From NCBI GenBank assembly GCA_003290165.1, contig QNQO01000531.1, positions 1 through 64,000 on the forward strand: a DNA stretch of 64,000 bases, in the 5' to 3' direction. The stretch comes from Berberis thunbergii (taxonomy: Eukaryota > Streptophyta > Magnoliopsida > Ranunculales > Berberidaceae). The translations under genes and the position numbers were made by a program. The notes below the pieces were generated by a model. That model was not told the DNA's origin. It saw only the letters and a program-made list of their open reading frames with translations, and made no database searches. This document shows positions 1 to 64,000 of the stretch, in pieces. Position 1 is the first letter of the stretch, and each line of letters starts with the position of its first letter.

Positions 1-650
1 TTGCACACTCACACACAATGAGCAATAAAACGCGATGGGGTTAGCTTGTTTTCTACACAACGCAAAGAGAAATCATGCAACTTGCATTCTTGTATGTTAT
101 GAGCATCAGAATGAATTGGGGTTGTTAAATATAAATTTGTAATTAATATTTTCTTTGAAAATTGAGGTAAAGAAAAACTGTGAACATCATGTGACTAGGT
201 CTGGCAACGGTACAGGATTGTATCGTATACATATGGAATCAAAACCGAGTCGTTTCCTATCGTATATCAAAATTTACAACAATTATAGCCAGCCAGGTTT
301 GGTAATAACTTTTGAGTCAAGTTTTAATTTTTTTATACTTCTATCCCTTCTATAGATGGTGTTTGTGGTTGTGTTTTAAAAATGAGTAAAAAGTGTAAAA
401 AATCAAAATTTGATCCAAAAATGACTACCAAACCTGGCTTGCTAGACTTGCTCCAAAATTTAACAAAGCCATTGGTTTCAAAAAAAAAAATTGGATACAA
501 AGCTTTTGATTGGTGCTGGATCCATCAACGTCTAATTGGGTCTAATGCCAATCTACTTAATAATTCAACAAGTTGATTTTGAGCATGAGAAGAATACTTA
601 TATCCACACCTTAAAAAAATTAGAAAAAAAAATCATGTTAGACAAGAACT
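1..650. other. Unassigned AT-rich sequence
   Basis: I see no gene, repeat or RNA I can support here. The short open frames at 155-355 and 382-576 have ordinary AT-rich composition and no recognisable motif. The stretch ends at the TAA target duplication of the Harbinger-like element. Confidence 0.5.
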
Positions 651-854
651 TAAGGGGTGTTTGATTTTCGGAAAACATTTTATGGAAAACAAAAGTTTTC
701 AATGAAAAAATAAAAATTGTGGTCAAGTTTTCCTTATTATTTTTTTTCCATTGTCTGAGTTTTCTAAAAAAAAATTTCCTAATTTTCCACTATTTGATTG
801 CGGAATTTTTCATCAATGATGAATTTATTTTAGGCGTATAAAAATAAAATACTT

Positions 855-1008
855 GGGAACCAGGATTTTGTAATCAGGTTTGTAACCACGATAACATTTC
901 ACAATTTGGGATGATGATGTATTTCTCGAGATACATATAAACATCAACAAATTGTGACATGTCACCTTGATTGCAAAACCCGGTTACAACATTTTGTAAT
1001 GGGAACCC
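855..1008. mobile_element. Small hairpin MITE-like element (GGGAACCAGG family)
   Basis: About 155 bp beginning GGGAACCAGGATTTTGTAATC and ending in an imperfect inverted copy (..GATTGCAAAACCCGG..GGGAACCCC). It shares its terminal motif with 1208-1356 and 47185-47290, so it belongs to a small repeated family in this window. No coding capacity. The superfamily is not determined, because I see no convincing target duplication. Confidence 0.45.
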
Positions 1009-1207
1009 CACTCACACCTCCGGAATGCATGGTAAGAGTGTAAAGATCATTTCAATACATAGCCTGTACCGGTGTTGCAGTACAACACATTTTACAGCCA
1101 ACATATACATCTACATTTTGTTAATTATAAATTAAAAACAAAAAAAACCCTTTTAGTTTGGACAAGAAATAACAATTATTCAATACCCGAAAATGCTAAA
1201 AAATCAT

Positions 1208-1356
1208 ATTTTTGCAACCAGGTTTTGTAATCATGGTGACATGGCCTGATCTTGATAGAATGATGAAATTTGTGTATGTGTATCTCGAGGTTGTAAAAAA
1301 ACTTCTCTAACGATACCACATCATCCACGTTACAAAACCTGGTTCCCTAGCCTCAC
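1208..1356. mobile_element. Second copy of the GGTTTTGTAATC hairpin family
   Basis: The left end is GCAACCAGGTTTTGTAATC. The right end, read inward, is GGGAACCAGGTTTTGTAAC. This gives inverted ends around about 110 bp of non-coding sequence that includes a TATCTCGAG motif also seen in the first copy. It lies inside the Harbinger-like element. Confidence 0.45.
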
Positions 1357-1822
1357 TCTTCAATACAAGTGAGTTTTGCAACAAACCACTCTGACAAATT
1401 GTTACTTGTATCAAATATCACAAGAAATAGTGTACAATCTCTAGAGATCACATATCTAAAAATATGTATAAAAAAAAACAATTTGCTGAAATTTTAATTC
1501 AAGAAGCAATAGCACTCTCAGGACTGTTATGGGAGAAGCTTGCATCTAGTAGACAAACTCTGCAAAAATGCGTCTATTTCAGGCCTTATCTCAAAATTGC
1601 AGAGTTGGCTGAAGAATTGTGTGTTGCAACGGAGTGTGATGACCTGTAAAAGATGGGAGTGTGTAACTGGAGATAGGTTATGCTTCAAAAAAACTTCAAA
1701 CTCCAACTCTATGTGACAACATAGGCAGACATATTATCGGGTCAATTTACCTGCAACAACACTGAGAATCATTCTTGGCATAAAACTCTGGAACTATCAT
1801 ATAGTTTGTTGTTGAGTAAAGC

Positions 1823-1928
1823 CTGATTTAATCAAACTACAAACCTCATTGTCAAAGCCATAGAACATGTCGTTGAAATTGAAACGAAATTCAAAAGTTA
1901 GCCTGATTTAATCGAACTACAAACCCCT
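1823..1928. repeat. Tandem ~80-bp duplication interrupted by the LTR element
   Basis: A unit starting GCCTGATTTAATC.AACTAC and continuing through CATTGTCAAAGC occurs at 1823 and again from 1902. The second copy is broken after CCCCT at 1928 by the LTR retrotransposon and resumes at 4036 with CCACT CATTGTCAAAGC. The resumption independently fixes the insertion point. Confidence 0.7.
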
Positions 1929-2618
1929 TGTGGATGCAAATTTTCGTCGGATCACGTGCTGATCACGCAGAGCAATCTGCATAAGCTAGAATCATGTGCT
2001 GATCACGCGGGGTAATCTGCATAAGATAGAAATTAATTCTTGAGACTGGTGTGGTGCCTGCCACGGGAACTCAGATGCCAAAGTTAGAACAATGTCTTTA
2101 GAAAAATGTTTATATCTCTATATTTAAGTCAGGAAAGTGTCACCTCCAGAAGGCTTTGTGCTTGACTATTTATAGAGGCTAAAAGGATTAACTGCTGGCT
2201 GATGAGTGAGACGCGTGGCTAATGAGTAAGATACGTGGCTGATGAATGAGACTTGTGGCAGATGAGTAAGACGCGTGGCAGATGAGTAAGTTATCTACTT
2301 GCATGCAATTGCAACTTCTTTCAGGCAGTTGTAACTTCTATGGTTGGTTATGACTCCTATTTTTGAGATACCTCTTCTGTAAGCCCATATGCTCAGCTTG
2401 AGCATAGTGGTTGGCACTGAACACTACTTTCTTACTGAGAAAATAGTGTTCTACTGAGTTGTAATTAAGCACGGGCTCGGGCCTTTTATACTTGAAAGCT
2501 CATGGATAATCTTTGGGCTTCTTAGGACAAGTTCAAATCTTTGGGTTTTTTTTATCCATTTGGGCTAAAGGTTATTTTTTTTCTCCACAAATGCCCCTCA
2601 TCTCCTTTGTTTTTGACT

Positions 2619-2619
2619 A

Positions 2620-2688
<69 letters not shown>

Positions 2689-2698
2689 TAATAATAAT
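2619..2698. repeat. (TAA)n microsatellite
   Basis: About 80 bp of near-perfect AAT/TAA repeats with two single-base interruptions, inside the interior of the small LTR element. Confidence 0.95.
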
Positions 2699-2765
2699 TT
2701 TTTTTAATAAAGGAGATATGCCTAAGGAGTCGCTCCAAAAAATGGAGCATCTTCTATACTGAGAC

Positions 2766-2905
2766 ACTTTCACCGAGGAGTTTTGTCTGGACCTGAAGTC
2801 TTCTTGTACTTAAACATTTCAATGAGGAGTTCTATCTGGATTAGAAGTTTCTTGTACTTAAATATCTTCACTGAGGAATCCTATCAGGACTAGAAAGTCT
2901 AGCTT
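2766..2905. repeat. Three ~50-bp degenerate tandem repeats
   Basis: Units carry the recurring core GAGGAGTT.TATCTGGA..GAAGT..CTTGTACTTAAA. They lie in the interior of the small LTR element. They do not encode anything recognisable. Confidence 0.6.
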
Positions 2906-4991
2906 GAGATAAATTCTCAAAAGGGCTATTTTGAAAGATCTTCTAGTCGAAGAGATGTTTTTCCTCCTTCATTGGCCATGAAGGTTATTCCTTCCCTTGG
3001 TGCATCAAAATCTCAAGTAACTGAAGATCGTGTCGTGAGTTTAACTCGTACTCCTCTTGAAGCTAGGCTCATGCTGATCTCCAGAAAGTCTGATATCTTG
3101 AAGCAGAACAATGTTGGGTAGAGTCAACTTTCTGGAAAAGAGAATAAGTAACTTCATGGCTAGCAGATCTCTTGGTCGAGGTAGAACAATGTTGGGCAGT
3201 CTTAGCCTTCGGAATAGGAGGACGACCAGACAGAGGAGACGTTACATTCTTCAAACTGTTCTTTTTGGAAAGAGATTTTTCAGAAAAAACTTCATATCTT
3301 GCGGATAGTCCCTTTGCAACCAAGGAAGATAGCCTAGAAGTTTTTTTGTGAATGGAAGAGAGCATGCAATGAGTTTGATTCAAGCTCTCATTGAAATCAC
3401 CAATTTGTGGATGCAAATTTCACCGGATCATGTGTTGATCACGCGAAGCAATTTGCATAAGATGAAGATTAATTCTTGACACCGGTGTGGTGCCTGCCAC
3501 GGGGACTCCGATGCCAAAGTTAAAACAATGCCTTTAGGAAAATATTTATTTCTCTATAATTGTAAAGAGAATTGTGAATCAAGAAAGAGTTGCGTCCAAA
3601 AGGCTTTGTGTTTGACTATTTATAGAGGCTGAGAGGATTAACTGATGGCTGGTGAGTGAGACACGTGGCTAATGAGTAAGACACATGGCTGATGAGTGAG
3701 ACTTGTGGTAGATGAGTAAGACGCGTGGCAGATGAGCAAGTTATCTACTTGCAAGCGGTTGCAACTTCTTTCAGGTAGTTGTAACTTCTGTGGTTGGTTA
3801 TAACTTCATGTTTTTGAGATATATCTTATGTATGCCCATATGCTTAGCTGAGCATAGTGGTTGGCGCCGAGCACTACTCCCCTGCTGAGAAATAGTAGTC
3901 TACTGAGTTTCTATTGGGCTCGGGCTCGGGCCTTCTATACTTGTAGCTTATGGATAATCTTCGGGCTTCTTAGGACAAGTCCAAATCTTTGTGCTTTTTA
4001 TCCAATTGGGCTAAATGTTATTTTTTGCTCCCACGCCACTCATTGTCAAAGCATAGAATATGACCTCGAAATTGGACGAGATTCAAAGTTTACCAGATAG
4101 TCTTGACTGAGGGAAAACCAGGAGAGGAGAGCTAATCAAAATTAAAGCTAGAAACACCAAATCAAAACCTCTCCAATCACCCAAAGCAACAAGTAAATCC
4201 AGAAAGATAAACTACATAGACTCACTACCTTACACCCAACATTGCTAGATTCAGTAAAACAAAGCAATCGAAAGAGATTTGGATGAAATTAACACATACC
4301 TTTCAAGAGCGAGTGAGATAGGAGATCACAGAGAGGACTCGCAAAGACGAGATCGCAGATAGGATTTGCGGAGAGGAGAGAAGATCGAGGAGGTAGAGAA
4401 GATCGTATGATGAAGTCGAGGAGGTAGAGAATCGATTGATCGGGAAGAGAGCCGATGGAAACTTTTCTTAGGTTTCCCATAAGCAAAGTTTTCTCACATA
4501 AAGTTGGTTAAAGTTTTGACACCAGGTAAAGTTTCACCGCACCCAATAAGAAATCAAACATTTCAAAAATAATTTTTTGGAGGAAAACTTATTTTTTTTC
4601 CATGAAAATCCCCAAAAATCAAACACACCCTAAATGTAAAGTTTTGCAGCTGAAATCTAAAATGGATATATCTCAAAAACTTGGACACCTTACTTTCAAA
4701 GAAAAAACTACAAAATGTTATACTTAGGAGCCCCAACTTACTATGGATGTTCTCTCATCCTACAAGAGAATGCAAATTGCATTGATTCAACTAGGTTGCG
4801 TATAAAACAACTAAATTACGTCAAGTCTTACAATTGCATGATTGCCTCATTGTCATGTGCAGTTCCTTATATCTGTATTGTACAAGTTTCGAATGGTATT
4901 CTTAAGAGACTAGTATAAATCCAACAAACAATCATTAAATGAGAGCATCAAAATCCTTTCATCAACCCATTAGTAATGACTAATCTTGCAA

Positions 4992-5247
4992 ATGGACTTG
5001 AAGGTTAAAGACACATGTTTTCATTGTGATTGCATTTGTTGTCATGCTAACCTCGCATACCATTGCCACTAGGCACCCTATTATGATTGTCCATGAATGC
5101 CTAGTAGTGCACCCCTTCCCATGGTGGGTGGGCAAACAGGAGTGTAAAAGCTATGATGATGGTTACCATGATTGTAGAAACAAGAAAGGTAGTAAATTTG
5201 TTTGTGAGTTGGGATGTAGGTACGTGTGTCCTCCTAGTCGCATGTAA
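4992..5247 (+). pseudogene. Degenerate small Cys-rich secreted peptide gene
   Basis: A plus-strand frame from 5002 to 5247 encodes a hydrophobic leader (..THVFIVIAFVVML) followed by a Cys-rich tail with spacing C-X9-C-X8-C-X3-C-X3-C. The tail aligns with the gene at 20999-21242: leader ..FIMIMFMLLSHIIATTH against ..VIAFVVMLTSHTIATRH, and tail YHVCRETD against YHDCRNKK. The nearest ATG (4992) is in another frame, so the start is separated from the leader by a frameshift. One of the six core cysteines is replaced by Gly (DDGYHDC). I infer a broken paralogue. A second reading is a live gene with an upstream exon. Cysteine-rich plant peptides of this size are usually secreted defence or signalling peptides, but its function is unknown. 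Confidence 0.6.
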
Positions 5248-5284
5248 TATCTCTAACCTCAATTTTATCTGTATTCTATAAATA

Positions 5285-6105
5285 TATATACAACAATTTG
5301 TGTGGAAGTGAAGCCAGATAAAGAGCTCTTGAATCACATTAAGTTAGGTGTGGATAGGGAAGGAGGTGATTTGGAAGAAATTGCTATTGACTATCCTTGG
5401 AAACTAATGATGTGCTCTGAGTGTTGTGTCGTTTGGCATAACAAAGGCCAGTGTATAGTGAATGTGCATGTCAAAATGGAAGAACAAAAAGAGAGGTTAG
5501 TATCTAGAAGAAAGAACTTTGAAAGGAAGAATAAGCTAAATAGTGAAAGAAACAATTACAAAGAATCTAAAGAACGTGATGCCGAATGGGTTGAGAAAAG
5601 AAGGAAGTCAAAGCACAATAAAGAAGATACAGTGGATGGGAATCTCAAGTTGGACAACAACTCCTTTAATGTCCTACGAAGTGTTGATGACAACAATGAT
5701 ATGGAAGGGACAAACAATATGGAACCCTTGTGTGTAGATCTAGAGGTGGAAGAAGGCAAGATTGAAGGACAAACTAATACTACTAGCAAGGAAATCCCGT
5801 AAGGTGATAAAGCTCAGATTGAGAACATAGGTCAGGCCTTGAACGAGGTTGTCCCTGAGCCAAGTATGGACAAAGAGGTGGATCAATCATTGAACAGGAT
5901 TGTCCATGAGCCAAGTATGGACATAGAGACAAATCAGTTCTTGAACTAGGTTCTACATGAGCCAAATATGAACTCAGAGGTCCCTCAAGAGGAAAGCCAT
6001 GATAGGGATGATGATGAAAGTCATGAAAGCATTGGTTTTGAGAAAAAAATTGATTATCTAAAAAGTACACAAAGGCATGGAACCAGGATTACAGAGTAAG
6101 CCCTC
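5285..6105 (+). pseudogene. LINE (L1-type) ORF1 fragment with zinc knuckle
   Basis: The open frame 5302-5802 begins inside the ORF1 domain of plant L1-type LINEs (..CVEVKPDKELLNHIKL). It contains the characteristic YPWK followed by a CX2CX4HX4C knuckle (residues 38, 41, 46, 51), seen in DUF4283/zf-CCHC_4 LINE proteins that bind element RNA. A basic, lysine-rich stretch follows, then an acidic region. A stop at 5800 and another at about 5947 break the frame. The frame continues through three ~57-bp repeats encoding variants of LNxxVxEPSMD (5833-5995). No endonuclease or RT domain is present, so this is a 5'-region fragment. Confidence 0.75.
5833..5995 (+). repeat. Three ~57-bp in-frame tandem repeats in LINE ORF1
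   Basis: Each unit encodes roughly 19 residues with the core LNxxVxEPSMD. The third copy has acquired a stop codon (TAG near 5947). It represents repeat expansion in the C-terminal linker of the LINE ORF1 fragment. Confidence 0.65.
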
Positions 6106-7651
6106 AGAGATCCACCCATACTAGGAAAACAAACAAAATATATATGAAACATGGATCACTCACCACGACAACAAAAAGAATGGTAAGTTTTAAATTACCT
6201 CATCCTAATGAAATAAAGCATGGATCGCCTTGACCCAATCATAGTGATAGAGTATCAGAGTAAGGAGACAAGAATAGACATTTGTTTAGGTTAAGCATCC
6301 TTCGTCATTGTTATTTAATGAATAGTTACCTTTTAAGAGATTGTATTTTGAGACATCTTTATTTTTCATTAATATAAAGGTTGAGGGATCCTTAAAACCC
6401 TGTTTTCTTTCCAATATATATATATATATATATATATAATGGAGTATTACTTCTTTGTTTTTGGTTGTACATACCATATATAGCGTTAGACATACTACAC
6501 TGTAATTTGGAATGATTCTCATCTGCTCTCGATAATTAACACTATAACTTGAAGTTTTGTGTTGATTCCATTTTTAAGGGTTAATTTGCATTTGGATCCT
6601 ACCAACTAGGTTGGGTTCTAAGTTTGTTTCATTTTGAGCCTTGGTAACAAGACCACTCTTTGTCCAGTTGAACGAATTTTTATTTTTTTGAAATAATATT
6701 AATTTTAGTATTGATAAATTTAGATTTTAGGTCTCACAATTTATACCAGCTTTGCGTTTAGATCCTATATTTGTAACAAAGAGTTGATGGTCAATCGGGT
6801 CAACTCGATCAAAGAACCCAGACTGAAAGCTAGACAAACTTGGGACCAAACTCAAAATTAATATAAACTATAAGGCTCAAACACAAGTTAACCATATTAC
6901 TTTTTTAAGAAAAGGGTTATTAACCAGTGTTATTTAATTTTTAATCAATGCCTGAAAGCTAATTAAAACAATGTTTGAAAGCTACATCATTGTCCCCAAA
7001 GAGTTAACCAAACGATGCCCGAAGGCTACATCTTTGTGCCACTTAGCATCTAAGTCACGTCTACCTTGCATAAAGATTTGCTTTCACTCCCGCCCATCGC
7101 TTCAACCTCGCATGAAGATTCACTTTCGCTCCACTCCAGTCCATCTAAGTAGTTATATTTAATATCTAAAGACTAAACAACGACGGAGCACATGTGCTCC
7201 TATTGATCGAGTGAAAACTCATATATGTTTGTTTTAGTAGAAATGATGGAACTTTTCCAATCCGATATAAGGCTGGAATATCCAAAATACATACATGTTT
7301 ATGCTCAACCTGAGCAAGCTCCTAATGAAGTAGAGTTCTTACCCTCACATTGTGGAGGAGATATAAAAATTACATTAATAAAAAGGGATGTGTATGTTAA
7401 AACTACTAATTGTCCGTTATTAGTGAGTGTCACCATAAAATATATACATAAGGCCATTTCTATTTTCAAACTATTTCCTTTTAACAAATTTCAAGCTTGG
7501 TAGACCAAATAGGTCAATTTCATTATTTATGGTGTTGGTGAATGTGTAAGAATTTCCATATTTAATTGCTTAATTTTTAACTCGTTTATACAACAAGGGC
7601 AAAATAAATTGTTTATTTTGATAATGTATGTTGTATTAGAATTAGGTATTA
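6106..7651. other. Unassigned AT-rich sequence with a TA microsatellite
   Basis: No supported gene. A (TA)n run sits at 6413-6439. The open frame 7225-7503 (92 codons) has no recognised domain. A pair of loosely inverted segments (about 6580 and about 6890) might be an old MITE, but I could not define its ends. Confidence 0.4.
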
Positions 7652-7823
7652 TCTGTTGACACAAGGGGAAGCCTAGATTTTGCTCTAACTTGCGTTCTCA
7701 CAAATAGAATTGGAAGTAAAGTTCTCGAAGAGATTTCAAATGATATTTTTTTTTTCAAATTTTTATTCTTACAATATACACAAACTCTACTCAAACAATC
7801 CATCTTCTTAACGCGTCCCTATA

Positions 7824-8719
7824 TTATGGGCAACGCCTCCAATTACGAACGGTACCTCGAATCAAGGGCGGCGCCTGGTTGACTTCTTGTTGCATCAGTT
7901 CTCCCCCTCTCAAAAGAAACTCGTCCTCAAGTTTGACTAAGGCAATAGTTTTTGGCCTATGGTACTCGTACAATTCTTGGACACTGATTGTTTTCAAGAT
8001 TGCATACGCATCCAGAAGATCAATCTTGTGAAGGATTTGAAATGGCCCTATCTTTTTTTGCTTAAGCTTGTTGTACTTCCCAGCTGGAAGTGGTTCTTTG
8101 CGCAAATGAACCATCACAAGATCCCCTTCGTGAAATGACTTCTAGAGTATGTAATGGGGGGGGGGGGGGGGGGGGGGGGGGGCGAATGCAAACAATTCAA
8201 AAGGAGATTTACCACTTGAACGATTTGGCACGTTGTTGTAGGCCAATTTAACTTGTGGTAAAACATTATCCCATTGTTTTTTTTTCTTTAATCAAGCATC
8301 GCGACATATTTCTCAAGATACGATTTGTAACTTCAGTTTAGCCCATCAGTTTGTGGATTACACATGCTGATATATTGTAATAATGTATCAAGCCTTATTC
8401 ACAAAGTACGCCAAAATGACTAAGAAATTTGTTGTGACGATAAGAAACTATGATCTTTAGTAACCCATGCAGACAAACAATCTCTCGAAAGAACAGCTGA
8501 GCAATATGGGTAGCATCTGAAGTCTTTTTGCAAGGAATAAAATGAGTCATTTTAGAAAAAATATCAACAACAACATAGATAGAATCCAAACCGTTTTGTG
8601 TCTGTAGTAGTCAAAATGAAATCCATTGATAAATCTTCCCAATGAACATTAGGAATAGAGAGTGGCATGTAGAGGCCGGTATTTTGAGCTTGTCCTTTGG
8701 TAGTCTGGCATGTATAATA
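7824..8719 (-). pseudogene. Gypsy integrase core and C-terminal region, 3' part of split gene
   Basis: From 8719 downward: [17 protein letters not shown], then [18 protein letters not shown] (integrase core, first catalytic Asp), then PQTDG near 8355, then the C-terminal block VHLRKEPLPAGKYNKLK and KKIGPFQILHK at 8117-8000. Integrase inserts element DNA into the host genome. Frameshifts and a 27-G run at 8156-8182 break it. The N-terminal part is separated by the Helitron. Confidence 0.85.
8156..8182. repeat. 27-nt poly-G tract
   Basis: An uninterrupted run of 27 G inside the gypsy integrase region, where the coding frame is lost. It may be a real slippage-prone tract or a sequencing/assembly artefact. 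Confidence 0.9.
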
Positions 8720-8944
8720 CTAGTGTAATACCCGTACTGTTGGCACTATCGCAATTTGTGCAATTTGTCTACTTCATTTTTTTAATTCTTAATTTAGTAT
8801 TAGAACTGAGAAAAAACCAGTGTTTCTTAAGATGGGTGGGTGCGGGGCATAGCCAGATAAATGGGGTGTATTCAATTTGTCAGCCTATAGAACTCATCAA
8901 TAAAAACTAAACTAAGAAGGAGATTTAAACAAAGATTCACTTAC

Positions 8945-9012
8945 CCTTTGGTGTAAACATAGTCCCCATCAACTTGTAGCATGAAGAACACATCATTCCC
9001 ATCGTGCAAAGA
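8945..9012 (-). pseudogene. Captured exon 2 of the same host gene
   Basis: A 68-nt exon bounded by a TTGTAG acceptor (9018-9013) and a GTAAGT donor (8944-8939). In phase with exon 1 it reads SLHDGNDVFFML, then QVDGDYVYTKG, with no stop. Phase, splice signals and order all fit two consecutive exons of one gene carried by the Helitron in its own sense orientation. Downstream exons are missing because the Helitron 3' end follows within about 220 bp. Gene identity is unknown. Confidence 0.6.
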
Positions 9013-9634
9013 CTACAATAACCAATCAAAACAAATCCATCAAGATTTCAAAGAAACAGAACAACACCCTCCAAAATATTAATCACCCGTATATGTGGCA
9101 TCATTAGTAAAATGTTGATTGTAAAATCTGACATATCACCCATATTTACTATGAGATCTCAAAACCTCAAATATATTGGTGGCACTGCAATATCAACCAT
9201 TTATGATTGTGACATCTATCAGTATTATCTATGATCAAATTTTTAATCAAAACTGAAAGTTTTTAAGCACTACTTGCAATACCCAAATTACATCAATAAT
9301 ATCATTGAGTGAGTTTTTTTCAGTTCAAGCACCCCAAACTCAAACATCAAAGCAAAGAAAAAGCTCATCAATCAAACACTTGTGAGCTGTTTCAACTTTC
9401 ATCATACAACAGAGGACATCTATCTTACAATCAGACCAAAAGTGGAAAGCAAAGACCTTACATTACCTTACACCTCAACAATCAAAACCCATTCCCAAAA
9501 CTTTAAACCAAAAACCCTAACCCAAACCTAATCACAAACCACACAAATTGGCCACCAAGAAAACCAAATCAATCACACTAATGTCAACCAAAGAAAGGAT
9601 TCAAAATTACAACTTTTTAGTGAATTTGAGTTAC

Positions 9635-9757
9635 CTGGATCAAGAGAGAGAACCCGACGGAAGAGATTGCGAGACCAAGCAGAGCAAAGATCTCTGGTGA
9701 GGAAAGGGCAGAGAACTCAGCAGCGATTTGGAGTTCTGATGGTTTGGGGAAGAGAGA
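9635..9757 (-). pseudogene. Captured exon 1 of an unidentified host gene
   Basis: The minus-strand frame encodes SLFPKPSELQIAAEF, then SALSSPEIFALLGLAISS, then VGFSLLIQ, ending CAG before a GTAACT splice donor at 9634-9629. The last part is hydrophobic and could be a membrane segment. It has host-like codon use and no stops. A (GTGA)n run and a TC-rich leader lie upstream, resembling a 5' UTR. I do not recognise the protein. The exon start is not determined. Confidence 0.55.
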
Positions 9758-9784
9758 CTGAGATCTCTCGATCTCTCTCACTAT

Positions 9785-9850
9785 GAGTGAGTGAGTGAGT
9801 GAGTGAGTGAGTGAGTGAGTGAGTGAGTGAGTGAGTGAGTGAGTGAGTGA
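9785..9850. repeat. (GTGA)n microsatellite
   Basis: About 16 perfect GTGA repeats, placed in the presumed 5' UTR of the captured gene fragment inside the Helitron. Confidence 0.95.
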
Positions 9851-10196
9851 GACTGAAATCTATTTGGGGAAGAGAGAAAGAGTGATTGATTTGGGTTTGA
9901 GTAAGATCTCCTCTTCTTCTTCTTCTTTCGTCCTCTCCTTCTTTCGTCCCTCTTCTTCTCTGCTTCGAGACTCGGTGGTGGGTTAGGGTTTGAGCAGTTT
10001 GTTGGAGAGTTTGGGGGAGATGGAGGAGAGTTTAGGGCTGAATCTCATAGGAAAAGAGGGGAGGTGGTGTGGAGAGAGTGAGGAAAGCATCGGGGGTTAA
10101 AATTTTCCACTTAAGTTCTGCCAAAGACATATCATTGCCACGTAGGACAAACACTTGCCACGTAGGACAAAAAACCTCTTTGAATTGTAAGATAGA

Positions 10197-10457
10197 TTGC
10201 TTAACAAACTTTTCAACGTCACGTTTGAGATGCGGCTAATAATATCGAGCTTCTACCAATGAAATGGTCTTGTCTCTTCTCATGTGTCCACCAAGCCCTC
10301 CACTATGCAGCTTTTGAATAATGTGCTTCCTAAGGGACCCTTGAGGAATATATAAATGATTTTCAAAGAATAGAAAATCATCATGTATTTGATGTTTTTC
10401 AGTGGTTCCATTCGTGCATATTTGCCATTCACTTTTTGAAGTATTCATCATTTGCAT
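10197..10457 (-). pseudogene. Gypsy integrase N-terminal H2C2 region, 5' part of split gene
   Basis: The frame encodes LHSGGLGGHMRRDKT, the histidine-containing half of the H2C2 zinc-binding integrase domain, then EARYYW. It runs to 10197, where the Helitron begins. The cysteine half of the zinc finger lies beyond the insertion, next to position 8719. The codon phase is preserved on the two sides. Confidence 0.85.
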
Positions 10458-10479
10458 ACAAGTCCTTCAAATAATCAAA

Positions 10480-11100
10480 CCCGATGATTTCGCTTCAAAT
10501 GAAAATCAACAACATGACTCAGAGAAAAAGTAAACTTCTAAATGTAGGCAATCCATCGAGCATGCATCCGGTTTGCCTTGGAAGAATTGTTGAGATACTT
10601 GAGAGCCTGATGATCTGTGTTGAGGACAAATTCCTTGTGTACTAGGTATGACTCCCATTGCTGGAATGTGTGAACGACCGCATACAACTCTTGTTCATAT
10701 TATGACTACTTTTTCCCAGTTTTGTTGAGTTTCTTGCTGGAAAAAAAAGCTATTGGTTTCATCTATTGGACAAAACAACTGTAATGCCTACTCTTGAAGT
10801 ATCACCATCGACTTCAAAAATCTTGTGAAAATCGGAAGTGCAAAAACTGGTATGTAATGTCAGTTTTTCCCTCAAGACTGCAAAATTTTGTTATGTTTGA
10901 TATGTACAAACAAATTGTTTATGCTTTAAACAATCAGTGCAGGGTGCACAACAATAGTACTGAAAATTTTCACAAACTGCCGGTAAAATGTTGCTAATCC
11001 ATAAAAGCTTATGATTCTGTAATCGTTTTTTGTGTTGGTCATTCTTGGATAGCTTTCACATTCTCCTAATCGACCTTAATTCCATCAGAGCTTACAGGCC
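10480..11100 (-). pseudogene. Gypsy RNase H region remnant
   Basis: The minus strand at about 10650-10540 encodes YLVHKEFVLNTDHQALKYL, matching the gypsy RNase H block that carries an invariant Asp-His pair. RNase H degrades RNA in RNA:DNA hybrids during reverse transcription. The surrounding reading frame is broken by stops. Confidence 0.75.
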
Positions 11101-11138
11101 CAAGAAAATTAAGTTATTTGTCATAAAGCTACACTTCT

Positions 11139-12123
11139 TCAGACTAGCATATAACTTATTTTCCCGCAATGTTTCAAAAACCTCCCTAAAATGTATAGAT
11201 ATTCTTCCTTACTATGGCTATAAATAAGGATATCATCAAAGTAGACGAAACTCTTTGTTCCAATGAATGGTTGAAATATCTGATTCATTAGTCTCATGAA
11301 AGTGCTTGGAGCATTGGATAAACCAAAATGCATAACTAGCCACTCGTACAGTCCTTCATGTGTTTTGAATGTCGTTTTCCATTCATCACCAAGAAGAATG
11401 TAGATTTGATGGTACCCACTCCGTAGACCATTCTTGGAAAATATTTTTAATCTTCCCATTCTATCAAGCATATCATCCAACCGGAGAATAGGAAATAGAT
11501 ATTGTACCGTAATCTTCTTTATAGCTCGACTATCAACGCACATCCTCCAGCTTCCATCTTTATTCGGAGTTAGGAGTGCATGTACAGATATAGGACTCAT
11601 GTTGTCATGAACCATGCCCTTTTTTAGGAGATCTTTGGCTTGTCCTTGCAAAATCTCATATATTTTTGTGACTCATACGGTAGTGTGGCAAGTTAGGTAA
11701 ACTTGTTCCTGGGACAAGATCGATATGGTGTTGAATATCTCTCAATGGTGAAAGTCCAGTAGGTGGTTCATTGGGAATAATATCACTGAATTCTGCTAGC
11801 AGATGATGAACTAGATCTAGCACATTTTGCGAAATTGGTTTTTCCTTTGGCACCAAAAGGAGGTTGGTTTTGGTATTCGAGCATGTCGGACTATTTGACT
11901 GCTTCATTGGGGCGAGAATAATTTTCACATTGTCTTTATAAAATGGGTATGTATTATTTTTGCCATCGTGTGTTGTATTCAGGTAGAATTGCCACGGTCG
12001 ACCAAATAAAATATGACAAGCATCCATATCAACATCGTACAATATCTCGTCATGCACTTGCCGATGGAGAAAGGAATGCGACGTTGCTTTGTTACCCATG
12101 TCTCGCCAACATCTTTGATCCAC
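11139..12123 (-). pseudogene. Gypsy protease tail and reverse transcriptase remnant
   Basis: 12123-11656 encodes the protease-to-RT linker ([17 protein letters not shown], with the typical (L/F)GRPW motif). 11651-11139 encodes the RT palm and fingers, including [14 protein letters not shown] and the catalytic [11 protein letters not shown]. One frame break separates the two parts near 11653, and the RT frame runs out near 11139. RT copies the element RNA into DNA. Conserved aspartates remain visible, but the polyprotein is not continuous. Confidence 0.88.
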
Positions 12124-12419
12124 CCGATATGGTATGGTGATGATGTGGTTGAGTTGGCAGTTGCAGTTTGTCCACTATGGTTTTGAATACGAGATCACAA
12201 AACACATTGACTAACTGTGCACGGTTTTGAAGATGTTGTATTGCTAAATTTTTTTTCCTACTTCGAGGTATACATCATACACCTTATCACCAAGGATACA
12301 CCCTCACCTTCATAGGTGAGTTCTTCTGGTTCCGCTTCTTCCTCGCACTCGTCAGCTTCAGATAAACTTCATCTCCTTCAACGTCATCATCATGTGTGGC
12401 CGTGGATAAATTGACTGGT

Positions 12420-13430
12420 TTGTTCTGACGACATTGATTAGAGTAATGGCATGTTTGACTACAACGATAACATTTGTTACCTCTTGGAACTACATAAAAG
12501 TTGCTGGAACTGGGCTTGTTTGTTGGCTCCCTTTGCGGTAGTGTTATTGGTTGTTTTTAGCGAATTTGGCTTAGGTGCTTCAACTTGTGATCTTATCATC
12601 GCCTTCCCTTTGCCTAAATCAAACCTTTGTGGTGGTGCAGAAGATTGAGAAGATACTGGATTACGGAATCCCCTTTCGTGAAGTTGTGTTTCAATCTTCA
12701 AGGTAAGTTGAATGACACTAGAAAGTGTGTTTTGTGATTGTTTGAAGACTTCATCTTGTATGTTGGCACTTCCATCAATGAATCTGGAAATCTTTTAACT
12801 TTTAGATCGTATGTCTACACGAGCAGCAAGCTTGTGGAACTCGGTAACATACTCTGGTACTGTTTGGTATGCTTGCCAACAATGTTGATAGTGGCTAAAA
12901 AGTGTTTGTTCGTAATTTGGAAGTAGAAAGTGCTCCTTCATCAACTGCTTCATGCGCCTCCAAGTTCAAACTTTCTTCCTCCTTTGTCGGATATGTGTTG
13001 CTTGTAATTGATCCCACCAAGCTAGTATGCCTATTTTAAATCGATAAGCTATCAACTTGACCTTCATGAATTCTTCGATTTCCCAATAGTCAAAGAACTT
13101 ATCCACTTCCACTAGCCAATCTAGAAAATCTTCGATCACGAATAGACCATCAAAATGTGGAATTTCAATCTTCATATGATAGTTGTTTTGTTGATCTCCT
13201 TGGTTGATTTCAGGCATGGCTGGTATTTAATCATTGCCACTTGTATCTTCATTTTGATCAAACTGATTTTTGGGTTGTATAAAATTTTCATGACAATTAT
13301 TGGGTTCCTTCCATGGATCGACTTTGGCTCGTCTATGTTGTTGGAAATGATTATTCCGTCCGCCAACGAGTTGAGTCAATTTCGAAATAATCGTCTTCAA
13401 ATTTTGTAATCTTTTATCTAGTGCATCCAC
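12420..13430 (-). pseudogene. Gypsy gag (nucleocapsid) remnant
   Basis: Minus-strand frames between 13430 and 12420 show the plant gypsy gag signature (KIEIPHFDG, then FLDWLVEVDKFFDYWE, then KLIAYRFK..AWWDQL) at 13170-12980. Near 12470-12425 there is a CX2CX4HX4C zinc knuckle (CYRCSQTCHYSNQC). Gag packages the element RNA into particles. The frame is broken by several shifts and stops between these blocks. Confidence 0.85.
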
Positions 13431-14093
13431 TGATTCCCATGTTGCAAATCTTTCAATATCTTGGGTTTGTTGGCTAGACTCCCTGTCTAATCTTTTTTTT
13501 TTAGTAAATACAAAACAAAAAATATAGTTTCTTTTAGACAGTGACTAAAAAAACACGAATTACGATATCCATTTTTTTCTTTTACCTGACACGTCCACAC
13601 ACAACTATTTCTTTTTCAGTATTCTTTTGCCCTTATTTTTTGTTTTTCTTTACTGACAAATCACCCAATCAATCTTCTCCCCTTTTCCTTACAACAACTC
13701 ACACACTCGGACAAAACAATTCGCATAATAAAATATTTCTCAATCCCCTTTTACTTCGACGAACACTTCTTCTTTCTGTAATTTTTTTTCACTCTACTAC
13801 GAACTTTAATCTTTTTTTTTCTTTTCCTGTCTCGATTCTCAATGGGCTTCATTTTCTCTTCTTGTCTCAATTATCAATGGGCAGATAAGCTCAGATGAAG
13901 GAAATAGGAAGTTTACAAACTCACAGTCATGAGTTAAGAACTTTGGGTCTTTGAAATGGTAAGGCTTTTTTTCCCACGTAGCAGATGTTATGTGGGAACT
14001 ATTGGGTGATAGTAGACAGTAATGGTGGTTGTGGGTGGTGATGGATTTTTTAAGTGTTTGGGATATGGGATAGAAAACAGAAATGACGAATGG

Positions 14094-14096
<3 letters not shown>

Positions 14097-14126
<30 letters not shown>
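14097..14126. repeat. 30-nt poly-T tract
   Basis: A homopolymer run in the untranslated leader of the gypsy element (poly-A in element sense). Confidence 0.9.
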
Positions 14127-14127
<1 letters not shown>

Positions 14128-14367
14128 GTTTTGTACTGGTTAGGTGGTGGTGTTTGGGTTACATTGTAAGGCTGATGATGGTTCGGTAGTGATAGAGGAT
14201 TATTTTATTTTTTTTAATTTGATGGTGGATGTCGAAAATGGAAGTGGTGATCGGTGGTGGTTGGATTCTAGTGGTTTGTGTGGAATGATGGTGGAGGTTT
14301 ATGAAACTTCAGAGGGGAAAAGTGGTTTGTGGTTGTGGCCAAGAAAGCTTCGCCTGATAAATAAGTA

Positions 14368-14380
14368 GGCTCTGATACCA
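14368..14380 (-). other. Primer binding site for initiator tRNA-Met
   Basis: On the minus strand the sequence TGGTATCAGAGCC lies two bases inside the 5' LTR. It is the complement of the 3' end of plant initiator tRNA-Met, the usual primer for minus-strand DNA synthesis in plant LTR retrotransposons. Confidence 0.93.
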
Positions 14381-14860
14381 ATTGACGCAGCGAGATGCTA
14401 GATTTCACTTTAACTTGCATTCTCACAGAGATAATTGGAAGTAAAATTCTCGAAGAGAATTGCAAATGATATTTGATTTTTTTTTTCAAAATTTGGAACT
14501 TTCAAACTTAACAATACATAATTTATACACAAACTATACTCAAATAATCCATCTTCACGCGTCCCTAAATTACGGACGACGCCTCCAATCACGGACGGTG
14601 CCTCCAATTAAGGGCGGCGCCTGGTTAACTTCTTCCTACATCATCCGTGCATGTATACCCAAAAAAGACATTCAAATAACTCAAAAGTCATACATAAGAG
14701 CTAACTCTTTTCTACAAAAAAAAATTATACATTTTATTAGCATTCATATTCCACTAATAAATCATAAAGCACAAGTTCTAGACACTTTATAAGGTGATTT
14801 TATATTGAAACCCATGGAGGTTGGAAAGGAAAACTGCGAGAATTTTATCAATTTGAATAC

Positions 14861-15395
14861 TAGGGGTGGGCAAAAATCGATTTAAATTCGGTTAACCGAT
14901 CGAACCGGTTTTCAAATATGTGTAGAAAGAAAATAATTTAAAACGAATCGAACCGATTATAAACAGTTTGAAATCGGTTTACAGTTTTGAACCGACCGAT
15001 TTATAACCGAACCGACCGATTAATTAGATATATATAAATAACTAAATAACAGGTAGGTGTCAATACCTGACTAGTGCAATAAATGCATTGCGGTACACCC
15101 TGTTGCACTGAATCGCCTCATTCTCTCAAAGTTTTCAATTTTGGGCTAAAAATTGGGTCTATAAAAAAATTGGGCCTGTAAAAAATTGGTCATTTTTAAT
15201 GAAAGTCTTTCAAATGCTTGAGCCTGAAATTTCGGTCCAACCGAACCAAACCGATCCGAAATTCAATCCAACCGAATTCATCAGTTTACAAATACAAAAT
15301 TCAGTTTCGATTTGGATTTTGGGCAAACCGAATGAAATCGGTTCAAAATCGGTTTGGGGCTCAAAACCGATCCGAACCGACATTGCCCACCCCTA
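14861..15395. mobile_element. hAT-type non-autonomous element (copy 1)
   Basis: Terminal inverted repeats TAGGGGTGGGCA..TGCCCACCCCTA are flanked by an exact 8-bp duplication TTGAATAC (14853-14860 and 15396-15403), the hallmark of hAT insertions. The 535-bp interior is full of ACCGAACCGG-like subterminal motifs and has no transposase. It is closely related to 28543-29053 and more distantly to 18113-19368. Confidence 0.93.
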
Positions 15396-15403
15396 TTGAA
15401 TAC

Positions 15404-16827
15404 TTGTGTTTAGGAACTAGCTAGGTTATTCAAGCCTTGGAGAATTGAGTAATGAGTGTGTAATTTTGATGAGTGTATTCATGTATATTTAACTTGTAAT
15501 CACAAGTGCACGAATCGCTCATTGATGTCCAACCCATAACATAAGAACATGGATGTTGAAAAACTAGTTAAACTTGAAATCTATAAACTCTTAAGTTATT
15601 AACCAAAAAAAAATGCAGAAATAATACTACAACAATCATTATCAGCTAAACACTGTCGAGCTAAAATCTTAACTATTTTACTATGCTCTTATTTAATGTA
15701 TAAAATCGAATATAATATATATGTACCTAATTAACTTATTTAATGTATAAAATCGAATATAATATATATGAGAGCCTCGGCGAGAGGAAGTGCCACCTTT
15801 GGAGATGGTGCGTCCGAAAGAGAGACCAAACGCCATGGACTGCTATGTTCTAAGAGGAAACGAGAGCATAACACGCCCAATCGCCGCATCATTTTTCTCT
15901 TTTGTTTTTTTTCCATCGCCTTCGCCGAGGACTCCGTGAGGATGAATTTCCTACTCGCAACGGCCTCTGTGAAAGAAAAAAATTTGGCCCTCGCACACAT
16001 CCTGCAAATGGAGAACCCATAATCACAGAGATATCCACGAGGGTGGGTCTTCCATTCGCAGAAGGTGTGCGAGTGCCAAATTTTTTTGCCCTCGCTAAGG
16101 CCGCCGCGAAGATGGGTTCCATTTTCATGGAAACCTTTTCAAGGGCAAATGATGAAAGAAATCGGAGAAAATAGAAGATGGAAGGGTGGGGGAGTCTAAC
16201 GGGGTGGGGAGGGAGTCCAGTGAGGGTCTCACATACCAATTTGCTGATTTGCACTGAAAATTAAAACAAAACTAACCCCTTATCATCCATTCCTCATTTA
16301 GGTCTCACACAATCTTTTTTTCTTTCACCCAAAATTGTATTTGATCAAAATTTGGAGTGATGTGGTTGTTTTCATCAAACCCTTGAAAACAAAAATGGCG
16401 GTGCCTGATTGAGGAGATAAGAGAAGAGAAGCCTGGGAAGGGGAAGAGGTTTAAAACCTTTTTGTTGTAGATGTTTAAGACAATGAGAGAGTCCAGAAAG
16501 GAAGATTTCGGCAGGGAGAGTCGGGCCATGGGAGGCAAGAAAGGTGATGATCTGGGGTGGGGAGGGATGTCCGACAGTAGCGAAGAGGGCGGTGATTTCC
16601 AATCGTTAATTATAATTGATTGGAAGACGAAGAAAATGAGAGAGACATATTTCTTTTTTTTCAGAGAGGAGTGTTTGTGGAGAAGAATAGATGTTTGGGG
16701 AAGAGGTTGTTAAATGTTGGGGGAAGAGGGAGATGAATATTGGTGTTGAATGTTGAGGGAAGAGGTATTTGGGGAAGAGGGACATCACGAAATCTGTTGA
16801 TTGTGAGTATTTTTTTTTTTTTTTTTT
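15404..16827. other. Unassigned sequence with a direct repeat and a foldback
   Basis: A 35-bp sequence starting TTATTTAATGTATAAAATCG occurs twice (about 15690 and about 15738). A long imperfect inverted repeat centres near 16031. Minus-strand open frames at 16305-16602 are proline/leucine-rich without a recognised domain. No gene is supported. Confidence 0.45.
15976..16087. repeat. Strong inverted repeat (foldback)
   Basis: Arms of about 43 nt at 15976-16018 and 16045-16087 pair across a 26-nt loop. The left arm starts AAAAAAATTTGGCCCTCGC and the right arm ends GAGTGCCAAATTTTTTT. Weaker pairing extends outward to about 15900 and 16170. It could be the core of a foldback transposon. Confidence 0.7.
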
Positions 16828-18048
16828 GAAAAATGACTTTTTTACAAAATAGACCATTTAAATATAATAGTTGTTGTATGGTTAATTTGTGTCTACTTTT
16901 ATACTTATACGAAAGACAATGACTATTTTATTAACCCATATTAACTCATAAAGTTATATGACATATTTACCCTTCCTAAACAAATAGAAAACCTAATTTT
17001 ATATTTTTATGACACTCTTTTATTAATAATTTTAAATTATTTTTTTTTACCCTTAACCCTTCCCACCCCATGCCGCTAGTAGGTATAGATATTAATAATT
17101 CTAATTATGAGCAAACAATTATAAGTTTTTATAGGTTTTCATTGACTAACAAGTTAATCAAATTATTATGCTAATTAACAATGATTAGAAACTTGATTTT
17201 AATTATTTAATAAAATTAATTTGATTTACTAGTCATAAATTATATTAGAAAAATTTACAGGCATTCATACATTACCTTTCTCAATGATGATTAGGAATAT
17301 AGTTTTAATTATCATTGCTTCTTATTCTATAATGTAATTAATAAAATAAAAATTTTCAATATCGAAATTTGATTTCTTATTCTTCAATGCATGGTTACCT
17401 GTAAAGTAATATATTTTATTCTTTGTTGCTATTTAGTCACAAGCTATTTACCATAGAGCATAATGATAACCTCAGAGGTAAAATGAGAATCAATATTTAA
17501 TAAGATAATTTCATGTAAACTAAATAGTGGCAAAAAAAAAACTAAATAGTGATAGAGAATTGAAGCAAAAAAAAAAATTGTTCTTCAAAATATACCTTCA
17601 CAACCAGTCAAATCAAACACATTAAGAGTGACAAAACATTTAAGAATAAAAAAAATGCTAACACGAAAATATTAATGTAGCAATTTGTAACTAACAAATG
17701 TCATAAAATAATTGCTCAAACTATAATTAAAGAACAAGATTAAAAAAATAATAACAAAAAATTGATTAATGGGGTGGGATGGGGGTTAAGGGTTAATTTT
17801 TTTTAAATAACGAAAAAGTAAAAATTAGAATCATTAATAAAATAGTCATTGTTGGTAACAAAAGTATAAAATTAGGTTTTCTATTTGTTTAGGAAGAGTA
17901 AATATTTACTATAAGTTTATGAGTTAACATGTGTTAATGAAATAGTCATTGTTGGTCATAAAAGTATACACAAATTAGTCATTATATCAACTACGATATC
18001 TAAATTGTCTATTTTGTAAAACAAAATAGGTCATAAAAGTCATTTTCC
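16828..18048. mobile_element. MULE-like element with long terminal inverted repeats
   Basis: The left arm 16828-17070 and the right arm about 17768-18048 are inverted copies. The outermost bases are GAAAAATGAC and GGAAAATGAC. Shared internal blocks include the CTATTTGTTTAGGAAG type and the TTAACCCTT..CCCACCCCAT type. Arms of 240-280 bp around a non-coding interior are typical of non-autonomous Mutator-like elements. The flanks are T-runs (TTTTTTTTT and ATTTTTTTT), compatible with a 9-bp duplication but not decisive. Confidence 0.65.
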
Positions 18049-18112
18049 ATTTTTTTTAATGTTGGTGTGAAAAATAAAAGTAGAATTTTATGGTGTAGGA
18101 CAACATATTTGG

Positions 18113-19368
18113 TAGGGGTGGGCACGGTCCGGATCGGTTCCAAATTTGAAGGAACCTAACTCGAACCGTTTACATTTTAACGGATCCGGTCCGGTCCGGA
18201 TCCCTTCATTTTGATAATAGGAACCGAACCTAACTCGAACCGTTTAGAACGGTTCGGTTCCACGGTTCCAAACGGTTCCAAACTTCCAGAAATCGATCAT
18301 ATTCATACAATAAACAGAAAATCGATCATATTCCAGAAATCGATCATATTCATACAAATATACAATAAGAGAAAATTGAAAAAGAACAATCAAAAGATCA
18401 CAGTCTGTTTTAAATAATCAAATGAAAATAGAGTTCTCAGATAAAATTGAAATGTTACCTGTTTTGATTTTCCAGATCAGTCTGTAGAGCAGAGTGACAG
18501 TGCCAAGAGAAAAAAATATCTCAGAGAATGATTTTCCAACTACAATTGAAATCATCAATGATGAAACCCATTAGCAACAAAATTGAAAAACAACTCAGAG
18601 AGAAAATGAGAAGGTTTCGGTTTGTATTACCTTCAATTTGTGTGAGCGAAATACAGAGCTTTGCAATGGAAAGAGCTAATCTTGTATGCTAATTTCAAAA
18701 CTTGGAAACAGCTCAACACACCCCAATGTGAAACCAAATCTTGAATGATGAAGTAACCCTTACAAAGAAAATCAAACAAAGATATGAAAGAAGCCGTAAA
18801 ATTAGTGTAAAGAAAACCAAACAAAGATCTGAAAAGAAGCCGTAAAATCAGTGTAAATACCCCCAAGAAATCGAGCAGCAGAAGAGAAGGCGAGTAGCAG
18901 AAGAGAATCGAGCGAGCAGCGAGGAGAATCGAGCTAGCAGCGAGGAGAATCGAGAGAACAGCGAGGAGAATCGAGCGAGTAGCAGAGGAGAATCGAGCGA
19001 GTAGCAGAGGAGAATCGAGCGAGCAGCGAGGCGAGTAGCAGAGATGGCGAGTAGCAGATGAGAAGGGAGTAGCAGAGGGAGAGGGAGAGGCGACTCGATT
19101 TCCATTTCTTTTACAGAGAGTCAGAGAGAGAGAGAGAGAGGGTTTTGATTTTAGTAAATGTAAAGAAAAAAAAAATTGTAATTTGAAACGGGTCCAACCC
19201 GGACCGTTTCATTTTAAAAAATTGGAACCGGGACCGGACCGTTTTATAACGGATCCGGACCGATCCGAACCGTACCAAAAAATTCATATATAAAATCCGG
19301 ACCGTTTAGAGCAAAACGGTCCGGTTCGGTTTGAACCCGCGGATCCTCGACCCGTTTGCCCACCCCTA
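18113..19368. mobile_element. hAT-type non-autonomous element (copy 2, long form)
   Basis: Ends TAGGGGTGGGCACGG..GCCCACCCCTA are flanked by an exact 8-bp duplication ATATTTGG (18105-18112 and 19369-19376). The subterminal regions carry repeated GGTCCGG/CCGGACC motifs. The 1256-bp interior holds short ATCGATCATATTC repeats (18290-18350) and a minisatellite (18870-19060). No transposase is present. It has the same ends as 14861-15395 but a different interior. Confidence 0.92.
18870..19060. repeat. Purine-rich minisatellite (GAGCGAGCAGCGAGGAGAAT-like)
   Basis: About eight irregular units of roughly 20-24 bp with the core GAGGAGAATCGAGCGAG. It lies inside the long hAT element, and the minus-strand frame across it simply reads the repeat. 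Confidence 0.75.
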
Positions 19369-19376
19369 ATATTTGG

Positions 19377-20593
19377 TGATGTCAAAGAGGGCTTACCTCA
19401 AAAGATATATTATGTTAAGTTGTATTTAATGCGACATTGGAGCGTGTTCACTTATTGAAGACAAACATCATTGAACAATTACACATTACATGAGAAGAAG
19501 AAAAGAAAAAAAAAAAAAAAAAATCTAAATGTTAATAGGGTTTCATCCTCAACTTTAATTAATTTGAGGTTTGGCATGTAGTTCTTGTGCCTTCTGTGGT
19601 CAGCTTGGAGAATCTGATTATCATCTCTTTTCCATTGCCCTTTTGCTGCTCAAGTTTTGACGTTCTCACCATGCTGACTTTTCTTCATTTCTTCCTGAGC
19701 TAGGCTAAGAATTTCAATGTTTTCATTGAAGGAATGGTTTCAGCTATTTGTGATCATTGTCTCTACCCATATGGGATATTCGTAATGCAACAATATTTAA
19801 AAAAAAAAAATGAATATGGAATCCAATGAAATCCAATAAGCTAATTAAGAGGACGACCATTACCTTGTGGCAGTCCTATTTGAAATCTTCTCCACGCCTG
19901 ACTTGGTTAATTATTGGGAGGAGGTTGAAAAAAAGTATACAGGTGATAGCAATCAAGAGAAATTGGACAACAGCTCATGGATTAACATTGGACTGACCGT
20001 TATGTGATGCCCTCATAAGGGTTTCATGGTGGTTGGGAAAGCTTCTGATGTTAATCTATCTAATCTATCATATGCCAAGTTTTTTTCAGGTTGATAACTG
20101 TAGATTTAATCGGCAATACATAGCATTAGTTGCAGTGGAGCAGATCATAATTGGTCCTTGGAACAAAGCTGGAACAAACTATGGATTCTATCTGACAATC
20201 CATGTATCAAATCTATACATTTCTGAATTTGGGTATACTGTAATTAAAAGACATGATCTCATGTGTGTAAATTAGGTTTGCAGAGTCTGTATTTGAGAGG
20301 CACTCCTCAGTAGCAAAGGAGGGTGGAAGTTGTATTTGTACTCTAGTTTTCCAATATATATATTATAAAAAAAAAAGGCCTAAACCATGAAGCAATTAGA
20401 AATACAAGGAAAAAACAACAACAAATTACCCAAACCATGAAACAAGACAACATATAGAAAATCTCTTAGAATGTTGACAACAACTAGGAATTCATATATA
20501 TGGCTTTTCTCATATCTTCCTTTGTGTACATCATTACATTACTATATGCTTCCCTTGGGATTCCGAGAAGAAAGGTACAAATCCTTGATGTTT
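19377..20593. other. Unassigned sequence between hAT copy 2 and the Cys-rich gene
   Basis: No supported gene. The open frame 20033-20275 (80 codons) follows a CAG acceptor-like site but matches no family I recognise. It may be an old pseudo-exon. Poly-A runs at 19504-19522 and 19798-19810 could mark retroposon tails. Confidence 0.35.
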
Positions 20594-21242
20594 TCATTCA
20601 CCTAAAAGTCACACAAATGTCAAATATTAGTAAACTTATATGAAAACATAAAAATAAATTCTATCTTAAATTATCTAAATAAATTAAAAAGGCAGCTGAC
20701 TAATGTCAATAAAGAGGAATACAAGTGATATATAGTATAGTCATCCTATAACAATTCCATTGAGAAAAAATTTCCTTTAGCTTGATTGAACCAGTAAGTA
20801 ATTTTATCAATGGTGTCATAAAATATATGCTTATGGACTCCCTTTAAAGTAATTTTTTTTCAACCTTGAATTACAGGTTTCCCTTATATACAAGGAATAC
20901 CAATTTTACCTAACCTCTAATATCTCTTTGCTCTTTAACACAGCTTTTATTAGAGAACAGCAAAAAAATTAATAAAAAATAAAAATGCAAGAACATACCA
21001 AGACAATTCCACCAACACCTCATTTTACATTTCAGTTTACTGTCAGTCTCCCTGCACACGTGATAGCAATAATCGTAGCATTCTTCATAGGTAAAGGGCA
21101 TGACGACTGGGTAAGGGGTAGGGGTGAGAGCGCTACTACTTTGTCTGTTGGTATGCACAAAATGCGTGGTGGCAATGATATGTGACAATAGCATAAACAT
21201 AATCATAATGAAGACATAAGGTTTAAATCCTCTCTTACCCAT
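20594..21242 (-). CDS. Small secreted six-cysteine peptide (thionin-like)
   Basis: Exon 1 (21242-20999) starts MGKRGFKPYV, followed by a hydrophobic leader (FIMIMFMLLSHIIA) that fits a signal peptide of about 25 residues. A short Ser/Pro-rich spacer follows, then a core with spacing CX3CX3CX8CX3CX3C. A GTATGT donor at 20998-20993 and a TTTTAG acceptor ending at 20602 join exon 1 to a two-codon tail (Gly-Glu-stop at 20594), giving 83 residues. Six cysteines suggest three disulphides, and the product is probably exported to the apoplast. Such plant peptides are often antimicrobial or signalling. The exact family is not certain, and I call it thionin-like only by spacing. A TATA box lies about 80 bp upstream. 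A broken relative is at 4992-5247. Confidence 0.65.
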
Positions 21243-21321
21243 GCTTGCAAGGTTAGTAATAGTTTGATGTATAGTGATTTGATTCTCTTATCAGAGTTTC
21301 AATTGTTTCTTGCATTTCATA

Positions 21322-21328
21322 TTTATAC
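21322..21328 (-). promoter_or_regulatory. TATA box of the Cys-rich peptide gene
   Basis: On the minus strand the sequence TATAAAT lies 80-86 bp upstream of the ATG at 21242, a typical distance for a plant promoter with a short 5' UTR. Confidence 0.55.
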
Positions 21329-21329
21329 A

Positions 21330-22017
21330 AAGAAAATAAGTCCTGTTAAGGAAGAATATACGCAACTGCACACACACAAAATGAATGAGGAAATTCATGC
21401 AATCAGACTTTATCTAGTTTTAGCTTTGCTTTACACTCTAAAACAACTGAATGTTTGTACAACTTTCCCTCATTCACTAAACATATAACTATTTGATGAC
21501 TTTTTCAATGAGGGAGAAATAGCATATATGAGAAATATTGAGGAAATTCTTAGCTCCCTCCAACGTGAGCTATCGAATATCTCTCGAACGGACGCATCAT
21601 GAGAACCACAATCAAAGAATGTACTCCTCCATTGCTTACTCAAATTGGTACGTATGTATTTTCGATTGTGTCATTTTAGGGCAGTTAGAGTTTGGTTTGT
21701 GGTAAAATAAAAAAATTGGTATCGATCAAAGCCAGACCACTAAACATTATCCAAGCATCCTTCTTCATCACAAAAATAAAAATAAATAAATAAATAATCC
21801 TCTTAAACCATAGCAACAAGTAACTGCAACACTAACTTGCTTTAATTACTCATCTATTTCAGTCCCCATTTTTTTTTGTAGATAACACTATGATTATTGG
21901 AGCATTCAAATTGGTGATAATATATCATCTCACCAGATTTATGGGATCTAATTGAAGAAGGATACGATCAGCATCATCATCTTCAACGCCAGGGCAGTGC
22001 AACTCAAAGAAATCAAT
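21330..22017. other. Unassigned sequence upstream of the Cys-rich gene
   Basis: Contains the remaining promoter region of the minus-strand peptide gene and AT-rich DNA. No other gene or repeat is supported. Confidence 0.35.
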
Positions 22018-22350
22018 AAAAGAAATGCAAGGGCACTGCAATACACCATATAAGGGTTAAGCAATATGTTTTCCCCAGATACATGGTTACAACTAAATCA
22101 AAAGATGCATGGGAGATTCAGTGCTTGCTGTGAAAAAGTTATCTTTATTTAAGTTTCGAACATTATGGAAAGACTTTGATAATTTGGAAATGAAAGATAG
22201 TGAAAATATTAGCAATTTTTCTCTCAAAATGCAAATATTATTAATAAATAATTTGTTGAGTCAAAATTCTTCTCATTGCGGCAATGGAGAAAATGGTCAT
22301 GCAAAATTGGAAGAGGGATACTCCAACTCAAAATATTCTGACAGTAACTC
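22018..22350 (+). pseudogene. Copia gag remnant
   Basis: Encodes TTKSKDAWEIQ, then KKLSLFKFRTLWKDFDNLEM and KDSENISNF, the UBN2-type gag signature of plant copia elements. Gag forms the particle that packages element RNA. A frameshift lies near 22120 and the zinc-knuckle part is not recognisable. Confidence 0.75.
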
Positions 22351-22551
22351 CAATCCCTATTATTATATTTATAACAGATCAATATGGTCACGAGTTGTCG
22401 ATTTAGATGCACAAGATGCAAAATTCCATTTAATTTACAAAATGGATGCTCAGCAATGATAAAAAAATAATAATAATAATAATAAAGCAAATTTTATGGA
22501 AGTTAATGATCAATTATTTTCATGCATGAAAGTTGAATGTGAGTCACAAAA

Positions 22552-22773
22552 TGTTTGGTATTTGGATAGTGGATGTAGCAAGCACCGGATAGGAAACAAG
22601 GAATTATTTGTGAAGCTAAATGAAAATGTTGAGGCGGAAGTAAAGCATGGTGATGAAAATTTGAAAAATGTCAATATTGGTATCCAAACAAGGGGAGGTA
22701 GGAAATAAATACATCTTGATATTTATTATATCATCGGTTTAGAACAAAATCTCTTAAATGTTGGCCTTGTAAA
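22552..22773 (+). pseudogene. Copia protease remnant
   Basis: Encodes VWYLDSGCSKHRIGNKELF, in which DSG is the catalytic aspartate motif of copia aspartic protease, followed after a frame change by IGLEQNLLNVGLV just before the hAT insertion. The region after 23813 continues the same domain. Confidence 0.8.
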
Positions 22774-23804
22774 TAGGGATGGCAACGGGGCGGATTGGGG
22801 CGGATTTGAGCAAATTCATCCCCGATCCGTAGGAAACAACGAATCCCCAAATCTGCTCCGCCAATCCGTTTACAAGTTTATTAAAAAACCGCCTCCGCCC
22901 CGCATGGATAGACGGATATCTGCCTCGTCCAAAATATCCGTTAAAATTTTTTCTTTTCATTCATACAGGTAAGATACTTCTACATACAGTAAAAATACTT
23001 CTACACTACAGATCATTTATACATACAAAAAAAATACAACAAATTACAAAAAAAAAAATCGATCTAAAGATCAGATCTGAGTTCTCTGATCTAAAAAAAA
23101 AATTACAACAAATCCAAAAAAAATTTACAACATATTACAAAAAAGTCAATCAAAAAAATTCGATCTCTGAGATCAGATCTTGATCTCAGTCTCAAATCTG
23201 ATTTGATCTTGATCTCTGATGGGGGAGAGGAAGAAACCCTTTGTCTTTCGATCTCCAAGCTTCAAATCCGATCTTGGCTGTGAGAGGAAGAGATCGTGGC
23301 GTGAGGGAGGGAGATCTCGACTATGAGAGGAAGATCTTGGCTGTGAGAATAAGAGATCGCAGTGTGAGGGAGAGAGATCTCTCTGTGAGGGAGATCCCGG
23401 TGTGAGGGGAGCAGGGAGGATCTCGCGGCGTAAGGGTGCAGGGAGAGAGATCGCGGCGTGAAGGAGGGCGAGGTGGTGTGCGGTGTGAGGGAGGGAGGGA
23501 GATCGCTCTGTGAGAGGGAGAGCTTGGTGAGGGAGCGATTGGTGTGAGGGAGCGATTGTATTTTTGAAAAAAAAGTTAATCCCTTTATATAGATGAAGGG
23601 TACTTTTGTAAATTTGTTGGTTAAACGGATATCCGCGGGGCCTGCGGGGCGGATATGGCTAAAACCGCATCCACCCTAAATAGTAAACGGATATTTTTTG
23701 GATACCCGAAACTACCCGAAAACCCATTCAGTCATATCCAAATCCGCCCCATACGGATTGGGTGGGGCGAATATCCATAAAAATCTGCCCCACTGCCAAC
23801 CCTA
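22774..23804. mobile_element. hAT-type non-autonomous element (TAGGGATGGC subfamily)
   Basis: Ends TAGGGATGGCAACGGGG..CCACTGCCAACCCTA are flanked by CTTGTAAA (22766-22773) and GTTGTAAA (23805-23812), an 8-bp duplication with one mismatch. The interior has CCGCCCCG/GGATATCCG subterminal motifs and a purine-rich GAGGGAGAGATC repeat tract (23220-23560). It has no transposase. The insertion is between the protease and pre-integrase parts of the copia remnant. Confidence 0.88.
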
Positions 23805-23812
23805 GTTGTAAA

Positions 23813-24180
23813 TGATTGTTCGTTAATTTTATAATGACGAATGTAAGCTTGTTTATAAGAAGACTAATCACAAAGTGGCTAACAATGAAAATAACCCCAA
23901 ACAACGTATTTCATCTCTTCTTGCCACTATGAGATATGAATATGATCTTGGGCACTTGAGATATGTTGAATTACACGGGTTTGAAATTATCAAATTAAAG
24001 ACAAAAATATGGTGGATGTTCTTCCCTGCGTTGGGAAAATAATGAAATTTGTAAATAATGCATTTATATGGAAAAATTGGTGAGCATAAATTCCACTTGA
24101 ATTGGTGCATACTGATATTTGTGACCCAACTAAAATACATTCTTTAAATAATAAGATATATTTCTCTTATTTGTTAATGA
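23813..24180 (+). pseudogene. Copia pre-integrase and integrase N-terminal remnant
   Basis: Decayed frames encode MRYEYDLGHLRY (the pre-integrase LWH.RLGH region), then an integrase start resembling ELVHTDICDPTK and LLFVND. It ends exactly at 24180, where the Helitron array begins. The same domain resumes at 27884. Several frameshifts are present. Confidence 0.75.
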
Positions 24181-26217
24181 CTAGGGTATTCCCCGTGTCG
24201 TTGGCACGATAAAAGTTTAACATGATAAATAAAGTTTATTATACTTTAAATATCAAGATAATAAATATCAAAATATTGGGTATGAGAATCGAACATGCAT
24301 TATTTGTGCTTTAAGTTCTATGTGATCTGTTAGATTCATATATTTGGTTAAATCTCAGTCGTCTTTTATCTCTCACCCCAAACACCATCATGTTTTGTAT
24401 ATATAATAATAAATATCAAGATAAATAAATATCAAAATGTTGGGCATGAGAATCGAACCCATGCACTATTGGTGTTTTAAGTTCTATGTGATCCGTTAGA
24501 TTCATATATTTGGTTAAATCTCAGTCAGTCGTCTTTTATCTCCCACCCCAAACATCATCATGTTTAGTATATATAAATATCAAGACAAATAAATATCAAA
24601 ATGTTGGGTATGAGAATCGAACCCATGCACTCTTGGTGATTGAAGTTCTATGTCATTCGTTAGATTCATATATTTGGTTAAATCTCAGTCAGCCATCTTT
24701 TATCTCCCACTCCAAACACCATTCGGTTTTGTATATATAATAACTAGGGTATTCCTCGTGTTGTTGGCATGATAAAAGTGTAAGTTAATATATTGATTAC
24801 CTGCCTAATCACCACTATCAACAATTGAAGAAAAATAAATAAATATCAAAATATTGGGTATGGGAATTGAACCCATGCACTCTTGGTGCTTTAAGTTCTA
24901 TGTGATTCGTTGGATTTATATATTTGGTTAAATCTCAAACGTCTTTTATCTTCCATCCAAAACACCATCATGTTTTGTATATATAACTAAGGTATTCTCC
25001 ATGTGTTGGCACGATAAAAGTTTAACATCATAAAAGATATTATTCTACTTTAAATATCAAAATAAATAAATATTAAATGTTGGGTATGAGAATCGAACCC
25101 ATGCACTCCAGGGGCTTTAAGTTTTATGTGATCTGTTAGATTCTTATATTAATCTCAGCCGTCTTTTATCTCCAACATCAAACACCATCCTGATTTGTAA
25201 TATAGAACTAGGGTATTCTCCATGTCGTTGGCAGGATAAAAGTTTAACATGATAAATAGAGTTTGGTCTACTTTAAATATAAAGATAAATAAATATCAAA
25301 ATGTTGGGTATGGAAATTGAACCCATGCACTCTTGGTGGTTTAAGTTCTATGTGATTCTTTAGATTCTTATATTTGGATAAACCCCAGCCGTCTTTTATC
25401 TCCAACCTCAAACACTATCTTGATTTGTAATATAGACGAAGGTATTCCCCGTGTCGTTGGCACGATAAAAGTTTAAGCCAATATATTATTGATCACCCTT
25501 AAGTTTTCATCATTCATACTTACATGCCTAATCACCACCATCAACAATTGAAGAAAATTAAATAAATATCAAAATGTTGGATATGGAAAATCGAATCCAT
25601 ACACTCTTGGTGCTTTGAGTTCTACGTGATCCGTTAGATTCTTATAATTGGGTAAATCTCAGCCGTCTTTTATCTTCAACCCCAAACATCATCCTGAATT
25701 GTAATATATATATATACTAGGGTATTCCCCGTGTTGTTGGCACGGTAAAAGTATAAAAGTTGTTAAAATATGATCACCGTTAAGTTTCATCATTCATACT
25801 TACATGCCTAATCACCACCATCAACAATTGAAGAAAAATAAATAAATATCAAAATTTTGGATATGGAAATCAAACCCATGCATTCTTGGTGCTCTAAGTT
25901 CTATGTGATCTGTTAGATTCTTCTATTTGGGTAAATCTCAGCCGTTTTTTTATCTCCCACCTCAAACACTATCCTGTTATATAGACTAGGGTATTTTTCG
26001 TGTCGTTGGCACAATAAAAGTTTAACATAATAAATAAAGTTTAGTCTATTTTATATATCAAGATAAAAAGATCAAATATTGGATATAAGAATTGAACCCA
26101 TGCACTCTTAGTGCTTTAAGTTTTATACGATCCATTGGATTCTAATATTTGGGTAAATCTCAGCCATCTTTTATCTCCAACCTCAAACACAATCATGTTT
26201 TGTAATATAGATATATC

Positions 26218-26483
26218 GGGTGGGATCCGAGGACAAACATTTGAGACAAATAAATTGACACGCGATATATATCGTCGGATGACATATCATTAAACGATTT
26301 AGATTTAGTACTAATAACTAACTAACTGCAGAGGTTAAAAGTTTTATTTTATAAGGAGACTAATAAGTAGCTAACTTTTTGGAAACTTTGTGTTAATTTT
26401 TTAGAAAATATGGGGAGAGAGATATGTCATCCAACGATATATATCGTGTGTCAATTTCGTTGTCACAAATGTTTGTCCATGGA

Positions 26484-26491
<8 letters not shown>
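26218..26491. mobile_element. MITE with ~70-bp terminal inverted repeats
   Basis: The left end GGGTGGGATCCGAGGACAAA and the right end read inward (GGGTAGGATCCATGGACAAA) continue as inverted copies through a CGATATATATCG motif and GGATGACATAT. The interior is about 130 bp and non-coding. It sits beside a TA-rich junction within the Helitron array and so is younger than that unit. No unambiguous target duplication is visible in the TA-rich flanks. Confidence 0.8.
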
Positions 26492-26514
<23 letters not shown>

Positions 26515-27247
26515 TAGGGTAATCCCCATGTTGTTGGCATGATAAAAGTTTAACATGACAAATAGAGTTTATTCTACTTTAAATGTCAAGATAAATAAAT
26601 ATAAAAAATGTTGGGTATGAGAATCGAACCCATACATTCTTGGTGTTTTAAGTTCTATACAATCCGCTAGATTCTTATATTTGGGTAAATCTCAGTCATC
26701 TTTTATCTCCAACCTCAAACACCATCCTGATTTGTAATGTAGACTAGGGTATTCCCCATGTCGTGGCACGATAAAAGTTTAACATGATAAATAGAGTTTA
26801 TTCTACTTTAAATATAAAAATAAATAAATATCAAAATGTTGAGTATGAGAACTAAACCCATGCACTCTTGATGCTTTAAGTTCTATGCGATCCATTAGAT
26901 TATCATATTTGGATAAATCTCAGTTATCTTTTATCTCCCATCCAAAAAACCATCATGTTTTATAATATAAACTAGGGTACTCCTCGTGCCGTTGCCACGA
27001 TAAAAGTTTAAAACTTGTCAAAATATGATCACCCTTGAGTTTTCATCCTTTATACTTACATGCCTAATCACCACCATCAACAATTAAAGAAAAATAAATA
27101 AATCTAATAAAAATGTTGGGTATGAGAATCGAACCCATGCACTCTTGGTGATTTAAGTTCTATGTGATCCATTAGACTCATATATTTGGTTAAATCTCAG
27201 CCGTCTTTTATCTTCCACCCCAAACACCAGACTGTTTTGTATATATA

Positions 27248-27883
27248 CTAGCATATTACCTGTGCCGTTGGCACTCCGCATACTTTTTTTTGCTCCTAAT
27301 TCCATGCACTGGACACACTCACCACCATCCCCACCATTGTCTCAACCAATTTCATAAAAAAAAATATTTTGGAATGTAAACTAATTTTTTTAGATTAAAC
27401 TCGGTTAAATTAGAATCTATTGAATGTTCGGGGTCTTTGTTTGAATGTTCATTAAATGTTCGTCCGTTTTGTTTGAAAATATTATACTTAAGCATGAAAT
27501 ATTAAAAAAATTATTTTCAAAATTTTAGCGTTTGTATTAATCATTGGTTTTGTTAGAAAAATCTTCAAAAATGCATTTCACCGACACCAAATTTACCAGA
27601 ATCTGACAACTACAAAGATAATTATGATAATTTTCATGTTGAGGAAAAAAACACAATATTTTCTCTCTTCGCCACATGTACATTCCACCAACTTTTTTCT
27701 CAATTTTTTTATTTTCTTAACCTTTTTACATGTTTTATATTTACAAACATGCCATCATAGAAAATGAATCTCAACTCTCAACATATTTCCCAACTTTCAA
27801 TCCTAGCCATTATTTATCTTCAATCTTTAGTTTGTCCCAATCAGCAATGAATAGTAAAACACCACTCTGAATTGTAATATAGA
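27248..27883 (-). mobile_element. Longest Helitron unit, 5'-most in the array
   Basis: A 636-bp unit with TCTATATTACAATTC at its 5' end (27883) and the hairpin GTGCCAACGGCAC, then CTAG, at its 3' end (27251-27248). Its interior (27300-27840) is absent from the other units, so it may be closest to the founding copy, with the short units being internal-deletion derivatives. That order is inference. Confidence 0.8.
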
Positions 27884-28542
27884 TAATTATATAAAATGAT
27901 GTGGATATATTTCTTAGAGCAAAAATCAAAGGCATTTTCTTTATTTTTCCAATTTTTGGCCATGCAAAGTGGCCAAAAGATAAAAACTTGACAGACGGAT
28001 CGTGGTGGAAATTTTATATACATGCCATATTGCAAAGAAAATGGTATAAAAAGAGAATTAACTGTTTGTTAAAGCCGACAACAAAATGGTGTGGTAAAAT
28101 GGAAAAGTTGAACAATTTGTAGACTTGACACGTATCATCTTGAAAGGTAAAGGGCTTCAAAATAATACAACTATTTCCCTATTAATCAGTCTCCAACCAA
28201 GGCCATGTTTGAAAAAAACAAAGCTCAATATCAAGAATGAATAGGAAAAACTCTAAGTAAATTTCTTCAAAATACTAGGATGTATTGATTATTCTCATAT
28301 CCCATATACAAAAAAATAAAAAAATAAAAATAAATACTAGATTGATAAGAAAAGGGAGAAATTAATTTTCATTGGCAATACGGGTGAATCCAAGGGATAT
28401 AGCCTGCTATATCCAAAATCAAATAAATTGATGATTTCTCAGGATGTTATATTTGATGAGTTGAAAGCATGTAATTGGAAAAAGAATTCTCCCCAAAATC
28501 TTATACTTTTGAGAAACAGGTGAAAATCAAGAAGCTGAAATG
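27884..28542 (+). pseudogene. Copia integrase core remnant, 3' part of split gene
   Basis: Encodes MMWIYFLEQKSKAFSLF, then a degraded TDRGGNF block carrying the second integrase Asp, then ENGIKREL and QQNG. This is the canonical copia integrase order. It then passes into NQSPTKAMFEKN-like sequence. Several stops are present. It joins the part ending at 24180 and is itself cut by a hAT element at 28543. Confidence 0.8.
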
Positions 28543-29053
28543 TAGGGGTGGGCAAAAATCGATTTAAATTCGATTAACCGACCGAACCAGTTTTCAAATT
28601 TGGTTTGGTAATTGAACCAAAATATGAGTAGAAAGAAAATAAATTAAACCGAACCAAACCGGTTATAAACGGTTCAAAATTGGTTTACGGTTTTGAACCG
28701 ACCTAATAATAACCAAATTGACCGATAAATTAGATATAAATAAATAAATAACAAGCTGCTTAGTGCAACAAATGCACTGCAATGCACCCTATTGCACAGA
28801 ATCACCCCATTCTCTCATAGTTTTTGATTTTGGGTTAAAAGTTGGGTCTGTCAAAAAATTGGGCATGTTTTAATGAAAGCCTTTCAACTTCTTGAGCTCG
28901 AAATTTCGGCCCAACCGAACCGAACTGATCTAAAATTCAGTTCAAATGATTTCATTGGTTTACAAATACAAAATTCAGTTTCGATTTGACTTTTGAGCAA
29001 ACCAAATGAAATCGGTTCAGGGCTCAAAACCGAATCGACATTGCCCACCCCTA
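28543..29053. mobile_element. hAT-type non-autonomous element (copy 3)
   Basis: Ends TAGGGGTGGGCAAAAATCG..TTGCCCACCCCTA are flanked by an exact 8-bp duplication CTGAAATG (28535-28542 and 29054-29061). The 511-bp sequence is collinear with copy 1 at 14861-15395 throughout, with several differences. It has no coding capacity. Confidence 0.93.
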
Positions 29054-29400
29054 CTGAAATGTAAGTCTCAAGACTAATTATCACGACCAAGAAGTTCAAG
29101 AATGATAGCTACTAAAGATTGCAAATTGAAAACGAAAGCTCCTCAGATTCCGAATCACCAATAATGAGGAGCGCTCCCCATAAATGAACTTACGAAGTCT
29201 AGCAAACCTTGCAGTATTTACATGTGAGCCCAAAATTTTTAAAGAAACACACCAAGAAGAAAATGGGGAAAAAGACATTGGATGAAGAAATAACAATCGG
29301 AAAAAAAAAATTATATTCCACAATCATATTTGTAACCAACAAAAATCTACAAACAAAGATTTGCCAATCATACTTGCCACTAGAGTTTTTGTTGTGAACA
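29054..29400 (+). pseudogene. Copia integrase-RT linker and RT start remnant
   Basis: After the hAT element the frame reads ENESSSDSESP, a linker typical of copia pol. About 29210-29300 encodes a degraded form of the block that precedes RT (SPKFLKKHTKKKMGKKTLDE). No RT catalytic motif follows, so the element ends or is deleted here. Confidence 0.65.
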
Positions 29401-29409
29401 ATGGTTCTA

Positions 29410-29915
29410 GGTAACCAGGTTGAGGTGGATGGCGACGTGGCAGACACAATGGCTAAATTATATCCATGCTTTGTGATCCTTCAAAGTGAATCACGAGGTC
29501 GAGCAATTCATCATCTTCCCAAATGCAAGAACCTACATCTAGCGTTTGATTATGGAAGCAAATTGGTACCAATTATAACAAGTGATGATTTGCTGATGTA
29601 AGTCTCCAATTATAACAAAACAGATTGCAAAAAACACTAGCTAGGTCAGAGGAGGAAAAACAAATTAACAGGAAAAAACAAACACTTGGGTTTAAGACTG
29701 TTGTCTCCATCAGCTAGGAAAAGATTTGGACTCCTTTTCAACAATTTTGATATGATCCATACTTTTTCAAAAGATTGGGATTAAATCTAATTTTGAAGAA
29801 GTGTCAAATTGAACTTTTCTGGATGCAAAGATTGTTTTCTTCCGGTAATCCACTAGTTTGCAATTCTTCGCCACTTGTTGATTGTTTCTTTCTTTCGAAG
29901 TGAAATTTGGAATTG
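29410..29915. other. Unassigned sequence
   Basis: The open frame 29401-29601 (66 codons) has no recognised domain. Nothing else is supported up to the hAT-like target duplication at 29916. Confidence 0.35.
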
Positions 29916-30058
29916 ATTCTTAGCAAGGGCGGAGCCATACGTGCGCTCACTCGGGCTACAACCTGGGTGAAATTTTTAGAAAAAAATAAATGAATTAATT
30001 TATTAAAAATCAATAAAATGATAAATTACGCAAAACTTACACTACACCAAAAACCCCC

Positions 30059-30449
30059 ATTAGCAACGGTTCTATACCGTGGGCGTAAGCCATTGCCACG
30101 GCTAAGAGCCGTGGACTACAGGGGCGTCGCGAAATCCTTTGTAACGGCTAAAAACCGTTGCTAAAATTGTAGCAACGGTTTTATGCTTGAATGGGGGGCG
30201 TGATTTTTAGAAATTAGCAACGGTTATAAACCGTTGCAATCATAATAGCAACGGTTTTTAGCCGTGGCAACAATAGCAACGGTTTTAAGCCGTGACAAGG
30301 TGTAGATATTAGCAACGGTTTTAAGCCGTGGCTAATTAATTAGCAACGGTTTTAAGCCGTGGCTAACTCTAACCACGGTTATAAGCCGTGGCAAGGTAGC
30401 CACGGTTTTTAGCCGTTGCAATAGTTAGCCACGGTTTTAAACCGTGGCA
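30059..30449. repeat. CACTA subterminal repeats, left end
   Basis: More than ten copies of an inverted-pair motif built from TAGCAACGGTTTTAAGCC and GTGGCTAA. The motif is self-complementary (AACGGTT..AACCGTT), so it forms many small hairpins. The matching right-end array is at 37879-38067. Confidence 0.92.
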
Positions 30450-30587
30450 AATTTTTTTTTTTTTTTTTCTATCAAATGCCTTTGAGTCATTGAGTCAAAA
30501 TTCTATCAAATAATGGAGGCAAAGTAATGTAATTAATAAGAAAATGTATTACATTGAGTCAAAATCTCTCAAATACAATGACACACA

Positions 30588-30681
30588 TTATCTAGTGTAG
30601 GGAATCAATGTTCTTTTATACGAACACACAACTTTAGTTCTTTATCAACAAACCATTATCTAGTGTAGGGAATCAATGTTC
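30588..30681. repeat. 64-bp tandem duplication at the golgin 3' end
   Basis: The sequence CATTATCTAGTGTAGGGAAT with its continuation to GTTCTT occurs at 30588 and again at 30652. The golgin stop codon (TAG at 30662-30660) lies in the right copy, so the duplication extends the 3' UTR without touching the frame. Confidence 0.8.
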
Positions 30682-31962
30682 TTGCTAAGCTCGTCGAGCT
30701 TCTTCATCCTTAATCTTTCACTCTCGCTTACCAGCTGTGCATGAGGACAACACAATGAAAATGAATCAGCAAAAATATTTGGAAAATATGACGAGATTTA
30801 GTCAGGTTTATGATATTCCAGTCAAGATGAAGACTTTACCTCCATTAACTTTGTTATTAGTTGAGCTTTCTCCTTGTTCTTGTCATTTAAAGCTTCAAGT
30901 GCTTCCTTGTATTCCTTCTCCTGTAATCAAACCAGTTGTTATCTGGTTAATCAATTCTCTTTTTGTCTGATCATTTGATCACAATAGTACATGACGATGA
31001 ATTCTATTAAAGAGTTTAATTAATTCAGGGAATGTTAACTTTAATCTGACGAAAACATGAAGACCAAAAAATGATTGAAATAAAGTATAGATGTTGTACC
31101 TTCTTCTGGCAGCTCTGACCAAGAGGCTTTAACTCTTTGTTAACTGTGTCAATTTTCTTGCGTACCGCTGCTACTTCCTTTCTCATGGGATCTGCTAGTC
31201 CTTCAAGTTCCTGTAAGAATTATATGTTTGGTTTGTTGAGAAGATGAATGAAATTACTTCTCTTGAATAAATCACAAAAATTTGGTTTGTTTAGAAGATG
31301 AATGAAATTACTTCTCATTAACAAATCACAAAAACAGGAACTTATTGCAATAACTTTCACTTAAAACTCTATGTTGGTTGCAAAGAAAAAACTCCATGAA
31401 AATAGTGAAAAATAGAAAGGGAAGAGAGTAAAGAAATTCCCTCCTGTCTGGTCTCTACCTTTTCACTGTTTTTCATGGAATTTTTTCTTGCAAACTAAAC
31501 ATAGCTTAAAGTAGATTAATTCATTCAAGTAAAACTAAGCAGTCCTAGAAATATCAGACTGATTGATGTTTCATCCATATGAGCTCTTTATGGTTTAATT
31601 TGTGAACCAACTAGTGTCAAACTATTATGCTAAAGTATAAACCAACCAGTGCAAGATTTTTGACTTACTCCTCGAATCACAGCCAAGCGCCTGGTTTCTT
31701 CTTCAACACGGCCGAGCTGTGCTTTAACCTTCTCCCTGACCTCCAACTTCTTCCTTTCGATCTCCTCCTCCTTAGCTCGAAAAGTAGTTAGAGCAGATCT
31801 CATCATTTCCTTGTCTTTGTCTTCCATCTTTTGACTCTCACTAGGACTTATTGTGGTGGTGGTATTATTCCCTGTAGTAGTGCTCTTCACCTGCTGAATC
31901 TGCGACCGTTGCTGCTCCAACACCTTGAATCCTGGCAGGCTTAGAGAATTCATACTTGTCAT
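30660..31962 (-). CDS. RAB6-interacting golgin, apparently complete captured copy
   Basis: Four exons: 31962-31669 (98 codons), 31210-31100 (37), 30920-30840 (27) and 30734-30660 (24 plus stop). All are phase 0 with GT..AG introns, giving an open 186-codon frame. It begins MTSMNSLSLPGFKVLEQQ and has an acidic charged centre (EEEIERKKLEVREKVKAQLG), ADPMRKEVAAVRKKIDTVNK, EKEYKEALEALNDKNKEK and SESERLRMKKLDELSKNI at the C-terminus. It is almost entirely coiled coil, matching plant proteins named RAB6-interacting golgin, which act at the Golgi membrane. A Gly replaces the expected Glu at the exon 1/2 junction. The gene lies wholly inside the CACTA element. An acceptor at 31967 suggests it may be spliced to an upstream exon. 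Whether it is expressed is unknown. Confidence 0.8.
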
Positions 31963-32177
31963 CAGGCTGCAAGAGCAAAAGGTAGAGTTTCAATGGCTGT
32001 TGAGACAAATTTTAGTTCATCAATAAGCAAGAAAGCAACAATGATACATACTCTTAGATGAAGGGTAATTTGTGTATTTTTCATTTTTCTTCAAGTTAAA
32101 CAACAAATTATTCAAAGCCTGTAGGAAACACATACAAATATCCATTTTTTCAAATACAAAACCAACTAATAACTTAC

Positions 32178-32968
32178 CTGACAAGCAATCCGATGACAGA
32201 TACATGTTCATTGCTCATCTTATTGACAGTTTCATGAGTCCTTTGCTAGTGTTCAGAAGCAGAGTTGACAGTACTGACACTGCAACAAACCACATTATCA
32301 TCCAAGAGTGAACCTAAAGATATAGCTTGAATTGAACAACTATCAAAGCATGAGACACCGTCGTAAAGAATACTGACCACTTTTGGTGGATTATCTCCAT
32401 ACGACAGTGTTTAGCTGGAGAAAAATCAGCAGCATCTTTGGCACCATTCTCTGCTTGACTAGAAAATTCTTGCCATTTTCTCTTGGCATCTGATGATATG
32501 CCTGTCAAGGATGATACACATTCATCCATAAATGCTTTATTTTCAAGAGTGGTATCTCTCAGACCAGTAAGCTGTGTATTTACCTGCAGAAAGGATGTCC
32601 ACCTGTTACACTAAGTCCAATTTAAAAAGGGGAACAACCCATGAAAATCACAAAATATACCAGTTCTTTTTTACGGCGAATATGATTGGAGACCAAGTTG
32701 GCCATTTCTGCCAAAAGTTTCTCATATTCAGACTGTGTCTGTTCCTGTACTTGTGGAAATTGGAATGATAAAATATCAGATGGATTACATGAAAATATAT
32801 CTCTGGTTTCCAAATCTAAGGGCATGACTATAGTCTATAGACTATAGCATTATACCTCATAAGCCTTCTGAAATTCTGCAATACTCTGCTGCTGGATCTC
32901 ATGGTTTTGTTTTGTATGGTTGTCCAGTTTACACTAAGGCGTGCCTGACCAATGATGTCAACCCATTT
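32178..32968 (-). pseudogene. Captured kinesin-5 C-terminal exons, fused to Exportin-1
   Basis: Four exons with normal splice sites: 32968-32856, 32744-32661, 32583-32378 and 32279-32178. They encode HEIQQQSIAEFQKAYE, EYEKLLAEMANLVSNHIRR, then VSSLTGISSDAKRKWQEF and AAKHCRME-like DFSPAKHCRME, then THETVNKMSNEHVS. This is the C-terminal tail region of plant kinesin-5 (BIMC/KRP125 type), a mitotic microtubule-sliding motor. The motor domain is absent. In the first exon, positions 32968-32928 are Exportin-1 sequence, and the kinesin sequence starts at 32927 in a different frame. The last exon has an in-frame TAG at 32248-32246. It is a non-functional fragment. Confidence 0.85.
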
Positions 32969-33208
32969 CTGCAGGAAAACCTTCTAATTAAGACCATGAA
33001 CAATCGATTGACAAGGTTGAAAGCTAAAGAAGTATAGCACAAAGTGATCCAGGCACGAATTCAGTATATAAAAAATCCTAAGAGTTTTGACTTTCAACTT
33101 CACCACCTAAAATATGTACAAGTGGAGAATTTACCTGATTTGGGAGTTCCATCAACCTTTGCAGATATTCATCCCTCTTCTGGGGATCAGATTCTGCTTG
33201 AATCATAT
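32928..33208 (-). pseudogene. Captured Exportin-1 (CRM1) fragment
   Basis: An exon ending at a GTAAAT donor (33135/33134) encodes GNMIQAESDPQKRDEYLQRL, then MELPNQ. The next exon, from 32968, continues KWVDIIGQARLSVN. This is the conserved HEAT-repeat segment of plant Exportin-1, the nuclear export receptor for NES cargo. The match stops at 32928, where the sequence changes to kinesin-5 within the same exon. On the upstream side similarity fades near 33208, and the preceding in-frame residues (KKLLETFMLLLSSENKL) are not Exportin-1 that I recognise. Only about 50 residues of a protein of roughly 1,070 are present. Confidence 0.8.
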
Positions 33209-33309
33209 TACCAAGTTTGTTTTCACTTGACAAGAGCAACATAAATGTCTCCAAGAGTTTCTTTACATTGTTGTTGGCAAAGCACAAAAAAAAAAGACAT
33301 ATCAACTAA

Positions 33310-34172
33310 ATGAAAAATCAGATCATATGCAGCAAGCAATGATACAAGAATGTAGCATTCAGATTTGTACTTGTTCATATATATAGTTTCCCTTTGCATG
33401 GATTACACAAATCAAGGGACCTAACCCCTCCTCTTTGCTAACTGTCTAAAAACATTCAGGTTGTTGAAAATCACGGGCTATTAGAACTAGTCAAAAAAAA
33501 AAAAAAACCCCATAACTGAAGTTTCTCGTTTCTGAATGAGAAAATACAAAAAGTGAACGAATAGAGTTGAAAACCTTTTTCTTTATCAAACAAACATAGA
33601 AATATATTAATAAACGCCTCCAAATGTGTGTGAACATATCTGCAGCTGAAGACTGTAGCTAGCACACAGTAAATGTATTTATAGTTGTTTGTGCTTGTCA
33701 AAGATTGGACTAATACCTTCAGAGAATTTGAAACTAAACATCTGACCTTCATTATGAGATTGAGCACTTCAAGAATAAACATCTATCAAAAGCTAAGCTC
33801 ATATACTGAGGATATCCTTGCTTTATCTACAAGTTTATTCCCTCTTAACTGGCCATACATTGAGAAGTAAAATTGTAACTGATCTTATTCAGTAGACATT
33901 GTGTTTACACAGATCTATATATGGCACCATGTGAGTTTTACGAAAACAATTAAACTCTCCATGGCTAGCAGAGAACCAACACACATATAGACACAAGAAC
34001 TGGTCCTCATAAAATAAAGCACAAGCCAGACAACCTGTTATTTGGACTCAATAAACTGGAGTATCCAGACATTGACCTTGGCTCTTGTCCATTTTGATAC
34101 TATGAAAATCTAAGAAGCGGGTACTGTGATACAAGATGAAATTTCCTAACTGAGAATAGCCGAGAATCATAC
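33310..34172. other. CACTA interior between captured genes, unassigned
   Basis: Between the TMEM33 and Exportin-1 fragments I see AT-rich, intron-like sequence with a poly-A run at 33495-33507 and no recognisable exon on either strand. Confidence 0.4.
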
Positions 34173-35289
34173 CTGCCAATACATGAATGTTTGAATTATG
34201 TTGCGTTGCCATCTGAACCAGGAGAGTTAGATTATTAGTGGATCTTTAAGTTAGCATGCAGTAGACAAATAAACAATAGCGAAAACTTACGAGAGCAACG
34301 AGATGATTAGAATAAAACCCATTCATATTTCAGCATGAGAAGTCAGTATACTGAGTGTAGTTATGTTTGATTCCACCCACAGGCAAGGCTCCTCCAAGTA
34401 CTTCCTGCTCATAAACAATACACCATTCAGATTTATCTACATTAATATAGCAAAACTGAAATCACCACAAATTTATGAACTTGAGGTTTCATAAAGAAGA
34501 TAGTATGGCTTATCAGATGTCACATCAGATGCAAATAAATACGTGTATTCAAGTTTCCTGGGTACGAATATTCAAGTTCGAAATGAAAAATTTATTATTG
34601 TTATCGCACTAAACAAATCCATGAATCATAGGTGAGCCCACGTACCCCTCTCAAGTTTCCTGGGTATGAATATTCAAGTTCGAGGTATCAAATTCAGAAG
34701 TTCGAAATGACGGAATCAAATTCACAAGTATTTTTTGGTCATCACCTATACAGAGAGGATCGGCTGAAATTGCGTCTTAGGAACTTAGCCACATGCTCAA
34801 CAGCTCGACAAAGCACATGTATCAATGCAACTGCCATGAAAATTAACATCAGCTAATACTTGATGTAACTAGGAAAGATAACACTGCATCCGTATAATAT
34901 CATCAAGAAAAGACCATATATCAACTTCAAGGAGTAAAATTTACATTTCAGCTGAAGATGGGATGAGACAAACATGAGGCAGTAGAGGAAGTATATAAAA
35001 TCTTTGGTAGCATAAATTGATTGCAACCATAGTTGAACAGCCTGCATGTTCCACGCCCTCGGTTTCTGAAACAAAGAATCAGTGATTCATGCAAGAATAC
35101 CAAATTAAGGAAAACTCACAAGGCATTCAAAAGATGACAAGTTGGAGTTGTTAGTATTATTACCCCGTGCAGCGAATATAAAGAAACCAATGATGTACCA
35201 AGGGTGCCCATAAATGATAGCCTATATGCCCTATTTGAAAGGTTTCTAGGTATAAGCGGCAAAGTCGCAAGTACAGCCACAATAAATAT
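34173..35289 (-). pseudogene. Captured TMEM33-homologue exons
   Basis: Five exons with correct splice sites and matching phases: 35289-35164, 35065-34945, 34830-34746, 34404-34291 and 34212-34173. They encode IFIVAVLATLPLIPRNLSN, KPRAWNMQAVQLWLQSIYA, HVLCRAVEHVAKFLRRNFS, KYLEEPCLWVESN and WQRNIIQTFMYWQ. This matches the plant transmembrane protein 33 homologue, an ER multi-pass membrane protein, lacking its first and last exons. One nonsense codon (TGA at 34325-34323) replaces an expected Gly in exon 4. The family name is from memory of these motifs. The exon structure itself is plain in the sequence. Confidence 0.75.
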
Positions 35290-36941
35290 CTGCACGAGAT
35301 CAAAGCACACTGAGTATTAGGAATGGCAAAGCAAAACACAAAAACAAAGGAAACTATAGAACATGCAAAAAACACCAGTCTCATGTCAAGAACTGAATGC
35401 AATTGTACTTGTGTACTTTTAAGTATGCGTCAACTACCTTACACTGCATATTAATATGCATGCCTACTTATCGCCAACATCCCAGGATCATCCAAAATAA
35501 CTCTTCAAATAAATGTACGATGAATAGAAATTCTTTAATTTATAGAGAAGGGTACTAAGCTACAGTTGTATAGAGGCGATGTGGTCAGGACACTTGCACT
35601 GGAATCCCCATTTATATGTTGGACGAGGATACCTGTTGTGTTTGTGAAGAAAAATTTTAAGTGGTACCTATACCAAAGTTCGTGACAAAATGTCCCAGTT
35701 GGCAAATTTATGATCATACAATGAACAAATGATCCAAAAAAAAATGCACATTAGAAGTTAAAAACACTAAGAAACAGGCACATGGCAAACACTCTGTCAC
35801 TTCCAATGAAGCTCAAGAAGCGATAAGTCGTTTAAAGTAAAAGTATGTCCTAACCTTTGGAATTGTACGCCCTTCCAATAATCAACAGAAAAATAATAAA
35901 ATATAAATACAAAATTGTTAAATATAGAGAACTATAAAAATATATTTAAAAACAAATAAAAATGCAAGAGCTGAAGCTTTAAAGCTTGCATTCAGTTACA
36001 ACTGACAAGAGGAAAAGAACACTAATACCAAAAAAAGGGTCAAAACGCCTCCATGAAAATGAAACCATCAGGTATATTGGCTGATTAATCGTGATATTTG
36101 GATGCAGTCATGGTCTGGGAAGTATGTGATATGTAGGATAATGGTAAGTGAGAGGATTTTATCAGCTTCTTTTTTTTTTTTTTTTTTTTTTTAAATATTG
36201 AACATAAATAGGTTTTCCCACTTGCATATACAACAAAGAACAAACTGAAGGGGCATGGTTTCCAATTGAATACAAACAAGAAACATTAAAAACTGAAAAA
36301 AAAAAACAAAAAAGGAGTAGGCTGAGGTAAGACCACTAAAAAGGAACAATCGTTATCCATGCAACAACTTTTGCAATGCGAAGGCATAAAACTTAAAAGG
36401 GATGGTCAAGAAAAATTTAAGGAGATTGCCCCATATTTAGAAGCATGTCTTTGGGTTTCAAAGACTGAAAGCAAGCAACTTCATAGCAAAATAAAGTACA
36501 TGGAGATCATATGGTTCATCTGATAACTTTTCCTGTTTAAGAATGTTGCTTCCTATCGGATAAATCTCAATTGCTTGTAAAAGCACAAAATAAATAAATT
36601 ATTTGCAATTGTAAACCACCAAGAGAATATCAAACCTCACCGTAAACAAACTAGCATGTTTCATTACGCAAACCTCACAAGTTCACAAGAATCAGCATGA
36701 CACATATGGCCAATACTCCATTAAAAAACATTCATTAGAACAAATTTTGGTATCAGAAAGAATTTATCTTAAATTGCATAACCTTAGTTACCACAATCAC
36801 ATGTGAATGTAAACAGATAATCTCAATATAGCTAACTCAAAATTAATGAATCAAGTCAAGCTAGTAAATGTTAGCATATAATCTGATCTGGAATTATAAT
36901 CGAAAGCAAAAACATAATGAAATTAGTGATTCACCACTCAC
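35290..36941. other. CACTA interior between BT1 and TMEM33 fragments, unassigned
   Basis: No recognisable exon. A 22-nt T-run at 36171-36192 and short AT-rich repeats are present. If transcribed from the BT1 side this whole stretch could act as one intron, because both neighbouring exons are phase 0. Confidence 0.4.
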
Positions 36942-37388
36942 CTCAATAGCCTTACTAGGTGCAACCCGAATCACATTGACCAAATTACCCCGAAACAAAC
37001 GCTTCCATCCATCATTCTTAATAATTGACTGTAACACTTCAGTGCTAGAATGCCCACTGCTCCCAACCATCAAATGAGTCCTTATAGTCTCCAATGGCGC
37101 AACCGCTGTGCGCGAAACCGCACCTGCCATCCCCCCACTGATCAACCTCCTCAATGCAGGATTCTTAATCTTAACCTTAAACTTAATCCCACCCCTCTTC
37201 TTCTTCACCATCTCTTCTTCCACTTTCTCCTCCTCAGGAGCCCCAACAATCCGAAACCCGAATTCGGGCGTCGTAACATACTTCACATACAAATCAGTAT
37301 ACGGAACCTTCAACCCATTATCCCTCGAATTCGAAAAATTGGGAGAGAACCCAAATCCTGTCCCCATCTGTCCAACACTTGCAAACAA
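36942..37388 (-). pseudogene. Captured exon 1 of BT1-type adenine nucleotide transporter
   Basis: The frame of 149 codons from LFASVGQMGTGFGFSPN through KIKNPALRRLISGGMAGAV, then SRTAVAPLETIRTHLM (the mitochondrial-carrier signature PxExxRxxL), then GWKRLFRGNLVNVIRVAPS, ends SKAIE before a GTGAGT donor (36941). Plant Brittle-1 carriers export or exchange adenine nucleotides across plastid or mitochondrial inner membranes. The usual N-terminal residues before LFASVGQ and all later exons are missing, so only the first carrier repeat remains. There are no stops or frameshifts in the exon, so capture was recent or the sequence is constrained. Confidence 0.88.
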
Positions 37389-37439
37389 CTCTCACCAATT
37401 CAAAGAAGCAAATAACTAAGTGGAACTGAAACATCTTAC

Positions 37440-37870
37440 CTGGAAGGAGATCTGAACCAATTTGAGAGCAAGGCGAGAACCTCTTCTCCTCGCTGGAACC
37501 CCTCCTCTTCGCTGGATCTGAGATCATGGCAGAGAGCTCCTCGCTGGATCTGAAGCTCTCGCTGGATCTGAAGCTCTCGCTGGATCTGAAGCTCTCTCGC
37601 TGGATCGGAGAATCTGCTTTGGTTCTTCATCTTCTTCTTCAGTTCGTTCTTCTTCAGTTCGTCCTTCTTCGCTGGATCTGAGAATCTCCTTCGAAATTTT
37701 TTTCGCAATGACCGCGCAAACTGATCTAGATCGAAATAGCAAAAAAAATTTCGCCAATTTTTTTCCCCAAATTTTTTCGCCAGAGCGCGAAATCACTCTC
37801 CCCCCATTTTCGCCAGAACGCGAAATCCCTCCCCAAATCTCTCTCTCGCATAAGCGCGGCACGCGCAAAA
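37440..37870 (-). repeat. Short tandem repeats upstream of the captured genes
   Basis: About four copies of an 18-20 bp unit (GCTGGATCTGAAGCTCTC) at 37540-37610, and two copies of a TTCGCCAGA.CGCGAAAT unit at 37778-37828. A GTAAGA splice-donor-like site lies at about 37440 on the minus strand. This stretch sits between the right subterminal array and the first captured exon, where a CACTA promoter and leader exon would be expected. Confidence 0.6.
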
Positions 37871-37878
37871 CGTTTTAA

Positions 37879-38067
37879 TTTAGCAACGGTTTTTGGCCGT
37901 TGCACAATATAGCAACGGTTTCTGACCGTGGCTAATTCACCCACGGTTTAGAACCGTGGCTAACTATTTTTGTAGCCATGGTTTTAGGCCGTTGGCCACT
38001 CTATCTACGGTTTATAGCCCTGGCAAATGAACCAACGGCTTAGAGCCGTGGCCACCTCCCCGTAGCT
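37879..38067. repeat. CACTA subterminal repeats, right end
   Basis: About seven copies of the same TAGCAACGGTTTxxGACCGTGGC motif family as the left end, in the last 200 bp of the element. Confidence 0.9.
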
Positions 38068-38643
38068 AAACAAGCATTTTGGTGTAGTGTTATAACACTG
38101 GAAAATATATATATTATTATTGGGCATGGCTCTGTGGTAAGGCAATGGTTACAATCCTTTAGTCTCTTGATATATTTATTTATTCGGTTTTATCCATGAC
38201 CCACGCGAAATGGTTTTCTGAACTTTATTATATAAATCAACTTTTATGCAATATAATATATATATATAATTTCACTTTTATAGCCCGGGTCATATCAAAT
38301 TCCGAGTTCCGCCACTGATTGTTGGAGAGATTTTACTCCATATTTTGCAATTCTTCAGCGGTCATTTTCTCCATATGGAAAAAGTCAAAATCAAAATCAG
38401 AGTATGAAGTCAGATGCTATGTAACACCACCATTTTCACTCAGTAAAACAACCACCTCAATGTAACACCACCATTAAATAGGTAAATCTTTTTCCTCTAA
38501 TTTTTCTTGTTTTATGCGGTCTGTCTTCCTGCAACTTCTCCTCTTGCGACCTCATTATCACACGAGTTCTACTTCTTCCTTTTTTCATCTTCAACAACCC
38601 ACTTCCTTCTCCAACAATCATTTTCATTTTCCTCCCCTCCAAC

Positions 38644-40140
38644 TGTTGAATTATCAATACTAACTTATAGAATAATCAAGAAAAGTTGAGAGATGTTCTT
38701 TGGAAGAGTTGTTAATTGAGAAAAACAGATAAAAGGTAAAGTTCTCTAGAAGACTTGAGAAGAAGGAAAGAAATTATGGATTTCTAGAGAATTCTTCTGC
38801 CTCCCTTGAGAGATTATAAATAGACAATGGATGTTAGAGGTTGGGGCATCCAAGACTTGTAGTTTTGGGTCATTGTGTGAGTCTTGTGTGTTGTGTATGA
38901 TAAAAATGAGTGAAAAGTGTGTTTGTGAGAAATGCAAGTGTTTTATATAAGTGTATAATGTGTAATTGTGTAATTGTTGTTGTAATAATGTAAAATTGAG
39001 TCTGTAATCGATCCTAGGTGCGGGAATTCTCAACAATTTGGTATCAGAGTAGGTTCAGCTGAAATGGTATTGTTCACCGGAGATAACAATATTGTTCACA
39101 GATGATACTATTTACTAGTATTGTTCAATGTGCATCAGTATTGTCCACTGTTTACTATTTATGCAACATTGTTCATTCGTAAGGTACTATTCATACATAT
39201 GATCATAGTATAATTTTCGAGGAGTTTTCCATGGAGATTTTTGGTACAAAGTTTGAGAGTGTGAAGTCGATTGTTTATGGACGACTAAGTCTTGCTTGAG
39301 GTATCATCACAGCAAACGTCAACACAGTGTATCCGTGTACGTAGACGTAGCGGGTCCCCGTGAGAATACTGGTAGGCAGGGAGATGAAGTTAACATAGGC
39401 TACCACAAGGGATCGTAGGGTCACGTTGTGTTGTAGTGCCAGATAGCACATTGCGTAATTGTACCAGATCGCACATTGTGTGTGGAAGTGTTAAAGAGCA
39501 CATTATGAGTGAATGTGCCAAAAGAGCACCTTGTTGTGTGAATGTGCCAAGAGAGCACATGGAAGTTTTAAGTGTGTGTGCCAAGGGACTGAAATTGATG
39601 CAGTGTGAAGATTGTGTTCGTGAACCAATTGGTCATGATATTAGAGGAGTGCAAATGTGTGAATGTGAAGACAATGTTTGAACGTGAAGATTGACGAGTT
39701 GGTGGTGAGTGAGAAAATGTGAAAATCGCAAGTTGGTGTTGAGGGGAGATGTTGAATTATCAACACCAACTTGTAGAATGATCTAGAAAAGTTGATAGGA
39801 GATTCTCAAGAAGTGTTCAGAATTGAAAATAAAAAGAAAAATAGGTGGAATTCTCTAGAAGACTTGAGAAGAAGGGAATAAATTATGGATTTCTAGAGAA
39901 TTCATCAACCTCTCTTAAGAGATTATAAATAGACAATGGATGTTAGAGGTTGGGGCATCCAAGACTTGTAGTCTTGGGTCATTGTGTGTCTTGTGTGTTG
40001 TGTATGAGAGAAAAGAGTGAAGTCTGTGTGTGAGAAATGTAAGTGTTTTGTGTAAATGTATAATATGTAATTATTTAATTGTTGTTGTAGTAATGTAAAA
40101 TTGAGTTTGTAATCGATCTTGGGTGTGGGAATTCTCAACA
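38644..40140 (+). mobile_element. TRIM (miniature LTR retrotransposon)
   Basis: LTRs 38644-39035 (392 bp) and 39750-40140 (391 bp) begin TGTTGAATTATCAA and end TTCTCAACA. The primer site TGGTATCAGAG begins at 39039 and a GAGGGGAGA purine tract precedes the 3' LTR. The target duplication CCAAC is exact (38639-38643 and 40141-40145). The interior is 714 bp with no gag or pol, but it has repeated AGAGCACATTGTGTG-like units at 39450-39560. It is non-autonomous. Mobilisation would need proteins from another element, probably copia-type by its primer site and TG..CA ends (inference). Confidence 0.95.
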
Positions 40141-40339
40141 CCAACAATTTTCATCCTCCTCCAATAACCCCCTCCACACCCAACAGTCCTTTTCTGCCAC
40201 CCCGCCCTCATCGTCACTGCTTCACTTCCACTAGTCCATGTCACCACCTCCCCTAATCTTGCAAGTGATTCAAAAGAAATTATTGAAAATAATGACCTAA
40301 AAACAAAAAATAATTAAATTATATGAACTAACAAAAGTA

Positions 40340-40730
40340 CGAATCCTACGAGATTTAGGTTAATCTCTCAATAAGACGAGCTGTGTTTGGGCAAAAAATA
40401 AATTTACTAAAAATCCGAATTATGTAAGAGTTTTGCAAATTCTCACAGCATAATCTGTGAAAATCAGCCTATAATATAAGATTTTGCATAAATCTCGCAG
40501 GATTTCAAAATTATGGTGTTACCCAGTAATGCAAGATTTATGCAAAATCTCACAATATAGGATGCAAGATTTAGGCTAAGTTTCGCTGATTATGCAACAA
40601 GATATTTTTAGAATTCTAGTTTTCAGTAAAATAGATAAAAATTATCAAAAAAAAAAACATTCTGCGAGATTTACGCTTAATCTCACAAAAATAGGCTGCG
40701 AGATTAAGCCTAAATCTCGCAGGATTCACA
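40340..40730. repeat. Array of short palindromic GCGAGATTTA/TAAATCTCGC motifs
   Basis: About seven imperfect copies of a GCGAGATTTAGGCTTAATC-type palindrome, at about 40347, 40420, 40478, 40532, 40563, 40664 and 40698. The last two are nearly perfect. The array forms the centre of the foldback element and resembles a subterminal protein-binding array. Confidence 0.65.
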
Positions 40731-41341
40731 CATTTAATAATTCATATATTTTTAAGTCATCATTTTCATTTTTTCCAGTTATTTGCAAAGATTGGTGAGA
40801 TGGGGGAGAAACAACGGTGACAAGAGCGTGGTGGCGAATGAGTATGGTTATTGGAGAAGGATGAAGATTGTTGGAGGGGGAAAATATGAGGAGGGGGCTG
40901 GTGGAGGGGGAGGAGGAGGTTGTTACATGAGGATGAGGTGGTCTTAGGAGGAAGTGCTCGCACGAGGAGGAGGTCGCAAGAGGAAAAGTTGCAGGTGAAG
41001 AAATTGCAGAGACCAATACGAGATGATGAGAAGGGTTTGAAACTGCAAAAACCATTACACTATGGAATGGTAGGCAAATTGAAAGTGGGCAGTTAGCCCC
41101 CAAACGGAATCGAAACATGGAAGCATAGCTAATGGCTGAAATAGAGGAGGATGATCCATCCACAACATCAGCTAAGCAGGGTCAACCAAGGTTGAATTCA
41201 AGCAATTCCTTCACCCACACTTGCTTAATTTAGATTTTGCCTTTTCTTGTTCATCTTTCTTAAACTAGAAAAACCCACGTGGGAAAGGAAAAATAGTCGA
41301 AGAAGGCTCAACAAAAATCGAGTTTGAAATATTCACCTTCT

Positions 41342-42681
41342 TACCTTGGGGATTTGGTATTAAGCAAGTGCCGAAGTAAGCAAAATTTTTTAAGGAGCTT
41401 TGCACCACAAAGGAAAACTTCACGACGAAGAAGTGGCAAGGGTAATTGAGAACGTTTCTGCAGTGTTTCGGAGAAAATTGCCGCCTAAGTGTAAGGATCC
41501 GGGTAGTTTCACTATCCCTTGTGTAATCGTCAATACTAGGTTTGAACATGCAATGTTAGACTTAGGTGTTTCTATTAATGTCATGCTATATTCTATCTAT
41601 CACTCTATGAATCTCGGTTAGCTTAAAAATGGTGTTATTATTCAATTAATTGACCATTCTAATGCGTATCCTCGTGGTTTGTTGGAAGATGTTTTGGTGC
41701 ATGTTAACCATTTGATCTTTCCAAAGAATTCTATGTGTTTGAGATGGATGATTCGACATTTTCAACATCTATGCCTCTTCTTTTAGGGCGTCCCTTCATG
41801 ACATCGGCAAGGACACAGATTCATGTGTATGAGGGTACACTGACCATGGAGTTTGATGTGAATGGTTTCAACATCTTTAAATTCATGAGGTATCATGTTG
41901 ATGATCATAATTGTTTCTCTATTGTCGTGATTGATACTTTAGCCAAGAGATTCTTAGACGTCATAAACAAGGATGAATATGCGACCACCACCATTACTAA
42001 GACTGGATATGAGAGCAATGGAGTTCCTTGTGGCACAAAAATACACGGCTTGATAGTAAGTTGGCTTCCCCAATTTATAGTCCAAAATAAACTTTTACCT
42101 TCGTTGATTCAGGCACCTACACTTGAGAAAACCAAAACTTTTCATGATCAGATGATCCGTGGGAAAACTTCTGTTGTTGAACAGAAAGTCTCATTTTTTC
42201 ACTCCCGTCCTAAACTATTTCCCATAAGTTAGATTCTAGATGGGTTGGTCCTTTCATTATTATTAATGTATTTCCTCATGGTGTTATAAAGATTAAGAGT
42301 TATAGAACTGATAAGGAGTTCAAGGTGAATAGGCACCGACTAAAGCCCTATTACGAATCAATTGTGGAACATGACATGGAGGATGTATCACTCTGTGTTC
42401 CCACATATTCGGAGGATTTATTAGAGATACCGTCAAGCTTCATAATGTTAAAACAAACATTTTTTGGGAGGCAACCCATGTGATAAAACTAATGACATTG
42501 GTGGTACTTAGATTACAACTCAATCATATTTCTTTCTCTATCCCATTATTTCATTTTCATTGTCTTTGTTTTTGTTTGTTGTTTGTTTTTCCTCTTTTAA
42601 ATATTCATTGTATATGCTCTACACTTTAAACATTGAGGACAATGTTAGGTTTAAGTGTGGGGGAAAACGATCATTTTGTTT
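41342..42681 (+). pseudogene. Athila-like Ty3/gypsy remnant with internal deletion
   Basis: 41400-41650 encodes the gag-protease junction typical of Athila/Tat elements (RRKLPPKCKDPGSFTIPC, then the aspartic-protease-like DLGVSINVM). 41735-41900 continues with LLLGRPFMTSARTQI. At about 42110 the sequence jumps to the integrase C-terminus (EKTKTFHDQMIRGK, then after a stop [15 protein letters not shown] read across frames). So RT, RNase H and most of integrase are deleted. The block ends with the purine-rich TTTAAGTGTGGGGGAAAA (42648-42665) usual in this clade. It cannot move by itself. Confidence 0.8.
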
Positions 42682-42689
42682 TTTCGTTG

Positions 42690-44890
42690 ATTTTGGTGTT
42701 AGTTTAAATAATAATAAAAAGTGTCAGTCTATAAACCAAAAAATAATGATAAACGAAAAATAAAAAAATTTGTTGCTTTTTTGTTGGTTTTAGTTGTCAA
42801 TTTAGAAAAAAAAAAAAAAACAAATTCATAGTTGTTTTGAGTCTTACGATACTTTTCAACACAATCATTAGATTAGTTTTAATTGCACGACTTTAAGGTG
42901 ATTTATAAGCATAATTCGATTTCTGATATTATTATTTGGTTAATGTTTATTCATGGTCATCATATGCGAATTTACATGCAATAACTGGGTAATTGATACT
43001 CATAGCATGTTTAATTAAATTTTAAGTCAATGTAACCCTTGTGTGAGTTTTGAGCGTATTGTTATTTGATTCTGAGAGTTTTTAATTAGTTCATATTTCA
43101 TTTTCTTGTCGAAAATAATTCGTTGTATGATCTCATTTTTGTTTTGCTTTAGTTGGTACCTGGGCTGCTTTCATAATTTAGAACTAAATACTAGAATTTG
43201 TACTAATATCATTCAAAACATTATATTGAATTGCATGACATGTTTGACACGATAAAGGCACATAGATTTCACTATTGCCAAATAAGCATGTGTCAACAAT
43301 CAATTTCTTTTAGGTTAACCCTCATTAGCCTGTTATCATGTTACCCTTATCTTCCATACCTAACCTAATCAAAAGAATGAAGCATAATTTGTAGAGACTT
43401 TATTATGATTCAAGGTGTGGTAAAAAATAAATGTGGGGAAGACCCTAAGGTTGACAATTCAAGAAGAAAAAAGGTGCCAAATGAGAACAGTTTTGCAAAA
43501 AAAAGGGGGTTTATACAAAGCTATATATAGAAGGGATACCAACAATGCCCTTTGTTTATACTCATTCAACATTTCAGTACTATTACAGATAATTCAGGTA
43601 TTTTCATTTTCAATAGATACCAAATATTGGTTGGAAATCCTTCTTTGTCAACTCTTTCTATTTTATATAAATGATTGATATAATATAGAAAATTTAAAGA
43701 AGTATAAGTCGTTGTCCAGGGTCGTTAAGGATCGGGTTTGGCTAGAATCATATTTGGCGATAGCGTTGATTATGAGCCAGGACAAGACCAAACCCTTTAT
43801 CATCCATCTTGATTCACCTAACATCATAGCTAATATCATAGTTCAGATTGAATGGCACGTGTAGTCAAGCAAGAACCCTTCAAATTCATTCTAGAGTAAC
43901 AAAGAAAACTAGATGATAATATAAATGGTTGGAAACTTGCGGCACGTAAGATGCCCAGTCCGATAATCAATTCCAGTTTGATATGAGAAAGGGTTAATGA
44001 AAAGTGTTAAAGTGGGTAACCGAGCCGTCGTGTCAGGTCATTTATTCTGTTTCATGCATGAGCTGATGTATGATTGCATTACGTGTATGTCTTAAACCAT
44101 GTGATTCTTTGGTAATGTCTATAATTTCATTGCATGTTTTCACCATTTCCTTGAGCCATTTGTAATTTCTTATATGTTTTTTCTCTCCCCCTAACCCCTT
44201 ATCCCCATTACAACCTGATTTAAAACATTTTGATTGAGTGTATTGTACCATTTCTTCAATGAGATCATATACCTGGACAAAAAAAAAATTACAAAATGCA
44301 TTTCTTTCTTGTTGTATCATATGTGAGCAATTTGTTTCCCTTCTACATTAATCTTATCACATATAACTAGAATAGGAAAAGTGATTTAATCAGACCATTA
44401 GTGAAAGAAAAAAAAAGTGCAACCAGTGAGATTTTTTGGTTAATTATTTCGACGTGTGTTTGAGTTTCACCCATTGCTTGAATTTATTTAATTGTGGATT
44501 TTCATATCATTGTTATGAATGTGTATTAGTTTTCGAATGAAGTGGGCTTTATCTTGTGGTTGTAAAGAATCTAACATATCATGATCCATTGAAAATCTTT
44601 GAGACAAATGTTGAAAATTTGAGTTATTGAGTCTTTTATTTTAATATATTTGATTTGCTCGAAGACTAGCAAAAGCCATGTGTATGAGAATTTGACAAGA
44701 GTGTATTTATTTGATGTTATTGTCTTGTTTCTCTATGATTACTTAGCTAGTTTGCATTATTTTTTTGTAGTAATTTCTATCTTTGTGATTTCTAGGTTGT
44801 TCATAACATGATTCCAATAAGAAGCAAAAATATATGCAAATTAGTTGAATTTGGAAAGACAATTGGCGAAAGGAAATTGAACTTGGCTAA
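42690..44890. other. Unassigned, possibly the 3' part of the Athila-like element
   Basis: Long AT-rich sequence with no supported gene. The minus-strand frame 44042-44320 (92 codons, charged, no domain recognised) is the longest. Athila elements carry a long non-coding or env-like 3' region, so this may belong to the remnant on its left. I found no LTR to prove it. Confidence 0.3.
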
Positions 44891-44927
44891 CTGGCGAGGA
44901 AACCAGTGAGGGAGGAAGCGGGATCCT

Positions 44928-44982
44928 CCATCCCCTTCGTGATGTGTGCGTCCCATCCCTTACACGTATCGTGAGGGGGATG
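44928..44982. repeat. Short imperfect hairpin
   Basis: CCATCCCCTTCGTGAT pairs with ATCGTGAGGGGGATGG across a 20-25 nt loop. It follows a GCGAGGAAACCAG sequence that resembles the outer part of the hairpin at 48886-49044. Confidence 0.55.
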
Positions 44983-44989
44983 GAGACAA

Positions 44990-47900
44990 TTAGACTTGGG
45001 CAAGGAAATTCACACGAATTAGGAGACTTAGAAAGAATATACTAAAAGATGAGAGACGAACATTTTCGGGACCTCGCTCGAACAAGAAGGATAATCGCAC
45101 ACCGTCACCCTTTCTCAGACTCCATTGCCCTTTCACGGCCACCGTTCGATCATCTTCCCCCTTCATCCATCACTGCCACACACAGATACCACTGTCCGCG
45201 CACCTGCCTTTTTCCCTTCACGCCATAACCACATACATAACTCCATCGTCACAGCCTTGCACAGACACATACAACACCTATCGCAACCCCTTCTTCCACA
45301 CAACCCATCTCTTGCAACATGAACAACCACTTATCGACCTCTCTCACCTGATCTCTCTATTTCTCTCGATCGACCAATCGTTCACAATCTCACCCACTCT
45401 TCTCCATTGCCTCACACTCTGCAACTTTCTCTTCCTCGCCACACATTACATAAAACAACCACCAACAATCTCAATCTATCAGGCCATCTACATCAGCCTC
45501 TCTCTGCCACACAACCCTTCTCTGGCATACACGACCAACAACGTATCGCAAACAGAGAAAACTTGTTATTTGTCTTATTTATGCTATGTACACCCATAGT
45601 TTTCTCTCCATCACTACTACGCAGTTGACAATGTTCCTTCTTATTCTTTTTTCTTATTTTAGTTTGATATTTGATTGTGGATTGCTATTTGATCATGGTT
45701 AATGTTTAGCTAAACCTTTTTTCAGTTAGGGCCAAATTTGAAGCCCCAAACATGTGTTTTATGGATTAATTAAATTCAATATTTATCTGCTAGTTAGTGA
45801 ATGTGTTCTGCTTAAATGTTTTATAGAGAACTTATCTTTGTATGTTTATTAATGTGTCCAACTTAGTAAGCATGCTAGGATTTGATGCTATAATATATGA
45901 GAGTTTCATCTAATAGTTATAATCATATATCCAACAGATGTTGGTACGTTAAGTAGAACCTAGGTTAAGAACAAGATGTTGTTCATACTTGTAATTGCTT
46001 AATCAATGATTAGCATTTTCCATATAACTTGATGATCTCGGATTGTTTATCTAACTTGTGATTCCTAATTAGAAAGCATAAAGCGAATGGTTTGAAAGTG
46101 ACACTGAGTTTAATTCAATAATTTAAAAAAATAATTAGGTTAATGCAGTGTGGTCATGATTAATCTTGAACATTGCCATTCGCGGGTTAGTAAAAGAATT
46201 ATTGGAGTTCAATTCATGTGCATGTGTTGGTGTGTGGACAGAAAACCCTTAACTAATTTCTCATCATCGACGTTCTTTAAGTTTTTATTATTCTTGCAAT
46301 TATTTTCTTGCTATAAAATTGGAAAAATCCAACCCCCACTATCTTCTTGTTTACTTAGTTAGTTTTCTGATTTTTCTCCCTAATGCTAGTTAGCTAGTTA
46401 GCAAGCATTCTAATCCCCAGTTTAGATCAATCCCTACTTATTCTTTACTACGACTAAAAACCAGGGTTTAAGGTGTGTGCTAGTAAAATATTGCATCAGG
46501 CTTTCAGCTAAGATTTTGTTAAAAATTATTTGGAAAGTTTTAAGAAAAGAGATGGAGAAACAACGAGATACATGACAAAGGGGATTTGTTTTAGAATAAA
46601 AAATGGTTAGTTTGGCTAATGACAATGTTTCTTTTTTTAATTTTTAAATAAGGTTAACTTCGAAACCCTACAAAAAACAACCAAGTCAAAATCCAATTGT
46701 TATGAAAAGGGAAGGGAGTGAATCCAAAACCCTAACTTGTGTGTGTTCGTGTGTTGTTCTTCAATCGAGGGAGATGAAGCTAGAAGATTGCATGTGAAAG
46801 ACAATCCTCAAATATATAGAAGATTGTGAATAGGGTTTATTTCTTGTATCCGTTTACAGCTTGGTAGCTACGAAGCTTGTTGTAGGCAAAAGTGAGAGGA
46901 GCAGTGGAACAACTTCCATTTTTTAGAGATTTGCTCGTTAAAGATTCAATCTGTTTGTCGTTTTTCAACACATTTCTTTAGACAAAGACTCTGTTTTTTC
47001 CTCTTTGTGGCTTCGTAACTGTAAAGCAGATGCAAGGGATTTGCAGAGGTGTTGAGAGAAACAATGAGAAAATGGAGAGCGTAAAAAGAGATGGAAAGCG
47101 TATAGTGATCGATTTGAAAAGGGAAGAGCGTTCAAAGAGGCAAATAAATCACAAACTTTGCTGGGGAATTAGGATTTGCAACTAGGGTAATGTGTCATAA
47201 TCTAGAAATGTTTACACGTATCTCACAGAATACATCATCCTTGCATATATTAACCATGTCACCCTGGTTGTAAAATTTTGGTTCCCATGTATTTTTGGTA
47301 AATCATTGGACCAGACTTTTAACTTTAGGATGAGACTACCATATGTAATCTTAGCCGTTATTTGTAATTGTTGAAATCTGAAATCCAAACTAGTAACTAA
47401 GTTTATCAACTTATCTAAACTATCAGTGCTGGATGGTGTGTTATATTGATATATGATATGATGTGTTATTTATGAAATATGTAACGCTGGCTCAGCTTAG
47501 GAAAAGTGAAAAATGTGGATTTCGTCCTAATATGCGGGTTCTCCGTTTTGCCCTCCCAAAATTATCTTATTTTACAAACAAAACGAAAGGGTTTACGAAC
47601 AGTGACGAGGGGCAATGAGGTGATTTGTGTCAACATTATTAAAAACAATTTGTTTTTCTTCTTCAACGCCTCATCCTCTAACCACACAACCCAGAGTGAG
47701 AGGAAGCTTCACGACACCTCTCACCCTCAATGTCTTGTTTTTTTTTTTTTTTGAAAGGCCCTCAATGTCTCTCTCTTTCTCTTCCCGCCTTCTCTCTCCG
47801 TCTCACAAGATCTCTTTTGCCCTTCCCTTTCCCTTTCTTTTCCTTTCCTTTCGATTCAATTTTGTTTTAAAAGCAGATATTAAGGGGTGGGTGCACAAAT

Positions 47901-48880
47901 GATGGTTTGGTGTTACTTGCATTGATGTTTGCAAGCAAGCAAGCAGGGTAAGATGTTTCTAGAGGAAGGAGGATGATACACAAGTTGTTGACATTTTGTA
48001 CAATGTTTGTGTGTAAAATCAAAAAACTGAAATAGGGGTAGTAGGTAGTTGATGAACATCAGAGAGCAGAAGATAGAGGGTTTGATGGTCATGGTGGAAT
48101 TGATGAAATCCATTATGCTGATGGTATTGGAAACAGACAGAAATTGAATTCTTCCGGTTCCAGTTGTTACTTATGTTTCCAAAGAAGAAGAGTGAGAAAT
48201 GTTGGAATTAAACAACCTAAACACATCCATGGGCAGTCCAGAAATCCACCACCAACACAACATAACCATTAAAAATCACAAAAGGAAGAATGGGTTTGAT
48301 TGGTTGGGGGTCTCTCTTTTTATTTCTCTATTAGTCTAGGACCCCCTTCTTTTCTTTCATTCATTGATGTCTAAAGTAATCGAAGTATCACTCCCTCCCA
48401 TTATACTCAATTCTTTGTTTGCACAAGTAGCGCGCGTCGACAACTAGTATAAATTAGTCTAGTTTTACTATCCTCCCATTGGTTGAATAGTTAGACACCA
48501 TAGAGGCATATAGGGAGGACAGGAAATTGGACGCATGTATTTGGTGTATCTTCGAAATTATAACACGAATGTCTAGATGGACAGGAAATATTTGGTGTAT
48601 CTCCCATTGGTGTATCTTCGAAATTTTATTGGACAGGAAATTGGACGCATGTATTTTGTGTTCAGACTGGCATTGGAGGAATCTAGATGGGTTGAGGTGG
48701 AAAGTTTAGGTGACCAAGTTCTAGGTTTGGGACATAATTGCTTCCAGTCCATCTCCTCAGGTGACTTGGGCTTTCCACAGTGAGATGCTAAGAGACAAAA
48801 CTGTATCTATTTTACTGATGATTGCCTCGATCATTATTTCTCCGCTAATAAACTTACATAAACAGATATGAGTGATTCTA
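44990..48880. other. Unassigned sequence
   Basis: No coding gene is supported. 45125-45630 has pyrimidine-rich open frames without domains. 47185-47290 is a third copy of the GGGAACCA hairpin family. 48510-48660 contains a ~50-bp direct repeat (GGACAGGAAATTGGACGCAT with its continuation to TCGAAATT). 47735-47750 is a T-run. The region could be old LTR or 5' UTR-like sequence, and I cannot decide. Confidence 0.35.
47185..47290. mobile_element. Third, partial copy of the GGGAACCA hairpin family
   Basis: Read inward from 47290 the end is GGGAACCAAAATTTTACAACC followed by AGGGTGACATGG, matching the copies at 855-1008 and 1208-1356. The left end is less clear. Confidence 0.4.
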
Positions 48881-48885
48881 CACAG

Positions 48886-49044
48886 CGAGGAAATGGGCGA
48901 GGGGAGTGAGGTGGCGGGGGTGAGAGCCGTTCATCTCGCTTGAGATGCGTGTGCAAAAAGTCAATGCACGCATCTCGAGTGAGATGAACGGCTCTCACCC
49001 CCGCCACCTCACTTCCCTCGCTCGTTTCCTCGCTCATTTCCTCG
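48886..49044. repeat. Near-perfect ~70-bp-arm hairpin
   Basis: The left arm begins CGAGGAAATGGGCGAGG and runs through GAGGTGGCGGGGGTGAGAG and CCGTTCATCTCGCTTGAGATG to about 48952. The right arm is its inverted copy from about 48965 to 49044, with about 12 nt of loop and one 12-bp addition. GC content is far above the surroundings. It could be a very young MITE or a source of small RNA. No TSD is clear. Confidence 0.85.
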
Positions 49045-50312
49045 ACACTTAGAATTTCTGAAACAGATATAGGAGTGTATCGATAGAAACATTGACAAGT
49101 TTCTCCCCCTAGAATTCTTTGGACTTGATCACCTTCGGCATTTAAGGTTTCCACCTGTTATGTTTACACCAAAACCATGGTAATGTACTTGTAAACTTGC
49201 TAATTACTCTTCCCCTGTTTATTCATTCTAGTTTTCTTTTCAGTTTTAGTTTTTATGTTAGAATGTTGGTCTCCTCAATCTCAAGTTGTAATTGAAACTG
49301 GTTTTGGGCAGTCTCAGTGACAAGTGTAGGAATCTAACAGATCCTAAACCAAGACCTCATGTCAATAATCAAGGAAGAAAAAATGTAATCAATGCGTACC
49401 TGAAGTTGCCATTGATGAAGAATATCCACGCAACAATCCTCATGAACTAGCAACACGCGGCGAAGAGATCTTCCACCTTTAGAACATTTCTCTTGTATTT
49501 CTTAAACCAGATGGAAAAAATAGGAGATAAAGAACTAGGTTTGAAGTGGGAACCTCAACCATATATATAGAGCCCTAATCCTATTATTAGTCCATCATCA
49601 ATAATATAATTATATTAGGACTTAAATTGGTATTTACATATAAATAACCTCCATACTCAATTTAGTAATACATGTCAAGACATAAAGCATGTAATTAGAA
49701 ACGTGTTTATGACCCTTATCTTGTTTCTTAATGATCACAACTAATCGGGTCTAATCAAACACTACTCACTTATAGTTCGACAGTCTACAACGTATAATAA
49801 TATGAACTATGTAGATCCACTTTAAGGGAATATTCTAACAATCTCCCACTTGAACTACTAAGATCATTAATAGATTATACATTGTAAACTTTATGAGTTC
49901 AAAACTTGACTGTTGAGAATTGTGAGTGTCGTTCCAAAATAATCTGCTGCATTGAAGATATCAATATAGGATCATAGTGGCCTTCACCACATTTATCGTA
50001 GTTGGACCCATCCATGGTCACACATATTAATACGATCAACGACATAGGTCAAAGTATGGATGTGTAGCATGAAAATGACATGTAATGTGATCTCTGCTCA
50101 TGTCCATTTTCAACTAGTCCTACTTGATGATTCAAAACCGAATCGCCTTATTCTACTTAATCAAACTATATATGTGCAACCATAACTGAAAAAGTAGAAA
50201 TCTTTATTTCAGAATCATCAATAAACTAAAGGTGATCACCAATGACAATAAAACATGAAAATGTAGTCTCCCACTGATAAGGAGCATCATAAGAACTAAC
50301 CACGCCATAAAC

Positions 50313-50415
50313 GCCAATGGTAGCCTGGTTGGATGGTTAAGGCTGTGGTGGTTTAACCCCCACGTCTTGGGTTCTATACCCACCGGCGGCACGCTTGCCT
50401 TTCAAAAAAAAAAAA
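50313..50415 (+). mobile_element. Short tRNA-derived SINE
   Basis: A 103-bp body with an A-box-like TAGCCTGGTTGG (50321-50332), a B-box-like GGTTCTATACC and a poly-A tail is flanked by an exact 15-bp duplication (50298-50312 and 50416-50430, AACCACGCCATAAAC). A long exact TSD with an A-tail is diagnostic of LINE-mediated retroposition. The exact TSD suggests a young insertion compared with the copia element around it. Confidence 0.85.
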
Positions 50416-50642
50416 AACCACGCCATAAACAAGCAACATTATCACATTTCGATTTTCGAGAAAACAAAAATCTTGATATCCACGTAGGATTAGGATTATC
50501 CGCTTCCCCGAAACTCGGGACGTGAAAATTTAACAACAAAAACATTAAATAGAATAAATTAATATCAAAAAAACATTTCAACCATGTAGCTCTTTGGAGA
50601 TGACGGCTCCATAAAAATAACCCTCCAAAAATGCCCCCCGCG

Positions 50643-50687
50643 CCCCCCCCCCCCCCCCCCCCCCCCTAAAAAAAAAAAAAAAAAAAA
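50643..50687. repeat. C24-T-A20 homopolymer junction
   Basis: A run of 24 C is followed by a T and 20 A. It may be an assembly or sequencing artefact, or mark an insertion end of the nested repeat. Confidence 0.85.
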
Positions 50688-50780
50688 CTCTATAACCTAA
50701 TAAAGGCTAAATGGCTACATTCCAATAATAACGTACCCAAGAAGTACAAATTTACTTGGGTCAGCGAGGTAGCTGGTACA

Positions 50781-53120
50781 AATTTACCCATTTCAACCGA
50801 CCATGATTTCTCAAACTCCACTTCATCCCAAATATAATTTTTAAGCTTCTTTGGTATAAAAAAATTTCCAAACAAAATATGTGAAAAGAGAATGAAGGAA
50901 AACTCACTAATTTCTACCAAAACTTTTATATACATGGATTTCTAAAATTCAATAAGAGATATGTTTCTCTGCCTCGAGAGAGATCTAACCGTTGGATGAA
51001 CTCCAAACCAAAATTTATTTTTAATACGTGTGTAATGAATCTACGGATTTAATTTGAAAGAATGATAACTTGTAGAAATTTTCAATCCACTACAAATACT
51101 AAGACTGCGCAAAGCTGACTTTATTACGGGATTTAAATAAAAACCTAGTTGTAGGTTTTATCTTTTAACTCAACCAATTCCTAAGAAAATACAATAAAAT
51201 TTTCATATTTCAAATTTTTATTTGTATTAAACCCTAACCTTAATCAATTTATTATCCTAAAAAAGTAAAAGAGACCGAAGATGACTCACCGGTGTTATGC
51301 ATTATTTTTCTTCTTCTTTTTCTTCGTCTTTAACTTCTTTCCCCAAGTCTTTACGTAACTTCCTCCCATTATTTTGTGTGTGTAAAATAAAAGAATGAGA
51401 CTAGGTTTTTCCAATTTTTTTTATAAATCTCTAATTAGGGTTTCTTAATTTTATTTTATTTTTGCTAAATGTACACACATTTTCTACTCATTTAACCACT
51501 AAGGCAATCGCACTACCCTCATTGTGCCGAACACACCTCACCCAAGTGTGTCTCCCTTGCCTTCGAAACTACTCTGAGCGTACATGTTTCAAGTGCGGTG
51601 CCACATCGAGAAACATGTCATCTCACCCGAAGTTTGATCCATGGTTAACATTTTCTAAATACTACACATACTACCAAACTCACATGTAACGGTGCACTGA
51701 TATGCAAGCAAGTCTGCATACCCAAAATGATATCACTCGTACACAAGCAAGTCTGTATACAAAACAAAATTTTCATTTTTTTTTCGGAATTGTAGAAGAG
51801 AGCATAAAAAATCAGATAATTCTCAAGACTCTTTTACGCTGACACTTTGTCAACCATAAACACATCGACCACAATATTCACCCTTTCTTTTGGAGAAGTA
51901 AATAACATTTTCATAAGTAAATTTTCTATAACACAACATGGATTCACACTTATTTAGTATAAGGATTAGCATGTCAATTTGCATAACCTTAAAATTCAAG
52001 TTTACAGTATGATCACATACTAAACACACATTTCAAGTTATGACACAAAAATGCAAATAAGAATTTTTAAAAATAATACTAATGCCCAAGTCATCCCGAA
52101 AATCTCTTCTTAAAATGATATTTACAAATATCCAAAAATACCTAATTTCTTACAGAGAAAAAATTGAGAAACTCAATTAACCTCCTCATCTGGTCATAAT
52201 AGCTTTAAACAAAGACACACAGTAACAGGTAACAATGCATGATGGTTACAGAAAAGAAATGATTTATTCTAACAAACCAAAACCCCATCAAAATAAAATT
52301 ACCCATTTCAAACGACCATGATTTCTCAAACTTCACTTCATCCCAAATATAATTTTTAAGCTTCTGTGGTATAAAAAAATAATTCATATCACATACAAAA
52401 AAATTTCCAAACAAAATATATGAAAAGATAATCGAGGAAAACTCACTAATTTCTACCAAAACTTTTAAATACATGGATTTCTAAAATTCAATCAGCGACA
52501 TTTTTCTGCCTCGAGGGAAATCTAACTGTTGGATGAACTTCAAACTAATGGTATGTTTTCCATACTTGTGTTTTGAATCTACGGATTTAATTGAAAGTAT
52601 TTGACCTCTAGAAGGTCTCGATCAACTGAAGATACTAAGACTGCGCAAAGTTGCATTTATTACGGGATTTAAATAAAAACCTAGTTGTAGGTTTTCTCTT
52701 TTAACTCAACCAATTCCTACGAAAATACAATAAAATTTTCAGATTTCAGATTTATATTTGTATTAAACCCTAACCTTAATCAATTGATTAGTCTAAAAAA
52801 GTAAAAGAGAACAAAAAATATTCGCCGGTGTTATGCATTATTTTTCTTCTTCTTCTTTCACCTCTTTCCCCCAATTCTTTATGTAAATTCCTCTCATTAA
52901 TTTGTGTGTATAAAAGAAAAGAATGACGCTAGGTTTTTCCAACTCTTTTATAAAGTTATAATTAGGGTTTCCTAATTATATTTTTTTGCTAAATGTACAC
53001 ACACTTTTTACTCATTTAACCACTAGAAATAAAACAAGTTTTACACATTATAAAATTATAATACATTACAAATTTATAAGTAAATATTATTTATATTTGT
53101 GTACTTAGGCGGGTATTACA
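50781..53120. mobile_element. Nested LTR-like direct repeats (~720-730 bp)
   Basis: Segments 50781-51500 and 52296-53024 are direct copies, sharing GACCATGATTTCTCAAAC at one end and TTGCTAAATGTACACACA at the other. Read on the minus strand the second copy extends to 53120 with TGTAATACCCGCC, a start common for plant gypsy LTRs. The 51501-52295 interior has no gag or pol. I interpret it as a decayed or non-autonomous LTR element inside the copia. The left boundary and TSD are not resolved. Confidence 0.6.
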
Positions 53121-53399
53121 AACATGCTCATTGAACACCTTATGTGGTACATTCTTAATTGTCATAAGATGATTCTGAACATTTTCTTTAATGACAAAAA
53201 ATTTTTAATTTGATATAATTTATAATGAACTATTATCATTCTCTGAATACAATTAGCGACTTTATTTTTTAACGTTTCTCAATTAAACCTATAGCATAAA
53301 GCCTTGAAATAAAAATTATTTACCATAATATTTGATCACAAACTTTACATCAAACAAAGAATTTTTCTAGGAATTACACTAAAAATTTACCTGAATAAC

Positions 53400-54686
53400 T
53401 AATCCAATTAATTAGGTATGTAGCATGTGAGCATAAACTTGTGTTCTTTTTAGATACTGCAATAGCTCCTGTTTAGTGAAAATTCTTCAACCCTAAATAC
53501 TTGCCAAACATTCCATTGATATACGTAATATCCTAGTATGGATAAAACTTTATCATACAATATACTCTCTACTTCCTAAGCATGAGAGATAATTTTCATG
53601 TATTCATTTCATATATAAATTATTATTTGGACATTAGAGCAAACTCAACTTATTACTCGAAACAATAAGTACTTTACCTAGTGCAAAAAACCTACCAAGT
53701 GTCAATTCAACAAATATCTGCCGTGATAGACCAATAATATTATATGATCAATGCAATTACATTGCATGTCTATCACCGAATAAGAAATTTTGCTTAATGG
53801 AATAAACTTATGGCACAATTTCAAAGTAGCATTTCATCAATATGTAGCACTAGAGAATAATAAATTTGCTCTCACTAATCTTATGATAAACACATTAATC
53901 AACCAGTTTTTCATCAAAACAAAAACAAAATTTACTTGATCAAACCTTTTTATATCATTAACGAGATGACTGCTTTAAGCCGTAAATGAATTTCTTTAAT
54001 TTGAAAACTTTATACTTTGAGTCTTTAATCTCAAAACATTGCAACATTTCCATTCAGAAATGCAATCTTAACCATCCATCTAATGTAACTCTAAATCATA
54101 ATGAGCTACAAGGGCTATAACGATTCTAAAAAAAATCTCTCGTAGAAACTGGAAAAAAAAAAGGTATCGTTATAATCAATGTTTTCCTTTTGAGTAAAGC
54201 CTTTAGCGACAAGACGTACCTTATATCTTTCGATGTTGCCTTTAGAACGACGTTTGGTTTAAAAAAAATCCATTTGCATCCAATTGGTTTCACCCCCTTA
54301 GGTAACTCGACAAGATCTCAAACGTCGTTGTCCTTCATAAACTTTCACTCATCTATCATAGCATTCATCCAATCTGAAGAGTGAACACTTTGTTTGGCTA
54401 GAAGAAAAGTAATAGGATCATGTTTCATTCCTATATCAAACTCATGCTCATTCAGATAAACTACATAATCATCTGAAATAGCAGATATTCTCTCCCTATT
54501 GGATCTCTTTATTGACATTTGTAATTGAGGAGGTTGAGGTGCTTCTGGATTAGCCAAAGGCAATCCAGCTATATCTTCGTGATTTGCATCCGCATCCTGT
54601 TGAAGAACATGTTCTTCAAGATTAATATTTCTGGATTGTGTACTCTCACTATTCTCAACATCCTTAATAAACTTGGCATTATCCAT
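53400..54686 (-). pseudogene. Copia reverse transcriptase/RNase H remnant
   Basis: 54686-54345 covers the RT entry region (ISDDYVVYLNEHEFDI, then DWMNAMIDE). Lower positions on the minus strand continue with VWDLVELPKGVKPIGCKWIF and KARLVAKGF-like sequence, then YGLKQSSR and a degraded YVDDM-like catalytic block, down to about 53400. Stops are frequent, and the region downstream is replaced by the nested LTR-like repeat. Confidence 0.78.
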
Positions 54687-54731
54687 CTCAATTAAGGTAT
54701 TAGTAGAGGGGCAATAAAACTTGAATCCCTT

Positions 54732-56008
54732 TTATCTTTCTAAATATCCAATAAAGTAGCAACTAACAGTTCTAGAGTCCAATTTTTCTTTATGAGGCCT
54801 AGCCTTAGCTAGACACCCCCAAATATGTAAATGTTGAATGCTAGGACGTCTACCAGTCCATTGCTCATATGGGGTTTTGTTTGCTACTTTAATGGGTACT
54901 TTATTAAAGATATAAACTGCAATATTTAGGTCCTTTCTCCAAAGAGATTCTGGCAAGATAGAATGAAAATTCATGCTCCTAACCATGTCTTTTAGGGTTC
55001 AATTTCGCCTCTCACCACTTTGATGTGGTGTCCCTGGCATTGTGTACTGAGGGACGATGATCCATTCCTGTAAGTACCACAAATGGACCAAAACATTGGC
55101 CTGAAATGACATATCTACAATGGTATCCACCACCATGGTCAGATCTAACGGCCTTCATTTTCTTATTATGTTGATTTTCAACCTCAACTTTATAGGCATT
55201 GAACACATCAAATGATTGTGAATTTTTCATGTATTAAGTATAGATACCCATAGCGAGAATAATCATTTGTAAAAATGATAAAATATTGTTGGCCATTTCA
55301 ATAAGTTGTAGGAAATTGTCCAAAAATATCAGTATATATCAAATCTAAGACACCTGAACTTCTATTTGCACTGAACTTCTTAATGTTTATTTGTTTCCCT
55401 TTTATGCATTCAATACAAATCTTAAAATCTGTAAAGTCAAGGGTCCCAAGAACTCCTGAGGACACAAGCTTTTCAATCTTCAGTCGAGAGATATGACCTA
55501 GACGCTTGTGCCATAACATATAAGAGTTTTCCTTAGTTAATCTTCACTTAGTAACATAATTAATAACATGCAAAGTTTAATTTGATTGTAAGTGTGAAAC
55601 ATCTAAGTCTAACTTACATAGATTATCAATCAAAGATCCAATATCAATAACTTTGGAATTTTGTATGAGATTAAATCTTCTTTTTCCAAAAGAAAAAGTA
55701 TAACCGCATTTATCCAAATTGGAAACAGAAATTAAATTTCACCTAAATGTGGGCACATTAACAGTCTCATCCAATTCCAAATAAAAACCAGATTCTAATT
55801 TTAATCTAAAGACTCTCATTGCCTCCACACAGGCTTTATTTTCATTCCCCATGTGGATGAACCTTTCGACATCATTTGATTTCTGATTCCTTATGCAATC
55901 ATGCATGGAAACACTGATGTGAATAGTTGCACCTATATCTATCCACCAAGAATGACGCGGTATATCAGCTAGATTAAATTTAAAACAAACAAAACTAAAA
56001 ATTATCAC
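54732..56008 (-). pseudogene. Copia protease and integrase remnants
   Basis: 56008-55739 encodes WWIDIGATIHIS, the protease active-site region (D-I/S-G-A). 55519-55298 encodes LWHKRLGHISRLKIEKL and CIECIKGKQ (pre-integrase zinc motif), then DLIYTDIFG, the first integrase Asp block. 55230-55012 has KAVRSDHGGGY with the second Asp block. 54986-54732 has PESLWRKDLNIAVYIFNKV and KTPYEQWTGRRPS, the integrase C-terminal side. Frame breaks separate each part. Confidence 0.87.
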
Positions 56009-56021
56009 ATTTCTTTGCGAG

Positions 56022-56730
56022 TCACTTCTGATATTTGAGACAATCCTTCTTCACATGATCTGCTTTCTTGCAAAAGAAACATGTGGCGACCTTATCATGT
56101 TTTTGTTGCACATTTGTCTGTGAAGTCCCATCAGATGTTGTTCCCTTATCTTTAACATAAATATTTCTTTTCTTTTTCGTGATGCCTGAATTTCCATTGA
56201 AAAATGTCGTCATATGAGCACTATGTCTTTTCTCGTTTCAGACATTCCTCTTCTTGCACACAGTGAGCAATGAGCTCATTAACAATCCATTTCTCCCTTT
56301 GAGTATTATAATTGATCTTAAATGAACCAAACTATGTAAGAAGAGAAATCAAAATGAGGTGCACAATGAGATCATCAGAAAACACAAACTTAGGTGTCAT
56401 CATTCTGGAAACAAGATTAGACATTTTCATTATGTACTCCTTTATGTTTTCTTTGTCAGTATATCGCATGGTAACAAGTTTGCTAAAAAGCATACTTGCC
56501 TCCACCTTTTTCGATGCAACAAATCGATCTGCAACCTGGCGTATGAAATCTTTAGCATTTTCTTTCTTAGGCATGGCATCACGAAAAGTTTCAGAAATAG
56601 AGTATTTCATTATCATAAGACTAATGCGATTAGAACGCTCCCACTTTTCATAAGAAGTCTTATCTTTAGTTGAACTAGAATCAGTAGGCTTGGTGGGTTC
56701 ATCAACACGAAACACGTAATCCAAATCCAT
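56022..56730 (-). pseudogene. Copia gag with zinc knuckle
   Basis: 56730-56332 encodes the UBN2-type gag body (SYEKWERSNRISLMIMKYS, then FIRQVADRFVASKKVEAS, then TMRYTDKENIKEYIMKMS). 56213-56022 carries a CX2CX4HX4C knuckle (CFFCKKADHVKKDC). Gag packages element RNA. The two parts are in different frames near 56300-56220, so the gene is broken. Confidence 0.85.
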
Positions 56731-57984
56731 ACACCCAATAACGATTACTATATGCTCTTTTCATTTTTCAAAATTTGATCCATTAAGCACTAGAATGTTG
56801 TTTAAGTTGGTCGATATTGAAGAAGCATTCACTAAAATAACACAAAAGAATAAACTCACTTCAATATATGTACTTCCCATTAAACTTTAATGCATCGATA
56901 TGATAACAGAAAGAAAAGAAAAAAATAACTAGTAATCATCATCATGCAAAATTTTTCTAATTAAGGAGCAAACAAATAGATGAAGGGCAAAACTTAGTAA
57001 ATATAAATTTACATATTTAATGATAGGCCCTTATGAGAAACCGAGCACACCATTACAATTCATGTCTTTAGACAGGCATGGTAATGTGTAAGTGGTTCTC
57101 TCAAAACAACTAAGGCTAATTAATAGAAATAAAATAAAAAACAATGATCTTCCTTTGGGCTGATCATTGAATGCATAAGTGAATTCCAAAAATATTTTAC
57201 TTAAATCAATTACCTTATACCACCAATGAACCGACTAAAATAACAATTTTTCTTTGGGTCGATTGTTATTCGCATGGGTCATGACATAAGCATATGCAAT
57301 CCACAAAAAAAAATTCAAATTCAAATTCAAATAAAATTTCATGAACGAGGTCATTTAAGCGACGTAGCACAAAATTTTACCTAAATTTAAATTTTGAATT
57401 GCTAATTAAAATATATTTGAGGTGCTCCTTAAAATTAGAAATACTTGTATTTCATAAAGTTCAACTTGGGCTTTAAATACTGGGCTTAGACAACACCAAT
57501 ATACAAAAGACGGTGTGTGGGCTTCAAGTCTAGCCCAAGTTACTAACCAACAAACAAACAATTTGGGTTTAACCTGTCCAACCCATACAACATTCCCATT
57601 CACAAAAATAAAGCCCCAAACAGGCCAACACGACCTACTTTAAAACCCCAAAAAAACAAAGGGTCGTCTTCTTCCCCTTTGTCTGTGAATTAGAATATTT
57701 TTTTTAATTTTATTTTATCAAACAACCATTGATGAGGAGAGAGAAGGGGCTGCCGATCGACGATCAAAGGCAAACAACGCATCGAACAAAAGCTACAAAG
57801 ATGGCTCGAACCAAGGTGTGGTCCTGTCCGACGAGCAAAAGCAGACAATCTAGTCCGTTTAGGTCTAGTTCGATGTGTCTGGAGTTGTTCACGTCGTCCG
57901 ATCAAGAGCAATTGTCGACAGAAAAGAAGCCCAGCGATTGAATTAATTAATCAAACAAAGATCCAAACCGCAATTGACCGGAGA

Positions 57985-58065
57985 GATGGTCTGGGACTTC
58001 ATGCTATTGTCGTGGAGACCTCGGCTCGAATCCCATGAGCCACACTTTAGGTTTTTTTTTTTTTT
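57985..58065 (+). mobile_element. Possible tRNA-derived SINE fragment
   Basis: Contains a B-box-like GGCTCGAATCCC about 55 bp after GAGAGATGGTCTGGGAC, and ends in a T-run (58053-58066). It lies in the leader of the minus-strand copia element. No target duplication was found, so this is tentative. Confidence 0.3.
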
Positions 58066-58832
58066 AACAATAAATTTGGAATAAAAAATTTCAATATTAT
58101 TCTTTTATAATCAACCACCGAAAATATCCATATGGGTCGATTGTTGAACGACAAATCACAATCCAGTAGTCGGGAAAACTGGATCCGGTGAAATAGATTT
58201 TAAGGGTTTGATAAAACCCATGTGAGAATAGATTAATTAATCAAGGCAATATGAAAACAAAAAATTGTATGTTTTCTTCAATAATTCTGACATGAAGGCC
58301 CTGGTACTACTTATAGGAATCTAATAAATTTTAAATCAAGACCTTGTGTCAATAATAAACTGTAATCAATGCAAACCTAAAGTCACCATTGATGAAAAAT
58401 ATCCACGCAATAATCCTCACACGAACTAGCAAAACACAGTGGAGAGATCTTCTACCTTCATAACCTTTATCTTGTATTTCTCAAACCAGATGGAAAAAGC
58501 CGAGAAAAATAAGAGATATATAATTAGGTTTTGAGTGAGGACCTCAACCATATATATAAAGTCCTAATTCTATTATTAGCCCATCATCAATAATAGAATT
58601 ATATTGAAACTTAAATTGGTATCTACACATAAATAATATCGATACTCAATTTAGTAATATAGGTCAAGACATAAAATATGTAATTAAAAACGTGTTTATG
58701 ACCATTGTTGTTTCTTAATGATCACAACTAATCGAATCTAATCAAACACCACTCACCTGAAATTCGACAATATATAATGTATAATAATATTAACTATGTA
58801 GATCCACCTTAAGGGAATATTCTAACAACAAT

Positions 58833-59401
58833 AACCACTAATAAGTTTATGCAAGTTTAGATCTACTGTTGCCAAGATCAATTGTGTGTGTGTTTTTTTG
58901 TGGTTGGTACTCTAAACAATTATTGTATAGTTGCTGATACATTTGACTGAAAGAAGCAATCTTTTATTTTACTTTTCTAACCATTTGATTTCAATCATGT
59001 TTTTCGGTTAACTCTGAATGTGTCATGTAATGCCTTATGTGTTTGTATCCTATAAGCAAAAGCAAAAATTCATTCATAATCTGAATCAAATGGGAGAGTT
59101 TTTTTTATTTTTATTTTTTTTATAAAGATATTTAGGCAAAAGTTGCTTCCTTCCTTCTCTGATTAATTGTTCCGACCCTATTACCTTACTCCATTTGATA
59201 ATCGAATTGCCTGCTACTTGCATGTTACAGACTGGTATTAGAAGGCTTAATAAGGGTCTAAAAAGCTTCTTGGAATTACATCTCTCAATTGTGGATTCTG
59301 TGTAAAACTTGAAATGTTTTGGTCAGTTTTTTTCTGTCAACATTCCAATCCAATTAAACATCCCACTATGTTTCAATCAACCTGCTTATTTAGATTAGGT
59401 C
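58833..59401. other. Unassigned spacer between two copia elements
   Basis: No gene, RNA or defined repeat seen. AT-rich with T-runs near 59100. Confidence 0.4.
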
Positions 59402-60049
59402 CTTCATGTTGAAAAATAGGTGAAGAGGTACCTCCACCTCACCGTAGCTGTGAGTTGTTGTTTTGATGCTTAGTGAAGAAGGCAAAACAAAGAGAAGGTT
59501 TTGCCAGCTGTTTGGACAGCTCACCATGAGCTACTTGAATCCTTTTTTGCCGCCTATTTTAACCTCCTCTAGGGCTTATATAAGGGCCCTTGAGAGGCCT
59601 TAGTTAACAAGCCCATCATTCCTTGTTAATCACCCCGGTGAGAGTTTGTGAGAGATATCTCATTTGTATCTGAAATTTGTTTCGAAAAATCTGACATCGA
59701 ATTAGTTTGGGTTGGATTTTCATTTGCTTAATTGTTGGGGTTCTATTTGGGTTTTGTATTTGAGTTTCTTTCAGAAAACCAATTTGTACGAGGTGTTTGT
59801 AGTCTATTTGTAATATGAATCAATAAGAATTGTGATTTATCGTGGACGTAGGCGAATTTGTCGAACCATGTATTGTTAGTATTTTGCTTTGTAACTTCGC
59901 ATTTCAAGTATTTGTAATGTTTCCACAGGTAACAAATTGGTATTAGGGCCGAGAGTTAGTTCTTTGCGTTCATTTGAAGCTGCATTCATCGGTGGTTGGT
60001 GAAAAACATGTCAGATAACTTCTCGATCAAAGATAATTACCACTACATT

Positions 60050-60908
60050 CGGCAAATTTGACGTTGAAAAGTTCAATGGAAAGAATAATTTCAAAATGTG
60101 GCAATGCAAAGTTTTGGATGTGTTGGAAAATGAGAACTTGGATGATGTTTTAGGAGATAAGCCAGAGAACATGAGGGAAGGAGAATGGAACAAATTGAAT
60201 CGGCAAGCATGCGGATCAATAAGATTGTGTCTAGCGAAGAAGCAAAAATACTTCGTTATGAAGGAGACCTCCACTAAGGTGTTATAGAAAAAGTTGGAAG
60301 ACAAATACATGATGAAGAACATCCATAATAAGTTTTTCCTCACGAAACAACTTTATCGGATGAATATGAGACCCGAGATTACTTTGTCAGAACATTTGGA
60401 TGAGTTCAATAGGCTTATTGTCAACCTATTGAATTTAGAAGAAAATGTTCCAGAGAATTACAAGGTTTTGTGCCTTTTGAACTCCCTTCCAAAAGTGTAT
60501 GAATATCTTGTTACAACTTTGTTAACGGGAAAAAAATAATTGAATTATGATGAGGTTGCTACGATATTGCTCAATTATGAATTCAGGAATAAGGATCTCA
60601 AGGTCCATAGGAATGCAACGTCTGAAGTATTGGTTGCAAGGGGAAGATCTGGAAAGAATGATGATGATAATAGAGGAAGATCACAGTCAAAAGAAAAATA
60701 TGTGGACAAAAGGTTTTTGCTGAGGGATGAATGTGTCTTCTGTCATAAAAAGGGTCATTGGAAGGTTGATTGTGAGACATTGAAAATTGCAATAGAAAAA
60801 AGAAAGAAAAAGTCAGACACGAATGTGATGCACAATTTGGATGAAGATGCGGATGATGTGTATTCGTTGACTGCAACTTCAACATTGATGAGTCATTCTA
60901 ATGAATGA
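60050..60908 (+). pseudogene. Copia gag of the short element
   Basis: Three consecutive plus frames (60096-60287, 60294-60539, 60540-60908) are separated only by in-frame stop codons at 60285 and 60537. They give a nearly full-length UBN2-type gag: FNGKNNFKMWQCKVLDVLE, MKETSTKVL, YRMNMRPEITLSEHLDEF, then a CX2CX4HX4C knuckle (CVFCHKKGHWKVDC) at about 60730-60775. The gag frame is the best preserved retroelement frame in the window, with two nonsense codons and no frameshift that I can see. Confidence 0.85.
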
Positions 60909-61580
60909 CTGTTTGATTCGGGTTCTACCTATCATATGTGTCCCTGTAAGAACCGGTTATCTAATTTTATAGAGATAGATGGTGGTGTTGTCTAAATGGG
61001 CAACAATGATGAATGCAAAATTACTGGGATAGATAAAATCAAGTTGAAGCTGCATAATCGGTTTTGAATGATGTTTAATATGTACCCGATTTGAAGAAGA
61101 ATCTCATATCCATTAGTGCTTTAAAGTTCGAAGGTCACAAGGTTATGGTAAATGGTGAAGCTCTAAAGGTCGTTGTTGTTGCACTGGTAGTTCTGAAAAC
61201 AGTTCAGAAGGGTAACTTGTACTTCTTGCAGGGGAGTACAGGTACAAGTAATCGTAAAGTTGAATTTGGTGGAGCAACTTGTGTTGTTGAAGGCTCTGTA
61301 GATGTTGCTTCTGGTGGAGTTATTGATAGTTCCATGGATATTTGTATTGATACGTCAAGGGTTTGACATTTGCGTGTAGGTAGTAAAGGTGAGAAGGTTC
61401 TGCGCGAGTTGTTAAAGAAACATTCGTTAGAATATATGAAAATTTGCAATATGAATGTTTGTGAACATTGTGTTTTCGAAAAATCTGGTTTGAGACTCCA
61501 TTCTAATAAGGTGGAGTTGGATTGTTAGCTTGAGCATGTTTTAGTAGATGACACATATGAACGCATTTGAAGAGTTTACG
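60909..61580 (+). pseudogene. Copia protease and pre-integrase fragment of the short element
   Basis: After a stop at 60908 the frame encodes LFDSGSTYHMCPCKNRLSNF (protease active-site DSG). 61091-61366 encodes LKKNLISISALKFEGHKVMV and GNLYFLQGSTGTS. A frame change leads to NVCEHCVFEKSG (pre-integrase zinc motif). The sequence then passes directly to the purine tract and the 3' LTR, so most of pol is missing. Confidence 0.8.
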
Positions 61581-62195
61581 TTCGTTTTTTAGTATTTGTT
61601 TGGATCAGCTCAGATTTGAAAAAAATTTACCAAGGTGGAGAATTGTTGAAAAATAAGTGAAAAGGTGGTGGAAGTGCCCCACCTTAGTTGTGAGTTGTGT
61701 TTTGATGCTTAGTGAAGCAAAACAAAAAGGAGGTTTTGCCGGCTATTAGGAAAACTCACCATGAACTATTTGAAACCCTTTTTGCTGCCTATTTTCACCT
61801 CCTCTAGGTCCTATATAAGGACCCTTGAGGGCCTTAGTTAACAAGCCCATCATTCCTTGTTAATCACCCCAGGGAAAGTTTGTGAGAGATATCTCATTTG
61901 TATTCGAAATTTGTTTCAAAAAATCTGACATCAGATTAGTTTGGGTTGGATTTTCATTTGCTTATCAGTTGGAGTTATCTTTGGGATTTGTATTTGGTTT
62001 CTTTTAAGAAACTAATTTGTATGTGGTGCTTGTAGTCTGTCTGTAATCTGAATCTAAAGTAATAAGAATTGCAATTTGTCGTAAACGTAAGCGAGTTTGC
62101 CAAACCACGTAATTAGTTGTCTTTCATATTGTTAATATTTTGCTTTGTAACTTTGCAATTCAAGTATTTGTAATGTATCCACACGTAACACTTCA

Positions 62196-64000
62196 CTATA
62201 CATCTCATACCACGAGAGTGCCAACATTTAGATGCATGCCATATGGGTGCACGAGAACTATGATATATACATACGAAAATCCAAATGTCAATATAACATT
62301 ATAGATATCCATAGAAATTCCTGATTTCTTCTGACATATCCTTCAAAGTGAAACTGGATCCATCCCCCTTTTCTCATCGATCTCTAGCAGTCAAAACCTC
62401 TAGACCAGTCCTCTTTTAGAATCACATCTTCTCCTCCTCAAGTGAAGTGTTAATGGTGTCTGAACTCATCATATGTGAAGTCTGTGTGGGTTTAAAGAAG
62501 GTTTTGTAATGGAAGAGGAGCTCAATGGTTCTTCCTCAAAAAATTGAATGTCAAATGATACACAAAATTTTCCATCCCATATTTTTTTTAATACAATCCA
62601 TCCGCCACTGCTTTTCCATTTATTTATTTATTTTTATCAATTATCTGACTGAAATAATTCAAGGAATCTGTTTCATATTTGAATTTTTAATATTCAAATA
62701 TTTTCCACCATGCTGAATTGTTTTCTATGTTCTAACTACACTGGGGTGCAAACATGAAAGACATTAGACAATTCTTCAGATTTTGGTATGTTCCATACTG
62801 TACAGGGATTTTTTCTTTCTTTCTTCCATGTCTAGAGCATAACGATCTTGTTTGATGAAGTCCAAATGGTGAAGACCGAAGTTTTGTATGAAAATTTGAT
62901 GGTCATTGATGGAATCAACGAATTAAACTTCTCTAATTCATTAAAATTCACCAACTTAGTCATCTTTTTATTTTTTAATAAGCCAGCTTCCAATTTACGG
63001 AACATATTTTTGTTTTCCATTTTCTTTTATGTTCCTTTTCACATACGTATTCAGATTGCTTCTTCCTTGTCAATTCTCACTTCAAAGTTTAGTCTCAACA
63101 CCTTTCATTTTTTTCCAGTTTTTCTTCTAGCCACACAATAATAAATGATTGTGCCAAGAAGAAGCTTGTTTTCTCATTGGAGTTTTGATTCTTTTGGCCT
63201 CTTAATTTTTTATTGTTCGGTCGTCCTCCCATGTAATGGTTTCGTTTATGAAATTGTTTAAACAGTAACGTAGAAATCGAAATTGTCCTATATATGGTCC
63301 CATCAACTAACGTGGGCGTTAGACGCTTTAACAGAAGGATGGTTTAACTTGTCCTATATACGGTCACACCGACTAGCAAAAGTGTTGAGACGCTTTAACA
63401 GATGGCTCCGCTCATTTGGTAAGTCTTCAAAGTTCAAACCCTTTACTGCATAGTGTATGTTTTGAATCACAATTTGCAAAGAGAAATAATAATAAGACTC
63501 TTATACAAATATTTAAATCCTGCTCAAAATTGAAATTGCTTAGTTCCTACCCTAAGACAAATAACAACTCGTCAAACAATAAAAATTGCAAAATAAAGAG
63601 CTTTCGGTAAATAGTAAACTCCTAATTATCAAAATAAAATATTCTAATCACTGTAAAATTCTTACAACAATGTAGTAAAAAAACACAAAATGAAAACAAC
63701 CATACGCACCGAAAATAAATCCATATAAAAATTAACTACGGTACATAAGCAGAATCTACAAAGCAAGATAAGGCCATAAAATAATTAGATCGTGACTCTA
63801 CAGTTTCTTGTAAAAATAAGATCAACAGGAACTTCAAGATATAACCGGAATTATTTAAATCAGCTTACAAATTATATGGATTACATCATAGCGAATCTAA
63901 CTCTATGGTACATAAGCATAGAAGTAACGTATTTGACTTTTGGATTCAGTAATAGGCTAGAGAATACAAATAACATGGCCACCGGGGATCTTAGTAGAAC
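62196..64000. other. Unassigned right end of the window
   Basis: No supported gene. A ~70-bp imperfect tandem duplication lies at about 63277-63405 (core GTCCTATATA.GGTC..GACGCTTTAACAGA). A minus-strand frame near 62490-62435 (MSSDTINTSLEEEKM) is too short to call. The rest is AT-rich. Confidence 0.4.

Follow-up and report, generated by a model that had tools for sequence, protein, structure and literature searches.

Results and Discussion

A Complete CACTA Element in the Window

The window, i.e., the entire 64,000-nucleotide stretch of Berberis thunbergii DNA that was analyzed, contains a complete CACTA element of 8 kb at 30040-38089. The following features define its borders and terminal regions:

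29924..38317, no strand: older repeat split by the CACTA element, ends CAAGGGCGGAGC / GTTCCGCCACTG, ~341 b without the insertion (repeat nature judged from its ends)
30037..30039, no strand: TTA target site duplication, left copy
30040..30052, plus strand: terminal inverted repeat CACTACACCAAAA, 13/13, assigned as the element's 3' end
30040..30472, minus strand: 3' terminal module comprising 11 subterminal palindromes plus an A-tract (reading A in the minus-strand sense)
37389..38089, minus strand: 5' terminal module with 5 subterminal palindromes (37886-38049), a GC-rich leader, a splice-donor motif and an intron stretch of ~50 b
38077..38089, minus strand: terminal inverted repeat, taken as the 5' end of the element, identical at 13/13
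38090..38092, no strand: TTA target site duplication, right copy

The two termini, CACTACACCAAAA and TTTTGGTGTAGTG, agree at 13/13 positions and are both flanked by TTA. Among the 630 CACTA/TAGTG pairs in the window with a spacing of 0.5-20 kb, three combine equal 3-b flanks with an end match of at least 10/13, and the pair at 30040-38089 is the only one to reach 13/13; the window has exactly two occurrences of the 9-mer CACTACACC vs 0.22 expected. Subterminal palindromic units are confined to the ends, with 11 at 30066-30445, 5 at 37886-38049 and none in the 7409-b interior, and from these array lengths and the leader we infer which end is 3' and which is 5'. The earlier note on this DNA, which had described a CACTA element with exact termini, TTA duplication and subterminal arrays, thus gave exact coordinates. 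CACTA inverted repeats, a 3-bp duplication and asymmetric subterminal arrays assign the element to the CACTA (En/Spm) superfamily. Helitrons are not known to have terminal inverted repeats or target duplications; both are present here, which speaks against a Helitron. The joined flanks of the element match nothing in the window but themselves, so that no empty site was found within it.

A partial scan of the element, covering 10 of 33 minus-strand and 10 of 31 plus-strand ORFs (≥45 aa) as well as five joined peptides, revealed no transposase, in agreement with the earlier note; the sole match among these ORFs was ELFN Fn3 (9.1e-4), below the curated cut-off of that family. Likewise, no TnpD-type transposase was detected among the frames of the window element and of other members covered by this partial scan. 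With host coding DNA between its ends and no transposase in the scanned frames, the element corresponds to the Pack-CACTA / Pack-TYPE.

Host Gene Pieces and Their Identity

Between the terminal modules lie five segments attributed to host genes:

30660..31966, minus strand: plant golgin gene (PF04949), exons 31966-31669, 31210-31100, 30920-30840 and 30734-30660
32178..32935, minus strand: putative kinesin-5 stalk piece with an in-frame TAG, last exon 32279-32178
32935..33215, minus strand: exportin-1 piece (weak), consisting of exon 33215-33135 and the leading half of fused exon 32968-32856
34173..35289, minus strand: TMEM33/POM33-like gene piece, exons 35289-35164, 35065-34945, 34404-34291 and 34212-34173
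36780..37388, minus strand: mitochondrial carrier (BT1-like) piece, exon part 37388-36942 and part of its intron (36780 is a provisional inner limit)

All recognized host exons are located on the minus strand with their introns retained, as had been claimed, and GT or AG is in place at 26 of the 28 modeled exon edges; the two edges that lack it are the golgin stop end and the exportin outer edge. Three of the five gene names proposed earlier are supported by Pfam: golgin (Transcrip_act PF04949, 9.1e-73, profile 5-154/154), BT1-like (Mito_carr, 3.9e-18) and TMEM33 (TMEM33_Pom33, 1.8e-6). The exportin-1 assignment is weak: Pfam gives a weak match or none, and in a PDB search the best exportin chains (E 0.065 to 0.097) are outscored by designed repeat proteins. 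The neighboring piece, putatively kinesin-5, has no credible match in Pfam or PDB and none in NCBIfam. These two pieces are joined within the single exon 32968-32856 in differing frames, with a junction placed by eye near 32935. The description of all five as gene pieces requires one correction, since the golgin gene starts with an ATG at 31962 and retains a complete frame of 186 codons in the window copy; the TMEM33/POM33-like piece, with a TGA, and the kinesin piece contain in-frame stops.

Of the five donors that the earlier note proposed to search for, one was traced, that of the BT1-like piece, and only as far as a donor-like locus (C9317) with 91% identity, which, given this value, could instead be paralogous to the actual donor. 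C9317 sets the outer capture break at 37388. The AG that precedes the BT1 ATG (37368) corresponds to an exon-internal position in the donor-like gene and therefore did not originally serve as a splice site. A corresponding search for the TMEM33 donor returned 97-100% copies at 40/40 places scored.

A Multicopy Family with Exchangeable Cargo

In the 2.24 Gb genome from which the window derives, both element ends are found 8019-8114 b apart on at least 12 contigs, window included, and with this the check for other copies with the same junctions, named earlier as support for a gene-capturing element, came out positive. Five fully read copies are 99.1-99.5% identical and have five different target duplications, and equal 3-b flanks enclose all ten elements with both ends read (window, L009, L010, L015, L017, L018, L022, L024, L027 and L029). 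Multiple copies with common ends and junctions are a further property of Pack-CACTA / Pack-TYPE elements. The copy counts may include haplotype pairs, because L016 and L021 share their flanks and the duplication GGT and are probably one insertion on two contigs. In L013 the ends are 13.3 kb apart, which suggests a window-type copy with a nested insert. In 12 of 20 member loci the 10 kb examined contain no second end carrying a matching duplication, nor do the 8.5 kb examined in L030 and L031.

The cargo differs between members: L029 (7801 b) carries other genes between the same ends, blocks are shared between members, and the interiors are mosaic. With the 3' end as query, 40 of 2738 candidate places were scored, and each aligns with almost all of the 1001-b query at 91-100%; with the 5' end as query, 40 scored places comprise 19 with the whole query, 2 with positions 1-678, and 19 with only the part outside the BT1 piece, where the module consequently adjoins other DNA. 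Conserved modules of ~0.43 kb (3') and 0.70 kb (5') thus flank exchangeable host DNA, the former being common to L029 with 91% identity over about 0.41 kb. The 5' module contains a conserved splice-donor motif, CCAG/GTAAGATG, that faces the cargo and places the predicted end of the leader at 37440.

At the 5' joint, the module reads GAGAGTTGTTTCC (L029 and L030; L031 differs from them here), donor-like C9317 reads GGATTGTTTGCAAG and the element reads GAGAGTTGTTTGCAAG, which amounts to a 6-b match. Five internal joints inspected by eye (L024, L025, L028) show matches of 2-5 b in four cases and no clear match at the joint in L025.

One-Way Cargo in the Tested Family Members

For the window alone, five of five genes in one direction has a chance probability of 2/32, which is weak, and a soybean element discussed below appears alike; the earlier statement that this arrangement is unusual does not hold at this level. 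It does hold for the family: 11/11 Pfam-identified genes, counted over nine further member loci and including the window's three genes, point the same way (two-sided sign test about 0.001; captures perhaps not all independent, as genes could have entered together), vs 0/143 opposite-strand frames of the nine further loci with a credible match. These 143 plus-strand frames do not include the window's own, of which 10/31 ORFs were scanned without a match.

A set of 102 minus-strand frames of other members yielded PEP_hydrolase (2.8e-31), KNOX1 (2e-18), DUF819 (4.4e-12), CREG (3.1e-10), HAT_KAT11 (1.1e-5) and ZZ (5e-5), and a second set of 70 yielded PAZ, Piwi, ArgoL1 and ArgoL2 (down to 1.5e-13), DAO_C (2.4e-10) and fn3_3 (8.7e-5); HAT_KAT11 and ZZ were assumed to represent one gene, as were the four Argonaute domains. 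On the plus strand, 101 frames gave two matches only (0.0055 and 0.0084), and 42 frames of other members gave no Pfam match. The threshold for a gene, E ≤ 1e-4, was chosen after the matches were seen; matches between 1e-4 and 1e-2 come from four further families on the minus strand, not counting KNOX2, and from two on the plus strand. PP2A-B55 (2.3e-17) and MetE (2.9e-12) are further sense cargo; both were selected by eye among minus-strand frames alone and stand outside the 11/11, and no host exons were recognized by eye in the plus-strand frames.

The direction count leaves out L013 (20 plus-strand and 24 minus-strand frames). In L012, L016, L028, L030 and L031, which were not read to both ends, the cargo was placed inside the elements by shared blocks, a placement that does not cover L030 1-2075; this segment contains a plus-strand LINE-like frame, named by eye.

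Origin of the Directional Bias

We consider it probable that the window element belongs to a multicopy, non-autonomous Pack-CACTA family with exchangeable cargo, a transposase supplied from elsewhere, leader splicing and a sense filter. According to this proposal, the element would be mobilized by a CACTA transposase produced from another locus of the genome, and host DNA would enter by patching at the DNA level, either by aberrant gap repair or by fusion of neighboring insertions, the joints being marked by short matches. Transcription would start in the 5' module, and the leader, as predicted from the sequence, would be spliced into captured exons. Insertions with cargo against the element transcript would be lost or silenced, and sense cargo would remain. 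The element would then resemble an exon trap with a sense filter acting at the RNA level or at capture. A stricter version, in which the 5' module with its predicted promoter, GC-rich leader and splice donor permits only sense cargo and makes spliceable multi-gene chimeras the rule, is tentative, and we judge it somewhat more likely to fail than to hold.

The earlier note had offered selection for transcription and repeated directional capture as explanations. We prefer selection or a filter linked to transcription from one end, given that members share a 5' module terminating in a leader and splice-donor motif; directional capture is a possible but clearly less likely rival. It would fix the direction by a polar repair or local-insertion event relative to the element, for example if insertions favored one direction in transcribed genes and same-orientation neighbors then fused. 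The published Pack-CACTA / Pack-TYPE model of local same-orientation insertion and neighbor fusion (PMC8903248) is of this kind, and short-match joints are compatible with DNA repair. However, the published orientation effect applies to two transposon copies rather than to how the enclosed gene is oriented, and none of our results points to a strand preference of insertions into host genes.

Chance combined with shared descent is an improbable source of the bias. It would account for the window on its own, and the blocks common to members mean that some genes could represent one event; yet every gene was counted once, and the one-way result was obtained in two sets found by different element ends.

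Retention of captured genes for their proteins, by which the coding direction would be selected, is very unlikely to be the main cause. The golgin frame is complete in the window and in 7/20 other copies read, but internal stops or frame breaks affect 13/21 copies (window included), and the TMEM33 and kinesin pieces of the window copy are disrupted. In the 17 golgin copies without length change, 19 distinct non-synonymous changes (four of them stops) vs 7 synonymous ones give a ratio of 0.70 per site, which is not clearly below 1. Moreover, variation among the five full copies is higher in exons (38/1999 columns) than in the remaining captured DNA (54/4908 columns), and the 56 splice-site columns show 0 changes, too few to demonstrate constraint.

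Hardly credible is capture from RNA, i.e., from a polyadenylated, unspliced transcript beside the 3' module. A minus-strand A-tract does lie between the golgin piece and the 3' array, but introns are retained, and in L029 an A-tract after the same CATTTGATAG context adjoins the 3' array next to different genes, so that it belongs to the 3' module. Finally, we give practically no weight to an assembly join or to a normal cluster of genes bounded by fortuitous CACTA ends: no observation in favor of either was found, and the copies at equal span and their different target duplications identify a mobile unit.

Relation to Known Elements and Implications

Pack-CACTA is a known kind of element, and Tgm-Express1 is a close precedent: This soybean CACTA element of 5.7 kb in the wp allele is non-autonomous, contains exons and introns of five unrelated host genes, and gives rise to chimeric spliced transcripts (PMC1947982). 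It shares with the window element its non-autonomy, the number of host genes and the retained introns, and differs in genes and species; chimeric transcripts were found in soybean and are predicted for the Berberis family. Because its marked introns are all GT/AG in the direction of the host transcript, its five genes should point one way, although some predicted frames over the FPK piece lie in minus frames, which is awkward for this conclusion; the paper does not use the word 'orientation' (PMC1947982). Beyond Tgm-Express1 as described there, the Berberis family has the conserved splice-donor motif of the 5' module and the one-way bias over a family.

The Pack-CACTA / Pack-TYPE elements of Arabidopsis, maize and rice are non-autonomous and combine conserved ends with coding sequence taken from several host loci, and in maize Pack-CACTA hold the most loci (PMC8903248); the part of this work used here contains no test of captured-gene direction relative to the element, which was counted in the Berberis family. 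The Tpn1 family of Ipomoea nil (339 elements, mean 7,081 bp, 3-b duplications) similarly combines conserved ends with internal host genic DNA and chimeric transcripts (PMC5105172); it is alike by description, and the passages cited do not mention which way its cargo points. Maize Helitrons, too, are described as acquiring several gene fragments step by step (PMC3288121).

Pack-type transposons are regarded as exon shufflers, and the literature, to the extent drawn on here, describes their cargo without a rule of direction. What the Berberis family appears to add to known Pack-CACTA is a one-way cargo bias over a whole family together with a conserved 5' splice-donor motif. If true, a one-way family with a leader and splice donor would explain spliceable chimeric transcripts, and the sense bias of captured genes would become a count that is possible in any plant genome.

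Structure and Insertion Site of the Element

The CACTA element in the window is intact and 8050 b long. Its two ends agree in all 13 b and have TTA on either side, and its subterminal palindromic units number 11 at the low (3′) end, 5 at the high (5′) end and none in the interior, in agreement with the exact termini, TTA duplication and subterminal arrays described in the earlier note. A long 3′ array paired with a short 5′ array is likewise the arrangement in passages on soybean Tgmt (PMC2613891).

30040–38089, CACTA element
30040–30472, 3′ end module
37389–38089, 5′ end module
29924–30039 and 38093–38317, interrupted putative repeat

The element interrupts this sequence, apparently an older repeat of about 341 b, which has the ends CAAGGGCGGAGC and GTTCCGCCACTG and no second copy found within the window; at a guess, it could be a short hAT-like element whose 8-b duplication has degenerated. 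Ten flanking frames were scanned, and two gave matches: a reverse transcriptase frame (11139–11672; 1.7e-22) and a copia-type gag frame (56335–56760; 1.8e-10). ARAGORN also calls a tRNA-Pyl-like gene at 18209–18282 (anticodon cta), which for a plant genome is probably spurious.

Captured Host Genes

Every host exon recognised in the element lies on the minus strand with its introns kept, which agrees with the earlier reading. Among the five donors named there, Pfam supports three, namely a mitochondrial carrier (presumably BT1), a TMEM33-like gene and a golgin-type gene (which we take to be RAB6-interacting golgin). The exportin-1 piece gave weak PDB matches confined to one protein stretch (best exportin chains, E 0.065–0.097), with unrelated repeat proteins outscoring these chains, and the kinesin-5 identity is presumed. 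In this copy the golgin frame is uninterrupted and complete; the TMEM33 and kinesin pieces contain stops, and a single exon fuses exportin and kinesin out of frame. Upstream of the exportin exon, an open frame at 33216–33290 that cannot be assigned to exportin is maybe an additional small captured piece.

A Family Built from Modules

A search of the genome (2.24 Gb, 11,732 contigs), which the genes and the type of element suggest to be that of a plant, placed the 3′ end at no fewer than 39 sites besides the window (91–99%; 40 matches listed). The 5′ end query was matched whole in 19, partially in 2 and only outside the BT1 piece in 19 of the 40 matches listed, and the BT1 piece with its intron was whole in 23 of the 40 matches listed (98–100%). 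Both ends lie 8019–8114 b apart on at least 12 contigs, the window's included, so further copies of the element do exist. Five fully read elements, with the target duplications TTA, TGA, CTA, AAC and TAA, differ at 0.5–0.9% of aligned bases. Some copy places may be second haplotypes; loci L016 and L021 seem to form such a pair.

Twenty copies fetched by the 3′ end search were compared with the window element. Four (L009, L010, L015, L017) are of its type; the remainder track it from the 3′ end over 1.5, 2.4, 2.5, 3.5, 3.8, 4.2 or 6.7 kb, and then skip forward in it or hold other DNA, the shared blocks keeping their order. Locus L029 shares no more with it than the two end modules (91% and 88%), between which it carries different genes. 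Matches of 2–5 b occur at 4 of 5 internal joints inspected. At the BT1 joint, a donor-like locus on contig C9317 (91%) runs on past 37388, where the element changes to the 5′ module, and C9317, element and module match over 6 b.

A 4.8 kb near-perfect palindrome (96.5%) at L036 (C6569:78500–83300) contains the initial part of the BT1 piece in each of its arms, and contig C185 holds a similar inverted pair, 3.9 kb apart. Two copies, at C170:457265–457474 and C4673:7909–8119, match the final 0.21 kb of the 5′ module in inverted orientation.

Direction of the Cargo

Stop-to-stop frames of at least 45 aa were taken from DNA not common with the window in L012, L016, L018, L024, L027 and L028 (101 plus, 102 minus) and from L029–L031, found via the 5′ module (42 plus, 70 minus); L013 (20 plus, 24 minus) was left out of the count. 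Both element ends were reached in L018, L024, L027 and L029; in the other loci, blocks common to copies place the cargo inside elements, except for L030 1–2075, which holds a plus-strand LINE-like frame (named by eye).

Pfam matches on minus frames of the nine loci
DUF819, CREG: L018
PEP_hydrolase: L028
KNOX: L024
ZZ: L012
HAT_KAT11, Argonaute domains, DAO_C, fn3_3: located to locus set

The 101 + 42 plus frames scanned gave no match below 0.005. With HAT_KAT11 and ZZ counted as one gene and the Argonaute domains as another, the nine loci contribute 8 genes; adding the three from the window gives 11 Pfam genes, and all 11 have the same orientation (sign test about 0.001), at a 1e-4 line set after the matches were known. 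In the range from 1e-4 to 1e-2, the minus frames have WASH-7_mid, TMF_DNA_bd, Baculo_p33 and VTT, besides KNOX2 (0.0034), which is part of the KNOX gene, and the plus frames have RecR_ZnF and a BIRD-IDD finger.

In all eight elements compared (window, L009, L010, L015, L017, L029, L030, L031), the 5′ module ends, facing the cargo, in the splice-donor motif AG/GTAAGATG, preceded by a GC-rich stretch (0.55 at 37441–37600 vs 0.373 for the whole element). Judged from its sequence, the module could serve as a leader exon able to splice into sense-oriented captured exons. Because protein-level selection on the cargo found no support and the exons of full copies, if anything, vary more than the remaining sequence, a direction filter, if real, would act at the RNA level or at capture.

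CACTA elements with multi-gene cargo are described in passages on Tgm-Express1 (PMC1947982), Tpn1 (PMC5105172) and Pack-CACTA (PMC8903248), and gene capture in those of a 2026 review (PMC13317346); no rule for the direction of captured genes was found in the titles, abstract openings and passages of the open-licence literature. The window element is therefore of a known kind, and it is the one-way cargo across the family that is worth following.
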